This document shows positions 1 to 64,000 of a stretch of DNA of 64,000 nucleotides, in pieces. Where the stretch lies: positions 361,195 to 425,194 of the forward strand of contig NZ_JAHKPS010000022.1 in the NCBI RefSeq assembly GCF_018860565.1, given 5' to 3'. The position numbers and the translations under genes were made by a program. Numbering within the stretch: position 1 is the first letter of the stretch; each line of letters starts with the position of its first letter. The DNA is from Winogradskyella psychrotolerans. GTDB lineage: Bacteria > Bacteroidota > Bacteroidia > Flavobacteriales > Flavobacteriaceae. The notes below the pieces were generated by a model that was not told the DNA's origin, searched no databases, and saw nothing but the letters and a program-made list of their open reading frames with translations.

Positions 1-2154
1 AAATTTTCCTTTGTTATAGTGAAGTCCAACACTAAATTTGTTGTTTGGTGTATTAATTGGTAGTTCGCTCTCTAGTACCTGACCGTCTAAATTTCCGTCA
101 TTAGCAAGATCATCGGTATCTAACTCACGACCAAAATAGGAATAGTTAACTGAAGCTCTAAAGCTATCAGAGAAATAATAGTTTAGCCCAATATCAAATC
201 CGTATGTGTCTACGTGTCCAAAGTTTAAATACGATAGAATAAACGACCCATCAGAGCCTTCAACAACTTCTCCAATAGGTGTGTTACCAACATGTGTTAC
301 ATTATTGCCATTAGCAGCATCGGAAACCGTAACTAATGGGCTAATAAAATTGTCAGATTGGTTGTAATATGCATTAACATCAATAAATAATTTGTCTGAT
401 AATTGGCCTTTATATCCTATTTCGTAAGAGTTAATAGTTTCAACATCTAGTTTTGGAACTTTAGTACCATCTGTTAATGTAAAGCCTTCGCCGTTACCTA
501 TTACTAAACCACCAAATAAGTTTCCTTTAAGATTTAAAATAGAAGGTACAGCTATACCTTTTCCGTAAGTTAACCTAAACGTGCCGTTATTTACTTTTTT
601 AGTCACGGCAACTTTTGGAATAAAGTTAGAACCGTATAACTCGTGATTGTCAAGTCGTCCTCCAAATAAAAATCCCCATCCAGAATCGTCTAGTTTGTAT
701 TCTAATTGTGTGTAAATTCCGGTTTGATCTAGATCTATACCATCTTTATCTAAAAGGTATGTGCCTTTAGAATCTGCCATGTCTAATTGGTATTGCGCTC
801 CTAAGGTTACATAGAAATCATTCCAGTTATTATTGTATTGCGCTTCGGCATTAAAACGTTGTGAATCATCTTTAAAAAGAGCACCACGTTGCAATGGAAT
901 ACCGTCACCTGGATTAGGCCCAAATTGAAACCATTGTTCTGTAAAGGAGCGTTCGCGAGCTTCTTCTTCTGAAAATCCATTTTCTATAAACGACACGTAG
1001 TTTTGTGTTCTTTGGTTCATGGCATAGGTGTCTTCAGTATTACTCCATGTGTAATAGGTATTAGCGAAAAAGTGTTTAGAGACAAACTTTAATTGTGCCA
1101 CATCAATACTCCAATCTTTGATTTGGTTACGACCAGCACTTGTTATTCCAATATTATTATTGTTACTGTGGCCGTAATATCCTATAAGTTCTGAACTTTT
1201 TGATGGTTTGTAATATAAGGAAGCTCCATATTTTGAAGATTCAAAATCACGGTCTAAATCCAACTCTTTATATGCTTTAGTGCCTACATAAACACTATCT
1301 GCGTAGTTGAATTCTTTACCTTGAGAATGTTCAAAATGAAACTTGTAAGCGAATTTGTCGTTAATTGCTTCGGCATGTCTAAAACGTGTTGTAAATACAC
1401 TTTGATTACCAAAACCTAAGGCAACAGTGGTTCCTTCAGACTGTCTTGGATTTTTGGTGATTGTACTTACTAAACCGTTATGGGCGTTAGGGCCGTAAAG
1501 TGTTCCGTTAGGGCCTAATAATATTTCTACACGTGCAATATCGTCTTTAGTTACTGTAGAGAATGAGCCTAAAGGTAGACCTGTTGCTATTAATGTTGAT
1601 AATCTATCGTCAGTAACTTGTAAATTCTTAGAGTTAAAAGCCGAGTTAAACCCTCTAATATTAATTCCTGTACCTAATACACCACTTCTTACAAAATCAA
1701 CTCCTTTTTGTCGTGCGGCTAATTCTCCAATATTGAAACTTGGAAATTCTTCAATGTCTTTTGATGTAATAACATTAACTGTTGCTGGTACATCTGTGAT
1801 TTTTTGTGGTTTCTTGTTTGCTGTAATTATCACTTCATTTAAAATACTATCCGATTCTTTTAATGATGTGTTTAGCGATGTGGCTTTACCTGCAATTATT
1901 GTAATGCTTTGAGTTGTGGTGGCAAAACCAACGTATGAGATCGCTATGTCGTATGTGCCTGCAGCTATATTCTCTAGAATAAATTTTCCGTCGTAATCAG
2001 TTACTGTTCCTTTGTCTAAAGATTTAATGTAAACGGTTGCTCCGGATAAAGGAGTGCCACTTGCTTCTGTAATTATCCCAGTTATACTACCGCTATTTTG
2101 AGCAGCCATAGCAAACGTACTAATGAGGGTTAGTAATAAAAATAGTTTTTTCAT
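1..2154 (-). CDS. TonB-dependent receptor with carboxypeptidase-like N-terminal domain (3' end outside window)
   Basis: An outer-membrane active transporter energised by TonB. The ATG at 2154 is followed by a typical signal peptide ending AMA-AQ. Next comes a CarboxypepD_reg-like domain of about 80 residues (start NSGSITGIITEASGTPLSGA, then GTVTDYDGKFILENIAAG). After that there is a plug domain (NEVIITANK, then VDFVRSGVLGTGINIRGFNS, then RVEILLGPNGTLYGPNAHNG) and many beta-barrel strands. The frame stays open for 718 codons to the window edge, so the C-terminus is missing. It lies downstream of the symporter/ligase/hydrolase operon on the same strand with its own 169-bp leader, and shares a sequence motif with that operon's promoter. 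The substrate is unknown. The family call is secure. Confidence 0.93.
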   Translation of the reverse strand, partial: MKKLFLLLTLISTFAMAAQNSGSITGIITEASGTPLSGATVYIKSLDKGTVTDYDGKFILENIAAGTYDIAISYVGFATTTQSITIIAGKATSLNTSLKESDSILNEVIITANKKPQKITDVPATVNVITSKDIEEFPSFNIGELAARQKGVDFVRSGVLGTGINIRGFNSAFNSKNLQVTDDRLSTLIATGLPLGSFSTVTKDDIARVEILLGPNGTLYGPNAHNGLVSTITKNPRQSEGTTVALGFGNQSVFTTRFRHAEAINDKFAYKFHFEHSQGKEFNYADSVYVGTKAYKELDLDRDFESSKYGASLYYKPSKSSELIGYYGHSNNNNIGITSAGRNQIKDWSIDVAQLKFVSKHFFANTYYTWSNTEDTYAMNQRTQNYVSFIENGFSEEEARERSFTEQWFQFGPNPGDGIPLQRGALFKDDSQRFNAEAQYNNNWNDFYVTLGAQYQLDMADSKGTYLLDKDGIDLDQTGIYTQLEYKLDDSGWGFLFGGRLDNHELYGSNFIPKVAVTKKVNNGTFRLTYGKGIAVPSILNLKGNLFGGLVIGNGEGFTLTDGTKVPKLDVETINSYEIGYKGQLSDKLFIDVNAYYNQSDNFISPLVTVSDAANGNNVTHVGNTPIGEVVEGSDGSFILSYLNFGHVDTYGFDIGLNYYFSDSFRASVNYSYFGRELDTDDLANDGNLDGQVLESELPINTPNNKFSVGLHYNKGKF

Positions 2155-2250
2155 AATATAAGACAATTGATTAAGTTAGTTTATTTATTAGTTTGTAGGC
2201 AATCTATTATGAAATAGAGAATAAAAAGCAATAAATTAATGAGCTTATTA

Positions 2251-2340
2251 GTGTGACTTTTTGATTTTAAATACTAATTTTTTAAGAATTACATAATAAA
2301 AGCACTGTTTTTAGTGGAAATGTTTAAATGTGTGACTTTA
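2251..2340 (-). promoter_or_regulatory. Paired GTGTGACTTT motif upstream of the TonB receptor
   Basis: GTGTGACTTTTTGATTTT begins at 2251 and GTGTGACTTTA begins at 2330, lying 97 and 176 bp upstream of the receptor start. The same motif occurs twice upstream of the symporter gene (7740 and 7805). Read on the transcribed strand it is AAAGTCACAC. The outer copy overlaps the last codons of the helical-repeat gene. A role as operator or activator site is inferred only from the repetition and location. Confidence 0.4.
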
Positions 2341-3739
2341 ATTCTAAAAAGGCTTCAGGTAAGTTGTTAGAAAGTGTATCAATGACCTTAATCATCAATT
2401 GTTTTTGATTTTTTGTAGGACAAATAGCTTTAAGAGGTGCTTTTATTTCATCTAAAAGACGCTTAGAATTTATGTGCCCTTCCATATATCTTGAAAGTGA
2501 AATACTCCATGATATATTTGGTACATAATTATTTTGTTTCTGACGTTCACTTTCCTTTTCTATAAGGTTAAATTTTGAAGCTAATTTTAGAACATCTTCG
2601 TATTTTTCTAGTATGATGAGCACATTAATATAAGATGTAAAAAAATGATGCCAACGATGATTTAAGACTTCATTCTTATATTTCTTTAGAAAGGTTTTGG
2701 CGGTAGCTTCAGCTAATTTATGTTTTTTAAGTTCAGATAGCACACGGATTTGATATGAACAATACCCTATTTTTTGATGATAATTATGCGTTTCCTTATA
2801 TAAATCATGATGATTTTCTAAAAGCGAAAATGCATTTTCAGGTTTGTGATTTCGTAATAAAATAGCGACTAAATTATTTAAGTACATTAAGGCGTCATTA
2901 TTATTTTGCCTAATGGATAAGTAGCCATAAAACTCTGCTTTTTCAAATTCATCTTGTTTAGAATGTAGTAAAACTCTGCTGGCATAATAATTAGATAAGA
3001 TGCGTCTAGAGTACATTTCGCCTTCATTGAAGTAATAGTCTATTTGATCGAAAATAATTTTTAATTTATCATTTTCATTATAATTAGTGTACATAAAAGC
3101 GAGTAAAACAAAGGCTTGATATCTGTTTTTACCATCAATATTTTTGTCGTTAAAAGTTTTTAAAAGCCAAGATTCTAAGTGTTTTGTTTCGTTATTATTA
3201 AGAGTGTATTGGTTGGTAATTTCTGTTGTTGCTGCATATAATTTGTCTTTAATAATTATAGATTCTTTGTAGTGTATTCTGTAGGATTCTATAAAATCAG
3301 CAACTGTTTTATGGTCTTTATAACGCATTCTTACCAAGAGGTAAGACTTGTATTCTTTGGCAAGCTCGTATAAATTTTGAAAATTATATTCAATGTTTTT
3401 GTAGGTAGAAATGTAGTGTAAAAATTCTTTTTCTTCATTTGAAGCTATTGCATCTGTGAGGATTTTTTTATTTAAAGACATAATCCAAGCTATAGTAGCA
3501 TCAACATCTATACTTGCTAATTTCTTTTCAATCCAGACTTTTATATAAGAATATTTTCTTTTATCAATTTTATCATCAAAATCTATAGGTTTATTTTGAG
3601 ATAAGGCATTGGCAATTACTAATGAAATAATGCGGCGTTTTTCTGAATCTGTAAATTGATATTTGTCTTTAAGGTATTTAGCTTCATTAGGTAAAATGGT
3701 TTTGCTAAATTCCGTAAATTTTTTAAGCTTAGTTTTCAT
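2324..3739 (-). CDS. Helical-repeat (TPR-like) protein of unknown function
   Basis: A 471-residue soluble protein without signal peptide or membrane segment. It is rich in Leu, Lys, Tyr and Asn. From about residue 185 onward it is built of repeated amphipathic helix pairs (for example NRYQAFVLLAFMYTNYNEND, EKAEFYGYLSIRQNNNDALM, KLAEATAKTFLKKYKNEVLN), resembling degenerate TPRs. Its ATG overlaps the stop of the hydrolase gene by 4 bp, so it is translationally coupled to the symporter-ligase-hydrolase operon. A scaffold or intracellular regulatory role is possible, but no catalytic or DNA-binding motif is visible. I do not recognise a named family. Confidence 0.8.
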   Translation of the reverse strand: MKTKLKKFTEFSKTILPNEAKYLKDKYQFTDSEKRRIISLVIANALSQNKPIDFDDKIDKRKYSYIKVWIEKKLASIDVDATIAWIMSLNKKILTDAIASNEEKEFLHYISTYKNIEYNFQNLYELAKEYKSYLLVRMRYKDHKTVADFIESYRIHYKESIIIKDKLYAATTEITNQYTLNNNETKHLESWLLKTFNDKNIDGKNRYQAFVLLAFMYTNYNENDKLKIIFDQIDYYFNEGEMYSRRILSNYYASRVLLHSKQDEFEKAEFYGYLSIRQNNNDALMYLNNLVAILLRNHKPENAFSLLENHHDLYKETHNYHQKIGYCSYQIRVLSELKKHKLAEATAKTFLKKYKNEVLNHRWHHFFTSYINVLIILEKYEDVLKLASKFNLIEKESERQKQNNYVPNISWSISLSRYMEGHINSKRLLDEIKAPLKAICPTKNQKQLMIKVIDTLSNNLPEAFLELKSHI

Positions 3740-4680
3740 TTTTTATTGGAGAATTGCTGAATGAGTGCATTCACTTCTGTTGGTTTTTCGTATTGCACAA
3801 AGTGACCTGCATCTTTTATAAATTCAACTTCGACAGATTTAATATGATCGTGTGCTATTTTGCCAATGTCTTCAATAGTTAGCTTTGGATTAAAATAGCG
3901 GTTAGGAATCAGTGCATCCTTATCTCCAAAAAGGACCAAAGTTGGTTGTGAAATGTTTTCTAAATCTTTAAAAACAGGTTCGTCTAGCATACCAGAAACA
4001 CTATTAACAATAGCATTACAATGCGCTTCAAAATCGGATGCGTCTTTAATTTTCATTCGGTCATCTATCATATTTGAAACCGTATCTGGTATGGAGTGAA
4101 AATTAAGAGCATAATTTTTCTCAATTTGTGCATCAGTTGTGTTTTTAACCATTTCAGGAGTGAAATAAGCCTTCATAAATGTGGCATTGGTTTCTGTAAA
4201 CTGCTCTAAACCGGCTGGTGCAACTAAAATCAGTTTTTCAATAGTATCAGGATAAGTTGTTGCAAATTTTATACTTGCTTGTCCACCCATAGAGTGACCA
4301 ACTAGGATGATGTTTTTTAACTCTAATTTTTCAATGAATTGATGCATAAATTCCGCAAAAAAAGAAGGAGTGTAATCTGCTTTTGGCTTAGAAGATTTTC
4401 CGTAACCAGGTAAATCTATGGCGACACAAGTATAGTCGTTTTTTAACGTTACAATATTTTTAGACCAAGCATCAGAATTACTGCTTAGACCATGTACAAA
4501 GAGTAATGTTTTTTTTCCATTTCCCTCTTTAATGTAGCTAATTTCTAAACTATCTAAAGTTGTTATGTGGGTTTTAAAATTATAGTCTGAAAGTATATCT
4601 TTCATTGGTTTTTTAGTGTTTTGCGAAAATAATGTAGTGTTAAAAAGAGCAATTATTAATACTATTCCGAATTGTTTCAT
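3736..4680 (-). CDS. Exported alpha/beta hydrolase
   Basis: A serine hydrolase of the alpha/beta fold, probably an esterase or lipase-like enzyme acting in the periplasm or cell envelope. An N-terminal hydrophobic signal (about residues 1-19, ending LFSQ) is followed by the oxyanion HG at 63-64 (LLFVHGLSSNSDAW). The nucleophile is Ser130 in GHSMGG, with Asp255 in FGDKDALIP and His293 in DAGHFVQYEKP completing the triad. The length (314) is usual for the family. It overlaps the synthetase gene upstream and the helical-repeat gene downstream by 4 bp each, so all are one transcript. It may release an acid from an imported ester that the neighbouring synthetase then activates; that pathway is inference. 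Confidence 0.88.
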   Translation of the reverse strand: MKQFGIVLIIALFNTTLFSQNTKKPMKDILSDYNFKTHITTLDSLEISYIKEGNGKKTLLFVHGLSSNSDAWSKNIVTLKNDYTCVAIDLPGYGKSSKPKADYTPSFFAEFMHQFIEKLELKNIILVGHSMGGQASIKFATTYPDTIEKLILVAPAGLEQFTETNATFMKAYFTPEMVKNTTDAQIEKNYALNFHSIPDTVSNMIDDRMKIKDASDFEAHCNAIVNSVSGMLDEPVFKDLENISQPTLVLFGDKDALIPNRYFNPKLTIEDIGKIAHDHIKSVEVEFIKDAGHFVQYEKPTEVNALIQQFSNKK

Positions 4681-6182
4681 TGTTGGGATTTTATAGCGTT
4701 AAAATATTTTGTTAGTTTTTTTCTCGATACTTTTCCTAAGCTAGTTAATGGAATTTCATCCAAAATAAATATGTGCTTTGGGTGTTTAAAAGCTACGAGG
4801 TTAGTTGTTAATACGTCTCTAATTTTTGTTACCGAAAGGTCTTTGTTTGCTGAGGTTACAAATGCTATGCCGCATTCTCCCCATTTTTCATCTTTCATGC
4901 TTAGAACAACGGCTTTTTTTATGCCTTTAATATTTTCAAGGTGGACTTCAATTTCTTGTGGATAGATGTTTTCGCCACCAGAAATATACATGTCGTTTTT
5001 TCGCCCTTTTATATATAAAAATCCTTCGTTATCACTATAGGCAAAATCACCAGTAAATAACCAACCTTTTTTTATTTTATTACTTGTTTTTACCGAGTTG
5101 TTCCAATAGCCAGGTGTCACAATATCACCTTTTATACAGAGTTCACCAACTTCATTTGGCTTAACGATTACTCCATCTTTATTTACGATTTTAATGTCTA
5201 AATAAAAGTTGGGTTTTCCAATGGAGTTAGGTTTTAGTTCTGCCATTTCATGATGCAATGATGTAATGCTTGGGCCGGCTTCGGTTAGCCCATAGCCTGG
5301 TCTTATATAAATGTTTTTTTTAGTTTTCCAGAAGCTCACAAGCTCAGAAGATACTTTTTCACCACCAGATATGATATAGCGTAATTTTTTTAGGCTAACG
5401 TCCTTAAAAACAGGTGTTTTTTGCATCATTAATAACATGGTTGGCAATGCCATAAATAATGTGGTTTGGTTGAGCTCTAAAAGACATAATATTTTTTGGG
5501 CATCAAACTTTTCTAACATGCCAATATGTGCGCCTTTGTGTAATAATGGAGTGACAAAAACATTCCATCCAGAAGTATGGTAAGGCGGTAATGTGTTTAT
5601 AGTGGAATCTCTAAATGTAATTCCGAGTTGCATGGAGGTGTTTAAGCTATTCCAAAAAAGCATTTTATTCGTGTAAATAACGCCTTTTGGTGTGCCTGTT
5701 GTTCCAGATGTATAGAAAATAAATAGCGGGTTGTCTTCTTTAATTTGGAAGGTTTTGGTGGTAGAATTTTCTGAGTTTAAATAATAATGAGCCAACTTCT
5801 CAAAAGTTGTAACTTTTAAATTTTGAATAGGTAATTGTTCGGCTTTAATTTTGTGATTGTTATTATAAATAAATATACATGGTGTACAATCGGTGACGAG
5901 TTTAGAAATTTCGTTAACAGATTGACGGTAATTTAGGGGCACAATAACGAGTCCCATACGTTGACAAGCCACAAAAAGCACTATATATTCTAAGCCATGA
6001 TCTGCTAAAACGGCAACTCGGTCTCCTTCTTCGAGATTAAGTGCTGTAAATTTTTCAATTAACCTATTGGCGTAGACATGCAAGTCGCTATACGTATAAG
6101 TTTTGTTAGCATCATACGATGTTATAGCAATTTTATTAGGCGTGTAATCGGCCCATTTAGCTGTCCAATCTAGTCTGTCCAA
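4677..6182 (-). CDS. AMP-binding acyl-CoA synthetase
   Basis: An adenylate-forming enzyme that activates a carboxylic acid with ATP and CoA. All core motifs are present: the phosphate loop YTSGTTGTPKG at 157-167, GYGLTE at 296-301, TGD at 377-379, the hinge GRKNDMYISGGENIYPQE at about 393-410, and catalytic Lys484 in SLGKVSRKKL. Total length is 501. The reading frame has an in-frame TAG just upstream and no ATG, so the start is taken as TTG at 6182, 26 bp inside the symporter gene. Such an overlap with a weak start suggests reinitiation coupled to symporter translation. Substrate class (fatty, aryl or other acid) cannot be read from the sequence. Confidence 0.9.
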   Translation of the reverse strand: MDRLDWTAKWADYTPNKIAITSYDANKTYTYSDLHVYANRLIEKFTALNLEEGDRVAVLADHGLEYIVLFVACQRMGLVIVPLNYRQSVNEISKLVTDCTPCIFIYNNNHKIKAEQLPIQNLKVTTFEKLAHYYLNSENSTTKTFQIKEDNPLFIFYTSGTTGTPKGVIYTNKMLFWNSLNTSMQLGITFRDSTINTLPPYHTSGWNVFVTPLLHKGAHIGMLEKFDAQKILCLLELNQTTLFMALPTMLLMMQKTPVFKDVSLKKLRYIISGGEKVSSELVSFWKTKKNIYIRPGYGLTEAGPSITSLHHEMAELKPNSIGKPNFYLDIKIVNKDGVIVKPNEVGELCIKGDIVTPGYWNNSVKTSNKIKKGWLFTGDFAYSDNEGFLYIKGRKNDMYISGGENIYPQEIEVHLENIKGIKKAVVLSMKDEKWGECGIAFVTSANKDLSVTKIRDVLTTNLVAFKHPKHIFILDEIPLTSLGKVSRKKLTKYFNAIKSQQ

Positions 6183-7668
6183 GTTTTGCTTTTTTTGAAT
6201 CTATTTTATAAATGATAAAACCTATAATAAGTGATGTTATAATTCCGATAGCTGCCGAAACACCTGGATTATTTACGGGTTCTTGCATGTAAGGTGTAAT
6301 TCTTCCGTAGTAAATTCCAAAATGAACGACAATGGCTGTAATGCTAGCAATAAAAACCGAACGTGTAGATACATGATTTAAAAATGTACCAAACAAAACA
6401 GGAACAAAAGCAGCAGCAAAATAAGCGTAAACCCCATTTTGGGCAAAAATGGCAACACTTACGTTTGGATTTTTAATTTGTTCCCAACTTAGTAAAAAAC
6501 TTACAATACCTAATACAACAATCACGACTTTGTTAATAGTTATGGTTTTTTCGGTAAATTTATTTTTAAATAAAGGGTTTATAATATCTGAGGTAATTGT
6601 AATAGATAAGGATTGAATTAAACTCTCTAGAGTAGATAAACCTGCGGAAATTAATCCAACAACAATGACTAGGCCTACACCTACAGAAAATTTTGTAACG
6701 ACGTAGGTTGGGATAATTTCATCCATTCGTAGTTGTTTTCCGTTTACCATAAAATCTGGAAAACTGATGCGTGCATATAAGCCTACAATCACCACTAAAA
6801 AGAACACTATCATAAAAGCTATGCCGCTAAATAGATAGGTGTTTATTTTACTTGAATCTTTTAATAATAATGATTTTGTGATTATATGAGGCTGGCAAAC
6901 AATAGCAACTCCAATAACAATTTGGGTAACGATGATTTCAAAATAATCTCGAAATAGGAAACTTTCTGTATTTGTTGGTTTTGTTAAATTGGGATCGATT
7001 GCATTTAGTTTCTCAAAAAAGCCAGTGATACCATCGGCAAAATATTCGTAGCCCGAACCAATTAAAATAAGCGCAACAATACACATAATAATGGCTTGAA
7101 TGGTATTGGTGTAAACCATAGAATTTGCGCCGCCAAACATCATATAACCAAAGACAAAAACGGTAATTCCCATAAGCACATAAAAGGGATCCATGTTAAG
7201 TGATTTTGAGATGACTTGAGTTAACCCAACATTGATGAGTACAATAAATGTGATGAGTAATAAGGCAATAATACCAAAGAAAAAAGCATAATTCTTGCTG
7301 TTATAGCGTTTGCCAATCCATTGTGCCATGGTGGTTGCTTTTACAGCATTGCCTTGTTTTACAAAGCCTTTTGTAAAAACGATAAGAGATATAAAGGCTG
7401 CAATTGGTAATACAAAAGCAAACGAGATGACGCCAGAAATTCCGTAGAGTGCAATAAATCCAGGATTAATAATAAATGTTGCGGCACTTGTCATTGAAGC
7501 GGCTAAAGACAAACCAACAACCCACGATGGGAAGCCAATATTGCCAACGGCATAATCGTTAATGCTCGTGTTTTTTCGTGCTCCTCTTATGACAAAAAAT
7601 AAGATTACAGCAGCATAAACTGCTAATAAAATCAACATGTAGGTGACTAATTGGTCTGATGCTATCAT
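6157..7668 (-). CDS. Sodium/solute symporter (SSS family)
   Basis: An inner-membrane transporter of the SSS/LeuT fold, about 503 residues with some 13 hydrophobic segments. Recognisable features include the early segment GNIGFPSWVVGLSLAASMTS with the family's small-residue stretch, MAQWIGKRYNSKNYAFFFG, and SAGLSTLESLIQSLSITITS in the sodium-site region. A longer reading from a TTG at 7692 is possible, but the ATG at 7668 (MIASDQLVTYML) places the first membrane helix normally. It is the first gene of the operon with the acyl-CoA synthetase, hydrolase and helical-repeat genes. Together with the TonB receptor it suggests import of a carboxylate or ester through both membranes, but the substrate is unknown. 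Confidence 0.9.
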   Translation of the reverse strand: MIASDQLVTYMLILLAVYAAVILFFVIRGARKNTSINDYAVGNIGFPSWVVGLSLAASMTSAATFIINPGFIALYGISGVISFAFVLPIAAFISLIVFTKGFVKQGNAVKATTMAQWIGKRYNSKNYAFFFGIIALLLITFIVLINVGLTQVISKSLNMDPFYVLMGITVFVFGYMMFGGANSMVYTNTIQAIIMCIVALILIGSGYEYFADGITGFFEKLNAIDPNLTKPTNTESFLFRDYFEIIVTQIVIGVAIVCQPHIITKSLLLKDSSKINTYLFSGIAFMIVFFLVVIVGLYARISFPDFMVNGKQLRMDEIIPTYVVTKFSVGVGLVIVVGLISAGLSTLESLIQSLSITITSDIINPLFKNKFTEKTITINKVVIVVLGIVSFLLSWEQIKNPNVSVAIFAQNGVYAYFAAAFVPVLFGTFLNHVSTRSVFIASITAIVVHFGIYYGRITPYMQEPVNNPGVSAAIGIITSLIIGFIIYKIDSKKAKLGQTRLDS

Positions 7669-7739
7669 TTCAATACATTTCTTTAGAAACAAGTAACAAA
7701 CTTTAAATAATTTTAGGCTTTATTATTTTTGTTTATAAA

Positions 7740-7817
7740 GGTGTGACTTTTATCTGTTTTTATGCAAAAATAGAATTATGATAAATATACATTTAAAATA
7801 TTTAGGTGTGACTTTTA
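7740..7817 (-). promoter_or_regulatory. Paired GGTGTGACTTTTA motif upstream of the symporter operon
   Basis: Two identical 13-mers GGTGTGACTTTTA start at 7740 and 7805, exactly 65 bp apart; the likeness continues into a following TGTTTT. They lie 72 and 137 bp upstream of the symporter ATG. The core recurs twice upstream of the TonB receptor at the other end of this locus. This is a candidate shared regulator site; the regulator is not in the window or not identified. Confidence 0.45.
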
Positions 7818-8001
7818 ATTTGTTTTAAGAGAATTAAAGATGATTTTAATGCGTTATTTCTATTTTTTGAGTGAGTTTAATAGTTAATCTTTTTTTTGCG
7901 TTGTTAATGCTCACAACATAACATTCAAGTATAGTGATTGATGATAAGCACCTCGTTGTTATAGATTGTAGTTATAACGTGTTTTTATGATTTAGGAAAG
8001 T

Positions 8002-8040
8002 CTATAAAAAACAAAAACAGCAACCAATAGGGTTGCTGTT
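8002..8040 (-). terminator. Rho-independent terminator after the miniprotein gene
   Basis: A perfect 10-bp stem, AACAGCAACC (8016-8025) and GGTTGCTGTT (8031-8040), has a 5-nt loop. On the minus strand it is followed by a T-rich run (TTTTTGTTTTTT). It lies 65 bp downstream of the miniprotein stop codon. Confidence 0.85.
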
Positions 8041-8104
8041 GTCGTTTGTAAATCTATTGTAGATTTGAAGTTTATTACGTATTTAAAAAAGAGTTGTTTT
8101 AGGT

Positions 8105-8281
8105 TTAAGCCACTTTTTTGAGTAAATCAAAACAAGGACATTTTTTACAACGCTTGTTTTCTGCTTTTTTATATTTTTTACAACATTTGGTTTTTACTTT
8201 GCCAAGTGTTTCAATACCAGAAGCTTCAAGAACCTTAATACGTTCCTTTTTTAACTTTTTGTTTTTCTTCTTTTTGCCCAT
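8105..8281 (-). CDS. Small Lys/Cys-rich protein (58 aa), unknown function
   Basis: The ORF runs from ATG at 8281 to TAA at 8105 and encodes 58 residues. It begins MGKKKKNKKLKKERIKVLEA and ends ENKRCKKCPCFDLLKKVA. About a third of residues are Lys, and there are five Cys (CC at 33-34, then C45, C48, C50), which could bind metal or nucleic acid. Support for a real gene comes from a -7-like CAAAAATA (reverse of TATTTTTG) at 8323-8330 and a strong terminator behind it. It sits between ferritin and the symporter operon on the same strand. I do not know a function; a metal-related role next to ferritin is only a guess. Confidence 0.65.
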   Translation of the reverse strand: MGKKKKNKKLKKERIKVLEASGIETLGKVKTKCCKKYKKAENKRCKKCPCFDLLKKVA

Positions 8282-8364
8282 CTTTAGTTTTCCTGCAAAA
8301 GGAAATCTTTAAGTTTTCAGGACAAAAATAACTATTTATAATTAATCTAAATAAATTTTAACAT

Positions 8365-8883
8365 TTATGCTCCAGGTGTGTCTGCTGCTGAGTTAACGGT
8401 AAGTTGTTGTATGTCTCTATCAAATAAATACAATCCGCCTTTGTCATCACCAATCATTTTTACTTTATCTAGGATTGTTCTAGCCATGGCTTCTTCTTCA
8501 ATTTGTTCAGAAACATACCATTGTAAAAAGTTGTGCGTGGCATAATCTTTTTCTTGTAAAGAGATGTGAACTAACTCATTAATACTTTCAGATACAAAAA
8601 TTTCGTGCTCTAAAAGTTTTTCAAACATGGCTTTATACGATGTAAACGTTACGTTTGGGGCATTTAGTTCTGAAATATGTGCATGTCCTCCTCGTTCGTT
8701 TACAAATTTAACAAGCTTTAGCATGTGTTCGCGCTCTTCATCAGATTGGCTGTACATAAAACTAGAAATACCTTCTAGGCCTTTTACTTCTGCCCAAATA
8801 GCCATAGCTAAATAGGCTTGAGAGGATTCAGCTTCGATTCTAATTTGCTTATTTAGTGCGGTTTCTATAGATTTTGATAACAT
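8365..8883 (-). CDS. ftnA: Non-haem ferritin
   Basis: An iron-storage protein: 24-mer cages oxidise Fe(II) and hold it as ferric mineral in the cytoplasm. Numbered from MLSKSIETAL, the ferroxidase ligands fall at Glu17, Glu50 and His53 (motifs EAESSQAY and SDEEREHM), as in bacterial FtnA. EQIEEEA occurs later in the four-helix bundle. The 172-residue length is normal for the family. The ATG at 8883 was chosen over a GTG at 8901 because a TATCTTTG promoter element (8901-8908, minus strand) would overlap that upstream start. Confidence 0.95.
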   Translation of the reverse strand: MLSKSIETALNKQIRIEAESSQAYLAMAIWAEVKGLEGISSFMYSQSDEEREHMLKLVKFVNERGGHAHISELNAPNVTFTSYKAMFEKLLEHEIFVSESINELVHISLQEKDYATHNFLQWYVSEQIEEEAMARTILDKVKMIGDDKGGLYLFDRDIQQLTVNSAADTPGA

Positions 8884-8900
8884 ATTTGTAGTGTTTCTCA

Positions 8901-8908
8901 CAAAGATA
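8901..8908 (-). promoter_or_regulatory. -7 element of the ferritin promoter
   Basis: CAAAGATA on the plus strand reads TATCTTTG on the minus strand, matching the Bacteroidota -7 consensus TAnnTTTG. No clear -33 TTG was found at standard spacing. It supports the ferritin start at 8883. Confidence 0.5.
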
Positions 8909-8958
8909 GGAATAGTTAATCCGTTGGTAAAATATTTGTGAAAAATTGCTTTTTTAGA

Positions 8959-9861
8959 TTAAAAGTAAATCTCTTGAGCTAATCGAAATGTGTTTGCGTG
9001 CGCGTCTACAATCGTTTTGATTTTTGGGGAATAACCGCCGCCCATACTACACATAACAGGAATTTGATTGGCTTTGCACTGTTCTAAAACAAAACGGTCT
9101 CTAGCTTTACAACCATCAACGGTCAGGCTCAGTTTTCCTAATTTGTCGGTTTTAATTACATCAACACCACATAAATAATATATAAAATTTGGTTGTTGTT
9201 CTGCGATGAGGTTGGGTAACGTCTTTTCTAATAATTTTAAATAAGCAGAATCATCAGTATCATTCTCTAAAGCGATATCTAAATCACTTTGCTCTTTTTT
9301 AAATGGATAATTGCTTTTTCCATGCATAGAAAATGTAAAAACAGAAGCGTCGTTCTGAAAAATCTCTGCTGTTCCATTGCCTTGATGTACGTCTAAGTCT
9401 ACAATTAAAATGTTTTGTGCTAAGCTATTTTGTTGAAGGTACCTTGCTCCAATTGCTTGGTCATTTAGCATACAAAATCCCTCTCCACGATTTGAAAAGG
9501 CATGATGTGTACCACCTGCAATATTCATGGAGATACCATGTTTTAAAGCAAATTCACTAGCTTTAATTGTACCGTCTGCAATCAATATTTCCCGCTGTAC
9601 TAAAGCTCTACTTAACGGAAACCCTATTTTACGAGCAGCGCGTTGATCTAGAGTTAAATTCACTAAATCATAATAATATTCAGGGTCATGTACAGCAAGA
9701 ATATGTTTGTCATTAGGCTTTTCTGGTTGAAAGAAATTAGCCTGAGTACAGGTGCCTTCGTGTAAAAGTTGCTGTGGTAATAATTCATATTTTTCCATAG
9801 GAAACCGATGTCCTTTTGGAAGTGGATGTTTATATATAGGATGAAAAGCTATTTTGAGCAT
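8959..9861 (-). CDS. HDAC-family deacylase
   Basis: A zinc-dependent amidohydrolase of the histone deacetylase/AcuC/acetylpolyamine family. The catalytic His pair is His119-His120 (AGGTHHAF). Zinc ligands are Asp157 and His159 (DLDVHQGNGT) and probably Asp239 (VDVIKTDKLG), and the glycine-rich MGGGY is at 273-277. Length is 300. Its ATG follows the tex stop codon with no gap (TAG-ATG), so the two are co-transcribed and probably translationally coupled. The substrate in bacteria could be acetyl-lysine, acetylpolyamine or another N-acyl compound; nothing here discriminates. Confidence 0.9.
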   Translation of the reverse strand: MLKIAFHPIYKHPLPKGHRFPMEKYELLPQQLLHEGTCTQANFFQPEKPNDKHILAVHDPEYYYDLVNLTLDQRAARKIGFPLSRALVQREILIADGTIKASEFALKHGISMNIAGGTHHAFSNRGEGFCMLNDQAIGARYLQQNSLAQNILIVDLDVHQGNGTAEIFQNDASVFTFSMHGKSNYPFKKEQSDLDIALENDTDDSAYLKLLEKTLPNLIAEQQPNFIYYLCGVDVIKTDKLGKLSLTVDGCKARDRFVLEQCKANQIPVMCSMGGGYSPKIKTIVDAHANTFRLAQEIYF

Positions 9862-11982
9862 CTAGTTATGAAGCTTTAATTGAATCCGTTTACGAGCCAC
9901 ATCAACTTCTAAAACCTTGACGATAATTTGCTGATGTAAATGCACATGTTCGTTAACGTCCTTTACAAAACTATCCGATAAATTTGACACATGAATCAGT
10001 CCACTTTCTTTAATCCCAATATCGACAAAACAACCAAAATTGGTGATATTATTAACGATGCCTGGCAATAATTGTCCTTCGTGTAAATCGGTGATGGTTT
10101 TTATATTTTGGTTGAATGTAAACACTTTGGCTGTTTCTCTGATGTCTAATCCAGGTTTTTCTAGTTCTTTTATAATATCCTGAAGCGTAGGCAAACCAAC
10201 CGTTTTTGTATAATATTTTTTTAAGTCTATTTTTTGAAGAATGGTTTTGTTTCCTATTAGGTCTTGAAGCGAAACCCCTTCATCTTTAGCCATTTTTTCG
10301 ACGATTTTATAAGTTTCGGGATGCACAGATGAATTATCTAAAGGATTTTTAGCATCGCGAATTCTCAAGAAACCGGCTGCTTGTTGGTAAGCTTTTCCTC
10401 CTAAACGTGGCACTTTTTTAATAGCGTTTCTCGATGTAAAGGCTCCGTTTTCATTTCGATAATTAAAAATGTTTTCTGCTAGTTTTGGTCCAATTCCAGA
10501 AACCGAACTGAGTAGTGGTATGCTTGCGGTGTTAATATTAACACCAACGGCATTCACACAATTTTCAACCACAACATCGAGTTGTTTTTGAAGCTTTGTT
10601 TGGTCCACATCATGCTGGTATTGTCCAACTCCAATAGATTTAGCGTCAATTTTTACCAATTCGGCTAAAGGATCTTGCAAACGTCTTCCAATAGAAACTG
10701 AACCACGAACTGTAACATCGTAATTGGGGAATTCGTCTCTAGCAATTTTTGATGCCGAATAAATACTTGCTCCAGCTTCACTAACCACAAACACCTGGAT
10801 GTCGTTTTTAAACTGAATTTTTCGAATTAAAGCTTCAGTTTCACGAGATGCGGTTCCGTTTCCAATGGCAATGGCTTCAATTTTATAAGCTTCAGCTAAA
10901 GAGGAAATTTTTTTTATAGCACCAATACTATCGTTTTTTGGAGCATGTGGATAAATCGTTTCATTATGTTTTAAAGCTCCTTGTGCATCTAAACAAACGA
11001 CTTTACAACCTGTTCTAAAACCAGGGTCAATGGCTAAAACGCGTTTTTCGCCAATAGGTGAGCCTAATAAGAGTTGCTTTAAATTTTTGGCAAAAACAGT
11101 AATCGCAGATTCATCGGCTTTTTCCTTTGCTTTTTGAAGGGCTTCATTGCTTAACGATGGAAATAATAAACGTTTGTAAGCATCTGAAATAGCGAGTTCA
11201 ATCTGGTCTGCACAGGCGTTTTTGCTGCGTATAATTCTATGGTCTATATGTTCTAAAGCACGTACGTCGTCAATTTCAATCTTCACACGAATAAAGCCTT
11301 CGCTTTCTGCTCTTAAAATAGCTAATAGTCGGTGAGAAGGAATACGGCTTAAACTTTCGGACCAATCAAAGTAATCTCTAAATTTTTGCGCTTTTTCATC
11401 GACTTTTTTAGTTTTTATAACCTTAGTAGAAATTTGAGCATGACGCTCTAATTGGTTTCGTAGATTGTTTCTAATATCCACACGTTCATTAATCCATTCG
11501 GCAATAATATGTCTGGCTCCTTCCAAAGCCTCATCAACAGATGAAAGGTCGCCTTTTACATATTTAAATGCAATAGATTCGATGTCATTTGCCTTTTGAC
11601 TCATGATGATTTTAGCCAAAGGTTCTAAGCCATTTTTACGAGCCGTCTCAGCTTTGGTTTTTCGTTTTTTCTTGAAGGGTAAATACAGATCCTCAAGCGT
11701 GGTGAGGTCTTGAGTATTTTCAATCTTTTGTTTTAAGTCTTCGGTTAAAACGTCTTGTTCTTCCAAAGTTTTTAAAATGGCGATTTTTCGTTTTTCTAAA
11801 GCTTCAAATAGCGCTTTGTATTTGACGATATCTCCAATTTGTACTTCGTCTAAATTTCCTGTAGCTTCTTTTCGGTACCTCGAAATGAAAGGAATAGTAC
11901 AATCTTCATTCAGTAACTGAATGGTACTTTTTATGTTTTTTTCTGCTAATTGCGTGTGTTTAACTATATATGTTATCATCAT
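9862..11982 (-). CDS. tex: Tex-family RNA-binding transcription accessory protein
   Basis: A 706-residue nucleic-acid-binding protein related to eukaryotic Spt6. The N-terminal helical part contains TIPFISRYRKEATGNLDE near residue 30. A YqgF/RNase H-like domain follows from about residue 315 (VLAIDPGFRTGCKVVCLD). A helix-hairpin-helix region includes VSGIGPKLAENIFNYRNENG. The C-terminal S1 domain (LLPGIVNNITNFGCFVDIG, then ESGLIHVSNLSD) ends the protein. The start at 11982 is ATGATG and directly abuts the U-tract of the terminator of the upstream ompA-like gene, so the 5' leader must be very short or include that hairpin. The HDAC gene follows without gap. Confidence 0.95.
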   Translation of the reverse strand: MMITYIVKHTQLAEKNIKSTIQLLNEDCTIPFISRYRKEATGNLDEVQIGDIVKYKALFEALEKRKIAILKTLEEQDVLTEDLKQKIENTQDLTTLEDLYLPFKKKRKTKAETARKNGLEPLAKIIMSQKANDIESIAFKYVKGDLSSVDEALEGARHIIAEWINERVDIRNNLRNQLERHAQISTKVIKTKKVDEKAQKFRDYFDWSESLSRIPSHRLLAILRAESEGFIRVKIEIDDVRALEHIDHRIIRSKNACADQIELAISDAYKRLLFPSLSNEALQKAKEKADESAITVFAKNLKQLLLGSPIGEKRVLAIDPGFRTGCKVVCLDAQGALKHNETIYPHAPKNDSIGAIKKISSLAEAYKIEAIAIGNGTASRETEALIRKIQFKNDIQVFVVSEAGASIYSASKIARDEFPNYDVTVRGSVSIGRRLQDPLAELVKIDAKSIGVGQYQHDVDQTKLQKQLDVVVENCVNAVGVNINTASIPLLSSVSGIGPKLAENIFNYRNENGAFTSRNAIKKVPRLGGKAYQQAAGFLRIRDAKNPLDNSSVHPETYKIVEKMAKDEGVSLQDLIGNKTILQKIDLKKYYTKTVGLPTLQDIIKELEKPGLDIRETAKVFTFNQNIKTITDLHEGQLLPGIVNNITNFGCFVDIGIKESGLIHVSNLSDSFVKDVNEHVHLHQQIIVKVLEVDVARKRIQLKLHN

Positions 11983-12018
11983 AAAAAAAGACCTTATACA
12001 TTTAAAATTATAAGGTCT
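11983..12018 (-). terminator. Rho-independent terminator of the OmpA-like lipoprotein gene, abutting tex
   Basis: AGACCTTATA (11990-11999) pairs perfectly with TATAAGGTCT (12009-12018) over a 9-nt loop. On the minus strand a run of seven T follows and ends exactly at the ATG of tex (11982). Confidence 0.8.
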
Positions 12019-12065
12019 GTAATATATTTAACTCTGCTGTAATTGCCGAATAGTTTTAGCAAAAG

Positions 12066-12776
12066 TTATTCATTAGATCCGGCTTCTTTTTTCGCTTCAT
12101 TAATCATCGTTTCGTTAGGCACAATAGCAATATTGACACGTCTGTTTTTAGAACGGCCTTCTGCTGTTGTATTATCATACATCGGTTGTTCTTCGCCAAA
12201 CCAATGGGTTGTAAATCGTCCGCTACTTAAACCTTTTCCAGTTAGGTAATTGGTTACAGCTTCAGCTCTATTTTTAGATAAGGTCATGTTGTAAGCATCA
12301 TTACCAGAACTATCTGTATGGCCAACGACTAGAATGTTTGTATCTGGATATTCTGTAAATACACTTGCTAATTTGTTAAGTGTTTCTTGCGATTTAGCAT
12401 TGATATTATACTTTTCAGTATCAAAATACACACCACTTTGTTCATCAAAAGTGAGTACAATTCCGTCATCTACACGTTCAACGGTTGCGCCAGGAATTTC
12501 AGTTTCAATGTCTTGGGCTTGTTTGTCCATTTTGTTTCCAATAAGTACTCCGGCTCCACCACCAACAACTCCACCAATAACAGCGCCTAATTCTCCTTTG
12601 CCACCTTTGCCTACATTGTTTCCAATGATAGCACCAAGGATGGCTCCACCTGCAGCTCCAATGGCTGCACCTTTTTGTTTGTTATTGGCATTGTCTATTG
12701 CCTTGCAACTTGTCATCAGTACTAAAAGTAATGATAAGCTTATGGCTATTGTTAATTTATAATTCAATAATTTCAT
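12066..12776 (-). CDS. OmpA-family lipoprotein with glycine-zipper region
   Basis: An outer-membrane lipoprotein that probably anchors the envelope to peptidoglycan. The signal peptide ends at lipobox LMTSC (Cys24). Residues about 35-83 form a glycine zipper (repeated GAAIGAAGGAILGAIIG and GAVIGGVVGGGAGVLIG), as in YmgG or Rick_17kDa-like segments. The C-terminal half is an OmpA domain: VYFDTEKYNIN, LVVGHTDSSGNDAYNMTLSK, NRAEAV and a terminal GRSKNRRVNIAI, with the Asp and Arg that bind diaminopimelate. It follows the lipocalin-like gene by 5 bp in the same operon. Length 236. Confidence 0.93.
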   Translation of the reverse strand: MKLLNYKLTIAISLSLLLVLMTSCKAIDNANNKQKGAAIGAAGGAILGAIIGNNVGKGGKGELGAVIGGVVGGGAGVLIGNKMDKQAQDIETEIPGATVERVDDGIVLTFDEQSGVYFDTEKYNINAKSQETLNKLASVFTEYPDTNILVVGHTDSSGNDAYNMTLSKNRAEAVTNYLTGKGLSSGRFTTHWFGEEQPMYDNTTAEGRSKNRRVNIAIVPNETMINEAKKEAGSNE

Positions 12777-12781
12777 AATAT

Positions 12782-13252
12782 TTATAGTTTAATAAAGTTC
12801 ATTGTAATGGTGATGGGCTTTCCGTCTAAGGTCACCATTTGTTGCCACTGCATAGCGGTTTCAGATAAAGACGTGAGTTCGAGTCTGAATCCTGCATTAG
12901 TTTCTGATTTGCCTTTTTTGTTGGTAGGTTTTAATAGGAAATTATACAAGCCGTTATCTTCATTAATTTCATCTATGGTGAATACGAAAAATCGTTTATC
13001 GGAAGAGCAATTCATTCCAAATAGAGTATAAGTTCCTGTATTGTTATTTGGTATAAATTGCCATGTACTATTTTCGAAGCAGGCTTTTTCGGCATCATTA
13101 AGAAGTGTGATTTTTAAACCTCCAATGGCTGAAGACTTTATAGACGTTAGTGTCCAATCTCCTTTAATCGTTTTTTTAGATTGTCTAACTGTTTTAGAAG
13201 CTCCGCAAGATAAAAAGCAAAAGGTTATAAGTACAAGTGCTATCTTTTTCAT
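12782..13252 (-). CDS. Lipocalin-like lipoprotein
   Basis: A 156-residue predicted lipoprotein with signal peptide and lipobox FLSC (Cys16). After a basic linker comes the lipocalin opening KGDWTLTSI, then beta-strand-rich sequence with TWQFIPNNNTGTYTLFG and a C-terminal QMVTLDGKPITITMNFIKL. It resembles the lipocalin-like proteins often located next to OmpA genes in flavobacteria. The ompA-like gene starts 5 bp downstream, so the two probably work together in the outer membrane. Ligand unknown. Confidence 0.85.
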   Translation of the reverse strand: MKKIALVLITFCFLSCGASKTVRQSKKTIKGDWTLTSIKSSAIGGLKITLLNDAEKACFENSTWQFIPNNNTGTYTLFGMNCSSDKRFFVFTIDEINEDNGLYNFLLKPTNKKGKSETNAGFRLELTSLSETAMQWQQMVTLDGKPITITMNFIKL

Positions 13253-13362
13253 TGTTTCGAGTATTGTTTCAATTCAAAATTACTCAAACAAGGACGGGTG
13301 TATTATTTCAAAAGATTAAATTGTTAATGCATTAGCTAAATGCGAAGTGTTACCGGATATGG

Positions 13363-14805
13363 TTAAAAATTAAGGTATTTATATTCCATTGTGTTTTCAT
13401 CAAAATAACCGAGAACATATTTTTTGTTTATTTTTAATATAGACTCAAAATTAAATTTTGTGTCGGATTTACTTTCTGTATAAGCATTAATGATATTAAA
13501 ATTGTTTTCGGGAATTGAGCCTTCTATACTATTCAATTGGTTGTCAAAAAGACATTCGATGCGCGTAGATTTAGTTTTGGTATAGGTAAGAAAACTAGTT
13601 GTTAAGACAGACGATGTGATGCCAGCTACCAGTCCACCGATAGCACCACCTGCATAATACACCATAAATGGTGACGTAGTTGTTGTTTCACTACTGCCTA
13701 CAGTCACAACATATTTACCGTTATTTTTATAAACACTTATCCCAGGATTTGAGTTTGTGACCTTTCTCATAAACTGTTTGGTTCTATCGAGTTCCCTATA
13801 ACTTTGAAAGTCGCCACCTTCTAAAATAATGGGCGAATTTTTAAAGGCGATAGAGTCCTTATCCGAAAGCACTATATTTTTAACTAAATCTTTAGTATCC
13901 ATATCAAAAACAGAAAAATCGAGCTTTTCTTTTGAGATATACATATTAAATAAAAGATGATCTAAAACATAAGAATTGGATTTGCTTCCACGGTCTTTTT
14001 TGTCGTAAGATGGTTTGGGGAATTTATGATAGGCTTGTTCTTTAGTTTCTAAATTGATAGAAATAACCCTCGTGTGTAAATCATCGATATCATTGGTTAT
14101 AATTAGTTTATCTTTATTGAGATAGACTTTATTGTGTGGTGTTACAGTTTCGAGAGGTGTTGGTTCTCCATGGTTGACCATAGATGCACTTGGATCTGCG
14201 TTTGGGCCTTTTAAAATCTCATTTAAATTACTATCAAAACCTCTATAGGTTACAAACTTAGTATTTGAAAAATCGAAAGTTTCTACTGTAAAGTTTTTGA
14301 AATCGTTAAGTTGGTAAATTTTTAATTTTGAGGTTTTTTTTACTGTCGTTAATAGGTGTGTTTTTGATTTGTACTCAAATGAACCTACTATTTTTTCAGA
14401 TTTTAAAGGCATATTTAGCTTATCTGAATACTGAAAACTAGACGTATTAAAATTTATAGTTAGGGCACTAAATTTTGTTCCAAAATCACTTTTAAAAAAT
14501 AGCGTATAGATTTTATCCTTTATAAACGATGCTCCAAAATAATTATGATGATATTTTGGGAGAGTTTGTACTTTAAAGGTGTTTACAGTGTTGCCTGTTT
14601 CGTCATAAATATGAGCCACAATAAATGTTCTATACCTAAAGAATACAGCAAGTTCGTTAGTTTGTTCGTTAACAATATTAATAACTTGTCTTAAACCCTG
14701 GTCTTCCGTGAATTTGTTTGTATCGATAGAAAACCAATTGGTTTGTGCTATTAATGGTTGAAGATTAAAAGTAAGAAAAACAATTATGATTCCTATCGAT
14801 CTCAT
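13363..14805 (-). CDS. Exported protein of unknown function
   Basis: A 480-residue protein beginning MRSIGIIIVFLTFNLQPLIA with a clear signal peptide. The body is beta-rich and resembles repeating propeller blades (patterns such as NELAVFFRYRTFIVAHIYDE and FGASFIKDKIYTLFFKSD), but I cannot assign a family. Near residues 385-415 a hydrophobic glycine-rich stretch (YYAGGAIGGLVAGITSS) could be a membrane segment. A longer frame starts at 14826, but the ATG at 14805 gives a proper signal peptide and lies 1 nt after the metG stop codon. It is therefore in an operon with metG. Confidence 0.75.
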   Translation of the reverse strand: MRSIGIIIVFLTFNLQPLIAQTNWFSIDTNKFTEDQGLRQVINIVNEQTNELAVFFRYRTFIVAHIYDETGNTVNTFKVQTLPKYHHNYFGASFIKDKIYTLFFKSDFGTKFSALTINFNTSSFQYSDKLNMPLKSEKIVGSFEYKSKTHLLTTVKKTSKLKIYQLNDFKNFTVETFDFSNTKFVTYRGFDSNLNEILKGPNADPSASMVNHGEPTPLETVTPHNKVYLNKDKLIITNDIDDLHTRVISINLETKEQAYHKFPKPSYDKKDRGSKSNSYVLDHLLFNMYISKEKLDFSVFDMDTKDLVKNIVLSDKDSIAFKNSPIILEGGDFQSYRELDRTKQFMRKVTNSNPGISVYKNNGKYVVTVGSSETTTTSPFMVYYAGGAIGGLVAGITSSVLTTSFLTYTKTKSTRIECLFDNQLNSIEGSIPENNFNIINAYTESKSDTKFNFESILKINKKYVLGYFDENTMEYKYLNF

Positions 14806-14806
14806 A

Positions 14807-16867
14807 CTAGCTAATCTGTAATCCATTATTTACAGCATCAGTATCTGGATTTACAAACACTAAATTACCACCTTCGTCTTCAGTCATTAAAATCATCCCT
14901 TGACTTTCTACACCTCTTAATTTTCGTGGTGCTAGGTTGACTAAAACAGTCACGCGTTTTCCAATCACTTCTTCAGGCTTAAAGCTTTCTGCAATACCAG
15001 AAACAATAGTTCTGGTGTCTATACCTGTATCGACTTTTAAGACTAAAAGTTTTTTGGTTTTAGGCATTTTTTCTGCTTCGAGAATGGTACCAACACGTAA
15101 ATCTAGTTTGGTAAAGTCTTCAAAAGTGATTTCTTCCTTTTGTGGTTCTACAACCTTATTAGCCGCTTCGTTAGCTTTTTTACTCGTGATTAGTTTTTCT
15201 AATTGTGCTTCAATTTGTGCATCTTCAATTTTAGAGAATAACAACTCGCCTTTTCCTATTTGGTGGTTGGCAGGTAGCAGTACCTCTTTAGAACTGATAT
15301 CATCCCAAGTGGATTCCGCATCAAGTGCGGAATGACAAAGAATTGATTTTAGTTTATTAGACGTGAACGGTAAAAATGGTTCAGATAAAACCGCTAAAGC
15401 AGAAGCAATTTGTAAGGCCACAAACATTACGGTTTTAGTACGTGCTTCATCTGTTTTAAACGTTTTCCATGGTTCTTCGTCTGCTAAATACTTATTTCCT
15501 AATCGTGCTAAGTTCATCAATTCTTGACTTGCTTCTCTAAAACGGTAACGTTCAATTGAACTCGAAATCACAGCAGGATAAGCTTTTACAGTCGCTAAAG
15601 TTTCTTCGTCAATCGTAGAATAGTCTGATGGTTCAGGAATAATGCCGCCGTAATATTTGTTAGTTAAAACCACCACGCGATTGATAAAGTTTCCGAAGAT
15701 AGCCACTAATTCATTATTGTTTCTGGCTTGAAAATCTTTCCATGTAAAATCGTTATCCTTAGTTTCTGGGGCATTTGCAGTTAAGGCGTAACGCAACACA
15801 TCTTGCTGATTGGGGAAATCGATTAAATAATCTGGTAACCAAACCGCCCAGTTTTTAGAGGTTGATAATTTCTGACCTTCTAAGTTTAAAAATTCGTTAG
15901 CTGGTACGTTGTCTGGTAAAATATAAGAGCCTTCAGCTTTTAACATGGATGGGAAAATAATACAGTGAAACACAATATTATCTTTTCCAATAAAGTGTAC
16001 CAATTTGGTGTCTTCGTCTTTCCAATAATCTTCCCAGTTTTTACCTTCGCGTTCTGCCCATTCTTTGGTTGCAGAGATGTAACCAATAGGAGCATCAAAC
16101 CAAACGTAAAGCACTTTGCCTTCGCCACCTTCAACAGGTACTGGGATTCCCCAATCTAAATCTCTGGTTACGGCACGTGGACGTAAGCCATCGTCAATCC
16201 AAGATTTTACTTGACCGTAAACATTAGGTTTCCAATCTTTCTTATGACCTTTTAAAATCCATTCACGTAGAAAATCTTCGTGTTTATTTAAAGGTAAAAA
16301 CCAGTGTTTGGTTTCTTTTAAAGTTGGTATATTACCAGTTATTGCCGATTTAGGGTTAATTAAATCTGTAGCATTTAAACTGGATCCACAGCTTTCACAC
16401 TGGTCGCCATAAGCTTCTTCATTCCCACATTTAGGACAGGTTCCTGTTACAAAACGATCTGCTAAAAACTGATTCGCTTCAGCATCGTATAATTGTTCAG
16501 TCACTTCTTCTACAAATTCATTTTTGTCGTAAAGGGTTTTAAAAAACTCCTGAGCTGTATCATGATGAATTTTTGCTGAAGTACGTGAGTAGTTATCGAA
16601 TGTAATACCAAAATCAATAAAAGACTGCTTGATAATAGCATGGTATTTATCAACGATATCTTGTGGAGTCACTCCTTCTTTTTTCGCCTTTATGGTAATG
16701 GGTACACCGTGCTCATCGCTTCCGCAAATAAAAGCAACGTCATTGCCAGTTAATCTTAAATATCTAGAATAAATATCTGCAGGTACATAAACACCAGCTA
16801 AATGTCCAATATGAATTGGGCCGTTAGTGTATGGTAATGCTGCTGTTATGGTATATCTCTTCGACAT
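14807..16867 (-). CDS. metG: Methionyl-tRNA synthetase
   Basis: Charges initiator and elongator tRNA-Met. The class I HIGH motif is at residues 19-22 ([11 protein letters not shown]). The zinc knuckle is [19 protein letters not shown] and the KMSKS equivalent is LSTSK ([10 protein letters not shown]). The C-terminal EMAP/Arc1p-type tRNA-binding domain ([20 protein letters not shown]) makes the total 686 residues, typical of the long dimeric form. In the linker between the anticodon-binding and C-terminal domains, residues about 511-519 (CHSALDAES) are encoded by a palindromic repeat. A -7-like CAAAAGTA (minus strand TACTTTTG) is at 16892-16899. Confidence 0.97.
15311..15336. repeat. Palindromic repeat inserted in frame in metG
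   Basis: ATTCCGCA (15313-15320) and TGCGGAAT (15326-15333) form an 8-bp stem with loop TCAAG. The flanks (GG before, GAC after) match the GTCATTCC-type palindromes at 20 kb and 46.5-48.2 kb. In metG it encodes CHSALDAES and keeps the frame. Confidence 0.75.
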
Positions 16868-16964
16868 GGTTTTTATTTTTTTTTGAAGCTACAAAAGTAA
16901 GCATTTTGTTGTGTGAATTGTAATGAAATAAAGAAACGATTCGTCGAAAAAAAAGCAGATTATT

Positions 16965-16993
16965 TTGATTTTTTACAAAAAAAATTACTTTTG
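16965..16993 (+). promoter_or_regulatory. Promoter of the 17.0-kb lipoprotein gene
   Basis: TTG at 16965-16967 and TACTTTTG at 16986-16993 are separated by 18 bp, matching the Bacteroidota promoter TTG-N17-23-TAnnTTTG. The start codon lies 26 bp downstream. Confidence 0.65.
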
Positions 16994-17019
16994 GCGACTT
17001 AATCAAACAAATTTATAAA

Positions 17020-17619
17020 ATGAAGAATTTAAAATTACTTTTTCTATTAGTGTCAATTAGCTTAGTATCTTTTTCTTGTGGAAGTGATGATGATGGAGAC
17101 GGAGGAACGGCTGGTGGTTCAGGTGTATTAGTTTATGGTGATACGGAATATCAATTAAAATCGGGAATTATCGCGGATTATGGCGAATCTTTTGATGGTG
17201 TATATAACTTTGATGTTTCTTTAGTGGACTCAGGAATTAGAATTGTAGATGGTGAAGCTATACCTACTAATGATACGTTTTCTGGAGTATATTTTGAATT
17301 ATTTACATCAAATTCACAAGATTTGGAAGAGGGTGTATATACCTTTGGGAATGGCATAGAAGCGGGTACATATAGCTCTGCTGAGGTAATCATCGAAACT
17401 GCTTTTGATGAAGATTACGAGGCATTTGAAATAAATTCAGGTACGTTTACAGTTTTAGATGATGGTTCTTCTTACGAGTTTGAATTTGAAGGAACGACTT
17501 ATAATGGAACTTCTTTTTCGGGATACTATACAGGATCTTTAGTGTCTGTTGATTACTCATCTGAATTAAGTCGATCAGCAGCTTCTAATACAACAAAAAC
17601 TAAAGCATTATTCAATTAA
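17020..17619 (+). CDS. Predicted surface lipoprotein, unknown function
   Basis: A 199-residue lipoprotein. The signal peptide ends SLVSFSC (Cys20) and is followed by GSDDDGDGG, an acidic stretch of the kind that directs Bacteroidota lipoproteins to the cell surface. The rest is acidic and beta-rich, with three similarly built stretches (YQLKSGIIADYGESFDGVYN, TFSGVYFELFTSNSQDLEEG, YEFEFEGTTYNGTSFSGYYT). No catalytic motif is visible. It stands alone between a recognisable promoter and terminator. Confidence 0.8.
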   Translation: MKNLKLLFLLVSISLVSFSCGSDDDGDGGTAGGSGVLVYGDTEYQLKSGIIADYGESFDGVYNFDVSLVDSGIRIVDGEAIPTNDTFSGVYFELFTSNSQDLEEGVYTFGNGIEAGTYSSAEVIIETAFDEDYEAFEINSGTFTVLDDGSSYEFEFEGTTYNGTSFSGYYTGSLVSVDYSSELSRSAASNTTKTKALFN

Positions 17620-17640
17620 TAATTGTACTAATTTTTTACA

Positions 17641-17678
17641 AAAAGAGATGGTCTTAATATAGGATCATCTCTTTTTTT
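17641..17678 (+). terminator. Rho-independent terminator of the 17.0-kb lipoprotein gene
   Basis: AAAGAGATG (17642-17650) pairs with CATCTCTTT (17666-17674). The stem extends by TC/GA past a G-T mismatch and is followed by further T. Confidence 0.85.
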
Positions 17679-17804
17679 ATGCGTTAAAACTTCTGACTGA
17701 TTTAAATTGAAGTTGAAAATGCAGAAGTACTTTTTTAAAGTGTTATTCGTTATATTATTTTATTGGCTTCAATTTTTACTTTTTATATTTACAAAAACTA
17801 TTTT

Positions 17805-18830
17805 ATGATTTTGAAAAAGTACGTTTCATATCTCATTTTACTTATTATTATGGTTGTGAATACCAATGTTAGAGCGCAAATAGAAACCAATAAATCTATG
17901 GATATGACTTCAAAATTAATACAACCACCATATTTAAAAGCAGGAGATACAGTTGCTATTGTAGCGCCTTCTGGAATTTTAAAAAGTCGTGAAGGAGAAG
18001 TACAACAAGCGGTTAAACTTTTACAAAGTTGGGGTTTGAATGCTATTGTTGGAGACCATGTATTTAGCCAGTCTAACCATTTTGCAGGAGATGATTATGA
18101 GCGTTGTATAGATCTGCAAAGCGTTATGGATAATCCTACTGTGAGTGCGATTTGGTGTGCGCGAGGTGGTTATGGAACGGTTCGGATTTTAGATAAATTA
18201 GATTACGCTGAATTTAAAAAACATCCAAAATGGGTTGTTGGTTATAGTGATATCACAGCTTTACATAATCAATTGCATAATGAAGGGTTTGAGTCTTTAC
18301 ATGCAATTATGAGTGTGAGTTTAACTACCGATTTAACAGAGATAGCAGCATCAGTTGAGACGTTTAAAACCGCTCTATTTGGCAGTCCAACGGATTACAC
18401 TTTAGAAGGATCTGAGTATAATAGAGTAGGAGAAACTTCAGGCGAATTGGTTGGAGGAAATCTCACGATGTTACATACCATGTTAGGCTCTAAAGAAAGT
18501 ATTGATACGTCTGGAAAGGTTTTGTTTATTGAAGAAATTGGTGAATACAAATATCATATAGATCGTATGCTGCAGAGTCTGAAACGTGCTGGTTATTTTG
18601 ATCATTTAAATGGGCTTGTGGTTGGTGATATGTCTAAAATGCGAAAAAATACGACGCTTTGGGGAACTTCAGTAGAGCAATTGATTTTAGATGCATTAGA
18701 AGATTACGATTTTCCAATTGCCTTTAATGTACCTGCTGGTCATGAAAAAGACAATAGAGCTTTGGTTTTAGGTAGAACAGTAGAATTAACAGTGGCAAAA
18801 GAGCAATCGACTTTAAAGTTTTCAGAATAA
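17805..18830 (+). CDS. LD-carboxypeptidase (peptidase family S66)
   Basis: Removes the terminal D-amino acid from the tetrapeptide of peptidoglycan during recycling (LdcA type). The start at 17805 gives an N-terminal hydrophobic signal (MILKKYVSYLILLIIMVVNT), so this copy is exported or anchored rather than cytoplasmic. Catalytic residues: Ser148 in VVGYSDITALH, Glu243 in LFIEEIGEY and His313 in PAGHEKDNRAL. GDTVAIVAPSG and ARGGYGTVRILD are further family motifs. Length 341. Its last 9 bp overlap the convergent membrane-protein gene. Confidence 0.9.
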   Translation: MILKKYVSYLILLIIMVVNTNVRAQIETNKSMDMTSKLIQPPYLKAGDTVAIVAPSGILKSREGEVQQAVKLLQSWGLNAIVGDHVFSQSNHFAGDDYERCIDLQSVMDNPTVSAIWCARGGYGTVRILDKLDYAEFKKHPKWVVGYSDITALHNQLHNEGFESLHAIMSVSLTTDLTEIAASVETFKTALFGSPTDYTLEGSEYNRVGETSGELVGGNLTMLHTMLGSKESIDTSGKVLFIEEIGEYKYHIDRMLQSLKRAGYFDHLNGLVVGDMSKMRKNTTLWGTSVEQLILDALEDYDFPIAFNVPAGHEKDNRALVLGRTVELTVAKEQSTLKFSE

Positions 18831-19175
18831 TCTTTTTTGGTATCTAAAAAATAAAAGCGCTCCTAGGTAGTAAAGTACAATGTCAAATTTATCAAACGTA
18901 TAACGTGTATTAAGTTTAGGCATTAGCCATTCAAAATATAGTGTAAAGTAAGTGGTTAGTATTAATACTATTAGTAGAGGAACATAAAGAGATTCTGTTC
19001 TTTTAATTATTCTTATAGTAGCTAAGCATAAGCTCAATACAATAGGCATACATAAAAAGTCATTCATATAAAAGTACACCCAATTTGGTAGTGGTAAAAC
19101 AAACTTCTGCGCTATGTAAATTGCAAAAGCCACTAACATACTTATGTAGAAAATAGGATGTTTTAAAATTTTCAT
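18822..19175 (-). CDS. Small membrane protein
   Basis: A 117-residue protein with about four hydrophobic helices (PIFYISMLVAFAIYIAQKF, WVYFYMNDFLCMPIVLSLCL, VPLLIVLILTTYFTLYFEWL and a C-terminal one). The ATG at 19175 overlaps the TGA of the zinc-ribbon gene (ATGA), so the two are translationally coupled. I do not recognise a family; it may be a partner of the zinc-ribbon protein. Confidence 0.7.
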   Translation of the reverse strand: MKILKHPIFYISMLVAFAIYIAQKFVLPLPNWVYFYMNDFLCMPIVLSLCLATIRIIKRTESLYVPLLIVLILTTYFTLYFEWLMPKLNTRYTFDKFDIVLYYLGALLFFRYQKRLF

Positions 19176-19474
19176 GCTGCAATTGCTGTAATTAACCAAG
19201 CAATAAACATGCCTATAGCCATAAATGCCATCCAAATAGAATGGGTGATTTTTACAAAAATACGTACGATTAAAAAACGATGGTCTTTGTGTTTTTCAAA
19301 AAATGAAGGAGAGGCTTCTTTTTGAATACGCTCACGTTCCCGACGCTTTTTTTCTTCTTGTGCAAAGGCTAATTCACGTCTTTTTTTATAAGATAAAAGT
19401 GTATTGCAATTGGTACAGTAATCTGCATTTGTGTTATAGATGCCACAATTAGGGCATTTAATATGACGAACCAT
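19172..19474 (-). CDS. Zinc-ribbon membrane protein
   Basis: A 100-residue protein. The N-terminal zinc ribbon has CPNC (8-11) and CTNC (20-23). A highly charged KKRRELAFAQEEKKRRERER segment follows, and a single C-terminal membrane helix (IWMAFMAIGMFIAWLITAIA) anchors it. Function unknown. It is the first gene of a two-gene unit with the small membrane protein. Confidence 0.75.
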   Translation of the reverse strand: MVRHIKCPNCGIYNTNADYCTNCNTLLSYKKRRELAFAQEEKKRRERERIQKEASPSFFEKHKDHRFLIVRIFVKITHSIWMAFMAIGMFIAWLITAIAA

Positions 19475-19656
19475 TTGGCTAACTTTAAAGTGATTGTAAA
19501 GATATGGCTAATTGTAAGATTTATAAAGGTTTTGAATGAAGATGATGCGATGAAAATGAGGTAAAATTACTTCAAGATGACACAATTTTGTATATTGATT
19601 GTTAACTTTTAGGTGGAATTAATTTTTGTATCGTACAGAGAAAAAGACTAAAGAAA

Positions 19657-20016
19657 ATGGCACAACACAATGAACTTGGTCAGCTAGGAGAGCAACTCGC
19701 TACAGATTACCTTGTAAAAAAGGGTTACGAAATTGTAGTTCGTAATTATGTGTTTCAAAAAGCTGAAATTGATATTATTGCTAAACACAATAATGTGATG
19801 ATTTGTGTTGAAGTGAAAACTCGAAATTCTGATTTTTTTGGTGATCCGCAAGAATTTGTAACTCCAAGCAAAATAAAATTATTGGTAAAAGCGATGGATG
19901 CTTTTATTCTTGAACATGATATAGAATTAGAAACACGTTTTGATATTGTTGCAGTATTAAAGAATAAAACCACGGAACAATTGACGCATTATGAAGATGC
20001 TTTTTATCATTTTTAA
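19657..20016 (+). CDS. YraN/UPF0102 family endonuclease-like protein
   Basis: A 119-residue protein with the restriction-endonuclease-like core of the YraN family: LGEQLATDYLVKKGYEIVVR, then AEIDIIAKHNNVMICVEVKT (Asp and E-x-K catalytic-type residues), then FGDPQEFVTPSKIKLLVKA. Members are small widespread proteins with uncertain roles in DNA or RNA processing. The length is standard. Its stop codon is followed immediately by a palindromic repeat. Confidence 0.9.
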   Translation: MAQHNELGQLGEQLATDYLVKKGYEIVVRNYVFQKAEIDIIAKHNNVMICVEVKTRNSDFFGDPQEFVTPSKIKLLVKAMDAFILEHDIELETRFDIVAVLKNKTTEQLTHYEDAFYHF

Positions 20017-20158
20017 ATTCCCGTGAAAACGGGAATCCCATAAATTATTACAGAATTTTAAATGTTTAGACTACTGCTTTCAAAAAGTTTGAGACAGATT
20101 ATGTTTAAACTTTAAGGATATAGGGTTTTCTTCATGAGATTCCTGCCTTCGCAGGAAT
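20017..20158. repeat. Paired palindromic repeats after yraN
   Basis: ATTCCCGT-GAAA-ACGGGAAT occupies 20017-20036 and ATTCCTGCCTTCGCAGGAAT occupies 20139-20158. They flank about 100 bp of AT-rich non-coding DNA. The second palindrome is the same element as in the 46.5-48.2 kb array. The pair fills the convergent yraN/nadD interval from stop to stop and could also act as a bidirectional transcription end. Confidence 0.75.
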
Positions 20159-20161
20159 GTG

Positions 20162-20740
20162 TTACCTATAAAAATTCATCTCGTCAATAAACTGCCATAC
20201 ATGTTCTGGCAATATAGGGCGTACATTTTTTTTGTTTTTAATTTCATTTCTTATAAAGGTTGAAGAGAGTTCCATAATTGGAGCATTAACCTTTGTAATT
20301 TTAGGATGATCATTAAATTGAGTATCTACTTTTCCTTTAGATAATCTAGGGTAGACGTAGATATTGTGGTTCTCTAAAATAAGTTCATAGTTTTTCCACT
20401 TATGAAAACTTTTTAAATTGTCTTCGCCCATAATTAAGGCAAACTCATAGTTAGGATATTTTTCAAAAAGGTAAGCTAGTGTGTCAATAGTGTAATTGGG
20501 TTGTTTTAATCCAAATTCGATATCGCTTGGTCTCAGTTTGTCATAGTCTTTTGTGGCCAGGTGTACCATCTCTAAGCGTTGGTAGTTATCTAGTAAGCTG
20601 CTTTTCTTTTTAAAAGGGCTTAAAGGAGTTACTACAAACCAAACCTGATTTAAATCACTATGCTCAGCCAGATGATTGGCTATAGTTAAATGGCCAACAT
20701 GAATGGGATTAAACGTGCCAAAATATAAACCAATCTTCAT
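20162..20740 (-). CDS. nadD: Nicotinate-nucleotide adenylyltransferase
   Basis: Makes nicotinate adenine dinucleotide from NaMN and ATP in NAD biosynthesis. The nucleotidyltransferase signature GTFNPIHVGHL is at 8-18 (HxGH at 14-17), with the later SSTFIRNEI motif (ISSTxIR) near residue 160. Length 192 is normal. It starts 1 nt after the gmk stop, as the last gene of yicC-gmk-nadD, an order often conserved in Bacteroidota. Confidence 0.96.
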   Translation of the reverse strand: MKIGLYFGTFNPIHVGHLTIANHLAEHSDLNQVWFVVTPLSPFKKKSSLLDNYQRLEMVHLATKDYDKLRPSDIEFGLKQPNYTIDTLAYLFEKYPNYEFALIMGEDNLKSFHKWKNYELILENHNIYVYPRLSKGKVDTQFNDHPKITKVNAPIMELSSTFIRNEIKNKKNVRPILPEHVWQFIDEMNFYR

Positions 20741-20741
20741 G

Positions 20742-21332
20742 TTACTTCGCTATAAAATCTGAAACCAATTTGTAAGCATCATCTAAAGCCTTATTTAGGT
20801 CAGAGTTAATCACAATTTCATCAAAAAGTGGAGCAGTAGCTAGTTCTGCAGGAGCTTTAGCTACGCGCATACTAATTTTGTCTTCACTTTCTTCGCCTCT
20901 CTCTTTTAATCGTCTCACCAATTCGTTTAAATCTGGCGGTTTTACAAAAATAGCAATAGTTTGCTCTGGGAACTTTCGTTTAATACGCAATCCTCCAGAA
21001 ACGTCAATATCAAAAATAACGTGTTTTCCTTTTGCCCAAATGCGTTCAATTTCGGTTTTTAAAGTGCCATAAAAATTATCTCTATACACTTCTTCCCATT
21101 CTAAAAACTCATCGTTTTTAATGCGGTTTTTAAATTCTTTAAGAGATAGGTAATAATAATCTTTTCCATTAACCTCGTTACCGCGTTTATCACGTGAAGT
21201 TGCAGAGATAGAAAACTCTAAGTTGAGTTCTGGCTGTTTTAATAAATGACGAACAATAGTTGTTTTTCCTGAACCAGAAGGTGCTGAAAAGACAATAAGC
21301 TTGCCTTGTTTTTCGTTTTTGATTTCTGACAA
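20742..21332 (-). CDS. gmk: Guanylate kinase
   Basis: Phosphorylates GMP to GDP. The P-loop SAPSGSGKTTIVRHLL is at 15-30, followed by the GMP-binding region FSISATSRDKRGNEVNGKDY and the lid region RRLKERGEESEDKISMRVAK. Length 196. It lies between yicC and nadD on the minus strand with short gaps (52 and 1 nt). Confidence 0.96.
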   Translation of the reverse strand: MSEIKNEKQGKLIVFSAPSGSGKTTIVRHLLKQPELNLEFSISATSRDKRGNEVNGKDYYYLSLKEFKNRIKNDEFLEWEEVYRDNFYGTLKTEIERIWAKGKHVIFDIDVSGGLRIKRKFPEQTIAIFVKPPDLNELVRRLKERGEESEDKISMRVAKAPAELATAPLFDEIVINSDLNKALDDAYKLVSDFIAK

Positions 21333-21384
21333 AATAAATTGTTTTACTTTTTACTGTATACCGCGACTGTGATGGTCAACTAAT

Positions 21385-22242
21385 TTAGAGTACGTTTAAT
21401 AATTGTTCCTTAATCTTTTCGAGTTCATCTTTCATTTGAACTACTAATTTTTGCATTGGTGCATAGTTAGATTTTGAACCGATAGTGTTAATTTCTCTTC
21501 CAATTTCTTGAGAGATAAAACCTAATTTTTTTCCGTTTGAATCGTCAGAATTTAACGACTTTATAAAATAATCTAAGTGGTTTTCTAATCTTACTTTTTC
21601 TTCAGTAATATCAAATTTTTCAATGTAATAGACCAGTTCTTGTTCAAAACGGTTTTCATCTACCTTTTCTTTAATATCTGCAATACCTTTTTCTAATCGA
21701 GCTCTTACACCATCAATACGATCAGGATCCATAGTAATTACCTCTTGTAATAAACGTCTAAGGGTGGCAATTCTATCTTCAAAGTCTTGTTTTAGCGTTG
21801 CTCCTTCGTCTTTTCTGTAAATAACAATATTAGCAATGGCTTCATTAATTTCTTTACTAATTAAAGACCACTCTTCTTCATCAATATCATCACGTTCTGT
21901 TGTTACAGCATCTGGTAAACGAATGGCCATTTTTAAAAGTTCTGTAGCATCTCCGTCAACCACTTCTTTAAGTTGCTTAATGTATTCTTTAACAACTGTT
22001 TTATTGATTTTAGAACTGGTGTCTTCGCCTGTGATTTCTACAAATAATGAAAAATCTACTTTTCCTCTTACTAAGTTTTTAGCAATTAATTTTCTAATGG
22101 CTAATTCTTTTGCACGATACATAGAAGGCATACGAGCATTGAGATCTAGACTCTTACTGTTTAGAGATTTTAATTCTATAGATATTTTTTTAGTTGGGAG
22201 CTGTAGTACAGATTTCCCGTAACCTGTCATGGATTGTATCAT
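21385..22242 (-). CDS. yicC: YicC-family endoribonuclease
   Basis: A 285-residue protein with the characteristic N-terminus MIQSMTGYGKS, the middle RGKVDFSLFVE, and the C-terminal DUF1732-type region with EKVRLENHLDYF, GKKLGFISQEIGREINTIGS and a terminal helix. YicC of E. coli is reported to be an RNase. The ATG at 22242 fits the family N-terminus; the frame extends upstream to 22278 but that would run into the -7 element at 22268-22275. First gene of the yicC-gmk-nadD unit. Confidence 0.93.
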   Translation of the reverse strand: MIQSMTGYGKSVLQLPTKKISIELKSLNSKSLDLNARMPSMYRAKELAIRKLIAKNLVRGKVDFSLFVEITGEDTSSKINKTVVKEYIKQLKEVVDGDATELLKMAIRLPDAVTTERDDIDEEEWSLISKEINEAIANIVIYRKDEGATLKQDFEDRIATLRRLLQEVITMDPDRIDGVRARLEKGIADIKEKVDENRFEQELVYYIEKFDITEEKVRLENHLDYFIKSLNSDDSNGKKLGFISQEIGREINTIGSKSNYAPMQKLVVQMKDELEKIKEQLLNVL

Positions 22243-22267
22243 TAAAGATGCTTTAATTAAAGTTGTG

Positions 22268-22275
22268 CAAAGGTA
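22268..22275 (-). promoter_or_regulatory. -7 element of the yicC-gmk-nadD operon
   Basis: CAAAGGTA on the plus strand reads TACCTTTG on the minus strand (consensus TAnnTTTG), 25 bp upstream of the yicC ATG. No good -33 TTG was found. Confidence 0.45.
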
Positions 22276-22333
22276 CAAAATTGAATGGTTTTAAATAGTT
22301 TAGAAATGAACCGATTCTCACAATAGACTTTTA

Positions 22334-22341
22334 TAACTTTG
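22334..22341 (+). promoter_or_regulatory. -7 element of the thioesterase gene
   Basis: TAACTTTG matches TAnnTTTG and lies 24 bp upstream of the start codon at 22366. No -33 TTG at usual spacing. Confidence 0.45.
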
Positions 22342-22365
22342 TAAGCCAAAATTGAAAAGAAAACT

Positions 22366-22845
22366 ATGTACAAAAAACAATTTGAAATTCGCTGGAGCGA
22401 TGTTGATGCTAACGGTCATTTAGCTAATTCTGCTTATACCAACTTTATGAGTCATGCTAGGATGGCTTTCTTTACAGAAAAAGGGTTTACAATGCCAGAA
22501 ATAATGAAATTCAATGTTGGACCAGTAGTGTTTTATGAGCACATGTATTATTTTAAAGAATCTTTTTTGGGTACTCCAATTACGGTAACTATTGAAGTTT
22601 CTGGTTTGAGTGAAGATGGTATGTTATTTATGTTTGAACATAATTTTTACAACCATAAAGGTGAAAATTTAGCCTATTGCGAAATGCAAGGTGCTTGGAT
22701 TGATTTAAAAGCGCGTAAATTAACAGCTTTACCAGAACCTTTATTAGAATTGGCTCATAAATTTCCAAAGTCTGAAAGTTTTAAGCTTTTAACAAAAGAA
22801 GATACACGTAAGCATGGCGTAAGACCAAAGCCTATGCCAATGTAA
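22366..22845 (+). CDS. Acyl-CoA thioesterase of the 4HBT hotdog family
   Basis: A 159-residue hotdog-fold protein likely to hydrolyse acyl-CoA thioesters. The family signature is RWSDVDANGHLANSAYTNFM, with the catalytic Asp of the 4-hydroxybenzoyl-CoA thioesterase clan (Asp14 or Asp12) and the following helix. Further strands include GPVVFYEHMYYFKESFLGTP and EMQGAWIDLKARKLTALPEP. The substrate is unknown. It converges on the acyltransferase-like gene with only 3 bp between stops. Confidence 0.88.
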   Translation: MYKKQFEIRWSDVDANGHLANSAYTNFMSHARMAFFTEKGFTMPEIMKFNVGPVVFYEHMYYFKESFLGTPITVTIEVSGLSEDGMLFMFEHNFYNHKGENLAYCEMQGAWIDLKARKLTALPEPLLELAHKFPKSESFKLLTKEDTRKHGVRPKPMPM

Positions 22846-22848
22846 GTT

Positions 22849-23982
22849 TTACTTAAAAACCGAATGCTGCTTAAAGGATTTTATTTGCACATTTTTAATA
22901 AACGGTTTTAAAACCTGATTAGGTAAGTACCGCTTGTGTTTGCAATAACAAGTTAACGGTTTTGGTTTTGCACCAAGTGTACTTTTAATTTCAGAAGCAG
23001 TTCTGCCTAAGTTAATCTGTGTTGATTGTGTTTCAATTCCGAGTCTTACATAATCATTTAGTATTCTTGGATAGATAGCAAATTCTTTATTTTGAGAATA
23101 GTCAATGCCTATAAAATGCGCATCGAGATGCGTGTCGTTTTGCATGGCAGATAAAAAACCAACTAAGTTATCTTCAAGAAAATAGCCTTTTACTATAAAT
23201 TTATTTTTGAAGGCTTTTTTTAGATAAATATAGGTGTCAAGATTTAAAATTTGAGCGTTAAAATCGGCATTATCAATAGTGTTTTGATATAATTCTTGAA
23301 GCTGATTTTTATGTGTTTCTATGTCTTGTTGTGTGAATAATTTCGCTTTTAAAGCCTTACTTTTTGTGTCAGCTCTATTGGCTTTTACACGGTATTTAGA
23401 TTTTAAAGCATTGGTGTAATCGTTAAAAGATTGCCATTCAGGTTTTAGTGTAATAATCATGTTAGGCTCCACATTCATAGCCGCATAATCATAGGTTTCT
23501 AAATGCTTTGTAATAGGAAGAGAATCGTTTTCAAAATCTTTTATGAATATGGCTTTTAGTTTTTTTGAAGCTTTTGATAATTGTTTTACACCTTCTGCAA
23601 TGGCCTTGAATGTGGTTATTTTATCTTCACCATCTTTTAAAAATGTACCATATTCACCACTTAAAAACACATTTCCACAGAACAACACACGAATTTCATT
23701 ATTGCAAAACATATTATTTACCACGCGTCTAATTTTATCAGTCATGCTAATGTTTTTAGTAATGGTTTCAATGCCAATAGTTACGATTTGAGTATTAGCA
23801 AAAGCAATCGCTTCTTTGTCTTTTAATATAAAGATATAATTAAACTCAATAGCTGTATTGGCACGCTCAAATGCTTTTAGAAATTCGGGCGAATAATAAA
23901 TATTTGTACAGCAGTTTACGCTATGCCAATAGGATTGTGGAATAGCATCAATGCTTTTAAATATTTTAGATTTTAGAGGCAA
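22849..23982 (-). CDS. GNAT-like acyltransferase (DUF482/BioF2-like)
   Basis: A 377-residue protein with the two-lobe look of peptidoglycan-bridge/BioF2-type GNAT proteins. Supporting features are YYSPEFLKAFERANTAIEF, a central YTNALKSKYRVKANRADTKS and the C-terminal lobe NLVGFLSAMQNDTHLDAHFIG followed by IYPRILNDYVRLGIETQSTQ and NLGRTASEIKSTLGAKPKPL. The substrate is not evident. It follows the EamA gene by 1 nt and is the last gene of an ArsC-like/EamA/GNAT operon. The fold call is by pattern only. Confidence 0.7.
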   Translation of the reverse strand: MPLKSKIFKSIDAIPQSYWHSVNCCTNIYYSPEFLKAFERANTAIEFNYIFILKDKEAIAFANTQIVTIGIETITKNISMTDKIRRVVNNMFCNNEIRVLFCGNVFLSGEYGTFLKDGEDKITTFKAIAEGVKQLSKASKKLKAIFIKDFENDSLPITKHLETYDYAAMNVEPNMIITLKPEWQSFNDYTNALKSKYRVKANRADTKSKALKAKLFTQQDIETHKNQLQELYQNTIDNADFNAQILNLDTYIYLKKAFKNKFIVKGYFLEDNLVGFLSAMQNDTHLDAHFIGIDYSQNKEFAIYPRILNDYVRLGIETQSTQINLGRTASEIKSTLGAKPKPLTCYCKHKRYLPNQVLKPFIKNVQIKSFKQHSVFK

Positions 23983-23983
23983 A

Positions 23984-24877
23984 TTAAGTGGTGTTTTTAG
24001 GTTTTTTAGATACTAGAAATACTCCTAAAAATATGAGTAACATGGCTCCAATTTTTACTGAGTCTATAAAATCTGCGCCTATTGAAATAGCAAAGAGTCC
24101 AGCAATTACAGGTTGAAGATAAATAAATATACCTACAGTAGATGCTTTTAGTTTGTTTAATGCGAGTGGGTTAAACAAATAGGTTCCAAAAGTTGCTCCA
24201 ATAATGACAAATAGAACAGACCAAATGGCATTAGGTGTAAACGTGTGCCACTCTACAGCTTTTAGGTCATTATATCCAAACGGAATTAACATAATAAGGC
24301 CAAATAAAAATAACCATTTAATAAATGTAAATGGATGGTATTTTAATGTGAGTTTTTTTATCATTATAATGTAAATACTGTACGAAATAGCATTTAAAAA
24401 CACGAGTAAATTACCTAAAGGTACATTGTCGCCAGCTCTATTAGATTTACCGTAAATAGTTAAAACGAGTGCGCCTATTAAGCCTAAGGTAACTCCAACG
24501 ATTTTGAGCTTAGATACGTTTTCTTTTAGAATTATAGCCGACAAAACTAAAATGATAATAGGCACTGTAATGGTGATGGCAGAGGCGTGGATAGGCGAAG
24601 TGTATTCTAAGCCTTTAAAAAAGAACAGCATATTAATCATCACTCCAAAAATGGCAGCGACAAAGAGTTTTAAATAGTCTTTTTTTTCAATTTTTTGTTT
24701 TGGTAAAAAGAGACTCATTGCCCAAAACAATACTGTAGCTCCAGCTACTCTTATAAGTACAAACCCAAAAGGTTTAATGAAATTTTCATTCATTACCGTT
24801 TTTGCAATGGTGAAATTAAGTCCATATAATACTTGTACCATTACAAGTGCAAAAATGGCAAATCCTCTACTATTCAT
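23984..24877 (-). CDS. EamA/DMT-family transporter
   Basis: A 297-residue inner-membrane protein with about ten hydrophobic helices in two EamA repeats (first from FAIFALVMVQVLYGLNFTIA, second from PLGNLLVFLNAISYSIYIIM). The family exports amino acids and other metabolites; the substrate here is unknown. The ATG at 24877 overlaps the stop region of the ArsC-like gene by 8 bp; an upstream TTG at 24886 is less likely. KKPKNTT is the charged C-terminus. Confidence 0.9.
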   Translation of the reverse strand: MNSRGFAIFALVMVQVLYGLNFTIAKTVMNENFIKPFGFVLIRVAGATVLFWAMSLFLPKQKIEKKDYLKLFVAAIFGVMINMLFFFKGLEYTSPIHASAITITVPIIILVLSAIILKENVSKLKIVGVTLGLIGALVLTIYGKSNRAGDNVPLGNLLVFLNAISYSIYIIMIKKLTLKYHPFTFIKWLFLFGLIMLIPFGYNDLKAVEWHTFTPNAIWSVLFVIIGATFGTYLFNPLALNKLKASTVGIFIYLQPVIAGLFAISIGADFIDSVKIGAMLLIFLGVFLVSKKPKNTT

Positions 24878-25223
24878 ACAAAGCAAGTTTTGCTGCTTCT
24901 ACAGTTTTCTTAGAATTGCCAATAAAAATTTGATTGTCATATAAAATCACTGGCCGTTTTAAAAAGGTATAGTGCTCTAAAATATAGTTTTTATAATCGT
25001 CCTCAGTTAACGATTTGTCTTTTAAACCTAGTTCTTTATAAAGTCTAGCACGTTTACTAAACAAGCTCTCGTAACTGTTAGTTAGTTCTCGCATTTGTTC
25101 AATTTGTTGCGCAGTAATTGGTTCTGTCTTTATATCTTGAAGTTGAAAGCCTTCAGGAAGATGAAGTTCATTAATAATACGCGTACAAGTATTACAGCTA
25201 CTTAAATAGTATATTTTGTTCAT
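24870..25223 (-). CDS. ArsC/Spx-family thioredoxin-fold protein
   Basis: A 117-residue protein of the ArsC/Spx/YffB group: N-terminal redox-type CNTC (SSCNTCTRII, Cys10 and Cys13) and the family's RPVILYDNQIFIGNSKKTVE near the C-terminus. Presence of both Cys suggests disulfide chemistry rather than simple arsenate reduction, but the true substrate cannot be told. It leads a three-gene unit with EamA and GNAT genes. Confidence 0.85.
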   Translation of the reverse strand: MNKIYYLSSCNTCTRIINELHLPEGFQLQDIKTEPITAQQIEQMRELTNSYESLFSKRARLYKELGLKDKSLTEDDYKNYILEHYTFLKRPVILYDNQIFIGNSKKTVEAAKLALYE

Positions 25224-25303
25224 AATCTAAACGGTTTAATTTCAAAATGCAAAGAAACCGTATTTCTAACGAATTTTATTACTTTTAAGAAAAATATCAA
25301 TTT

Positions 25304-26554
25304 ATGGATTACTACTCAATTGCAACGATTTTAGTTGTGTTATCTGCCCTTTTTGGCTATATAAACGTGAAGTTTTTAAAACTACCAATTACCATTGGTT
25401 TAATGGTTATTACTATTGTTTTTACTGTAGTTTTAGTTGGTATTGCTCAGTTTGATGATACTTTATTGGTTCAAGAGCGGGAATTTATAGCTATGATAGA
25501 CTTTGAAACCGTCTTGTTAGATATTATGTTGAGTTTTTTATTATTTGCAGGGGCACTACATACTAATTTTAATCAACTAAAAGTGCAACGCGGCCCAATT
25601 TTAGCTTTTGCAACTTTAGGTGTTTTGGTATCTACAGTTTTGGTTGGTATTGCGATGTTCTATGTGTTAAAATTAATGGGATTAAATGTCGATTTTATCT
25701 ATTGTTTATTATTTGGGGCGTTAATATCACCAACAGATCCCATTGCCGTTTTAGGAATTTTAAAAAAGGCAGGAGCACCAAAAAAATTGGAAACCAAAAT
25801 TGTAGGAGAATCATTATTTAATGATGGAGTTGGAGTCGTGGTGTTCTTGACCATTTTTGCGATTGCAGCCAAACCAGATGCAGCGATTAAATTATCTGAA
25901 ATTGCAACCTTATTCGGACAAGAAGTTATTGGTGGTATTGTTTTGGGGCTTTTTTTAGGTTGGGTTACGTATCGTTTAATGCGTTCTATTGATAATTATG
26001 AAATTGAAGTCATTCTAACCCTTGCAACGGTTATGGGAGGCACCATGTTAGCGCATAAATTTCATTTATCTGCACCATTAGCGATGGTTACAGCTGGACT
26101 TATTGTTGGAAATGATACCGTAAGAAATTCTGCCATGTCTGAAACTACAGAACTGTATGTGGATAAATTTTGGGAACTAATAGATGTCTTATTAAATACT
26201 ATTTTGTTTGTAATGATTGGTATGGAAATGTTAATTCTAACTTTAGAAGGCAAATACATTTATGCCGGATTATTAGCTATTCCTATTATATTAATGTGTC
26301 GTTATATATCACTATGGTTACCCATAAAGTTTTTTTCAAAACGTTTAGATTTTGTGCCAAAAACAAATTTGATAATGACTTGGGGAGGCTTGCGAGGTGG
26401 AATTTCAATAGCATTAGCTCTAAGTCTTACCACAGCGATGCATAGAGAATTATTTTTAGTAATTACTTATATTGTAGTGGTGGTTTCTATTGTTGGTCAA
26501 GGTTTAACCGTTGAACCTTTTATTAAACGATTAACAAGAGGAGTAAAGGATTAA
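25304..26554 (+). CDS. Na+(or K+)/H+ antiporter, CPA1/NhaP type
   Basis: A 416-residue inner-membrane exchanger with about 12 membrane segments. The ion-binding motifs are FGALISPTDPIAVLGILKKA and VGESLFNDGVGVVVFLTIFA (Asn-Asp pair), with LRGGISIALALSL near the C-terminus. It helps keep pH and sodium balance, useful in a marine organism. Its stop codon overlaps that of the convergent DUF3298 gene (shared TTAA). Confidence 0.94.
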   Translation: MDYYSIATILVVLSALFGYINVKFLKLPITIGLMVITIVFTVVLVGIAQFDDTLLVQEREFIAMIDFETVLLDIMLSFLLFAGALHTNFNQLKVQRGPILAFATLGVLVSTVLVGIAMFYVLKLMGLNVDFIYCLLFGALISPTDPIAVLGILKKAGAPKKLETKIVGESLFNDGVGVVVFLTIFAIAAKPDAAIKLSEIATLFGQEVIGGIVLGLFLGWVTYRLMRSIDNYEIEVILTLATVMGGTMLAHKFHLSAPLAMVTAGLIVGNDTVRNSAMSETTELYVDKFWELIDVLLNTILFVMIGMEMLILTLEGKYIYAGLLAIPIILMCRYISLWLPIKFFSKRLDFVPKTNLIMTWGGLRGGISIALALSLTTAMHRELFLVITYIVVVVSIVGQGLTVEPFIKRLTRGVKD

Positions 26555-27270
26555 TGAATCTTTAAATATAATTCTGTCTCTGTAAACGGAATTACAAACT
26601 CGGTATAACCACTATCATACGAAGCAACTTCGTAAACATTATAAAGCAGTACTAGTCCGTCTTCACTAAAACCTATGTTTTCTGGTAAGTGAAACGATTC
26701 TCCAAAAAAGAAATCTTCCATTTTTAAGTTATCTTTTTTGTTGTCTAATGATTTTATAAAATGTTTTTCGGCTAATGTTGTAAAGCTTTCTTTGTCTGTG
26801 ATAATATCATCTAAGCTCAAAATTTTACCTGTTTTAGCGTCTAAGTTGAGAAATTGTATTTGGTCGTTACCATGTGCTCCTCCTTTAAATTCGTAATTAC
26901 TAATTGCTATTGTAATCACTTCTTCAGATTGATAGGTTAATTCGGTTTCAATATGAAGTTCCCATACAGGTTCTGATCCTTCTGAAAATTCGTTTCTAAA
27001 GCTAAGGTATTCTGTATTAAAAGCTTTTAGAACATCGGTTAAGTTGTTTTTATTTTCAGGTGTACTTAAGGTTTTAATAATTGCATTTTCAACATTGGTG
27101 TTAATAGTTTTGCTGAGGTCACTATTGCCTTTGGCCTTACTGTAAGTTGCCGAAATTTCGGCATCAAAAGATTCTTCAATTGAAATGGTTTCAAAGGTTA
27201 CAGGTTTAAATTCAGAAGTACATGAATTTAAAAGAATTAAAAATACTAAAAAAAGACTTATACGTTTCAA
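26551..27270 (-). CDS. DUF3298/DUF4163 domain lipoprotein
   Basis: A predicted lipoprotein of 239 residues: signal KRISLFLVFLILLNSC, then a DUF4163-like N-terminal part (SIEESFDAEISATY) and a DUF3298/RsiV-like C-terminal part (YEFKGGAHGNDQIQFLNLDA, ILSLDDIITDKESFTTLAEK, VIPFTETELY). The family includes PdaC and RsiV, envelope proteins that bind peptidoglycan or lysozyme; a role here is not known. No ATG fits; TTG at 27270 gives a normal lipoprotein signal, while another TTG at 27294 adds eight residues. Confidence 0.8.
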   Translation of the reverse strand: MKRISLFLVFLILLNSCTSEFKPVTFETISIEESFDAEISATYSKAKGNSDLSKTINTNVENAIIKTLSTPENKNNLTDVLKAFNTEYLSFRNEFSEGSEPVWELHIETELTYQSEEVITIAISNYEFKGGAHGNDQIQFLNLDAKTGKILSLDDIITDKESFTTLAEKHFIKSLDNKKDNLKMEDFFFGESFHLPENIGFSEDGLVLLYNVYEVASYDSGYTEFVIPFTETELYLKIH

Positions 27271-27399
27271 ACTAGCAGAGGTTTTGTTAAACAAAGACTA
27301 AAGGTATTATATAGATTCGAATAGAACGAATTATCCATTAAATTTGTTGTGATTTAAAGGTGATAATTCAGATGGCTTAGGCCGTAAATGTTATAAACT

Positions 27400-28539
27400 A
27401 TGAAATTCAATACAAAAGCAATACACGGAGGTCAAAAACCTGATCTTGCATATGGTTCTGTAATGCCTCCAATTTATCAAACATCTACGTTTGCACAATC
27501 AACTCCAGGCGGTCATAAGGGTTATGAGTATTCTAGAACACACAACCCAACCAGAACGGCGTTAGAGAATGCTTTTGCGAGTATAGAAAATGGAAATCAT
27601 GGTTTGGCTTTTAGCTCTGGTTTAGCAGCGATTGATGCTGTTCTAAAATTATTAAAGCCTGGTGATGAAGTCATTTCTACTAACGATTTATATGGTGGGA
27701 CATATCGTTTATTTACTAAAATATATGAGGATTTTGGTATAAAATTTCATTTTATTGGTATGGAAAATGCCAATTGTGTTGAAGACTACATTAACTCCAA
27801 CACAAAGTTGATTTGGGTAGAAACGCCAACAAACCCAATGTTAAATATTATAGATATTATTACAACGGCAAAAATGGCTAAAAGACATGATGTACTGTTG
27901 GCTGTTGATAATACATTTGCCACTCCGTATTTACAGCAACCATTAGATTTAGGTGCCGATATTGTTATGCATTCAGCAACAAAATATCTTGGAGGTCATA
28001 GTGATTTGGTTATGGGAGCTTTAATTGTTAAAGATAAGGAATTGGCAGATCGTTTGTATTTTATTCAGAATGCAAGTGGAGCGGTTTGTGGTCCTCAAGA
28101 TGCGTTTTTAGCATTAAGAGGTATAAAAACGTTACATGTACGTATGCAGCGTCATTGCGAAAATGGAAAAGCAGTTGCAGAATATTTAGAAAAACATCCA
28201 AAAATTGAAAACGTATATTGGCCAGGTTTTAAGCATCATCCCAATCATTTTATCGCCAAATCACAAATGACCAATTTTGGGGGCATGGTGTCTTTTACTA
28301 CAAAAGGAAATAATTACCAAGACGCTATGAATATAGTAGAGAAGCTAAACATTTTTACGCTTGCCGAATCGCTTGGTGGTGTAGAATCGTTAGCTGGTCA
28401 TCCAGCAAGTATGACACACGCTAGTATCCCTAAAGAAGATCGTGAAAAAGCAGGAGTTGTAGATTCTCTAATTAGATTGAGTGTGGGTATTGAAGATGAA
28501 ACAGACTTAATAGGAGATTTAAAACAAGCCATAGGATAG
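27400..28539 (+). CDS. Cystathionine gamma-synthase/lyase family PLP enzyme
   Basis: A 379-residue trans-sulfuration enzyme of the Cys/Met metabolism PLP family. The PLP lysine is Lys195 (HSATKYLGGHSD). GYEYSRTHNPTRTALENAFA (41-60), FSSGLAAIDAVL and AESLGGVESLAGHPASMTHA are standard motifs. The sequence does not cleanly separate the synthase (metB) from the lyase (mccB/cth) role. No SAM riboswitch is visible upstream. A very strong terminator follows. Confidence 0.93.
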   Translation: MKFNTKAIHGGQKPDLAYGSVMPPIYQTSTFAQSTPGGHKGYEYSRTHNPTRTALENAFASIENGNHGLAFSSGLAAIDAVLKLLKPGDEVISTNDLYGGTYRLFTKIYEDFGIKFHFIGMENANCVEDYINSNTKLIWVETPTNPMLNIIDIITTAKMAKRHDVLLAVDNTFATPYLQQPLDLGADIVMHSATKYLGGHSDLVMGALIVKDKELADRLYFIQNASGAVCGPQDAFLALRGIKTLHVRMQRHCENGKAVAEYLEKHPKIENVYWPGFKHHPNHFIAKSQMTNFGGMVSFTTKGNNYQDAMNIVEKLNIFTLAESLGGVESLAGHPASMTHASIPKEDREKAGVVDSLIRLSVGIEDETDLIGDLKQAIG

Positions 28540-28560
28540 TTTTATTATTAGTTCTACAAT

Positions 28561-28598
28561 ACACAAAAGACCAAATCTAATGATTTGGTCTTTTGTGT
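28561..28598. terminator. Bidirectional rho-independent terminator
   Basis: A perfect 17-bp inverted repeat: ACACAAAAGACCAAATC (28561-28577), loop TAAT, then its complement to 28598. It lies between the convergent PLP-enzyme gene and the outer-membrane protein gene and can serve both. Confidence 0.9.
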
Positions 28599-28617
28599 TA
28601 TATAATTTATAAGTTGT

Positions 28618-29433
28618 TTAATCTAAGTAGTAAATGTAACCAAAGTTTAGCCACACCATCCAATCGTTGGCTTTATTAGAAGAAAGTTGGTGGTCTAAAC
28701 CATCCGTTTTGTCACTAAAAAAGTACTGGAATCTTAAATCAACCATTAAATCCGAAAGTACAGTAAGTTTGTATCTTGTTCCAACACTACTTACTATAGA
28801 CCACGCAGAACCACTTTTGTCACTTACAGAACCAGGTTCCCAAAATGAGTAAAAGTTAGATGGGTCATCTATATCTCCAAAGTTATTAAGGTTAGAAAAA
28901 TCTGAGCTTACATAATTGGTGTAAACACTAGGATTGTATGATACATAGTGCGCGCCTAAACTAACAAACGGAGCAAATGAATAAACACCAGCAGAAAATT
29001 CTCTGATACTTCTTGGGAAAAACTCTAATTGCATTCCTATATCCCAATTTTGTGCCTCTCCAGAATGCCCTCTTAATCGATTGGCATTTTCAGATGTTTT
29101 ATTAGACTCAACCCATTCTCCGAAGTGCTCAAGTTTTGTTTTATTCCAAGAGATTTCACTTCTTAACTTAAAGTGGTCATTAAAGTATTTGTCTGTAGTA
29201 TAACAATTACAATCAGCACGATAAGAAAAGTTGATGTAGTGTACAATACCTAAACCAATCCCTGAATTGCCAGCATTAGTTTCAAAATCCGAACGTACAC
29301 CGAAATCAGATTGATAAGCTACAGGACCTGCAATAACACCTAATTCGTGAGAAAAGCCTAATTGCGAGTAACTTAGTTGCATTGATAAAAAAAATGCAAG
29401 TGGAATGAATAGTTTTTTTATATATAGTGTCAT
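28618..29433 (-). CDS. Outer-membrane beta-barrel-like protein (THC0290_0291-like family)
   Basis: A 271-residue exported protein with signal peptide (to LSYS-Q) and alternating beta-strand sequence ending in an aromatic-rich last strand (WMVWLNFGYIYYLD). The mature N-terminus GFSHELGVIAGPVAYQSDFG resembles a family known to me as THC0290_0291 in flavobacteria; this assignment is from memory. CNCYTTDKYFNDHFKLRSEI follows. Function unknown, probably a structural or pore-like outer-membrane protein. Confidence 0.75.
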   Translation of the reverse strand: MTLYIKKLFIPLAFFLSMQLSYSQLGFSHELGVIAGPVAYQSDFGVRSDFETNAGNSGIGLGIVHYINFSYRADCNCYTTDKYFNDHFKLRSEISWNKTKLEHFGEWVESNKTSENANRLRGHSGEAQNWDIGMQLEFFPRSIREFSAGVYSFAPFVSLGAHYVSYNPSVYTNYVSSDFSNLNNFGDIDDPSNFYSFWEPGSVSDKSGSAWSIVSSVGTRYKLTVLSDLMVDLRFQYFFSDKTDGLDHQLSSNKANDWMVWLNFGYIYYLD

Positions 29434-29589
29434 GTAATTTCAAAATTGAGACTCTTAGCCGAGCAAATATATAAAAACTCGACGAAATACCAAATAAAAC
29501 GGATAAAATGCATGCTTTAATATACTTTAAAGAAAAGAATTAATGTTGATTTTGAAAAATTAAACAGATAAAAATATAAATTAAACACT

Positions 29590-29597
29590 TATTTTTG
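29590..29597 (+). promoter_or_regulatory. Possible -7 element upstream of gdhA
   Basis: TATTTTTG matches TAnnTTTG and lies 124 bp upstream of the gdhA ATG in a 287-bp, very AT-rich leader. No -33 TTG at standard spacing. The leader shows no clear riboswitch-like structure. Confidence 0.3.
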
Positions 29598-29690
29598 CAG
29601 ATAAATTATAATTTACACACAATATATTATAAATTTCTAAATTAATGTTAATTAAAATGATATTTGTGTAATAATAAGTTGTTTGTATAA

Positions 29691-31064
<1,374 letters not shown>

Positions 31065-31087
31065 CTCATTAATACGATTAAAAGATG

Positions 31088-31118
31088 AGCTTCTGTGTTT
31101 TTCATGGAAGCTTTTTTT
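31088..31118 (+). terminator. Rho-independent terminator of gdhA
   Basis: AGCTTC (31088-31093) pairs with GAAGCT (31107-31112); the stem is extended by TGTG/CATG with wobble pairs and followed by TTTTTT. Confidence 0.75.
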
Positions 31119-31163
31119 ATTGACATAATATATGATATGCATTATAATATCGTTACTATTAAA

Positions 31164-31171
31164 TATCTTTG
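31164..31171 (+). promoter_or_regulatory. -7 element of the porZ-recO operon
   Basis: TATCTTTG matches TAnnTTTG. It covers the upstream TTG that would otherwise give a seven-residue-longer PorZ, so it supports the ATG at 31190 and implies a leader of about 12-14 nt. Confidence 0.5.
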
Positions 31172-31189
31172 ACCAAACCTAATTTACGA

Positions 31190-33559
31190 ATGCGTATTAC
31201 TATTTTTAAAATCTTTATTCTAGTATTTGGCTTAACAACCTCGTGTTATAGTCAAGATTTCTCAGAGTTATGGCAAGGGCATTATTCCTATAATAATATT
31301 ATAGATGTTGTAAATGGTGAGAATAAAATATTTGCGGCTGCCCAAAATGCCGTTTTTGAATACGATACTTTAACTAATGAAATAACTAAAATCACGACTG
31401 TAGAAGGGTTGTCTGGTGAACAAATTACAACTATTTATTATAGTGAGTTATATCAATATTTACTCATTGGTTATGAAACAGGCTTAATTGAGATATATTC
31501 TGAAACTGATAAATCGGTATTAAGAGTTGTTGATATTCTTGAAAAACAAAACATTACTCCATTAAATAAACGTATTAATCATTTCTACGAGAATGAAGGC
31601 TTAATTTATATTTCTACGGATTATGGCATTTCAATTTATAGTTTAGAGGGATTAGAGTTTGGAGATACCTATTTTCTTGGTAATGGTGGATCTCAAATTA
31701 CAGTGAAACAAGTTTCTATTTTAAATAATGAAATCTATGCAGCTTGTTTAAATAATAATGGCTTAAAAAAAGCAGATTTAACCAATCCTAATCTTATTGA
31801 TTCTCAACAGTGGCAAACCGTTATTGTAGGGAACTATCATTCTGCGAGTACTGTAGGTAATTCTTTGTATGCTGTAAGAGCTAATGCTGTGGTTTATAAA
31901 ATAAATGGTGCTTCAGTTAATAGCGTATTAACTTTACCCTTATTACCTTTAGATGTAGAAAAAGTGGGTTCTAATTTTATTTTTTCAACAACAAATACAG
32001 TTTATGTGTACGATGAAAATATGCAATTAGTTAACAGTTTTCAGCCAACTGTAGATTTTGATACAAATTTTACATCAGCAACACTATTAGATGACTTTGT
32101 ATATATAGGTACAGAGAATTTTGGAGTACTAAAAGGTCAGATTTCAGATAACAGTACTTACGTAGATATTATGCCTAATGGGCCTTTATATAATGAAACG
32201 TTTAAGATAAATGCCGAAAATGTTGTTTGGGCAAGTTTTGGAGATTATACATCTGCATTTGATCCTGCTCCGGAACGAAGCCGAGGGTTGAGTTATTATA
32301 GAAATGAGACTTGGCAAAACATTCCTTATGACAGTGTTTTGGGAGCAAAAAATCTCAATACTATTTCTATAAATCCATTTAAGTCTAATCAAGTCTTTGT
32401 CAGTTCATTTGAAAATGGAATATTAGAATTAAATAATTTTGAACCTACTGTATTGTATAATCAAGACAATAGTGGGTTAGAACCTATAATAAATTATACA
32501 ACCATTAGAGTGTCTGCTTCAATATTTGACAGAAATGGTGTGTTGTGGTCGTTAACGTCACGTGCTCCTAATCCTTTAAAATCGTATGATCCTAGTACAG
32601 GAAGTTGGGAAGCTCATGATTTTTCGAGTATAATAGAAAATTCTACAACTGACGAATTTGGTTTTTTTGATATAGATATAGATAATAATGGCACCAAATG
32701 GATAGGCTCATATTCTAATGGTTTGTTAGCATACAATGAAAGTATAGGAAATAATCCGCTACGTAATATTAATTCAGAAGCTCAAAATGTACTCCCATTT
32801 TCTAGGTTTACTGCTGTTGCGGTAGATAATAGTAGTCAGCTATGGGTTGGGACAACAAAAGGGTTAAGAGTTTTGTATAATACAATAGGCTTTTATGAAG
32901 ATCCAAATCCAACGCTAAGTCAAATTATTATTTTGGAAGATGGTATTCCTAAAGAGCTTTTAGAAAACCAATCTATTTCAGATATTGAAGTTGATGGTTC
33001 TAATAACAAATGGATTGCCACTGCAGATTCGGGTGTGTTTTATTTTTCGTCAGATGGTCAAAAAACAATTTATCACTTTACAACAGATAACTCACCACTA
33101 CCTTCAAATCGCATTAATGATATCGCTTTAGATTTAGATAATGGTATAGTATATATTGCTAGCTCAAGAGGATTAATGGCGTTTAAAGCCGGAGGTTCTA
33201 AGCCAGAAGATACTTTAGAAAATGCTTTTGCTTATCCAAACCCTGTACGACCAGAGTATAATATACTTGGTTTTAATGACCTTAACGACATTAATAAAGG
33301 CGTAAAAATAAGCGGACTTACAGATAGTGTAAATATTAAAATCACAGATATTGAAGGTAATTTGGTTGCCGAAGCACAGTCTAATGTTAATTTAAGGTCT
33401 TCAAATAACAACTATAACTTTGCTATAGACGGAGGTACTGCCGTTTGGAATGGTAAAAACATGGGCAATTCTATAGTGAGATCTGGCGTGTATTTAATAC
33501 TGATTTCAGATTTAGATTCTTTTGAAACCAAAGTATTAAAAGTCCTTATAATAAGATAA
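31190..33559 (+). CDS. porZ: PorZ, type IX secretion system surface component
   Basis: A 789-residue protein with signal peptide (MRITIFKIFILVFGLTTSCY, then SQ). Two beta-propeller-like regions carry repeated two-component-regulator-type blades (ENEGLIYISTDYGISIYSLE, DNSSQLWVGTTKGLRVLYNT, SNNKWIATADSGVFYFSSDG). A C-terminal sorting-domain-like module begins AFAYPNPVRPEYN and ends SGVYLILISDLDSFETKVLK. In Porphyromonas PorZ belongs to the attachment complex that couples A-LPS to T9SS cargo. Adjacency to recO (2-nt gap) is typical in flavobacteria. The stretch DPAPERSRG near residue 360 is unusually basic and may be a repeat insertion. Confidence 0.88.
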   Translation: MRITIFKIFILVFGLTTSCYSQDFSELWQGHYSYNNIIDVVNGENKIFAAAQNAVFEYDTLTNEITKITTVEGLSGEQITTIYYSELYQYLLIGYETGLIEIYSETDKSVLRVVDILEKQNITPLNKRINHFYENEGLIYISTDYGISIYSLEGLEFGDTYFLGNGGSQITVKQVSILNNEIYAACLNNNGLKKADLTNPNLIDSQQWQTVIVGNYHSASTVGNSLYAVRANAVVYKINGASVNSVLTLPLLPLDVEKVGSNFIFSTTNTVYVYDENMQLVNSFQPTVDFDTNFTSATLLDDFVYIGTENFGVLKGQISDNSTYVDIMPNGPLYNETFKINAENVVWASFGDYTSAFDPAPERSRGLSYYRNETWQNIPYDSVLGAKNLNTISINPFKSNQVFVSSFENGILELNNFEPTVLYNQDNSGLEPIINYTTIRVSASIFDRNGVLWSLTSRAPNPLKSYDPSTGSWEAHDFSSIIENSTTDEFGFFDIDIDNNGTKWIGSYSNGLLAYNESIGNNPLRNINSEAQNVLPFSRFTAVAVDNSSQLWVGTTKGLRVLYNTIGFYEDPNPTLSQIIILEDGIPKELLENQSISDIEVDGSNNKWIATADSGVFYFSSDGQKTIYHFTTDNSPLPSNRINDIALDLDNGIVYIASSRGLMAFKAGGSKPEDTLENAFAYPNPVRPEYNILGFNDLNDINKGVKISGLTDSVNIKITDIEGNLVAEAQSNVNLRSSNNNYNFAIDGGTAVWNGKNMGNSIVRSGVYLILISDLDSFETKVLKVLIIR

Positions 33560-33561
33560 AC

Positions 33562-34281
33562 ATGCTTACAAAAAACAATAGCATTGTTCTTTCAAAATTA
33601 AAATACAGAGATCATGATCTTATTGTAAAGTGTTATACTGAGCAACGAGGATTGGTAAGTTATATGTTAAGAGGTGTTTTAAAGTCTAAAAAAGGATTGT
33701 CTAAAACGGTTTATTATCAAGCTTTATCTCAGCTTCAAATTGAAGAAAACTACAAGCCTAATCAATCGCTTCACTTTATAAAAGAAGTAAAATTTAGTTA
33801 TATTTATAAAAGTCTTCATACTAACATCTATAAAAGTTCAATTGTATTGTTTTTATCTGAAATACTTTCCAATGTGCTTAAAGAAGAAGAAAAGAATGAA
33901 GATTTATTTCATTTTATATCGGCAGCACTTCAGTATTTAGATAATGAAGACCAATTTTCTAATTTTCATTTATTGTTTCTTTTAAAATTAACACGCTATT
34001 TAGGATTTCAACCAGAAAACGTGAATACAAACGATCCGTATTTTAATTTAGAATCTGGAATTTTTGAAGGTGTCAATCACGGAATTTATTCCGTTTCAGG
34101 CGAAAATTTAACACTGTTAAAACGTCTGTTAGGCACAAATTTTGATACTTTAAATACTGTAAAAATCAACGGCAAACAAAGACAAGAGTTTTTAAATATG
34201 CTGTTGCATTATTTTGAATTACATTTGGGTAATTTTAAAAATCCTAAATCATTACAGGTGCTTAACGAGGTATTTCATTAG
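33562..34281 (+). CDS. recO: DNA repair protein RecO
   Basis: Loads RecA onto SSB-coated single-stranded DNA in the RecFOR pathway. The N-terminal OB fold is visible (SIVLSKLKYRDHDLIVKCYT, then GLVSYMLRGVLKSKKG), followed by a helical C-terminal domain (LFLLKLTRYLGFQPEN). The zinc-binding cysteines of some RecO proteins are missing, as is usual in this phylum. Length 239. It follows porZ in the same operon and is followed by a TonB-receptor gene 28 bp downstream. Confidence 0.92.
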   Translation: MLTKNNSIVLSKLKYRDHDLIVKCYTEQRGLVSYMLRGVLKSKKGLSKTVYYQALSQLQIEENYKPNQSLHFIKEVKFSYIYKSLHTNIYKSSIVLFLSEILSNVLKEEEKNEDLFHFISAALQYLDNEDQFSNFHLLFLLKLTRYLGFQPENVNTNDPYFNLESGIFEGVNHGIYSVSGENLTLLKRLLGTNFDTLNTVKINGKQRQEFLNMLLHYFELHLGNFKNPKSLQVLNEVFH

Positions 34282-34309
34282 GCGTATTTACCAAAATATT
34301 TTATTGAAA

Positions 34310-36739
34310 ATGAGTTTGCAGATAAAGCGAAACTTCGCGTATAGTATTTTTTTAGTTCTTTTCATACAATCGGTTTTTGGACAAACTGTTACTGTTTTAG
34401 AAGAAGATAGTCTTGCTCCAATTCCTGGAGTTGAACTGTATAATCTTAAGAAGACTAAAACGCTAGTTACCGATTTAAAAGGTGAAGCCTCTTTAGCTAT
34501 TTTTAATGATGATGAAATCATCTTTTTTCAAGATTTTTTATACGAAAAGCAACAACTCACAAAAGCTGAAATTGCAAAAAACAATAATACGGTACACCTT
34601 ACTTTAAAAGTTGAAGACTTAAAGCAAATTGTTATATCTGCATCTAAGTTTGAGCAAAACAAGCGCGATATTCCTCAAACTATTGTGAGTCTTAATGCTA
34701 AAGATATTGTGCTTGCAAATCCGCAAACAAGTGCAGATGTATTAGAGAACACCGGTAATATTTACATTCAGAAAAGTCAAATGGGAGGAGGGAGCCCAAT
34801 GATTAGAGGGTTTTCTACTAACCGTCTTTTAATTACTGTAGATGGTGTACGTATGAATAATGCTATTTTTAGAGGAGGTAATCTTCAAAATGTGATTTCT
34901 ATAGATCCTTTTGCAATTAGAAATACAGAGGTGACTTTAGGGGCTGGTTCTGTGGTCTATGGTAGTGATGCTATTGGTGGTGTGATGAGTTTTTATACAA
35001 AAAAACCTCAGTTATCTTATAAGGATGAATTGTTTCTTGCAGGAAATGCTTTAGCAAGATATTCTACTGCTAACAAAGAGAAAACAGGACATTTTGATGT
35101 GAACTTAGGTTATAAAAAGTGGGCGTTTTTAACTAGTGTAAGTTATACCAATTTTGATGATTTAAGAATGGGAAGTCATGGGCCAACAGATTATATAAGG
35201 CCAGAATATGTGGCTAGTGTAAATGGAGAAGATATTATGGTTGCTAATTCTAATCCGTTGGTACAAACACCAACAGGTTACGACCAAATTAACCTGATGC
35301 AAAAAGCCAGATACGAGCCGTCTGATAATCTTAATTTTGATTTTGGATTGTACTATTCTACAACATCTGATTATTCCAGATACGATAGATTAATAAGATA
35401 TAGAGGAGATTATTTACGTTCTGCCGAATGGAATTATGGTCCGCAACAGTGGTTTATGGGGAGTTTTCAATTGACCAAATTGAGTAGTCATTCTAACTTG
35501 TATGATAAAATTCAGACCACTTTAGCCTATCAAAATTTTAAAGAAAGTAGAGAAGATAGAGACTATCAATCTGCCATACGCGAAGTAAGAGCAGAGTCTG
35601 TAGATGCGATGTCCTTTAATCTCGATTTAGAAAAGGATTTAAGTGAAAAAACAAGTATTTTCTATGGCTTAGAATATTTACATAATATCGTAGGCTCTGA
35701 AGGACATGAAGAACATATTGAAACCAACACTAGTGTTCCTAATGTTACACGTTATCCAGATGGATCTACCTGGCAATCTATAGCTGCTTATGCGAGTTTA
35801 AAACATAAGCCTAATTCTAAATTTGTATTTCAAACTGGGCTTCGGTTTAATCAAGTGATTGCTAAAGCCGACTTTACAGCCAATAATGAGTTTTTAAACT
35901 TGCCTTTTAATGATGTTGAAATAAATACAGGTGCATTAACTGGTACAGCAGGCATTACGTGGTCGCTAAGCAATATGATTCAATGGAAATTAAATGCCTC
36001 TACAGCGTTTAGAGCTCCAAACATAGATGATATTGGAAAGGTCTTTGATAGTGAGCCTGGTGCTGTAGTAGTGCCAAATAAAGACTTAAAAGCAGAGTAT
36101 GCTTATGGTGGTGAATTGGGGTTAAAACTAAATTTTGATGACAAAGTGGTTTTAGACTTGGCCTCTTATTATACCTTTTTAGATAATGCTTTAATTAGAA
36201 GAGCTTATGCCATAAATGGTGCAGCCGAAATTATGTATGATGGTGAGTTAAGTGATGTTCAGGCGATACAAAATGCCTCTAAAGCATGGATTTATGGGTT
36301 TGAAGCAGGGTTGGAAGTTAATTTTACAAAACAATTAAAATTAAGCTCTCAATATAATGTAATTGGTGGTACAGAAGATAATAATGGGTTAGAAGAGCCT
36401 GTAAGGCACGTAGCTCCAAATTTTGGACGAACACATCTTATCTGGAAAAATAATAAATTGCAATTAAATGCTTTTGTTGTTTATAATAACGAACTTTCTT
36501 TTAATCAGCTTGCGCCTTCAGAAAGTGCTAAAGACTATATCTATGCCTTAGATTCTGATGGCAATCCGTATGCACCATCTTGGTATACGCTAAATTTAAG
36601 AACACAATACCAATACAACGCTAATCTTAGTTTAACGGCTAGTTTAGAAAATATTACAGATCAACGTTACCAACCGTATTCTTCTGGTATTGCAGCTGCA
36701 GGTAGAAATCTTATACTAGCTTTAAAATATACACTCTAA
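34310..36739 (+). CDS. TonB-dependent receptor, haem/siderophore receptor-like
   Basis: An 809-residue outer-membrane receptor. The chosen ATG (34310) gives a signal peptide ending SVFGQ; an earlier frame start at 34214 lies inside recO and adds no sensible sequence. It has an N-terminal carboxypeptidase-like domain, then a TonB-box/plug region (LKQIVISASKFEQNKRDIPQ, GGGSPMIRGFSTNRLLITVD, GSVVYGSDAIGGVMSFYTKK). The barrel contains TAFRAPNIDDIGKVFDS followed by VVPNKDLKAEYAYGGELG, like the FRAP/NPNL region of haem receptors. It ends in the usual aromatic-rich strand. Haem as substrate is an inference from this similarity. Confidence 0.9.
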   Translation: MSLQIKRNFAYSIFLVLFIQSVFGQTVTVLEEDSLAPIPGVELYNLKKTKTLVTDLKGEASLAIFNDDEIIFFQDFLYEKQQLTKAEIAKNNNTVHLTLKVEDLKQIVISASKFEQNKRDIPQTIVSLNAKDIVLANPQTSADVLENTGNIYIQKSQMGGGSPMIRGFSTNRLLITVDGVRMNNAIFRGGNLQNVISIDPFAIRNTEVTLGAGSVVYGSDAIGGVMSFYTKKPQLSYKDELFLAGNALARYSTANKEKTGHFDVNLGYKKWAFLTSVSYTNFDDLRMGSHGPTDYIRPEYVASVNGEDIMVANSNPLVQTPTGYDQINLMQKARYEPSDNLNFDFGLYYSTTSDYSRYDRLIRYRGDYLRSAEWNYGPQQWFMGSFQLTKLSSHSNLYDKIQTTLAYQNFKESREDRDYQSAIREVRAESVDAMSFNLDLEKDLSEKTSIFYGLEYLHNIVGSEGHEEHIETNTSVPNVTRYPDGSTWQSIAAYASLKHKPNSKFVFQTGLRFNQVIAKADFTANNEFLNLPFNDVEINTGALTGTAGITWSLSNMIQWKLNASTAFRAPNIDDIGKVFDSEPGAVVVPNKDLKAEYAYGGELGLKLNFDDKVVLDLASYYTFLDNALIRRAYAINGAAEIMYDGELSDVQAIQNASKAWIYGFEAGLEVNFTKQLKLSSQYNVIGGTEDNNGLEEPVRHVAPNFGRTHLIWKNNKLQLNAFVVYNNELSFNQLAPSESAKDYIYALDSDGNPYAPSWYTLNLRTQYQYNANLSLTASLENITDQRYQPYSSGIAAAGRNLILALKYTL

Positions 36740-36831
36740 CAAGTGTTGACTTAAAGTTGGTGCTAACTCTGTTTAATGTGAGTGGTTTACATCTTACGAT
36801 TTAGTGTGTTATTTGTTTTGTAGCTAAGCTA

Positions 36832-36906
36832 AGTTAACCCCGTGGTTTATCCGAGTCTTACCCGACGCAAACCCGAGGTTAACCCGACGCAACTACGGGT
36901 GAACCT
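36832..36906. repeat. Degenerate ~12-bp tandem repeat with hairpin, GC-rich
   Basis: About six imperfect units of roughly 12 bp sharing TAACCCGA-like cores run through this stretch (GTTAACCCCGTG, GTTTATCCGAGT, CTTACCCGACGC, TTAACCCGACGC). ACCCGACGCAA occurs twice. The right part folds into a stem of AGGTTAACCCG and CGGGTGAACCT (10 of 11 pairs). It is clearly more GC-rich than the surroundings. No gene is evident. Confidence 0.5.
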
Positions 36907-36966
36907 ATTATGTAAAATACTCTACAATAGCTTTAGATGCTTGTTTTAATGTAAGCTTTAGGCAAT

Positions 36967-36996
36967 AAAAAAAGCCTCATTTTACATGAGGCTTTT
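36967..36996. terminator. Rho-independent terminator of the 1645-aa protein gene
   Basis: AAAAGCCTCAT (36970-36980) pairs with ATGAGGCTTTT (36986-36996) over a 5-nt loop. On the minus strand seven T follow. It lies 21 bp beyond the stop codon of the large secreted protein. Confidence 0.9.
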
Positions 36997-37017
36997 AATT
37001 TATAGATTATTATAATC

Positions 37018-40000
37018 TTACTGTTGTTTAATCGCTTTTTTACTAATGACCTGTCCGTTAGACAGTGTTATTTTTGCGATATAAGCAGATTGGCTTAGTT
37101 GTGATAGGTTGTATACTTCAGTAGTAGTGTTACCTCTTAAGTTATAAACGCGTCTGCCTAACATATCTAAAATTTCAACATTAGTAATTGTGTTTTGATT
37201 AGAATTGAGTTTAAATTCTACATCGCCATTTGTTAATTCGGTAATGCTAATACCGTTAGCATTGATTAAATGGTCTTCAATAGAAAGGTTAGCTGTTCTA
37301 AATACGATTTCAAAACGATTGTTGTATTCTCCTGTTTCAGACGTAAAGGTGTAATCTGAATCTTTAAGATTGTGGTAGGTGTTTAATAGGTTGTCTTTTA
37401 GATAAATATTATTAGCCGTATAAAATTCACCTTCAAATTGTGCAATAGAAATTTTGTATAAAGTAGGTGTTGTTATAATGGTTTTAAACCCAATGTGAAT
37501 TACTTCATTTTCATCTAAGCTAGTAATGTCTTTCCCTTGAATTACAAATTGCTCATCAGCACTATCTAAAATCGTAGAATATATAGTTGCTGCATTTCCT
37601 GACGAAAGGTTTTCCTTTACATCATAATAAGAACCATCATTGTTGTCTGTTGCGCCTTGAAGATGGGCTACAGCAATTTGTTTAGCGACACCATTATCTG
37701 AACTTAAATTAAGCCATAAAACATTTCTTTGTGTATTGTTTCTAAAAAACTGATTGTTATTACCTGTAACTCTCATAGAGTTATTAAAGGTAATATTTGT
37801 TCCACTTATAGCTTCAATAAAGAAGCCTTGTCCAGAAGGCACAAAATCATTTGGAATAACACCATCTCCTCCAGCTACGTTTACACCACTTGCATTAATT
37901 ATAGCATAATCAGCACCAGAAAAGTTTTCTCCTTCGTTACCTTGAGAATTAGCATTTAATGCTGTTGCTTGGCTCCATAAATAAATATTATTGGTAATAC
38001 CAGAGTTAACAGAGAAAAATACATTAGTATCTATGGCGCTTGGATATGGGTTTCCAATAAAATTCCAGTCATTATAAACACCTCCACTATTATTAACAAT
38101 AGTTGGTGTATATACGCCGTTGTTAAATGGCCCTACAAATGGAAATTGTTGTGATGCAGGAAATGGACCAAAAATACTTGCTGTTGCAGCGTAGCCAACA
38201 CCTGGAGTCATTATGCCAGAGGCGAGTTGCCAATCGTTACCGTCATCATCTATATCATCTTGTCCTGATACAAATGTATTTGTGTTATCAATTTCTTCTA
38301 AAAGATCTATAAAATTAGCCGCATTAAAGATAAATCGTCTGCTAGGTGCAACGTTAGTGAAAACATTTTCTACAGTTTCTCCGGCTACAGGAGAACTCCA
38401 ATACGTGTAATTATAGGCGTCTGTTAATGTTGTAGTTTCCTTTTGTACTGTAATAACACCAACACCTGTTACGGTTGCTAAATCATTTATTTGTACAACC
38501 GATCCTTGTGATTGAACTGTAATGTTACCATTGGCAACAATGTTGTTTTGTACTTCAATATAGTTGTTGTTTTGTATGGCTAAATTAAAAGGACTGTTTA
38601 CTGTTAAGCTACAAGCGCTAAAGCTTGTTTGAGCTCCTCCTACAGAAGTATCGTAAGGTGCATTAATAATAACATTAGTAGATAAATTAGGCACTGTATC
38701 TAAAGGGGTGCCGTCGTTCCAGTTCCAATTACCATCCCAAGTTGCAGTGCTTAGTGTTATTTTTATAGCATTAGAAGCGGCATAACAAGTAGCATTATCC
38801 TCTCTTACTTCGCAATAAAATTGATACGTTGAAACACTTGGAGCATCTGAAATTATAAGGTCTGGCGAGGTGTCTACTGTTGTAAAAATCCCTCCTGTAG
38901 AAATAGCCTGCCATCCTAAACCAGCTTGCGCAGGATTATAAAAATACCAGTAATACCTTAAGTTGTTACCTCCAGAAAAACCTTCGCTTGCAGAAATACT
39001 TATTGTAGTTTCATTACATGCCGTAGTTGTGCTTGCTATAGAATTAACTATTGGTGGTGTTCCGGTAGAGAAATCGAAGCCATTTACTATATCTGAAAAA
39101 TCATTTACAGAACAAGAGCCTGCACCACTGCCAGCCCAATCAATAATATTCCAATCATCATCATCAAATGTTGGATTTGGTAAAGGTGTTGCAGTGTTTA
39201 ATCTTCTAAAATTAAAGCCTTTATTTCCGGAAATGGTAGTATGAACAGAGCTCATCCAATTGTTGTCACCAAATACACCAAAAGCATCAATTAAAACACC
39301 AGATTTATAGATGCCTAAAAAATCATGTCCATTAGCGGGTTTGTTAATACCCTCCATTGTTGTAATTAAATCAGCGTATGAAGCATCACCACCTGCTTGG
39401 GGGCAAGGGAAGATATCAACACCTGTTGCAATTACAAATGTTTGATTAATTCCAATGGTACCAGATAAGGCACGTGTTTTATAATTGTTGGTATCTGTAT
39501 TATCTGTATTACCATTTTTATAAAGGTCTAAAGTGTAATTTGATAAATCTACAGGAGCACCAGTTGCATTATATAATTCTATATATGATAGTCCACCATA
39601 TGTAGCATCTGTTATTTCACTTATAAAAATTTCTCCTAAAATACTAGATCCTTCACAACCACCGATAGTATTGTCGATAACATTAAAAAGAAACGAACTT
39701 TCGCATCCAAAACTATTGGTTACAAAAATAGTTCCTGTTGGTTCTCCTGCTGGTATAGTGATTTCAATTTCGTTAGCAGTCACAGCGGTTACTGTAAGAG
39801 GTGTGCCGTTAAATGTTGCTGTTGCTGTACTAATGTCATAACTTAAATCTGTTATAGTAACAACCGTATTTGCAGGTCCAGAATCAGGTGATATAGTCAT
39901 TGTACTTGATCCGCAAATACCATTACCTGTAACGGCAAATCTGAATGGGTTTTCATCAGGATCTGTATTATTGATGGTTACAGTAGCGTTTTTTGTACCA

Positions 40001-41955
40001 GGAGTAGAGGGATTAAAAGTAATTAAGATAGGAGTTGAATCTCCAGGAGCTAATGTTGTTGGAGCAGGATTGCTACTTATTGTAAAATCTGTTGTAGATA
40101 CCGTGATGCTGCTTATGTCTAAATTTCCTGTGCCCAAATTAACAATTAAGTAGGTTTTAGGAGCCGAAGTTGTACTTTCTGTTTGATTTCCAAAGTTATT
40201 GTTATAGACAGGAGCGATTCCGGCATTGTCAGGAATATTGTTTCCTGAGTTGGTTTCTACTCTAATCTCTGGAATTGGAGTTACACCTTCACCAGTGAGG
40301 TTTATCACACAAGCCCCTTCGTCAATATCATTGTTGTTTATGGTGAGTTCTGCTGTTTTTGTGCCATTTGTTGCTGGGGCAAATTGTACCGTAACGGTCT
40401 GCGTACTACTAGGAGCAACCGAAAAAGGAATAGCAGGTGATAACACTGTAAAATCGCCAGCATTTGTCCCTGTTATAGGAATTGAAGTCACATCTAAATC
40501 TACAGTACCTCTGTTTTCTATAACAAAAGTACGGTCCGTTGTACCAAAGCTGCTGCCGGTAGTTCCAAAATCTATAGTGTAACCACAATTTTGATCTATA
40601 GAGGAGTCATCTATTAATTGTAATTCTGGGTTGGGTGTTCCAGAATAACAGGTCCAAGATAAGTCACTAATTATTAAACGCTTGTTATTCGTAGAGCTTA
40701 CATTTCTTATTTCTAAACTAATATTTCCTGGTACATTTACAGTTGCTGAAAACGTAGAAGCTACCGTTGATGAAGCAATAACATCACCTCCATATTGACT
40801 ACCATTTATCCATACTTGGAATGTGGATTCTCCTGAAAATATACGTGCATAGTCAAAGGTAATTACACCACAACCGCCAGCAATGGGGTTGTCATTAGAT
40901 AATGTACCGTCATTATTACTTCTCAATATTATAACTTCATTTCCTCCTAGGTTGTTATCTGTTCTCGCGTCTGTTGCTGTCCAATCTACACTATTATCAC
41001 CAGTCCAAGTTCTAGTAGTATATGAGCTGCTATTACCAAGATTTACAAAAGATTCACTAGCACAAGGACCTGTTATTGTGGTAGCCGTTCCATTTAATGG
41101 ACTTGTGGTATAATACAGTGGGCCACCACTACAACCAGAATCGTTAAAAGCAAAAACGAAAAAGTAATATGGAGTTGTTTGTGATAAGCCAGATGCTGTA
41201 AATGTTGTTGCGCTAGAGCTCTGTACAACGGTTCCACTTCCTAAAGAATCTCCAGTAGAATAGGAAGTTCCGTCTACAGGGTTTCCGCTTAGCGTAGCAG
41301 ATGTGCTAGCCACAATAAGGTAGTCATCTGAAGATGCTGCTGTAAATGCCCCATCAATAGATGAGCTCGTTATATTATTTAACACCAAGCTTGTTGGTTG
41401 GCTTGTTGGTGCCACACATGGTGCTGTAACTTGTTTAAAAAGTCTTAATTTTACTTGATTTGAGGTATAGGCAGCAAAACGTGGAGAGCTATTATTCCAT
41501 TGTAATATTCTAGCAGAATATTGGACATTGCTAAGCGACCACTCCCCACCACTTACAGTTGGTGTCCAGCGTTCTCTATCGTCAATTGTTCCGTTAAAGA
41601 AATCTGCATCGTTTGCTGTTGCAGGTGTTCTTCCAAAAGAAACGTAACCAACAGACGAATTATAAATGGTAATATTTCCTCCAGACACTGTAATATTAAA
41701 AATATTGTTGGCAGAATATCCTGTGGTAATTGCAGCTCCTGGATTTGTAATAGTGGTATAGTCTATATATACTGTACCAGCCGTAGAGTTCTCCATTAAT
41801 GCAACATTGGAACTGGCATTAGCATCATATTCAACAATTAAATAGTTACCGTTAGTGAGGTCTCCTAAGGTTGTAATCTCATTGAATGTTTGCCCATAAC
41901 CAAAATTAAAAGCACAACAAAATACTATAAATGAAAAGAGGTAGTTCTTAATCAT
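37018..41955 (-). CDS. Giant T9SS-secreted multidomain protein with lamin-tail and choice-of-anchor-type domains
   Basis: A 1645-residue secreted protein, probably surface-attached or released by the type IX system. Order: signal peptide (to FGYGQ); N-terminal beta region; fibronectin-III-like part (TSSSIDGAFTAASSDDYLIV); a jelly-roll-like segment; two choice-of-anchor D/ASPM-SPD2-like domains (FAPATNGTKTAELTINNND and FNPSTPGTKNATVTINNTDP); an IPT/TIG-like segment; a lamin-tail domain near 780-960 (GEIFISEITDATYGGLSYIE); a long beta-rich part; and a C-terminal sorting domain (VEILDMLGRRVYNLRGNTTT, then AYIAKITLSNGQVISKKAIK). Lamin-tail domains often accompany extracellular nucleases, but no nuclease motif is visible here. 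Function may be adhesion. Confidence 0.85.
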   Translation of the reverse strand: MIKNYLFSFIVFCCAFNFGYGQTFNEITTLGDLTNGNYLIVEYDANASSNVALMENSTAGTVYIDYTTITNPGAAITTGYSANNIFNITVSGGNITIYNSSVGYVSFGRTPATANDADFFNGTIDDRERWTPTVSGGEWSLSNVQYSARILQWNNSSPRFAAYTSNQVKLRLFKQVTAPCVAPTSQPTSLVLNNITSSSIDGAFTAASSDDYLIVASTSATLSGNPVDGTSYSTGDSLGSGTVVQSSSATTFTASGLSQTTPYYFFVFAFNDSGCSGGPLYYTTSPLNGTATTITGPCASESFVNLGNSSSYTTRTWTGDNSVDWTATDARTDNNLGGNEVIILRSNNDGTLSNDNPIAGGCGVITFDYARIFSGESTFQVWINGSQYGGDVIASSTVASTFSATVNVPGNISLEIRNVSSTNNKRLIISDLSWTCYSGTPNPELQLIDDSSIDQNCGYTIDFGTTGSSFGTTDRTFVIENRGTVDLDVTSIPITGTNAGDFTVLSPAIPFSVAPSSTQTVTVQFAPATNGTKTAELTINNNDIDEGACVINLTGEGVTPIPEIRVETNSGNNIPDNAGIAPVYNNNFGNQTESTTSAPKTYLIVNLGTGNLDISSITVSTTDFTISSNPAPTTLAPGDSTPILITFNPSTPGTKNATVTINNTDPDENPFRFAVTGNGICGSSTMTISPDSGPANTVVTITDLSYDISTATATFNGTPLTVTAVTANEIEITIPAGEPTGTIFVTNSFGCESSFLFNVIDNTIGGCEGSSILGEIFISEITDATYGGLSYIELYNATGAPVDLSNYTLDLYKNGNTDNTDTNNYKTRALSGTIGINQTFVIATGVDIFPCPQAGGDASYADLITTMEGINKPANGHDFLGIYKSGVLIDAFGVFGDNNWMSSVHTTISGNKGFNFRRLNTATPLPNPTFDDDDWNIIDWAGSGAGSCSVNDFSDIVNGFDFSTGTPPIVNSIASTTTACNETTISISASEGFSGGNNLRYYWYFYNPAQAGLGWQAISTGGIFTTVDTSPDLIISDAPSVSTYQFYCEVREDNATCYAASNAIKITLSTATWDGNWNWNDGTPLDTVPNLSTNVIINAPYDTSVGGAQTSFSACSLTVNSPFNLAIQNNNYIEVQNNIVANGNITVQSQGSVVQINDLATVTGVGVITVQKETTTLTDAYNYTYWSSPVAGETVENVFTNVAPSRRFIFNAANFIDLLEEIDNTNTFVSGQDDIDDDGNDWQLASGIMTPGVGYAATASIFGPFPASQQFPFVGPFNNGVYTPTIVNNSGGVYNDWNFIGNPYPSAIDTNVFFSVNSGITNNIYLWSQATALNANSQGNEGENFSGADYAIINASGVNVAGGDGVIPNDFVPSGQGFFIEAISGTNITFNNSMRVTGNNNQFFRNNTQRNVLWLNLSSDNGVAKQIAVAHLQGATDNNDGSYYDVKENLSSGNAATIYSTILDSADEQFVIQGKDITSLDENEVIHIGFKTIITTPTLYKISIAQFEGEFYTANNIYLKDNLLNTYHNLKDSDYTFTSETGEYNNRFEIVFRTANLSIEDHLINANGISITELTNGDVEFKLNSNQNTITNVEILDMLGRRVYNLRGNTTTEVYNLSQLSQSAYIAKITLSNGQVISKKAIKQQ

Positions 41956-42176
41956 AGGGATAAATTAAGGGATTAACTGTACAAAGATATATCAAAATCA
42001 CTGTATTTCAGTGTCTTGTAAGGTACGTATTTATTAACAAATTGTTAAGTTTTATGCGTGTTTTACTATAAAATAAAGCCATTTTTCGATGAAATGCAAT
42101 CTTTACGGTGTTGTTTCTAGGGTATGTGTTCTAGTTTTTGAGTTTTAATATGGCTGTAGTTGTGCGTAATCTATTG

Positions 42177-42184
42177 TATTTTTG
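42177..42184 (+). promoter_or_regulatory. -7 element immediately upstream of recX
   Basis: TATTTTTG matches TAnnTTTG and ends only 5 nt before the recX ATG. If used, the transcript would be leaderless or nearly so. The upstream TTG at 42160 is only 14 bp away, shorter than usual. Confidence 0.4.
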
Positions 42185-42189
42185 AGGCA

Positions 42190-42666
42190 ATGAATTCACA
42201 CAAAACTTATACTGTAGACGAAGCGCAAGCTAAGCTAGAACACTATTGTGCTTACCAAGAACGTTGCCATAAAGAAGTGCGGCAGAAGCTGCGTGATATG
42301 AACATGATTCCTGAAGCTATAGATGTAATTATGGTGCATTTAATTGAGCATAATTTTTTAAATGAAGAGCGTTTTGCTAAAGCGTTTGTTAGTGGGAAAT
42401 TCAGAATTAAAAAATGGGGAAAAAACCGCTTGCGTAGGGAATTAAAATTTAGGGAAATTTCTAAATACACTATTGATGCTGCTTTAAATGAGATTGATTT
42501 AGAGGATTATTATGCAACATTAGATGCATTAGTTCAAAAACGTATCGCACAGGTTAAAGCATCTAATGACTATAAGAAAAAGAAAAAAGTGGCAGATTAT
42601 TTATTGTATCGTGGTTGGGAATCGCATTTGATTTATGAACGCTTGAATGAGGCTTTGAATGGATGA
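42190..42666 (+). CDS. recX: RecX-family regulator of RecA
   Basis: A 158-residue protein of three-helix repeats. Typical elements are EAQAKLEHYCAYQERCHKEV (repeat 1), FLNEERFAKAFVSGKFRIKK followed by WGKNRLRRELKFREIS (repeat 2), and KKKKVADYLLYRGWESHLIY (repeat 3). RecX proteins inhibit or modulate RecA filaments. The ATG at 42190 was preferred over an earlier frame start because the TATTTTTG element lies between them. It converges with a beta-barrel protein gene. Confidence 0.92.
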   Translation: MNSHKTYTVDEAQAKLEHYCAYQERCHKEVRQKLRDMNMIPEAIDVIMVHLIEHNFLNEERFAKAFVSGKFRIKKWGKNRLRRELKFREISKYTIDAALNEIDLEDYYATLDALVQKRIAQVKASNDYKKKKKVADYLLYRGWESHLIYERLNEALNG

Positions 42667-42726
42667 TGGAAAGTTAGGTTTTAGGGATTAGGTTTTTGCC
42701 GACAGCCCATATCATTTAGTGTCATA

Positions 42727-42770
42727 AAAAAAGCCTTTACATCCGAATGGGTATCGAGTGAAAAGGCCTT
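42727..42770 (-). terminator. Probable terminator of the 42.8-kb barrel protein gene
   Basis: GCCTTT (42733-42738) pairs with AAAGGC (42762-42767) across a long loop of about 23 nt; on the minus strand a run of T follows. It is 72 bp downstream of the barrel gene's stop. Confidence 0.5.
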
Positions 42771-42841
42771 GTATTTTATGTAGCGTGGTTAAAATTTAAG
42801 CGATGTGCTTAGGGCTAACTGCGCTGTGGTTTATGTTTTGC

Positions 42842-43333
42842 CTACAGGTTAAAAACAGCTCCAATATTAAACGCAAATTGGTTGTGAATGTAGTAGCCAA
42901 TTTTAGATTTATCGTTGCTGTATTTTGCTAAAGGAAATGAAGCTTCTGAATAGACACCAAAACCTTGCGAAAAGAAATAACGTGCTCCAACATGACCACC
43001 AAAGTTTTTAAGGCTTAAGCTTAATCCAGGGTAAAAATCAAAATTTTCATCGATATTAATAACATTACCTAAATTAGCATTAAATCTTGCTTTTAAATCA
43101 AAGCGATCTCCAAAATCGGCATCTAAACCATCAGATATTCCTAAGGCATAAGTAGAAGAAAGTCCAACAGACATATTTTCACCTAAACCATAATCGTAAC
43201 TTACATTAATACCTGTAGCATATTCTTGAAAGTTAGCACCAACTTGAAATTTAGTGTCTCCTTTACCTTCAAAAGCTTGAGCATTACCAAAGCTTATAGC
43301 TAATAAAGCGACTACTAATAAAATATTTTTCAT
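42842..43333 (-). CDS. Small outer-membrane beta-barrel protein (OmpW/DUF6646-like)
   Basis: A 163-residue exported protein: signal peptide to FGNAQA, then eight or so amphipathic beta strands with glycine-aromatic alternation (FQVGANFQEYATGINVSYDY, ENMSVGLSSTYALGISDGLD, LKNFGGHVGARYFFSQGFGV) and a terminal HNQFAFNIGAVFNL ending in a barrel-type strand. It is probably an eight-stranded outer-membrane barrel. The DUF6646 name is from memory. Function unknown. Confidence 0.8.
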   Translation of the reverse strand: MKNILLVVALLAISFGNAQAFEGKGDTKFQVGANFQEYATGINVSYDYGLGENMSVGLSSTYALGISDGLDADFGDRFDLKARFNANLGNVINIDENFDFYPGLSLSLKNFGGHVGARYFFSQGFGVYSEASFPLAKYSNDKSKIGYYIHNQFAFNIGAVFNL

Positions 43334-43447
43334 TTTATAAATTTTAAAAATCTGGGCAAATATACAAATAGAATTCTTAAATGTGTCAGAATAATAGTCG
43401 AAAGGCGAGGTGTTTATAGTAAAAATTTGTCTTTAAATAATTAAAGT

Positions 43448-43921
43448 TTATAACCATTTTGTTTCACCTGAAGTTGCATCTAAAATATCGACATGTAAAA
43501 TGGCTGCTAATTCTTTTGCTTTTGAGAACGCATCATCTTCGTTTTTAGAATCGTAAATCTCTATTTTCTGATTGGTATTATAAAAAAGGTTCACCTTAAC
43601 CACAGCATTAGATACATTGGCACTTGCACTTGCAGCCCAAACCGTTGTAGTTTCTGTAGTTTTAAACACAGAGATATACTCTATTTCTGGCAGTGGTTGC
43701 CATTTCCCTATAGTAATTCCAAACAAGGATTTAATACGTCTGTAGGTTTTGTTTTTGTAATCTAACTCTATACCATCTTGTATGAGTAAATAGAAGCCAA
43801 TAAATAGTGGTACTAAACCTTTAATGTCTTTTATAATGCTTACGATACCAACAATTACAGCAAAACTTCCTACTACCCATTGCCAAGCTACATTTTTTCT
43901 TTTAAATTTAAATGTGTTCAT
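43448..43921 (-). CDS. Membrane protein with PH-like domain, paralog of the 52.1-kb gene
   Basis: A 157-residue protein. Two N-terminal membrane helices (WQWVVGSFAVIVGIVSII and GLVPLFIGFYLLIQDGIEL) are followed by a cytoplasmic beta-rich domain. Its C-terminal half (GKWQPLPEIEYISVFKTTET, KVNLFYNTNQKIEIYDSKNE, KELAAILHVDILDATSGETK) aligns by eye with that of the protein at 52089-52637 (GSWQTIKNYQYVSVFHQPIV, and NIDLLDATVPNDFKW). Function unknown. It lies downstream of the flotillin gene but behind a terminator. Confidence 0.75.
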   Translation of the reverse strand: MNTFKFKRKNVAWQWVVGSFAVIVGIVSIIKDIKGLVPLFIGFYLLIQDGIELDYKNKTYRRIKSLFGITIGKWQPLPEIEYISVFKTTETTTVWAASASANVSNAVVKVNLFYNTNQKIEIYDSKNEDDAFSKAKELAAILHVDILDATSGETKWL

Positions 43922-43938
43922 CGTTTATATTAAAATGT

Positions 43939-43970
43939 AAAAAGTCCATTCTTTTAAAAATGGACTTTTT
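43939..43970. terminator. Rho-independent terminator after the flotillin gene
   Basis: AAAAAGTCCATT (43939-43950) pairs perfectly with AATGGACTTTTT (43959-43970) over an 8-nt loop. It ends the NfeD-flotillin operon 10 bp after the stop codon. Confidence 0.88.
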
Positions 43971-43979
43971 TAGTTTTAA

Positions 43980-45410
43980 TTAGTCTTTAGATGTTTCAAT
44001 CTTAGCATCTTCTGCTTCAATCTCTTTTTTATCTTTTCCTTTTAGATATTCTGGTAAATCCATACCAGCCATATTAAACATTTCTTGTAATGGTGGTACT
44101 GATTTGTACATGCCAGACAGGAAGTTTGCGGTTGATGATTTTCCGTCTTCACCACTGCTGCCATTGTCCCAAACAGTTACTTTGTCTATTTTAATATTTT
44201 TGATCGCATCGGCTTGCGTTTTTACAAGTTCTGGCAATTTATCTGCAATTAATAATAATACGGCATCTCTACTATTATTGCCAGCAGCTTTTACAATTTG
44301 CTCCATACCAGCAGCTTGTTTCGTTAAGATTTCAAACTGACCTTGTGCTTCGGCTTGTGCTTTAAAGAGTATGGCATCTGCCTCACCTTTGGCACGTCTT
44401 CTAATGCGTTCTGCTTCGGCTTCAGCATCAATTTCGGCTTTTTTCTTATCAATTTCTGCAGGTACAATAACATCGGCCATTTGAGAAGAACGCTCACGCT
44501 CTGCTCTCGCTGTTTCTGCTTCTTGCTCAGCGGCATAAGACTCTTGTAAGGCCTTTGCACTTTGTACTTTTTCTGAAGCGATTGCTACACGTTCTGCTTC
44601 TGCTTCACGTTGACGACGTAAGGAGTCTGAATTTGCAACGGCAATTTTTGCGGTGTTTTCACCTTCTACGGCTTGTGCGTTAGCCGCAGCAACTTGAGTT
44701 CTTTCGTCTTGTACTGCGTTAGCTTCACCAATAGATCCATCTCTGGTTTTCTCTGCAACCGATTTACGTGCAGCGTTAATAGCGTGAGCTGCAGCTTCTT
44801 TACCAAGGGCTTCAATATAACCCGATTCGTCAACGATATCTGTTATGTTTACGTTGATGAGTTTTAAACCTACTTTCTTTAATTCCGTTTCAACAGATTG
44901 CGAAATGTTAGTTAAGAATTTGTCTCTATCATTATTAATTTCTTCAATATCCATTGAAGCCACTACTAAACGTAACTGACCAAAAATAATTTCCTTAGCT
45001 AATTCTTGAACATCTTGTGCTCCTAAACCTAATAAACGTTCTGCGGCATTTTGCATAATACCTGGTTCTGTAGATACACCAATAGTAAAACGTGATGGTA
45101 CGTTAACACGAATGTTTTGTTTAGATAAGGCGTTAACTAAATTTACTTCGATAGAAATTGGTGTTAAATCTAAGAATTCATAATCTTGAATAACCGGAAT
45201 GATAAAAGCCGCTCCACCATGAATACATTTTGCCGATTGGCCACCTCCAACTTTTCCGTAAACCACTAAAATTCTATCTGAAGGACAGCGTTTGTAGCGT
45301 TTTATTAAAATAATTAAGGTTACCACTATAAATAGTGCTACAAAAATGAGAAGCATTGGTCCGCCAAGACTCTCAGGGTTAAAATTTTCTTGAATGGTTA
45401 GTAAATACAT
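43980..45410 (-). CDS. floT: Flotillin-family membrane scaffold protein
   Basis: A 476-residue SPFH/flotillin protein that organises membrane microdomains. One N-terminal membrane helix (LLIFVALFIVVTLIILI, about 20-36) precedes the SPFH domain (CPSDRILVVYGKVGGGQSAK, VPSRFTIGVSTEPGIMQNAA). Then comes a long Ala/Glu-rich coiled coil (repeated AEAERI and AEQEAETARAERE units, about 205-365), and a C-terminal oligomerisation region (ILTKQAAGMEQIVKAAGNNS). It follows an NfeD-like gene by 25 bp, the pairing seen in Bacillus yuaF-yuaG (floT). Confidence 0.93.
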   Translation of the reverse strand: MYLLTIQENFNPESLGGPMLLIFVALFIVVTLIILIKRYKRCPSDRILVVYGKVGGGQSAKCIHGGAAFIIPVIQDYEFLDLTPISIEVNLVNALSKQNIRVNVPSRFTIGVSTEPGIMQNAAERLLGLGAQDVQELAKEIIFGQLRLVVASMDIEEINNDRDKFLTNISQSVETELKKVGLKLINVNITDIVDESGYIEALGKEAAAHAINAARKSVAEKTRDGSIGEANAVQDERTQVAAANAQAVEGENTAKIAVANSDSLRRQREAEAERVAIASEKVQSAKALQESYAAEQEAETARAERERSSQMADVIVPAEIDKKKAEIDAEAEAERIRRRAKGEADAILFKAQAEAQGQFEILTKQAAGMEQIVKAAGNNSRDAVLLLIADKLPELVKTQADAIKNIKIDKVTVWDNGSSGEDGKSSTANFLSGMYKSVPPLQEMFNMAGMDLPEYLKGKDKKEIEAEDAKIETSKD

Positions 45411-45435
45411 AGTTTATAAATTTGAAGAATTAGTT

Positions 45436-46077
45436 TTATTTTGAAATTTTCTTTTGAGTAGCATTACTCAACAAGGGGTCTTTTATGTGTTTTGAGGGTT
45501 CAATAGGTTTCCGTGTTTGGTCTACGATGAGAATGCCGTTAGAAGTAACATCGACCACTTTTATGATGGTGCCTGATTTTAGTTCGGTTAATGCATCGGT
45601 AAGCGCATCTAATTCGCGCATGGTGCCTTGTACACTCACGGTTACTTTTCCCATTTTAGAGCGCTCTGCTCCAATAGTTAGATAGACTTCACCAACGGCA
45701 TCGAGCGCATTTTTATAATTTAAAGTACCACTATCTGAAAGTTTGCTAATAAAATAAAATAGTGAAGCCATAATTACCATCATTAACAATCCGCAAATCA
45801 CAGAAATAATTATAGTTAGTGGTGTAGAAAGTCCGGCATCTATACATGCAATGCCACTCCAACCAAATATGGTGAAAAAGCCCACAAGGTTTTTAAAAGA
45901 TATAAATTGAAAACCAGCTCCATCAGCATCAATATCGGAGTCTAGGTCGCCAATATCATCGGCATCTCCTCCTGTAAAAGCCATAATCATAACAATAGAG
46001 AAAATGAGTGAGCCAATGATAGCCACTAACCAATACATTTTGGATAGAAATTCTAAATTTGAAAACCATTCAGCCAT
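45436..46077 (-). CDS. NfeD-like membrane protein, flotillin partner
   Basis: A 213-residue protein with about three membrane helices (WLVAIIGSLIFSIVMIMAF; LVGFFTIFGWSGIACIDAGL; TPLTIIISVICGLLMMVIMA) and an acidic loop (DADDIGDLDSDIDADGAG). The C-terminal OB-fold of the NfeD type is visible (DAVGEVYLTIGAERSKMGKV, MRELDALTDALTELKSGTI, IKVVDVTSNGILIVDQ). The layout equals YuaF of Bacillus, which acts with flotillin in the membrane; gene order here supports the same role. Confidence 0.88.
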   Translation of the reverse strand: MAEWFSNLEFLSKMYWLVAIIGSLIFSIVMIMAFTGGDADDIGDLDSDIDADGAGFQFISFKNLVGFFTIFGWSGIACIDAGLSTPLTIIISVICGLLMMVIMASLFYFISKLSDSGTLNYKNALDAVGEVYLTIGAERSKMGKVTVSVQGTMRELDALTDALTELKSGTIIKVVDVTSNGILIVDQTRKPIEPSKHIKDPLLSNATQKKISK

Positions 46078-46200
46078 AAGATTTAGTTTAGAAATGAGTT
46101 AATAAATATACGACCATTGTGAGATTATACAATCTTATTTTGAAAGTAAATCGGTCCCAGTATAACCACCATTAAAAATTTTGAAATCTTTTAGTTCTTA

Positions 46201-46341
46201 ATGAAATTTAGTTTGAATACTAATGGATTCAAATTTGGAATGTCAATTGTAATTTTGATGGTTATTGCAAGTACGGTCGTTTCTATACTTTGGGGTCTCA
46301 ATATAGTTTTGAGATTTAGACCACTTTCAATATATAGGTAG
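46201..46341 (+). CDS. Possible 46-aa membrane miniprotein
   Basis: An ATG-to-TAG frame encoding MKFSLNTNGFKFGMSIVILM, then a continuing hydrophobic stretch VIASTVVSILWGL and a basic end NIVLRFRPLSIYR. It has one clear membrane helix and a charge pattern typical of real miniproteins. It lies alone between the NfeD gene and the repeat array; the surrounding 400 bp hold no other gene. It could equally be a remnant of a larger gene. No known family recognised. Confidence 0.35.
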   Translation: MKFSLNTNGFKFGMSIVILMVIASTVVSILWGLNIVLRFRPLSIYR

Positions 46342-46476
46342 TAGATGAAGGAATTTTGTTACAGGTTTTTTGAAAAATATTTTGTTTTGAAGCAGAAGTC
46401 ATCAATTGATTTGTATCCTGTAAGGTTTCAAAACTCTTGTAGGCTATTACAAGACTAATTATGTTCTCTCTACTTG

Positions 46477-48194
46477 TCATTCCTGCGTGAGTAGGGGTCT
46501 ACTTATTTACTTTTGTGCTTTATAATATTAATAGTTGTTGGAATTATAGGACATGTTTAAGCTTGGTGGTGGTGTTGTGGATTCCTGCTTTCGCAGGAAT
46601 GACAAAGCGTATTGTTATTTGTAATGGCTTAGCTTGGATGCAGTTGAAGGTTTTTCTGCTTTGGCTAGAATGATAGAGCGTGTTGCATTTAGATTATACT
46701 ATTCATTGTTTTTAGTCTTTTGTCATTCCTGCGAAAGCAGGAATCTACTTTATATGATTGATGTCTGTTTGATTAATTATTATGAAGAATTAAGTTATTT
46801 AACGCATAGTAATTGATTTAAAGGTGTAGTGTTGTTTTTGGATTCCTGCTTTCACAGGAATGACAGGCATAAAGAGAATATATGCTCTTAAATATTAATA
46901 CATATTCTACTATTGAAAACAAGTCCAGTCTTTAGATAAATCTTTCCAGATTGGATTCTCTTCTTCAATAAGATCTATTTTCCATTGACGCTTCCATTTT
47001 TTCATATTCTTTTCTCTTTTTATAGCATCATTGACATATTGATAGGTTTCAAAATATATTAATCTATCTAAACCGTATTTTTTTGTAAAACCTTCGACTA
47101 ATTTGTTTTTATGTTCAAACATTCTACGCTCTAAATCGTTGGTAACACCAATGTACAAAGTACCGTTATATTTGTTAGATAGTATGTAGAGGTAATATTG
47201 ATGTACATTTCTATGCATATTTTTATAAATGCATTGTGGATGAGGTTTCTTTAAGTTGAAGGTTTGTCTTTTTTAAAATAGAGACAAAATATGTCGATTT
47301 TAATAAAGATATAAATTGTTTTCAAAGTTGTGAAATACAGAGGGTTACTTTTTTAAAATAGGTTTGTTTGATAAGTACTTTGTCATTCCTGCGTAGGCAG
47401 GAATCTACTTTATATAGTTGATGTCTGTTTGATTAATTATTATGAAGAATTAAGTTATTGAACGCATAGTAATTGATTTAAAGGTGTAGTGTTGTTTTGG
47501 ATTCCTGCTTTCGCAGGAATGACAAGGTGTGTTGCTATTTGTAATGGCTTAGCTTGTATGTACCTGAAGATTTTTCTGCTTTGGCTGGAATGATAGAGCG
47601 TGTTGCATTTAGATTATACTATTCATTGTTTTTAGTCTTCTGTCATTCCTGCGTAGGCAGGAATCTACTTTATATAGTTGATGTCTGTTTGATTAATTAT
47701 TATGAAGAATTAAGTTATTTAACGCATAGTAATTGTTTTAAACTAGGTTGTATTATTGTGGATTCCTGCCTACGCAGGAATGACAAAGCATGTTGTTATT
47801 TGTAATGGCTTAGCTTGTATGTACCTGAAGGTTTTTCTGCTTTGGTTGGAATGATAGAGCGTGTTGCATTTAGATTATACTATTCATTGTTTTTAGTCTT
47901 TTGTCATTCCTGCGAAAGCAGGAATCTACTTTATATGGTTGATGTCTGTTTGATTAATTATTATGAAGAATTAAGTTATTGAACGCATAATAATTGATTT
48001 AAAAATGTAGTGTTGTTTTGGATTCCTGCCTGCGCAGGAATGACAAGGTGTGTTGTTATTTGTAATGGCTTAGCTTGGATGTAGTTGAAGGTTTTTCTGC
48101 TTTGGCAGGAATGACAAAGTTTGTAGGGATGACAGTATTTTGTAGATTGGTTTAATGATGAAGTGTTGTTGTGGATTCCTGCTTTCGCAGGAAT
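46477..48194. repeat. Ordered array of GTCATTCC-type palindromes with two alternating spacers
   Basis: Ten near-identical 20-bp palindromes (type ATTCCTGCGAAAGCAGGAAT) start at 46581, 46725, 46842, 47385, 47501, 47645, 47762, 47906, 48022 and 48175; a decayed copy starts near 46477. Start-to-start distances are 144, 117, 543, 116, 144, 117, 144, 116 and 153 bp. Spacer sequences alternate between two conserved types, giving a 260-261-bp direct repeat. Alternate palindromes are in opposite orientation (TGTC before, or GACA after). The 543-bp slot contains the GIY-YIG gene. Apart from that gene the region holds only repeat-derived frames. Confidence 0.9.
46910..47218 (-). CDS. GIY-YIG nuclease inside the palindrome array
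   Basis: A 102-residue single-domain nuclease of the GIY-YIG superfamily (UPF0213-like). The signature reads YYLYILSN (YLY for GIY) and then GTLYIGVTNDLERRMFEHKN (YIG, with catalytic Arg and the following helix), Tyr and the later IYFETYQYVNDAIKREKNMK with the family Glu. The core catalytic residues appear intact. It occupies one spacer slot of the palindrome array: the 144-bp spacer expected between palindromes at 46842 and 47385 is replaced by this gene. A link with repeat movement is an inference; such small GIY-YIG proteins otherwise have no defined role. Confidence 0.88.
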   Translation of the reverse strand: MHRNVHQYYLYILSNKYNGTLYIGVTNDLERRMFEHKNKLVEGFTKKYGLDRLIYFETYQYVNDAIKREKNMKKWKRQWKIDLIEEENPIWKDLSKDWTCFQ

Positions 48195-48220
48195 GACAGT
48201 ATTCAAAGGAATGAAAATAT

Positions 48221-50047
48221 TTATTTAAATTTATAACGCAAGCCAAACAACACATTACTTGGCGGCATTGGTGTAAAGCCAGATTCAATATAATCGGCAT
48301 CAAAAATGTTGCTTGCTGTTACGGATAATTCCATCTGGTTCAATTTCATAATTATTGAAGCGTCCCAAACATTATAGGTTTGTCCTGTGGTGCGTTCGGC
48401 ATATTTGTAAATGATGCTTTGGCTCACGTTTTTGAGTAGTTGTGTGCTTAATCGTGTGGTGTAATGATGTTTTAAGGTGTTTAAAGCATAACGTGATAGT
48501 TCCTCGTTTTGCTCTAAAATATCATCTTCTAAATAGGCATATCCAAAAGCTAAGGTTTGGTTAAAGCTATTTATTTCAAAATTATAAGCCACATCAATTT
48601 CGAGCCCTTTGGTATTGACTTCTGCAATGTTAGTGGCTGTAAAGATTTCTTCAATGGTGTTTGGTCTTATAAAATCAATCAAGTTTTTGGCATCGCGATT
48701 AAAAACGGATAGACTCGCTCTAATACTTTGGGAATTGTATTTAACACCAATTTCTTGCGCAAAGGCTTCTTCTGGTTCTAAATTTTCGTTGCCGTTGGTT
48801 CTTGGATCGCTGTAATATAAATCGGTATAGGTAGGGATTCTATAGGTAAATCCAATATTTCCGTAGGCTTTAAGGTTGTTGGTAATATCGAACCCTACAT
48901 CTAATCCAGGGAATCCGTTAAATTTAAAATCCGAAAAATAGGTGACGGCAACACCAGGTGTAATATCTAAACGGTTATCGATAAATTGAAAACGGTGTTC
49001 TAAAAAAGCTGTTGCCATAAAACGGTTGTGATTACCTAAGTTATTACTGCGTAAATAGGTTTTAGAGAGGTCTATCCCAAAGCCTGTAATCCCTAATTTA
49101 GAGGTGTATGCCGCATTGGCCTCGGCTCCAATTTTGTTAGACAGGTGGAAATTTCTGAAGAATGCAGGTTCAAAACGTTTTAGAAGGAACATATCTTGGT
49201 TGCGTTTCCAATAGATACGCGGTTGAATTTTTAGTTTTTCAGATTGAAATTTCGTGGTGAAGGCGATTAAACTGTTTTGTGTTTCTTCATATTCATTATA
49301 AGCAGGATTGGTGGTGTAAAAATTTTCGGCACCAAACTTACGTTCAGAAAATGTGGCAATCATTTCAATAGGTTGATCTTTTTTGTTGAAGACACTTTTT
49401 AAGACATAGTTAGAATTGTCATAATCTGAATTGTTCCGGTAGCCTTCAGAGGTCATTTTTCCTATATGAAGGATGTGTGTTGAGTTTTCTAATTCATTAC
49501 CAACAGTTACAGAACCATTAAGTTGACCAAAAGAACCCGTTTCAAGATTTGCAGACACGGCATTATCTAAACTCGATTTTGTGACAATATTAATAGCTCC
49601 TGTAAATGCATTTTGTCCAAAAACACGTGCCGCAGGTCCTTTTATGACTTCTATACGTTCAATAACTTCAAGCGGAAGCGCCGCATTTAAGGTATGATGC
49701 CCTGTTTGTGCATCGTCCATTTTAATGCCGTCTATTAATAACAATGTTTGATCGAAACCACCACCTCTAATAAATAAATCGGCCTGACTTCCTCCGGTGC
49801 CACGACGTCTAATATCGACACCTGCGATTTGCTGTAATACATCTGAAATGGTCACCGCAGCACTACTTTTAATATCTGCTGAGGTCATAATATTTATGGT
49901 TCTGGAATTGTCCTTGAAGGGTAAATCAATACGTGTTGAAGTGATGATTACTTCGTTTAAAGAATCGGTTTTTATGGTTTGCTCTTGTGCGTTTATTTGA
50001 GATATGAAAAGCATAATAAAAGCAAGGTGTATGTATTTATTTGTCAT
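48221..50047 (-). CDS. TonB-dependent receptor, BtuB-like
   Basis: A 608-residue outer-membrane receptor without the N-terminal carboxypeptidase-like domain, of the length of BtuB. Signal peptide to SQINAQ; TonB-box-like SLNEVIITSTRIDLPF; plug domain with VTISDVLQQIAGVDIRRRGT, LFIRGGGFDQTLLLIDGIKM and IERIEVIKGPAARVFGQNAF. Barrel strands end with NVLFGLRYKFK. It is divergent from a MocR-like regulator gene with only 70 bp between the start codons, so that regulator probably controls it. No cobalamin riboswitch fits in this gap. B12 as substrate is therefore not supported; an amine or vitamin-like ligand is possible. Confidence 0.9.
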   Translation of the reverse strand: MTNKYIHLAFIMLFISQINAQEQTIKTDSLNEVIITSTRIDLPFKDNSRTINIMTSADIKSSAAVTISDVLQQIAGVDIRRRGTGGSQADLFIRGGGFDQTLLLIDGIKMDDAQTGHHTLNAALPLEVIERIEVIKGPAARVFGQNAFTGAINIVTKSSLDNAVSANLETGSFGQLNGSVTVGNELENSTHILHIGKMTSEGYRNNSDYDNSNYVLKSVFNKKDQPIEMIATFSERKFGAENFYTTNPAYNEYEETQNSLIAFTTKFQSEKLKIQPRIYWKRNQDMFLLKRFEPAFFRNFHLSNKIGAEANAAYTSKLGITGFGIDLSKTYLRSNNLGNHNRFMATAFLEHRFQFIDNRLDITPGVAVTYFSDFKFNGFPGLDVGFDITNNLKAYGNIGFTYRIPTYTDLYYSDPRTNGNENLEPEEAFAQEIGVKYNSQSIRASLSVFNRDAKNLIDFIRPNTIEEIFTATNIAEVNTKGLEIDVAYNFEINSFNQTLAFGYAYLEDDILEQNEELSRYALNTLKHHYTTRLSTQLLKNVSQSIIYKYAERTTGQTYNVWDASIIMKLNQMELSVTASNIFDADYIESGFTPMPPSNVLFGLRYKFK

Positions 50048-50085
50048 TGTGTTCTAAGTTTTAACGAGGCAAAAGTCGTAACTTT

Positions 50086-50130
50086 CCGGACGATTAAGAT
50101 AGTCCAGTTTTAAAACAATGAATAGTCCGG
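50086..50130. promoter_or_regulatory. Candidate operator between BtuB-like receptor and MocR-like gene
   Basis: CCGGAC (50086-50091) and GTCCAG (50102-50107) form an imperfect inverted repeat; AGTCCGG recurs at 50124-50130 at the start of the regulator gene. Three copies of one half-site within 45 bp of a divergent promoter region suggest a regulator-binding site. Confidence 0.4.
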
Positions 50131-51614
50131 TTAGTGATCTTATAAAACAGCTTGTTAGTTTTGACAAAGCTTCGGTGCAACCTGTATACATACAAGTAGC
50201 ACAGCAAATAATTAATGGTATACAACGTGGTTATTTATCTAAAGGGAGCAAATTGCCAGGTACTCGTGTCTTTAGTGAGTTATTAAATATACATCGTAAT
50301 ACCGCTGTGGCTATTTATGAAGAATTAGCCTCTCAAGGTTGGGTAGATATTATACCAAATAGAGGGACTTTTGTTTTGGTGCCAGAGCAGGCTACTGCAA
50401 AAATAAAAGCTACAGCAGAGCGTATAGATCGTGCTTATAATTATCCTAAAGTCGCTGGTTTTCCATTTCAAAAATCGTTTCATTTGGCATCTACACTTCA
50501 AGAAACGTCGGCTAAATATATAATTAATGATGGTCAGCCTGATTTACGTTTGCATCCAGTACATCAGTTTTCGAGATGGTATAGTGCTGCTATGAAACGC
50601 AAACCTTTAATTAATAAATGGAATAGAGCATCGGTAGCAACGCCTTCGGTGTTTAAAACACAATTGTGTAATTATTTAAATGCGACACGTGGTTTTCGTA
50701 TTAACCCGAACAATGTCATAAGCACGCGTAGCACAGAGATGAGTTTGTACATTGTATCGCAACTATTAATTAAGAAAGATGATGTGGTGTTGGTTGGGCA
50801 ATTAAGTCATTATGCCTCAAATACAATTTTTCAAGAAGCCGGAGCAGCGTTAAAAGCTATTCCTGTAGATGACGAAGGCTTAGATGTAGATTATATAAAA
50901 AAGCATTTTATAAAACACAGCATTAGGTGTGTTTATGTCTGTGCACATAGACAGTATCCAACGACCAAAACATTAAGTGCTCAAAGGCGATTACAACTTT
51001 TGCAATTAGCAAAAACTTATGGATTTGCTATTATTGAGGATGATTATGATTACGATTTTCAGTTTGAAGGATCTGCTATGTTACCTATGGCAAGCGCAGA
51101 TGCCAACGGTATGGTAATTTATTTGGGTAAAATGGGCCAATCATTGTTTCCTAGTTTTCAAACGGGTTTTGTGGTTGCGCCAGATAATTTAATTGCCGAA
51201 GCTCACAACTATTTAAGTTTACTTGATGAGCAAGGTGATTTAATACAAGAGCAAATGTTGTCTGAACTTATATCTGAAGGTGAAATTTATAGGCTAGTGA
51301 AAAAGAATATTGTGACCTATAAACAACGCCGTGATTGCTTGTGTAAATACTTGCAGCAATACTTTAATGGCATTATTAGCTATGAACAACCCTCTGGAGG
51401 TTTGGCTATTTGGTTACAATTTAAGCATCCTTTGTCGTTAGTAAAGCTTGCCGAAGAAGCAGCGCGTATAGATTTGTTTCTTCCAAAAACGATTTTATAT
51501 CAAGATAAAACGACTTGTGCAATTCGTTTTGGATTTGGACATTTAAATGAAGACGAACTCGAAATTGTGATTAAAAAACTGAAACGTGCTTATGATAAGG
51601 TGCTTAATTTTTAA
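50118..51614 (+). CDS. MocR-type GntR/aminotransferase-like regulator lacking the PLP lysine
   Basis: A 498-residue protein: GntR-type winged helix (about 20-88; YIQVAQQIINGIQRGYLSKG, LLNIHRNTAVAIYEELASQG, VDIIPNRGTFVLV) fused to an aminotransferase class I/II-like domain (about 135-495). Domain motifs kept are HRQYPTTKTLSAQRRLQLLQ, IIEDDYDYDFQFEG and a final IRFGFGHLNEDELE. In the segment that normally reads Y-x-G-T-F-S-K-x-L-x-P-x-x-R-x-G, this protein has YLGKMGQSLFPSFQTG: Gln341 stands at the PLP-lysine position and Gln348 at the Arg position. It is therefore unlikely to form an ordinary internal aldimine. It is divergent from the TonB receptor and overlaps the convergent DUF2007 gene by 11 bp. 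Confidence 0.85.
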   Translation: MNSPVSDLIKQLVSFDKASVQPVYIQVAQQIINGIQRGYLSKGSKLPGTRVFSELLNIHRNTAVAIYEELASQGWVDIIPNRGTFVLVPEQATAKIKATAERIDRAYNYPKVAGFPFQKSFHLASTLQETSAKYIINDGQPDLRLHPVHQFSRWYSAAMKRKPLINKWNRASVATPSVFKTQLCNYLNATRGFRINPNNVISTRSTEMSLYIVSQLLIKKDDVVLVGQLSHYASNTIFQEAGAALKAIPVDDEGLDVDYIKKHFIKHSIRCVYVCAHRQYPTTKTLSAQRRLQLLQLAKTYGFAIIEDDYDYDFQFEGSAMLPMASADANGMVIYLGKMGQSLFPSFQTGFVVAPDNLIAEAHNYLSLLDEQGDLIQEQMLSELISEGEIYRLVKKNIVTYKQRRDCLCKYLQQYFNGIISYEQPSGGLAIWLQFKHPLSLVKLAEEAARIDLFLPKTILYQDKTTCAIRFGFGHLNEDELEIVIKKLKRAYDKVLNF

Positions 51615-52020
51615 TGGGAAATTCAGTTTTGCAATCTTCACATTTGTATTGGTAACGTGCGCTAAAAGGTAGTGTAAAGAATAGGAGGCCAATTAGAAAA
51701 GATATCAAGGATTTAAAATTAGTAATGGTGGTGTACATTTCAATATGTTCACCTTTACAATTGGGACAAACAATAGGGTGCCCTTCGTTGTCTACAGAAT
51801 AGGCTTTAATTGATTTTAAAATGGCTCGCGCTCGTTCTTCGTCCTTGGCAAGTACTTTTAATTTTACACCTCCAATGGCTTGGCTCACTAAAGGATCTGT
51901 GTCTATGGTAAGATTATCTCTTAAAAAGACTTCGATACCATCGGCTTCTAATCGTCCTTTTGCTATTTGCGCTTCTGTAGAATAGGGGAATCTGGCTATG
52001 GTAACGAAGGTGTCTTGCAT
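51604..52020 (-). CDS. DUF2007 protein with zinc ribbon
   Basis: A 138-residue protein. The N-terminal DUF2007 domain (TIARFPYSTEAQIAKGRLEA, GIEVFLRDNL, GGVKLKVLAKDEERARAIL) resembles PII-like signal domains. A zinc ribbon (CPNC at about 84-87 and CEDC near 128-131) is split by a hydrophobic segment (LISFLIGLLFFTLPFSARY). It overlaps the 3' end of the convergent MocR-like gene. Function unknown. Confidence 0.8.
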   Translation of the reverse strand: MQDTFVTIARFPYSTEAQIAKGRLEADGIEVFLRDNLTIDTDPLVSQAIGGVKLKVLAKDEERARAILKSIKAYSVDNEGHPIVCPNCKGEHIEMYTTITNFKSLISFLIGLLFFTLPFSARYQYKCEDCKTEFPIKN

Positions 52021-52046
52021 GAGGTAAAGATACTATATTCTTGTGG

Positions 52047-52079
52047 AGACCTGCTAGGTTTTTAAAACCTGATAGGTCT
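52047..52079. repeat. AGACCT...AGGTCT palindromic repeat, copy 1
   Basis: AGACCTGCTAGGTTTT (52047-52062) and AAAACCTGATAGGTCT (52064-52079) form an inverted repeat with two internal mismatches. It sits 26 bp upstream of the DUF2007 gene and 9 bp past the stop of the PH-like paralog gene, both on the minus strand. Related copies are at 52745 and 56337. Confidence 0.8.
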
Positions 52080-52088
52080 AAAGAGAGG

Positions 52089-52637
52089 TTATTCAATGTT
52101 GCCAGATGCCATCTTAGCTTTCCATTCGTCTTTATCAATCCATTTAAAGTCGTTAGGCACTGTAGCGTCTAGCAAATCGATGTTGAGTTGTTCTGAAAGT
52201 TCGTAACCGATGAGAAAGGCTTCTTTGTAGTTGTCTTCTTCGTACAATTCAAAATGCTTGTTGTTATCGTACCACAGATTGACTTCAAATATATAATCAC
52301 CACCGACAATGGGTTGATGAAATACAGATACATATTGATAGTTTTTGATGGTTTGCCATGAGCCTATTTTTACAGGGCCAACTTCAATGGTTGGTCTAAA
52401 CCGGGAATTAGCAATGTCTATATGGATGCGTTTTCTAGAGCAAAAACTGGCGCCAATACCAGTAAAATAAATAACACCTTCAAAATCTAATAACCGTATA
52501 CCTAGCGGTTGGTTTGTTGTTGTCCATAGAAAAACTTTATAACCCATAATTCCGAAAGCCACCGTAAAGAATAGCGCAGCAATAGGTATTTGCCAAATAG
52601 GTCTAGGGCTTTCTGAAATGATGGTGTTGGGTTTCAT
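52089..52637 (-). CDS. Membrane protein with PH-like domain, paralog of the 43.4-kb gene
   Basis: A 182-residue protein with two N-terminal membrane helices (IPIAALFFTVAFGIMGYKVF and GVIYFTGIGASF) and a cytoplasmic beta-rich domain. VKIGSWQTIKNYQYVSVFHQ, FEVNLWYDNNKHFELYEEDN and LNIDLLDATVPNDFKWIDKD match by eye the corresponding parts of the protein at 43448-43921. Function unknown; it stands upstream of the DUF2007 gene on the same strand, separated by a palindromic repeat. Confidence 0.75.
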   Translation of the reverse strand: MKPNTIISESPRPIWQIPIAALFFTVAFGIMGYKVFLWTTTNQPLGIRLLDFEGVIYFTGIGASFCSRKRIHIDIANSRFRPTIEVGPVKIGSWQTIKNYQYVSVFHQPIVGGDYIFEVNLWYDNNKHFELYEEDNYKEAFLIGYELSEQLNIDLLDATVPNDFKWIDKDEWKAKMASGNIE

Positions 52638-52744
52638 GTGTTTATATGCATTGTTTTTTATCGGTCACATGGTACATCCATTTTATCATTCCCTTGGATA
52701 TCAAAAGCTAGTTATGGATGTTTCATGTTTCAAATATATGAAAA

Positions 52745-52777
52745 AGACCTGCTAGGTTTTTAAAACCTGCTAGGTCT
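52745..52777. repeat. AGACCT...AGGTCT palindromic repeat, copy 2
   Basis: AGACCTGCTAGGTTTT and AAAACCTGCTAGGTCT around a central T; nearly identical to the copy at 52047. It lies between the divergent PH-like and DUF2975 genes, upstream of the latter's promoter. Confidence 0.8.
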
Positions 52778-52808
52778 ATTATATAAATCATCTATTTAAT
52801 AAAAATTA

Positions 52809-52853
52809 TTGTTTATCGATAATTTTAATATATTTGTTATCGTAAAACGATAA
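52809..52853 (+). promoter_or_regulatory. Promoter flanked by two TTATCG dyads (DUF2975 operon)
   Basis: TTG (52809-52811), 17 bp, then TATATTTG (52829-52836) make a consensus Bacteroidota promoter. The dyad TTATCGATAA (52813-52822) lies in the spacer. A second dyad, TTATCG-TAAAA-CGATAA (52837-52853), starts directly after the -7 element. Binding of a dimer at either site would block transcription; the HTH protein encoded by the third gene is the natural candidate. Confidence 0.65.
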
Positions 52854-52862
52854 TTATTTAAA

Positions 52863-53372
52863 ATGCGAAAATTAATAATTTTAAAAAGTTTAATAGATTT
52901 TGTCTGGATAGTGACCTGTATTCCTGCACTATTGATACTTAGTTTTTTGGCTGTCTACATGTTTATTGAACCAGAATCGTTGGATATGATATTAGATGCA
53001 GACAAGTCCATTATTAAAACATTTTCAGTATCTGCTCAGTTATTTGGCTTGGTCTTTATTGCTTTGGGGTTTATAACTATTTATTGTGTGTATCTGTTTA
53101 GAAAAACCTTGCGTTATTTTCAGAGGGTTAAGCCTTTTCATGCTGATGTTATAACTAATTTTTATAAGATTGGTTATTTGCTTACAGGTGTTGGGATTAT
53201 AGCTTCTGTATTAATTTTTGTAGGCCAATTAGTTTTTACAAGTCAACTAAAGATAAACCTCGGGTTAAGCCCTTACCTTATGCTCATCTGTTTGGGCTTA
53301 TTTTTTATGGTATTAAGTGAGGTGTTTAAGGTGGCGAAAAAGGCAAAGGAAGAAAATGATTTAACGGTTTGA
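52863..53372 (+). CDS. DUF2975-like membrane protein 1
   Basis: A 169-residue protein with four membrane helices (FVWIVTCIPALLILSFLAVY; LFGLVFIALGFITIYCVYLF; LLTGVGIIASVLIFVGQLVF; LMLICLGLFFMVLSEVF) and the ending EENDLTV, which is typical of DUF2975 proteins. First gene of an operon with a second DUF2975 protein and a small YozG-like HTH protein. DUF2975-HTH pairs are widespread (yoaS-yozG in Bacillus) but their role is not established. Confidence 0.8.
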   Translation: MRKLIILKSLIDFVWIVTCIPALLILSFLAVYMFIEPESLDMILDADKSIIKTFSVSAQLFGLVFIALGFITIYCVYLFRKTLRYFQRVKPFHADVITNFYKIGYLLTGVGIIASVLIFVGQLVFTSQLKINLGLSPYLMLICLGLFFMVLSEVFKVAKKAKEENDLTV

Positions 53373-53374
53373 TT

Positions 53375-54184
53375 ATGAAAAAGGAAAATACACTTGTTGG
53401 GTTATTATATTGGTTTTGTAATATTTCATTTTATACGTTATTACTATGGTTTGTAGCGTCAATTAGTATTGATGTATTTACTACTGATGGAAAGATTGGC
53501 AATTTTTCTTCAGGAAGTCATCATTCTATTGGTTATCAGATGCCTGTAAAAGTTCAAATTAGTCCCAAAAAGGCAATGTATAATAATAGTCTTTTTAAAT
53601 TAGAAAAAGAAGGTATTAATACTTTGGGGCAAAGTTATTCTAGTGGAACAGGTACTTATGTTAAACCAATAACTTCTGAAGATTCTTTAGATTTTAAATC
53701 GATAGTAAGTATTCATAATAAGGATATGGTGGATCATTATGAATTTACTTCAACACAACTCGTAAGCAATGGATTCATAACGGTTAATCCGAAAACGATG
53801 GTTAATAAATTTCTTATAATTGTTAGATCATATTCAGGTTTATTGATACTATTACTTGTGTTCCTTTTTCTTAAAAGAATATTTAAAGCTTTAAAAACGA
53901 ATTTTTTATTTTCTCAAAAATTATATAAGAGTATTAACTTGATAGGTATATTGTTAATATGCTATGTATTATTAAATTCTATAATTAATTTTATCTTAGG
54001 TATTGATTTGCCTTATGTTAGTATTAGTCCTTTAGATTACAATTTAAAGTATGTTACTATTTCTATGAATCCACGTTTGGATTTTGATTTTGTACTATTT
54101 TTAATAGGATTTATGTTGCTTGTTTTAAGTACACTTCTTAATAAAGGAAACCAAATTCAACAAGAAAACGATTTAACTATATAA
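53375..54184 (+). CDS. DUF2975-like membrane protein 2 with extracytoplasmic loop
   Basis: A 269-residue paralog-like protein. One N-terminal helix is followed by an extracytoplasmic region of about 110 residues (from VFTTDGKIGNFSSGSHHSIG), then three helices (SGLLILLLVFLFLKRIF; INLIGILLICYVLLNSIINF; FVLFLIGFMLLVLSTLL). The DUF2975 ending QQENDLTI is present. The ATG at 53375 follows the first gene's stop by 2 nt. The outer loop could sense an envelope signal; that is inference. Confidence 0.8.
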   Translation: MKKENTLVGLLYWFCNISFYTLLLWFVASISIDVFTTDGKIGNFSSGSHHSIGYQMPVKVQISPKKAMYNNSLFKLEKEGINTLGQSYSSGTGTYVKPITSEDSLDFKSIVSIHNKDMVDHYEFTSTQLVSNGFITVNPKTMVNKFLIIVRSYSGLLILLLVFLFLKRIFKALKTNFLFSQKLYKSINLIGILLICYVLLNSIINFILGIDLPYVSISPLDYNLKYVTISMNPRLDFDFVLFLIGFMLLVLSTLLNKGNQIQQENDLTI

Positions 54185-54186
54185 CC

Positions 54187-54393
54187 ATGCCCATAATAGT
54201 CAACTTAGACATCATATTAGCCAAACGTGGCATGAAGAGTAACGAACTTGCAGAACAGGTTGGGATCACAACCGCAAACCTTTCTATTTTAAAAACAGGA
54301 AAAGCAAAAGCCATTCGGTTTTCTACTTTAGAAGCGATTTGTAAGGCTTTAGAGTGTCAGCCTAGTGACATTCTAGAATACGTAGAGGATTAA
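54187..54393 (+). CDS. YozG-like Cro/CI HTH regulator
   Basis: A 68-residue DNA-binding protein consisting of one XRE helix-turn-helix (AKRGMKSNELAEQVGITTAN, then LSILKTGKAKAIRFSTLEAI) and the ending LECQPSDILEYVED, the form that accompanies DUF2975 proteins. It starts 2 nt after the second DUF2975 gene. It probably binds the TTATCG dyads at the operon promoter, possibly controlled by the two membrane proteins; this is inferred from gene order and the dyads. Confidence 0.9.
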   Translation: MPIIVNLDIILAKRGMKSNELAEQVGITTANLSILKTGKAKAIRFSTLEAICKALECQPSDILEYVED

Positions 54394-54437
54394 AGGTTTT
54401 AAAAATTAGTATCTTGGGTGTCTAAAAAATTGAATAG

Positions 54438-56234
54438 ATGCGAAGCCTAATTTTATTACTGTCTTTTTTATGTTTAGTGAATTGCAAAGACGACAAAACT
54501 TCTGAAACAGAATTAACAACTACAGGAAGTTCAAGTTATATAATTTCGTTTGAAAATGCAGCACATCATGAAGCTGAAATCACTGCCACTTTTAAAGGTT
54601 TAAAATCCGGTGAAGCTGAATTTAGAATGTCTAGAAGCTCACCAGGACGTTATGCTATTCACGAATTTGCTAAGAATGTTTATAACGTAAAGGTTACAGA
54701 TGGGAAGGGTAATGTTTTAGAAACAACACGTCCCGATCCGTATTCTTGGATTGTGAATAATCACGATGGCACTATCATAGTCAATTACACCTTATATGCC
54801 AATCATGGAGATGGAACCTACGCACAAGTTGATGAAACGCATGCGCATCTTAATATGCCAGCGACGTTTATGTATGCTCCGAGTTTGGAGAATGACACCT
54901 TCAACATTGAATTTAAACCTCGCAAAGACTTAAACTGGAAAATTGCAACGCAGTTAAAGCTCGTAGAAGGCAACAGGTATTCCGCTGAAAACTTACAGTA
55001 TTTTATGGATAGTCCAACGGAAATTAGCGACCATATGGTACGTTCGTTTGAGGTTGATGATCAAAAGATCAATTTTGCATTGCACCATAATGGAACCGCA
55101 GCGGAATTTGATGATTATTTTGAAAAGGTTAAAAAAACAATCTTACAACAAAAAGCAGTTTTTGGCGAATTACCAACTTTCGATTACGGAGAATACACAT
55201 TTTTAGGCTGTTATATTCCTAATGCCACAGGAGATGGTATGGAACACCGGAATTCTACTATCGTCACCAGCACACGAAGTTTAGCTGATGGAGCCGATCG
55301 TAATATTGGTACTGTTTCTCATGAGTTTTTTCATTGCTGGAATGTAGAACGTATACGACCAGAAAGTTTAGAGCCTTTTAATTTTGAAGCCGCTAACATG
55401 AGTGGCGAGCTTTGGTTTGCTGAAGGATTTACCAGTTATTATGACGATTTAACCTTAACCAGAGCCGGACTTATCACACAGGAAGATTATATAAAAGGGC
55501 TTACAGGAACGTTTAATTACGTTTGGAATTCACCAGGACTACAGTTTTTTAATCCTATCGAGATGAGCTACCAAGCTCCGTTTGTAGATGCGGCACGTTC
55601 TGTAGATGATATCAATCGTGGCAATACTTTTATTTCCTATTATTCGTATGGCAGTATGTTAGGTCTGGCTTTAGATTTATCGCTTAGAGCCGAAAACCTG
55701 AATCTAGATGATTATATGACATTGGTTTGGAATACTTACGGCAAGACGGAAACCTATTATACCATTGCTGATTTACAGCAAACATTAAAGGATTATGCAG
55801 GTGCTGAATTTGGTGATGCTTTTTTCAACAATTATATCTATAAAAGCGACATGCCAGATTTTGAAAGCTTGTTTAAAACGGTTGGTGTGCAATTACAACA
55901 AAATACAGACCAGCCTGCTTTTGGATTGCGTTTAAACAATCAAGTCATTACAAGTAATACAATGGTCGGTTCTGGAGCTTATGCCGCAGGACTTGAAAAA
56001 GGAGATAAGTTACTTAAAATTGATGGTGTTGAGATCAATGAAACATCAGACTTAAATAAAATTTTAGGCACCGTAAAACCGAATCAAACCGTTGATGTTG
56101 TTTATGAACGCTTTGGAAAACGACACACTGTAAAACTCACTTTAGATGCTGATACGTCTTATACTATTTCAAGTTTTGATGATTTATCTGAAGCGGCTAA
56201 AGCAAATCGTGACGCTTGGTTGGGTGCCAAGTAA
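54438..56234 (+). CDS. M61-family aminopeptidase lipoprotein with PDZ domain
   Basis: A 598-residue predicted lipoprotein (signal to LCLVNC, Cys16, followed by KDD). It has a beta-rich N-terminal domain, then a thermolysin-like catalytic domain with HEFFH at 295-299 (zinc His295 and His299, catalytic Glu296) and the third ligand region GELWFAEGFTSYYDD near 323-337. The C-terminal PDZ domain (GSGAYAAGLEKGDKLLKIDG, EINETSDLNKILG) is as in the M61 glycyl-aminopeptidase family. It acts outside the inner membrane, probably on peptides. A palindrome with T-run after it serves as terminator. Confidence 0.93.
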   Translation: MRSLILLLSFLCLVNCKDDKTSETELTTTGSSSYIISFENAAHHEAEITATFKGLKSGEAEFRMSRSSPGRYAIHEFAKNVYNVKVTDGKGNVLETTRPDPYSWIVNNHDGTIIVNYTLYANHGDGTYAQVDETHAHLNMPATFMYAPSLENDTFNIEFKPRKDLNWKIATQLKLVEGNRYSAENLQYFMDSPTEISDHMVRSFEVDDQKINFALHHNGTAAEFDDYFEKVKKTILQQKAVFGELPTFDYGEYTFLGCYIPNATGDGMEHRNSTIVTSTRSLADGADRNIGTVSHEFFHCWNVERIRPESLEPFNFEAANMSGELWFAEGFTSYYDDLTLTRAGLITQEDYIKGLTGTFNYVWNSPGLQFFNPIEMSYQAPFVDAARSVDDINRGNTFISYYSYGSMLGLALDLSLRAENLNLDDYMTLVWNTYGKTETYYTIADLQQTLKDYAGAEFGDAFFNNYIYKSDMPDFESLFKTVGVQLQQNTDQPAFGLRLNNQVITSNTMVGSGAYAAGLEKGDKLLKIDGVEINETSDLNKILGTVKPNQTVDVVYERFGKRHTVKLTLDADTSYTISSFDDLSEAAKANRDAWLGAK

Positions 56235-56336
56235 AATTAGTGATGTCTTATTTGGTTAAGCAGAAGAAAGAAGACCAAAGGGAAATTATAAGTATTTGAA
56301 GACGCTTAAATAATATTTTATAATAAATTTTAAACT

Positions 56337-56373
56337 AGACCTTACAGATTTTAAAAACCTGTAAGGTCTTTTT
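56337..56373 (+). repeat. AGACCT...AGGTCT palindromic repeat, copy 3, likely terminator
   Basis: AGACCTTACAGATTTT (56337-56352) and CCTGTAAGGTCT (56358-56369) pair around an A-rich loop and are followed by TTTT. The outer AGACCT/AGGTCT is shared with copies at 52047 and 52745, but the inner part differs. It lies about 100 bp after the M61 peptidase gene and 14 bp before umuC. Confidence 0.75.
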
Positions 56374-56386
56374 GTATTTTTACATT

Positions 56387-57643
56387 ATGTATGCCTTAGT
56401 AGATTGTAATAATTTTTATGCCTCTTGTGAGCGGGTTTTTAACCCTAATTTGCGTCATCAACCTATTGCTATTTTAAGTAATAATGATGGTTGTGTTATT
56501 GCGCGCAGTGATGAAGCTAAGGCTGTTGGTTTGCCTATGGGAGCTCCAATTTTTAAATGGGAAAGCTTTTGTAAAGCTCATAATATTAAAGTGTTTTCAT
56601 CTAATTATCCGTTATATGGCGATATGAGTAGTCGTGTAATGCGCATATTAGAGCAGTTTACTCCAGATGTTGAAATCTATAGTATAGACGAAGCTTTTCT
56701 TCAGTTTAAAGGTTTTGAAAATTATAATTTAGAAGCTTACGGTGGTCAAATAAGAACACGGATTTTAAAGTGGACCGGTATTCCTACTTGTGTAGGTGTT
56801 GCTCCTACAAAAGCATTAAGTAAAGTTGCCAATAAAATTGCACGTAAGTTTCCTAAAGAAACTAAAGGCGTTTATGTTATAGCTTCCGAAGCATCTCGAA
56901 TTAAAGCCTTAAAATGGATTAAGATTGAAGACGTTTGGGGAATAGGTCGTGGTTTGCAAAAACGCTTAAAAGCAAAAGGATGCCATACAGCTTATGATTT
57001 TACACAGTTATCTGATGATTGGGTCCGACAAACATTTTCTATTACCGAGTGGAAACTTAAAAAGGACTTAGAAGGGGTTTCTAAAATTACTTTAGATGAG
57101 CCAACCACAAAACGCGCTATTGCTACCACACGAAGTTTTGAATATACCTATTCTGATATCGATAATATAAAAGAACGAATCTCTACCTTTGCAACAAGTT
57201 GCGCAGAGAAATTACGCAAGCAAAACTCTAGTTGTCACATGATTATTGTTATGCTAAGTAGTGATAGGCATAAAAAAGATTTAGAACAGCATAAGGTTAG
57301 TACAATGGTTAGTTTTCCGTTTCCTACAGATTCTTCCTTGTTAATTAGCACACAAGCTGTAAATGCAGTAAAATCGATTTATAAAAAGGGGATAAAATAC
57401 AAAAGAGCAGGAGTTATTGTTACCGGTTTGGTGCCTACAGATAATTTTCAGTTAGATTTGTTTCATAAAGAAGATCCAAAGCATAAGCCTTTAATGTCTG
57501 TAATAGATGTTATAAATAGGAAATATAAAGGCAATAAAATAAAATTAGGAAATCAAGATTTAGAACGTACTTGGAAAATGCGTCAAGAACGATTATCTCC
57601 AAGATATACTACTAATATTAATGATATAATTGTTGTTAAGTAG
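56387..57643 (+). CDS. umuC: UmuC-type Y-family DNA polymerase
   Basis: A 418-residue translesion polymerase (Pol V catalytic subunit). Catalytic residues: Asp6 (YALVDCNNFYASCERVF) and Asp101-Glu102 (YSIDEAFLQF). The UmuC-specific LSNNDGCVIARSDEAK, the GVAPTKALSKVANKIARKFP stretch, the helix-hairpin EDVWGIGRGLQKRLKAKGCH and the C-terminal little finger and DUF4113-like end (DLERTWKMRQERLSPRYTTN) are all there. The ATG at 56387 starts at the family N-terminus. umuD follows 86 bp downstream, in the reverse of the usual umuD-umuC order. Confidence 0.95.
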   Translation: MYALVDCNNFYASCERVFNPNLRHQPIAILSNNDGCVIARSDEAKAVGLPMGAPIFKWESFCKAHNIKVFSSNYPLYGDMSSRVMRILEQFTPDVEIYSIDEAFLQFKGFENYNLEAYGGQIRTRILKWTGIPTCVGVAPTKALSKVANKIARKFPKETKGVYVIASEASRIKALKWIKIEDVWGIGRGLQKRLKAKGCHTAYDFTQLSDDWVRQTFSITEWKLKKDLEGVSKITLDEPTTKRAIATTRSFEYTYSDIDNIKERISTFATSCAEKLRKQNSSCHMIIVMLSSDRHKKDLEQHKVSTMVSFPFPTDSSLLISTQAVNAVKSIYKKGIKYKRAGVIVTGLVPTDNFQLDLFHKEDPKHKPLMSVIDVINRKYKGNKIKLGNQDLERTWKMRQERLSPRYTTNINDIIVVK

Positions 57644-57729
57644 TTTTATGTATAGCTATTAGCGAAGTAAAATATATAAGGTTAAGACCACATTTAAAAG
57701 TTTCTTATAAAGACAAATAAAATTAAAAT

Positions 57730-58173
57730 ATGATAACGTATAAGTCACAACATCTAACGTTTTTTATGCCAGAAGCCATTGAAGGCGCTGGTACTAATTT
57801 TTTTGATACAGGAATTTCTGCAGGGTTTCCATCACCAGCAGAAGATTTTAAAGAGCAACGTTTGTCTTTAGATGATGAGTTAGTTAAAAATAAGGAAGCT
57901 ACATTTTACGCTAAAGTAAGTGGGCAATCTATGATTGGTGCAGGTTTAGATGATAATGATTTATTAGTTATAGACAGAAGCTTAGAACCTGCAAATAATA
58001 AAATAGCAGTATGTTTTCTAGATGGTGAATTTACTGTAAAACGCCTTAGAGTTTCTAACGGAGAGGTGTGGTTGCAGCCCGAAAATCCAAACTATCCTAT
58101 TATAAAAATTACAGAAGATAATAATTTTGTGATTTGGGGAATAGTAACCAACGTAATAAAAAAGGTTTATTAA
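57730..58173 (+). CDS. umuD: UmuD-like S24 self-cleaving peptidase
   Basis: A 147-residue S24 protein that is cleaved on RecA filaments to give the active subunit of Pol V. The cleavage site is Ala31-Gly32 (TGISAGFPSPAED); catalytic Ser67 (VSGQSMIGAGLDDND) and Lys104 (GEFTVKRLRV) are present. Length and layout match UmuD. It lies between umuC and an HTH-S24 repressor gene, all on the plus strand but with gaps of 86 and 174 bp. Confidence 0.93.
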   Translation: MITYKSQHLTFFMPEAIEGAGTNFFDTGISAGFPSPAEDFKEQRLSLDDELVKNKEATFYAKVSGQSMIGAGLDDNDLLVIDRSLEPANNKIAVCFLDGEFTVKRLRVSNGEVWLQPENPNYPIIKITEDNNFVIWGIVTNVIKKVY

Positions 58174-58288
58174 TAATCCCTCAATCTTTTAAATTTAGTT
58201 TTATATGCAAAGCATTGCGGTTTTAACTGTATTGCTAAGATGTTGTATTGGTTTTTAAAATTGGCTATTATATGTAGTTTTTATTGCT

Positions 58289-58341
58289 TAGTTTTGTAGT
58301 AATTAATATTAAATAAAATAAGCTTCCCACTTTCTTGGGAA
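58289..58341 (+). promoter_or_regulatory. Promoter -7 element and dyad upstream of the HTH-S24 repressor
   Basis: TAGTTTTG (58289-58296) matches TAnnTTTG, with a TTG at 58261 at a somewhat long 25-bp spacing. TTCCCA (58324-58329) and TGGGAA (58336-58341) form an inverted repeat with a 6-nt centre just before the start codon. This could be an autoregulatory operator or a hairpin in the leader. Confidence 0.4.
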
Positions 58342-58347
58342 ATAAAT

Positions 58348-59115
58348 ATGAAACCAATTCAGGCCAATATAAAACATTTGCGTACGCTAAAGAAACTGTC
58401 TCAGGAACGTTTTGCGGACGAACTTAACTGGACACGCTCTGTTGTGGGGTCTTATGAAGAAGGACGCTCTGAGCCGCCAATAGACCGTTTAATAGACCTG
58501 TCTAACTTCTTTGATATTCCTATTGATATTTTGGTTAAAAACGATTTGCGTAAAGCAAAAGACACCTCATTTATCGAAGTAGGGAACAAGCGTGTATTAT
58601 TTCCTGTAACTGTAAACGAAGATAATGAGGATTTAATTGAGATTATACCAGCAAAAGCATCTGCAGGTTATTTGTCTGGTTATGATGATCCCGAATATAT
58701 TGAACAGCTTCAAAAAATTAAGTTACCATTTTTGCCAACAGGGACACATCGTGCATTTCCTATTAAAGGAGATTCTATGTTACCTGTAAAAGATGGTGCG
58801 TTTATAGTGGCAAAGTTTGTGGATGATATTAGGGATGTTAAAAGCGGACGCACGTATATTATATTAACTAAGGATGATGGTTTAGTGTATAAGCGGGTTT
58901 ATATTCCAGAAGGTGATGCTTCAAATTTATTATTAAGCTCAGATAATAAAACGTATGAACCTTATTTAATTGCACGTGAAAATATTTTAGAGATTTGGGA
59001 ATTTACATGCTGCATTAATACTCAAGAATACGATGAAAAAGAATTGAAATTAAGCAGTATCATGATGCTCTTTCAAGAATTGAAAGTAGAGTTGGAAGCT
59101 GTAAAACGTATGTGA
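58348..59115 (+). CDS. HTH-S24 repressor (LexA/CI-like)
   Basis: A 255-residue regulator: N-terminal Cro/CI helix-turn-helix (IKHLRTLKKLSQERFADELN, then WTRSVVGSYEEGRSEPP) and C-terminal S24 peptidase domain. Probable cleavage site Ala106-Gly107 (KASAGYLSGYDD); catalytic Ser143 (IKGDSMLPVKDGAFIV) and a lysine at 182 (GLVYKRVYIPEG). A C-terminal helix (MMLFQELKVELEAVKRM) extends beyond the S24 fold. By architecture it should be inactivated by self-cleavage on DNA damage, and may control the adjacent umuC/umuD; that target is inference. Flavobacteria generally lack a classical LexA. Confidence 0.9.
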   Translation: MKPIQANIKHLRTLKKLSQERFADELNWTRSVVGSYEEGRSEPPIDRLIDLSNFFDIPIDILVKNDLRKAKDTSFIEVGNKRVLFPVTVNEDNEDLIEIIPAKASAGYLSGYDDPEYIEQLQKIKLPFLPTGTHRAFPIKGDSMLPVKDGAFIVAKFVDDIRDVKSGRTYIILTKDDGLVYKRVYIPEGDASNLLLSSDNKTYEPYLIARENILEIWEFTCCINTQEYDEKELKLSSIMMLFQELKVELEAVKRM

Positions 59116-59133
59116 TATTTTACGATTAGACAT

Positions 59134-59168
59134 AAAAAAAGCGCGAAATGAAACATTTCGCGCTTTTT
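59134..59168. terminator. Bidirectional terminator between S24 repressor and atpC
   Basis: A perfect 15-bp stem: AAAAAGCGCGAAATG (59136-59150), loop AAA, CATTTCGCGCTTTTT (59154-59168). T-runs occur on both strands. It ends the repressor gene and the atpD-atpC operon. Confidence 0.93.
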
Positions 59169-59186
59169 ATTTATATAATGATTGGA

Positions 59187-59462
59187 TTAATCTGCTAAAA
59201 TAATTAGCTTATTATCTTTCATTTCAAGTGTTCCAGAATTGATTGCTAACCAAACGCCTTTATCAGATTTAGTGAATTTTGCTTCAACTTCTTCTTCTAA
59301 TTGAACGTTACCAGCAACTTTTACATGTCCTTCTTTAAGAATAGAAACAATAGGTGCGTGATTGGTTAACATTTCAAATTCACCATTTACTCCAGGAACT
59401 GTTACTGAAGTAACTTCTCCGCTAAATAATGTGGCTTCTGGTGATACAATTTCTAAATACAT
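59187..59462 (-). CDS. atpC: ATP synthase F1 epsilon subunit
   Basis: A 91-residue epsilon subunit: the N-terminal beta-sandwich is complete (MYLEIVSPEATLFSGEVTSV, PGVNGEFEMLTNHAPIVSIL, and a last strand KLIILAD). The C-terminal inhibitory helices found in longer epsilon proteins are absent, which is usual for this phylum. It follows atpD; the gap of 97 nt holds two hairpins next to the start codon. Confidence 0.95.
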   Translation of the reverse strand: MYLEIVSPEATLFSGEVTSVTVPGVNGEFEMLTNHAPIVSILKEGHVKVAGNVQLEEEVEAKFTKSDKGVWLAINSGTLEMKDNKLIILAD

Positions 59463-59501
59463 AGTTAAACTTGTTTAACTACCCTGAATTTCCTTCAGGG
59501 T
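59463..59501 (-). promoter_or_regulatory. Two hairpins immediately before the atpC start codon
   Basis: Stem 1: ACCCTGAA (59481-59488) with TTCAGGGT (59494-59501), 5-nt loop. Stem 2: AGTTAAAC (59463-59470) with GTTTAACT (59473-59480), perfect. In the minus-strand mRNA they are stacked directly against each other, and stem 2 ends at the nucleotide before the atpC ATG (59462), covering any ribosome-binding site. Likely translational control of epsilon; no U-run for a terminator. Confidence 0.55.
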
Positions 59502-59559
59502 CTTTTAATGTTTCCTTTATTTTTGTGAGATACTGAAACAAGTCCAGTATTAGCTTTGT

Positions 59560-61119
<1,560 letters not shown>

Positions 61120-61153
61120 TCAATCTACTTGAGTACCTCGGTTTTTCGCGCTG

Positions 61154-61188
61154 CAAAGATATAAGATTTAATTTAAATACCATGTCAA
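61154..61188 (-). promoter_or_regulatory. Promoter of atpD-atpC
   Basis: On the minus strand TTG (61188-61186) is followed after 24 bp by TATCTTTG (61161-61154), close to the consensus TTG-N17-23-TAnnTTTG. The leader to the atpD ATG is about 80 nt. Confidence 0.5.
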
Positions 61189-61211
61189 AAATTAGGCTTT
61201 TTTAAACAAAG

Positions 61212-61240
61212 AAAACGCCCTCAATTTGAGAGCGTTTTTT
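61212..61240. terminator. Rho-independent terminator of the SGNH lipoprotein gene
   Basis: AAAACGCCCTCAA (61212-61224) pairs with TTGAGAGCGTTTT (61226-61238) with one mismatch; T-rich tails on both strands. It lies 21 bp after the stop of the lipoprotein gene on the minus strand. Confidence 0.8.
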
Positions 61241-61258
61241 TTATCAATTTTTATAATA

Positions 61259-62896
61259 TTATTGAAGCGTTGGTGGATAGTTAGTAGGGTAATTACCTAT
61301 ATCTAATAAGTTTCCTGAAGCCTCAAAGTTAGAACCGTAAGTCTCATCTATTGCTTTCATAAACTGGTTTGCAAGTAATGCATAACCTCTTGCTGTTGGA
61401 TGTACACCATCTAAAGAAAATGCACCACCCGATACTAAACTAGATGTTAAAATAAAGTTTCCATCAGGGTAACCTCCATTATCTAATTGTGACATTAATG
61501 AGTTGGCATCAACAAAAGCAAAACCAGCAGAGGTTGCTGCCGCTTCTAACGTAGCGTTAAAGTTATCTGTTGCTATATTAATTTCATCTTGTTCTGTTGG
61601 TAGTAATACCCATTTGTCTTCTAAAGGAAGTGAAACACCTTCTACTGAGAATTGTCCAGCTAATGCTTGAGGAAGACCTTGGTTCATTAATGAAGCAACT
61701 GATTCCATATTAACGGTTCCTATTACACTACTACTTGGTAATACTAATAAATCATCTGCCGTAGCTTGTCTCGTTTGCCCATATGTTACACCCAATAAAT
61801 TGGCAACTGAAGGAGCTGCTGCTGCAGGTAATCCAAATTGTGCTATAAAAGCTGGAAAAGTTGGACTTGCATTTAATGCATCAATTATTGTTGTAGAAAT
61901 ATCGTCTAAGCTTTCATCTCTTATTACTACAGCACTTGCCTCTGTTTCTGAAAAAACAATAGCTCTATTTGGATCAACAGCTTCAAAAATAGGATTTAGT
62001 GCACCGAAGATAGAGTTTAATAGAGGTATTTGCGGACCGAAATCTGGATTTGTAGGGTCTAAAGGATTATGAGGTACAGTAGTAAAATGTGGTATTGTTG
62101 TTACATAGGGGATGTTTGCCATAACACCTTGAACTCCTGCGTTTTGTAAGGCGCCCACAATAGTTTCAATTGTTTGATCAAAACCAACACCTGGAGGTCC
62201 ATCACTAGGTGTAATTGATGCTAATGTAGCATCTCCACCAGACGTAGCGTAACCTAGTACGTCATTATTTCCAATCCATAAAGAAACAAATGTAGGTTGT
62301 TGTGCTAATGCATCACCTAAAACTGTTGCTGAAGGGTTTGAAGCCATACGTACAAAATAGGGGTTAGCAGAAGGAGGGTCTGTAACTAAGTTTGCAGGAT
62401 TACCATAACCATCATATAACAAGTGAAAACTTGCCGCGCCAGGCACTCCCATATTATTTTGAGAACCTAATGAAGGTGCAAATGCTTCTGTTGATGACAT
62501 ACCAGGTAAACTTGCAGGACCTGAACCATCAAAATATAATCTAGGGCCAAAGCTGCCATCTTCGTTTTGGTTTCCTCCAAATAATAAACCACCAATATTG
62601 TCATTCATTAAAGGTTGTGTAAATGTACCACCACCTGCTAAAGCAAATTTTTGTGCCAACATATTTGGCATAGAATTCTCTTGACTCGCGATAAACAAAG
62701 CATTATCCGTGAAACCAGCCGTTAATGAATTACCAATAGCTACATAATTAGAAAAATCTGCCGTACCAGGATTTAGGTCTGGATATACAACCTCTTCCGT
62801 TGAGTTATCTAATTGATCTTCAAAATCTTCTTCGTCATTACAAGCTGTAAAACTAACTAGGACAGCTGTTAATAATATATATTTAATGTTTTTCAT
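61259..62896 (-). CDS. SGNH/GDSL-type hydrolase lipoprotein
   Basis: A 545-residue surface lipoprotein. Signal peptide to FTAC (Cys19) followed by NDEEDFED, an acidic surface-export stretch. Block I is YVAIGNSLTAG with nucleophile Ser57 (G-N-S-L rather than G-D-S-L). Block III is VSLWIGNNDVLGY and block V is LDGVHPTARGYALLANQF with catalytic Asp and His. It is probably an esterase or lipase acting outside the cell. It lies 10 bp downstream of a TonB-dependent receptor gene, like a receptor/lipoprotein pair where the lipoprotein processes the ligand taken up. Substrate unknown. Confidence 0.9.
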   Translation of the reverse strand: MKNIKYILLTAVLVSFTACNDEEDFEDQLDNSTEEVVYPDLNPGTADFSNYVAIGNSLTAGFTDNALFIASQENSMPNMLAQKFALAGGGTFTQPLMNDNIGGLLFGGNQNEDGSFGPRLYFDGSGPASLPGMSSTEAFAPSLGSQNNMGVPGAASFHLLYDGYGNPANLVTDPPSANPYFVRMASNPSATVLGDALAQQPTFVSLWIGNNDVLGYATSGGDATLASITPSDGPPGVGFDQTIETIVGALQNAGVQGVMANIPYVTTIPHFTTVPHNPLDPTNPDFGPQIPLLNSIFGALNPIFEAVDPNRAIVFSETEASAVVIRDESLDDISTTIIDALNASPTFPAFIAQFGLPAAAAPSVANLLGVTYGQTRQATADDLLVLPSSSVIGTVNMESVASLMNQGLPQALAGQFSVEGVSLPLEDKWVLLPTEQDEINIATDNFNATLEAAATSAGFAFVDANSLMSQLDNGGYPDGNFILTSSLVSGGAFSLDGVHPTARGYALLANQFMKAIDETYGSNFEASGNLLDIGNYPTNYPPTLQ

Positions 62897-62906
62897 TTTA
62901 CTGTTT

Positions 62907-64000
62907 TTATAAGTTATTAATTGTCCATGAAGCGTAATACATAGAACCGATGTAACCAGATCCGAATACGGTAAAGTATTCTTTTCCGCCTATATTAGTA
63001 CCACCAATCTTAATCGTAGATTTTAAGGTCGGAATGGTGTAGCTAATTTGTGCATCTACAGTATGGAACTCTGGTACAATACCGTCTCCAAAGGTTGCTT
63101 CCCAGAAATAGTCATCACTAAATTTATAAGCGACATTGAAACCGAAATTTTTAAACAATTCTGTGTTACCAAAATGCGCTTTAAATTTGTGTTCTGGAGT
63201 ATTAAAATTGGTTTCGAAATTAGGATTTGCTGCTTGGTCAAAATCTTGCTTAGTAAAGGTGTAACTTCCACCTAAATCGAAATTATTCAAGATTTTAGCT
63301 GATATCCCAATTGATGCACCATAAGAATTAACGTCTACATCAGAATTTGTATATGCACTATAAGTGGTATAATCACTATTTGCTATGGCTGCAATTCCTG
63401 AAGCATCTGCCACAGAACCATATAATGGAGCTATAACCACTTCTGAAGAAATAAAGTCTTTATATTTATTATAGTACGTGCTAAAATCTATGGTTACTTT
63501 GTTAAATTTTCCTCTATAACCCACTTCTACTGAAGATACTTTTTCTGGTGATACAAGGTCTGGATTGGCTACTGTTAAAACAGAAGGGTCACCAGTTGCA
63601 GCCAATTGTTGCACGGAAGATGCTGTGTAAGAATTGTTATATGCAGCAGCTCCAGTTTGTGTGTATACAGTTCCGTTGCTCGCTGTAAAATCTCTAGAGT
63701 AGCGATCTAAATTATCTGGTGCAGATCCAACCAAGATTGCTCTACCTGCATCTAAACCAATAAATAAATCTTGTGTAGTTGGGTTTCTAAAACCAGTTTG
63801 AGCAGAAGCTCTAATGTTATGATTTTCATTTAGGGTTAAGCCTAATGATACCCTAGGGGATACGAATCCATCAAAAAATTCTGATTTGTCATAACGTGCC
63901 GAAGCCGTTATTTTTAAATTCATGTCTTCATTTAGTTCAACCTCTTTTTGAATTTGTGTATACACACCAAATTCACTATAGTCAATTTCTCCGTCATAGT
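62907..64000 (-). CDS. TonB-dependent receptor, C-terminal part (5' end outside window)
   Basis: The frame is open to the window edge; only the C-terminal 364 residues are visible, all beta-barrel: YSEFGVYTQIQKEVELNED, RASAQTGFRNPTTQDLFIGL, VSSVEVGYRGKFNKVTIDFS, and a final YASWTINNL. The short FRNPTTQ-type motif is typical of Bacteroidota receptors. A GTG within the frame at 63965 is not a real start because the reading frame continues upstream (YDGEIDYSEFG). Probably one transcript with the SGNH lipoprotein gene 10 bp downstream. Confidence 0.9.
   Translation of the reverse strand, partial: YDGEIDYSEFGVYTQIQKEVELNEDMNLKITASARYDKSEFFDGFVSPRVSLGLTLNENHNIRASAQTGFRNPTTQDLFIGLDAGRAILVGSAPDNLDRYSRDFTASNGTVYTQTGAAAYNNSYTASSVQQLAATGDPSVLTVANPDLVSPEKVSSVEVGYRGKFNKVTIDFSTYYNKYKDFISSEVVIAPLYGSVADASGIAAIANSDYTTYSAYTNSDVDVNSYGASIGISAKILNNFDLGGSYTFTKQDFDQAANPNFETNFNTPEHKFKAHFGNTELFKNFGFNVAYKFSDDYFWEATFGDGIVPEFHTVDAQISYTIPTLKSTIKIGGTNIGGKEYFTVFGSGYIGSMYYASWTINNL

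Follow-up and report, generated by a model that had tools for sequence, protein, structure and literature searches.

The array and its nuclease gene

The DNA analysed here is a 64-kb window of the Winogradskyella psychrotolerans genome, in which an array of short palindromes lies between a 213-aa neighbour gene (45436-46077) and a TonB-receptor gene, downstream of the latter. No Pfam family was found for the 213-aa product, which is presumably NfeD-like. The palindromes have the form ATTCCTGC-N4-GCAGGAAT, for which the whole window holds 15 matches at up to three mismatches compared with 0.18 expected from shuffling. Ten of them form the array (Table 1); nine are exact, the copy at 46842 has one mismatch, and a degenerate eleventh with three mismatches, at 46479, is preceded by TGTC. 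The start-to-start spacings of the ten (144, 117, 543, 116, 144, 117, 144, 116 and 153 bp) and their positions reproduce exactly, by pattern scan, those given in a preliminary description of the locus.

Every one of the ten palindromes has an unpaired tag at one end, either TGTC before it or GACA after it, and the full form in the array is TGTC-ATTCCTGC-N4-GCAGGAAT-C(T/C), with a tail of CTA or CCA. In a folding computation the single strand of the palindrome forms an 8-bp stem with a 4-nt loop. The preliminary description had alternate palindromes inverted; as judged from the GTC tag this holds through the array save for the final two, at 48022 and 48175, which point in the same direction. 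Mechanical open reading frames at 46515-48303 cross the palindromes, contain repeated peptides such as HSCESRN and VIPAKAGI, and are probably not genes.

Table 1. Features of the array and related elements in the 64-kb window. Palindrome start, first position of the 20-bp palindrome within the tagged hairpin.
Feature	Positions	Strand	Palindrome start	Basis
Lone dispersed exact palindrome copy, elsewhere in window	20139..20158			pattern scan
Approximate extent of block absent from three relatives (empty intergenic region)	46385..48215			site alignments
Degenerate GTC-tagged hairpin, 3 mismatches	46476..46498	+	46479	pattern scan
GTC-tagged hairpin (CGTC-1 REP), tag on right	46581..46603	-	46581	pattern scan, tag
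GTC-tagged hairpin, tag on left	46722..46744	+	46725	pattern scan, tag
Spacer A copy 1, inside hairpin pair	46745..46841			spacer comparison
GTC-tagged hairpin, one mismatch, left neighbour of nuclease gene	46842..46864	-	46842	pattern scan, tag
Slot holding nuclease in place of B spacer; no similarity to A or B	46862..47384			spacer comparison
GIY-YIG nuclease, 102 aa, single domain, Ssn-like	46910..47218	-		Pfam PF01541 E 2.8e-15, alignment, AlphaFold2, dN/dS
GTC-tagged hairpin, right neighbour of nuclease gene	47382..47404	+	47385	pattern scan, tag
Spacer A copy 2	47405..47500			spacer comparison, folding
GTC-tagged hairpin	47501..47523	-	47501	pattern scan, tag
Spacer B, with decayed palindrome at 47572	47521..47644			spacer comparison, pattern scan
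GTC-tagged hairpin	47642..47664	+	47645	pattern scan, tag
GTC-tagged hairpin	47762..47784	-	47762	pattern scan, tag
GTC-tagged hairpin	47903..47925	+	47906	pattern scan, tag
GTC-tagged hairpin	48022..48044	-	48022	pattern scan, tag
GTC-tagged hairpin, last of array, oriented like left neighbour	48175..48197	-	48175	pattern scan, tag

The 543-bp slot does hold an intact single-domain GIY-YIG gene at the position where a B spacer (see below) is expected, as had been described. Both the domain match and the conserved residues place the protein in the GIY-YIG superfamily; Y22, G24, R32, H36, E69 and N88, which we take to be the catalytic residues, are invariant in 21 aligned family rows. The AlphaFold2 model has a mean pLDDT of 92.4 and its closest solved folds are UPF0213 and Slx1, the structure search being otherwise uninformative. 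Comparison with four same-site relatives gives a dN of 0.016-0.032 at a dS of 0.58-1.26, which indicates strong purifying selection.

These properties would suit a housekeeping nuclease of DNA repair whose gene has only by chance come to lie among repeats, since the domain is common to UvrC, the model resembles the structure-selective nuclease Slx1 and the gene is under such strong selection. There may also be a precedent, in that small COG2827 genes are taken for UvrC-like repair endonucleases in the available part of PMC1839093, where one of three in Caulobacter crescentus has an SOS box. A repair role is improbable, as it leaves unexplained both the bracketing by GTC hairpins across phyla and the way in which the stem class follows the nuclease tree. 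The GIY-YIG enzymes also include homing nucleases, and in NCBIfam the window protein weakly resembles the group I intron endonucleases (27.5 bits against a cut-off of 56.05). A homing-like cassette would cut gene-free, hairpin-bearing intergenic DNA and the gene would spread in by repair, which is compatible with its standing in for a single B spacer of the array. Nevertheless, the close copy is single in its own genome despite 37 exact targets, and the gene usually lies within a hairpin pair and not in a cut palindrome, so homing of this kind has little probability.

The genome encodes two further members of the nuclease family, 49-56% identical to the window protein. The second gene (56%) has two decayed palindrome copies around it, neither with a tag. 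The third (49%) has a private GTC hairpin, AATGCGCA, with the stem A(A/C)TGCGCA, a type that is found at only two places in the genome, both beside that gene.

Spacers and tandem growth

The four copies of spacer A (96-97 bp) are 89-96% identical to one another and the three copies of spacer B (124 bp) 91-94%, whilst A and B spacers are 52-57% identical to each other, no more than is obtained after shuffling (mean 54%). The two conserved, alternating spacer types of the preliminary description are thus real and mutually unrelated, with the qualification that the final spacer is a B-like variant of 133 bp (73-74% identical to B) and that the alternation reflects local tandem copying of a 260-bp unit, with no independent ordering rule. 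From the spacer comparison the copies look like products of tandem recombination, as had been suggested. The B spacers contain an extra decayed palindrome, which the pattern scan places at 47572 and 48093 and which is also seen at 46653 as a member of repeat family D4.

The second copy of spacer A and its two hairpins together form a single imperfect hairpin of 148 nt when folded with RNA parameters (z -8.4). In a scan of 60 genomes that scored up to 15 candidates per genome, spacer A was confined in its own genome to the window array. Four further genomes gave matches in the same scan: G203, G252 and G229 carry the spacer at the orthologous site, G252 has one clear copy elsewhere as well (contig C17), and in G228 there are two matches, both short. 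A dispersed MITE made from the 148-nt A unit is ruled out by the restriction of spacer A to this array in its own genome; a MITE or dispersed composite would have its unit and spacer together at several unrelated sites, and the array unit is not distributed in this way.

Relationship to known repeat families

In the available text of PMC3733652, CGTC-1 REPs have a CGTC, TGTC or CCTC tag, an 8-bp stem starting with AT, a 4-nt loop and a short tail that is mostly CCA, and are dispersed, mostly as head-to-head pairs. The same text equates CGTC-1 in Neisseria with dRS3 and the RPE-4 and RPE-6 repeats of Rickettsia conorii with CGTC REPs, and describes REPs as commonly found downstream of genes. 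A tag of this kind is present on all ten window palindromes and on the degenerate one, the ATTCCTGC stem, the loop and the CTA and CCA tails agree, and the 37 exact copies are dispersed over several contigs, with five pairs outside the array as called by their spacing (43-48 bp). By sequence, therefore, the window palindromes fit the CGTC-1 REP class, which is that of dRS3 in Neisseria, and to this extent the comparison with REP/RAYT systems made in the preliminary description was apt.

The dRS3 element, ATTCCC(N8)GGGAAT, combines with RS elements of 30-160 bp into intergenic arrays of 200-2700 bp (PMC3898611, as far as its available text goes). Such dRS3/NIME arrays share with the window a 20-bp palindrome of the form ATTCC-(C/T)GC-N4-GC-(G/A)-GGAAT in both orientations, short spacers and an intergenic array (PMC3898611, same portion). 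As in the window array, a GIY-YIG gene also lies inside a gonococcal dRS3 array. The two differ in copy number (37 exact copies here compared with almost 700 dRS3 in the meningococcus), at stem position 6 (T/A in the window hairpin, C/G in dRS3) and in the tag, which is TGTC in the window hairpins and CGTC in dRS3. The gonococcal gene was found in Neisseria gonorrhoeae L203 and L204 (NZ_CP119140.1 and NZ_CP119142.1), inside an array of CGTC-1 hairpins, and its product is 49% identical to the window protein in L203. Both records are 2.17 Mb in length, chromosome-sized, and filed as plasmids.

This gonococcal protein may be Ssn, reportedly a family of site-specific single-stranded GIY-YIG nucleases with NTS target repeats, described from Neisseria (Nature Communications 2025). 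Ssn and NTS are said to affect how repeat-flanked DNA is taken up, recombined or rearranged. Ssn and the window enzyme are alike in being small, single-domain GIY-YIG proteins with a repeated target in their own genome, the target of the window enzyme being putative. The system probably belongs to a kind that is already described, at least in part. A literature search, thin in subscription papers, found no link of GIY-YIG proteins to dRS3, REPs or Ssn; in the available text of PMC9465073 the terms GIY-YIG and REP occur together in unrelated places.

The likeness to REP/REPIN-RAYT systems extends to tagged hairpins, inverted pairs, dispersal and an enzyme gene flanked by inverted hairpins. Unlike the IS200/IS605-type tyrosine (HUH) transposase of the RAYT systems, the window enzyme is a GIY-YIG nuclease, and the tag is GTC in place of the GTAG of RAYT-linked REPs. 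The gene between the hairpins thus encodes no tyrosine (HUH) transposase and its repeats are not of the GTAG type, and the locus is not a REP/RAYT system in the strict sense.

Association of nuclease and hairpins

The own genome contains 37 exact palindromes, nine of them in the array, and 74 at up to two mismatches, whilst the palindrome read backwards, as a control, has no copy. In 199 genomes of the host family (198 genera) the exact palindrome is present in 85 and the nuclease (E<=1e-10) in 96. All 16 genomes with a close nuclease relative carry the exact palindrome, with a median of 12.5 copies, compared with 69 of the 183 others, a close relative being defined by a threshold of our choosing (E<=1e-40); among the other nuclease carriers the figure is 46 of 80, and among genomes without a nuclease hit 23 of 103. 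Within 60 Winogradskyella genomes the median number of palindromes is 26 with a close relative (n=16) and 7 without (n=44). Genomes of the latter group can nonetheless be palindrome-rich, with 56 in G216 and 28 in G254. These counts, together with the 23 nuclease-free genomes, indicate that the nuclease is not needed for the palindromes to persist.

For a wider comparison, loci were picked by nuclease similarity alone, as the best 80 of at least 550 confirmed stretches from a nuclease-alignment scan of genome contigs, a sample that leans toward the closest relatives of the window nuclease. A GTC-tagged hairpin lies within 250 bp of the nuclease gene at 65 of these 80 best-matching loci (on both sides at 50, on one side at 15, with none at the remaining 15). 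The control, 72 mechanical open reading frames of 60-200 aa from the same loci, has such hairpins at four (both sides at one, one side at three), and the enrichment of GIY-YIG homologues beside palindromes that the preliminary description had predicted is thereby borne out. Allowing loops of up to 7 nt raises the count to 67 of the 80 and leaves 13 without. The control tags CTG, GCT and TCG were found at 1, 0 and 6 of the 80 respectively. A tag-blind scan for perfect 8-bp hairpins gave 158 near the genes, 147 of them with GTC on one strand, and 33 beyond 1 kb, 14 of them with GTC. The density of GTC hairpins at the 80 best loci is 4.02 per kb near the gene, compared with 0.072 per kb at distances above 1 kb and 0.239 per kb in intergenic DNA far from the gene.

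It is on these figures that a more commonplace account fails, namely that the hairpins serve to terminate transcription or to stabilise mRNA and that the small gene merely lies in repeat-rich intergenic DNA. The position downstream of the TonB-receptor gene would agree with it, being common for REPs according to the part of the literature cited above. Yet the enrichment is specific to the GTC tag and recurs across phyla, the near-gene density exceeds that of far intergenic DNA, and coincidence is contradicted by the excess over control frames; this explanation is very improbable indeed.

Phyla were assigned from record titles, many of which denote metagenome bins. Among the 80 best loci, hairpins accompany the gene in 37 of 40 from Bacteroidota, 5 of 10 from Pseudomonadota, all three each from Myxococcota and Ignavibacteriota, one of two from Thermodesulfobacteriota and five of six with no phylum given. 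Groups with one or two loci each, including Nitrospirota, Planctomycetota, Bdellovibrionota and Omnitrophota, are all positive, and no hairpin was found at the single loci from Chloroflexota, Bacillota, Chlorobiota, Bipolaricaulota and Doudnaibacteriota. At L015 (G019, C20:45756-46642) two shortened tandem nuclease copies stand beside the full gene with the same hairpins between them.

A sample from a plasmid collection provided nine loci out of 33 records, with GTC hairpins on both sides in L203, L204, L205, L206 and L209 and on one side in L210; the GTC scan was negative in L207, which has CCTC instead, and in L208 and L211. In Azospirillum lipoferum 4B the order is sufB-[pair]-gene-[pair]-sufC, and in Sinorhizobium meliloti the gene lies, as judged by eye, within an array of CCTC-tagged hairpins. 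The L208 relative (1175-2091, on a Planktothrix agardhii plasmid) has an MmeI-like restriction enzyme gene on one side and a DISARM helicase gene on the other.

The usual layout places the gene inside a hairpin pair (>gene<), as at 39 of the 50 loci among the 80 best with hairpins on both sides. The window gene, in contrast, stands between two pairs and outside both (<gene>), and the 543-bp slot cannot be upheld as a cassette with boundary palindromes of its own, as it had been portrayed.

Stem sequence and the nuclease tree

The scan around the 80 best-matching genes required an xGTC or CCTC tag and gave 165 hairpins, of which 153 have TGTC and 11 CGTC. Their stems start with AT in 153 cases and comprise 43 different 8-nt arms. 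Mapped on a nuclease tree of 108 rows, the stem class changes 30 times compared with 58.4 times when shuffled, and none of 200 shuffles was as low. Clustering is strong for the classes CCTGC, CTGAA and CCGCA (0 of 500 shuffles each) and less so for CCCGC (12 changes compared with 16.9 shuffled); CCGAA (three rows) and CTGCG (two rows) do not cluster and the mixed class does so little. Loop length changes 12 times, a figure without a shuffled control. The stem sequence thus appears to follow the nuclease tree overall, which counts as support and not as proof, because the tree is weak (97 columns, 8 of 98 inner branches starred) and near-identical rows are included.

History of the site in Winogradskyella

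The 213-aa neighbour gene allowed the site to be compared in 20 of 44 other genomes, of which eight show no TonB receptor within the stretch and were left out of the count. The nuclease is at the window's site in G203, G252, G228 and G201 (the G252 sequence ends before the receptor), and in another eight of the 20 the receptor is present and the nuclease is not. No relative was found to have the gene here and the palindromes missing: all five genomes with the nuclease at the site also hold palindromes, whilst five of the eight readable gene-free sites hold none by a strict scan. In G237, G227 and G202 the site is palindrome-free and 307-311 bp long; in G237 and G227 nearly all of it matches the beginning (~306 bases) of the intergenic region in the window, and in G202 the alignment covers the first 287. 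The window block of ~1.8 kb therefore sits between the end of these alignments and the receptor stop codon. At the same spot G232 has a single head-to-head pair. G254 has one hairpin, G240 one by the strict scan, and G235 and G211 have other sequence without hairpins.

The comparison of presence and absence that had been proposed thus yields a palindrome-free site of ~310 bp in three relatives and no precise boundary. Sixteen close nuclease relatives in the genus sample form seven clusters by their flanks, of which one is linked by nothing more than weak protein matches; five of the 16 are at the window's site. From these sites, gain or loss of the block and relocation are apparent. By dS the window gene is nearer to G228 and G201 and the TonB-receptor gene nearer to G203, which is no more than suggestive of horizontal transfer of the cassette.

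Proposed function and mobility

The observations to be accounted for are, in the sequences themselves, the hairpins, their tandem amplification, an association that spans many phyla, the specificity of the tag, the overall match of stem and lineage and the presence or absence of a block at one site. It is likely that the locus is a Bacteroidota counterpart of the dRS3/NIME arrays, in which CGTC-1-type REP hairpins have been tandemly amplified as head-to-head pairs and a partner Ssn-like GIY-YIG nuclease, encoded between two pairs, is predicted to nick the tagged hairpins in single-stranded form. Very distant bacteria, Neisseria among them, show the same pairing of nuclease and hairpin, which makes it very probable that the enzyme acts on these hairpins. 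It would bind the GTC tag and hairpin when the DNA is single-stranded, whether incoming, on the lagging strand or extruded, and would nick the tagged hairpin there, as is reported for Ssn and NTS. The likely effect on the cell would be altered uptake, recombination or rearrangement of hairpin-flanked DNA, again as reported for Ssn and NTS, and the pair of hairpin and nuclease would persist and spread partly for its own benefit. Against this pairing stand the 15 of the 80 best related loci that are hairpin-free, the palindromes of nuclease-free genomes, the placement of the window gene outside the pairs, unlike the usual layout, and the second nuclease of the own genome, flanked only by decayed, untagged palindromes.

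A bolder and decidedly tentative proposal is that small GIY-YIG nucleases are the long-missing dedicated partners of the whole CGTC REP super-family and spread these hairpins independently of tyrosine transposases, with the GTC tag and stem as a co-evolving address. The sequence evidence names a candidate enzyme for CGTC hairpins in a wide range of phyla and suggests a recognition code of constant tag and variable stem that can be tested enzyme by enzyme. Such a partnership would tie the dRS3 of Neisseria, RPE-4 and RPE-6 of Rickettsia conorii and the hairpins of Bacteroidota to one enzyme family.

Mobility of the system seems plausible from the sequences compared. In its strongest form the GIY-YIG enzyme would mobilise CGTC hairpins, single or paired, via single-stranded intermediates, and the gene with its inverted hairpins would be the autonomous unit, a kind of REPtron that dispenses with a tyrosine transposase. 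The prevailing >gene< layout, the dispersal of the close relatives over seven flank clusters, the lone pair in G232, the empty sites of G237, G227 and G202 and the greater number of palindromes where the nuclease is present would all be in keeping with it. So would the block of ~530 bp in Azospirillum lipoferum 4B (the gene and two hairpin pairs), which is missing from four aligned relatives, diverged flanks blurring its exact ends. Conversely, the family members of the own genome, only 49-56% identical, give no sign of recent gene copying there, neither target duplication nor a precise boundary is readable, and no GIY-YIG nuclease is known to join strands. Nor was a clean case of hairpin-pair gain found between strains in 24 kb of nine Sinorhizobium pSymB sequences. 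A REP/RAYT-like mobile system is accordingly possible and rather doubtful. Of the mobile system of nuclease and palindromes that the preliminary description had inferred, the pairing stands; mobilisation has left no sign in the own-genome family members, the confined A spacer or the Sinorhizobium strains.

With regard to the Sinorhizobium sequences, CP090106.1 (3.7 Mb, named pSymB) looks like the chromosome of Sinorhizobium meliloti. A hairpin array at alignment columns 6676-8343 varies in length, and S. meliloti GR4 (L220, pRmeGR4d) has an extra insert of 1.3 kb adjoining it.
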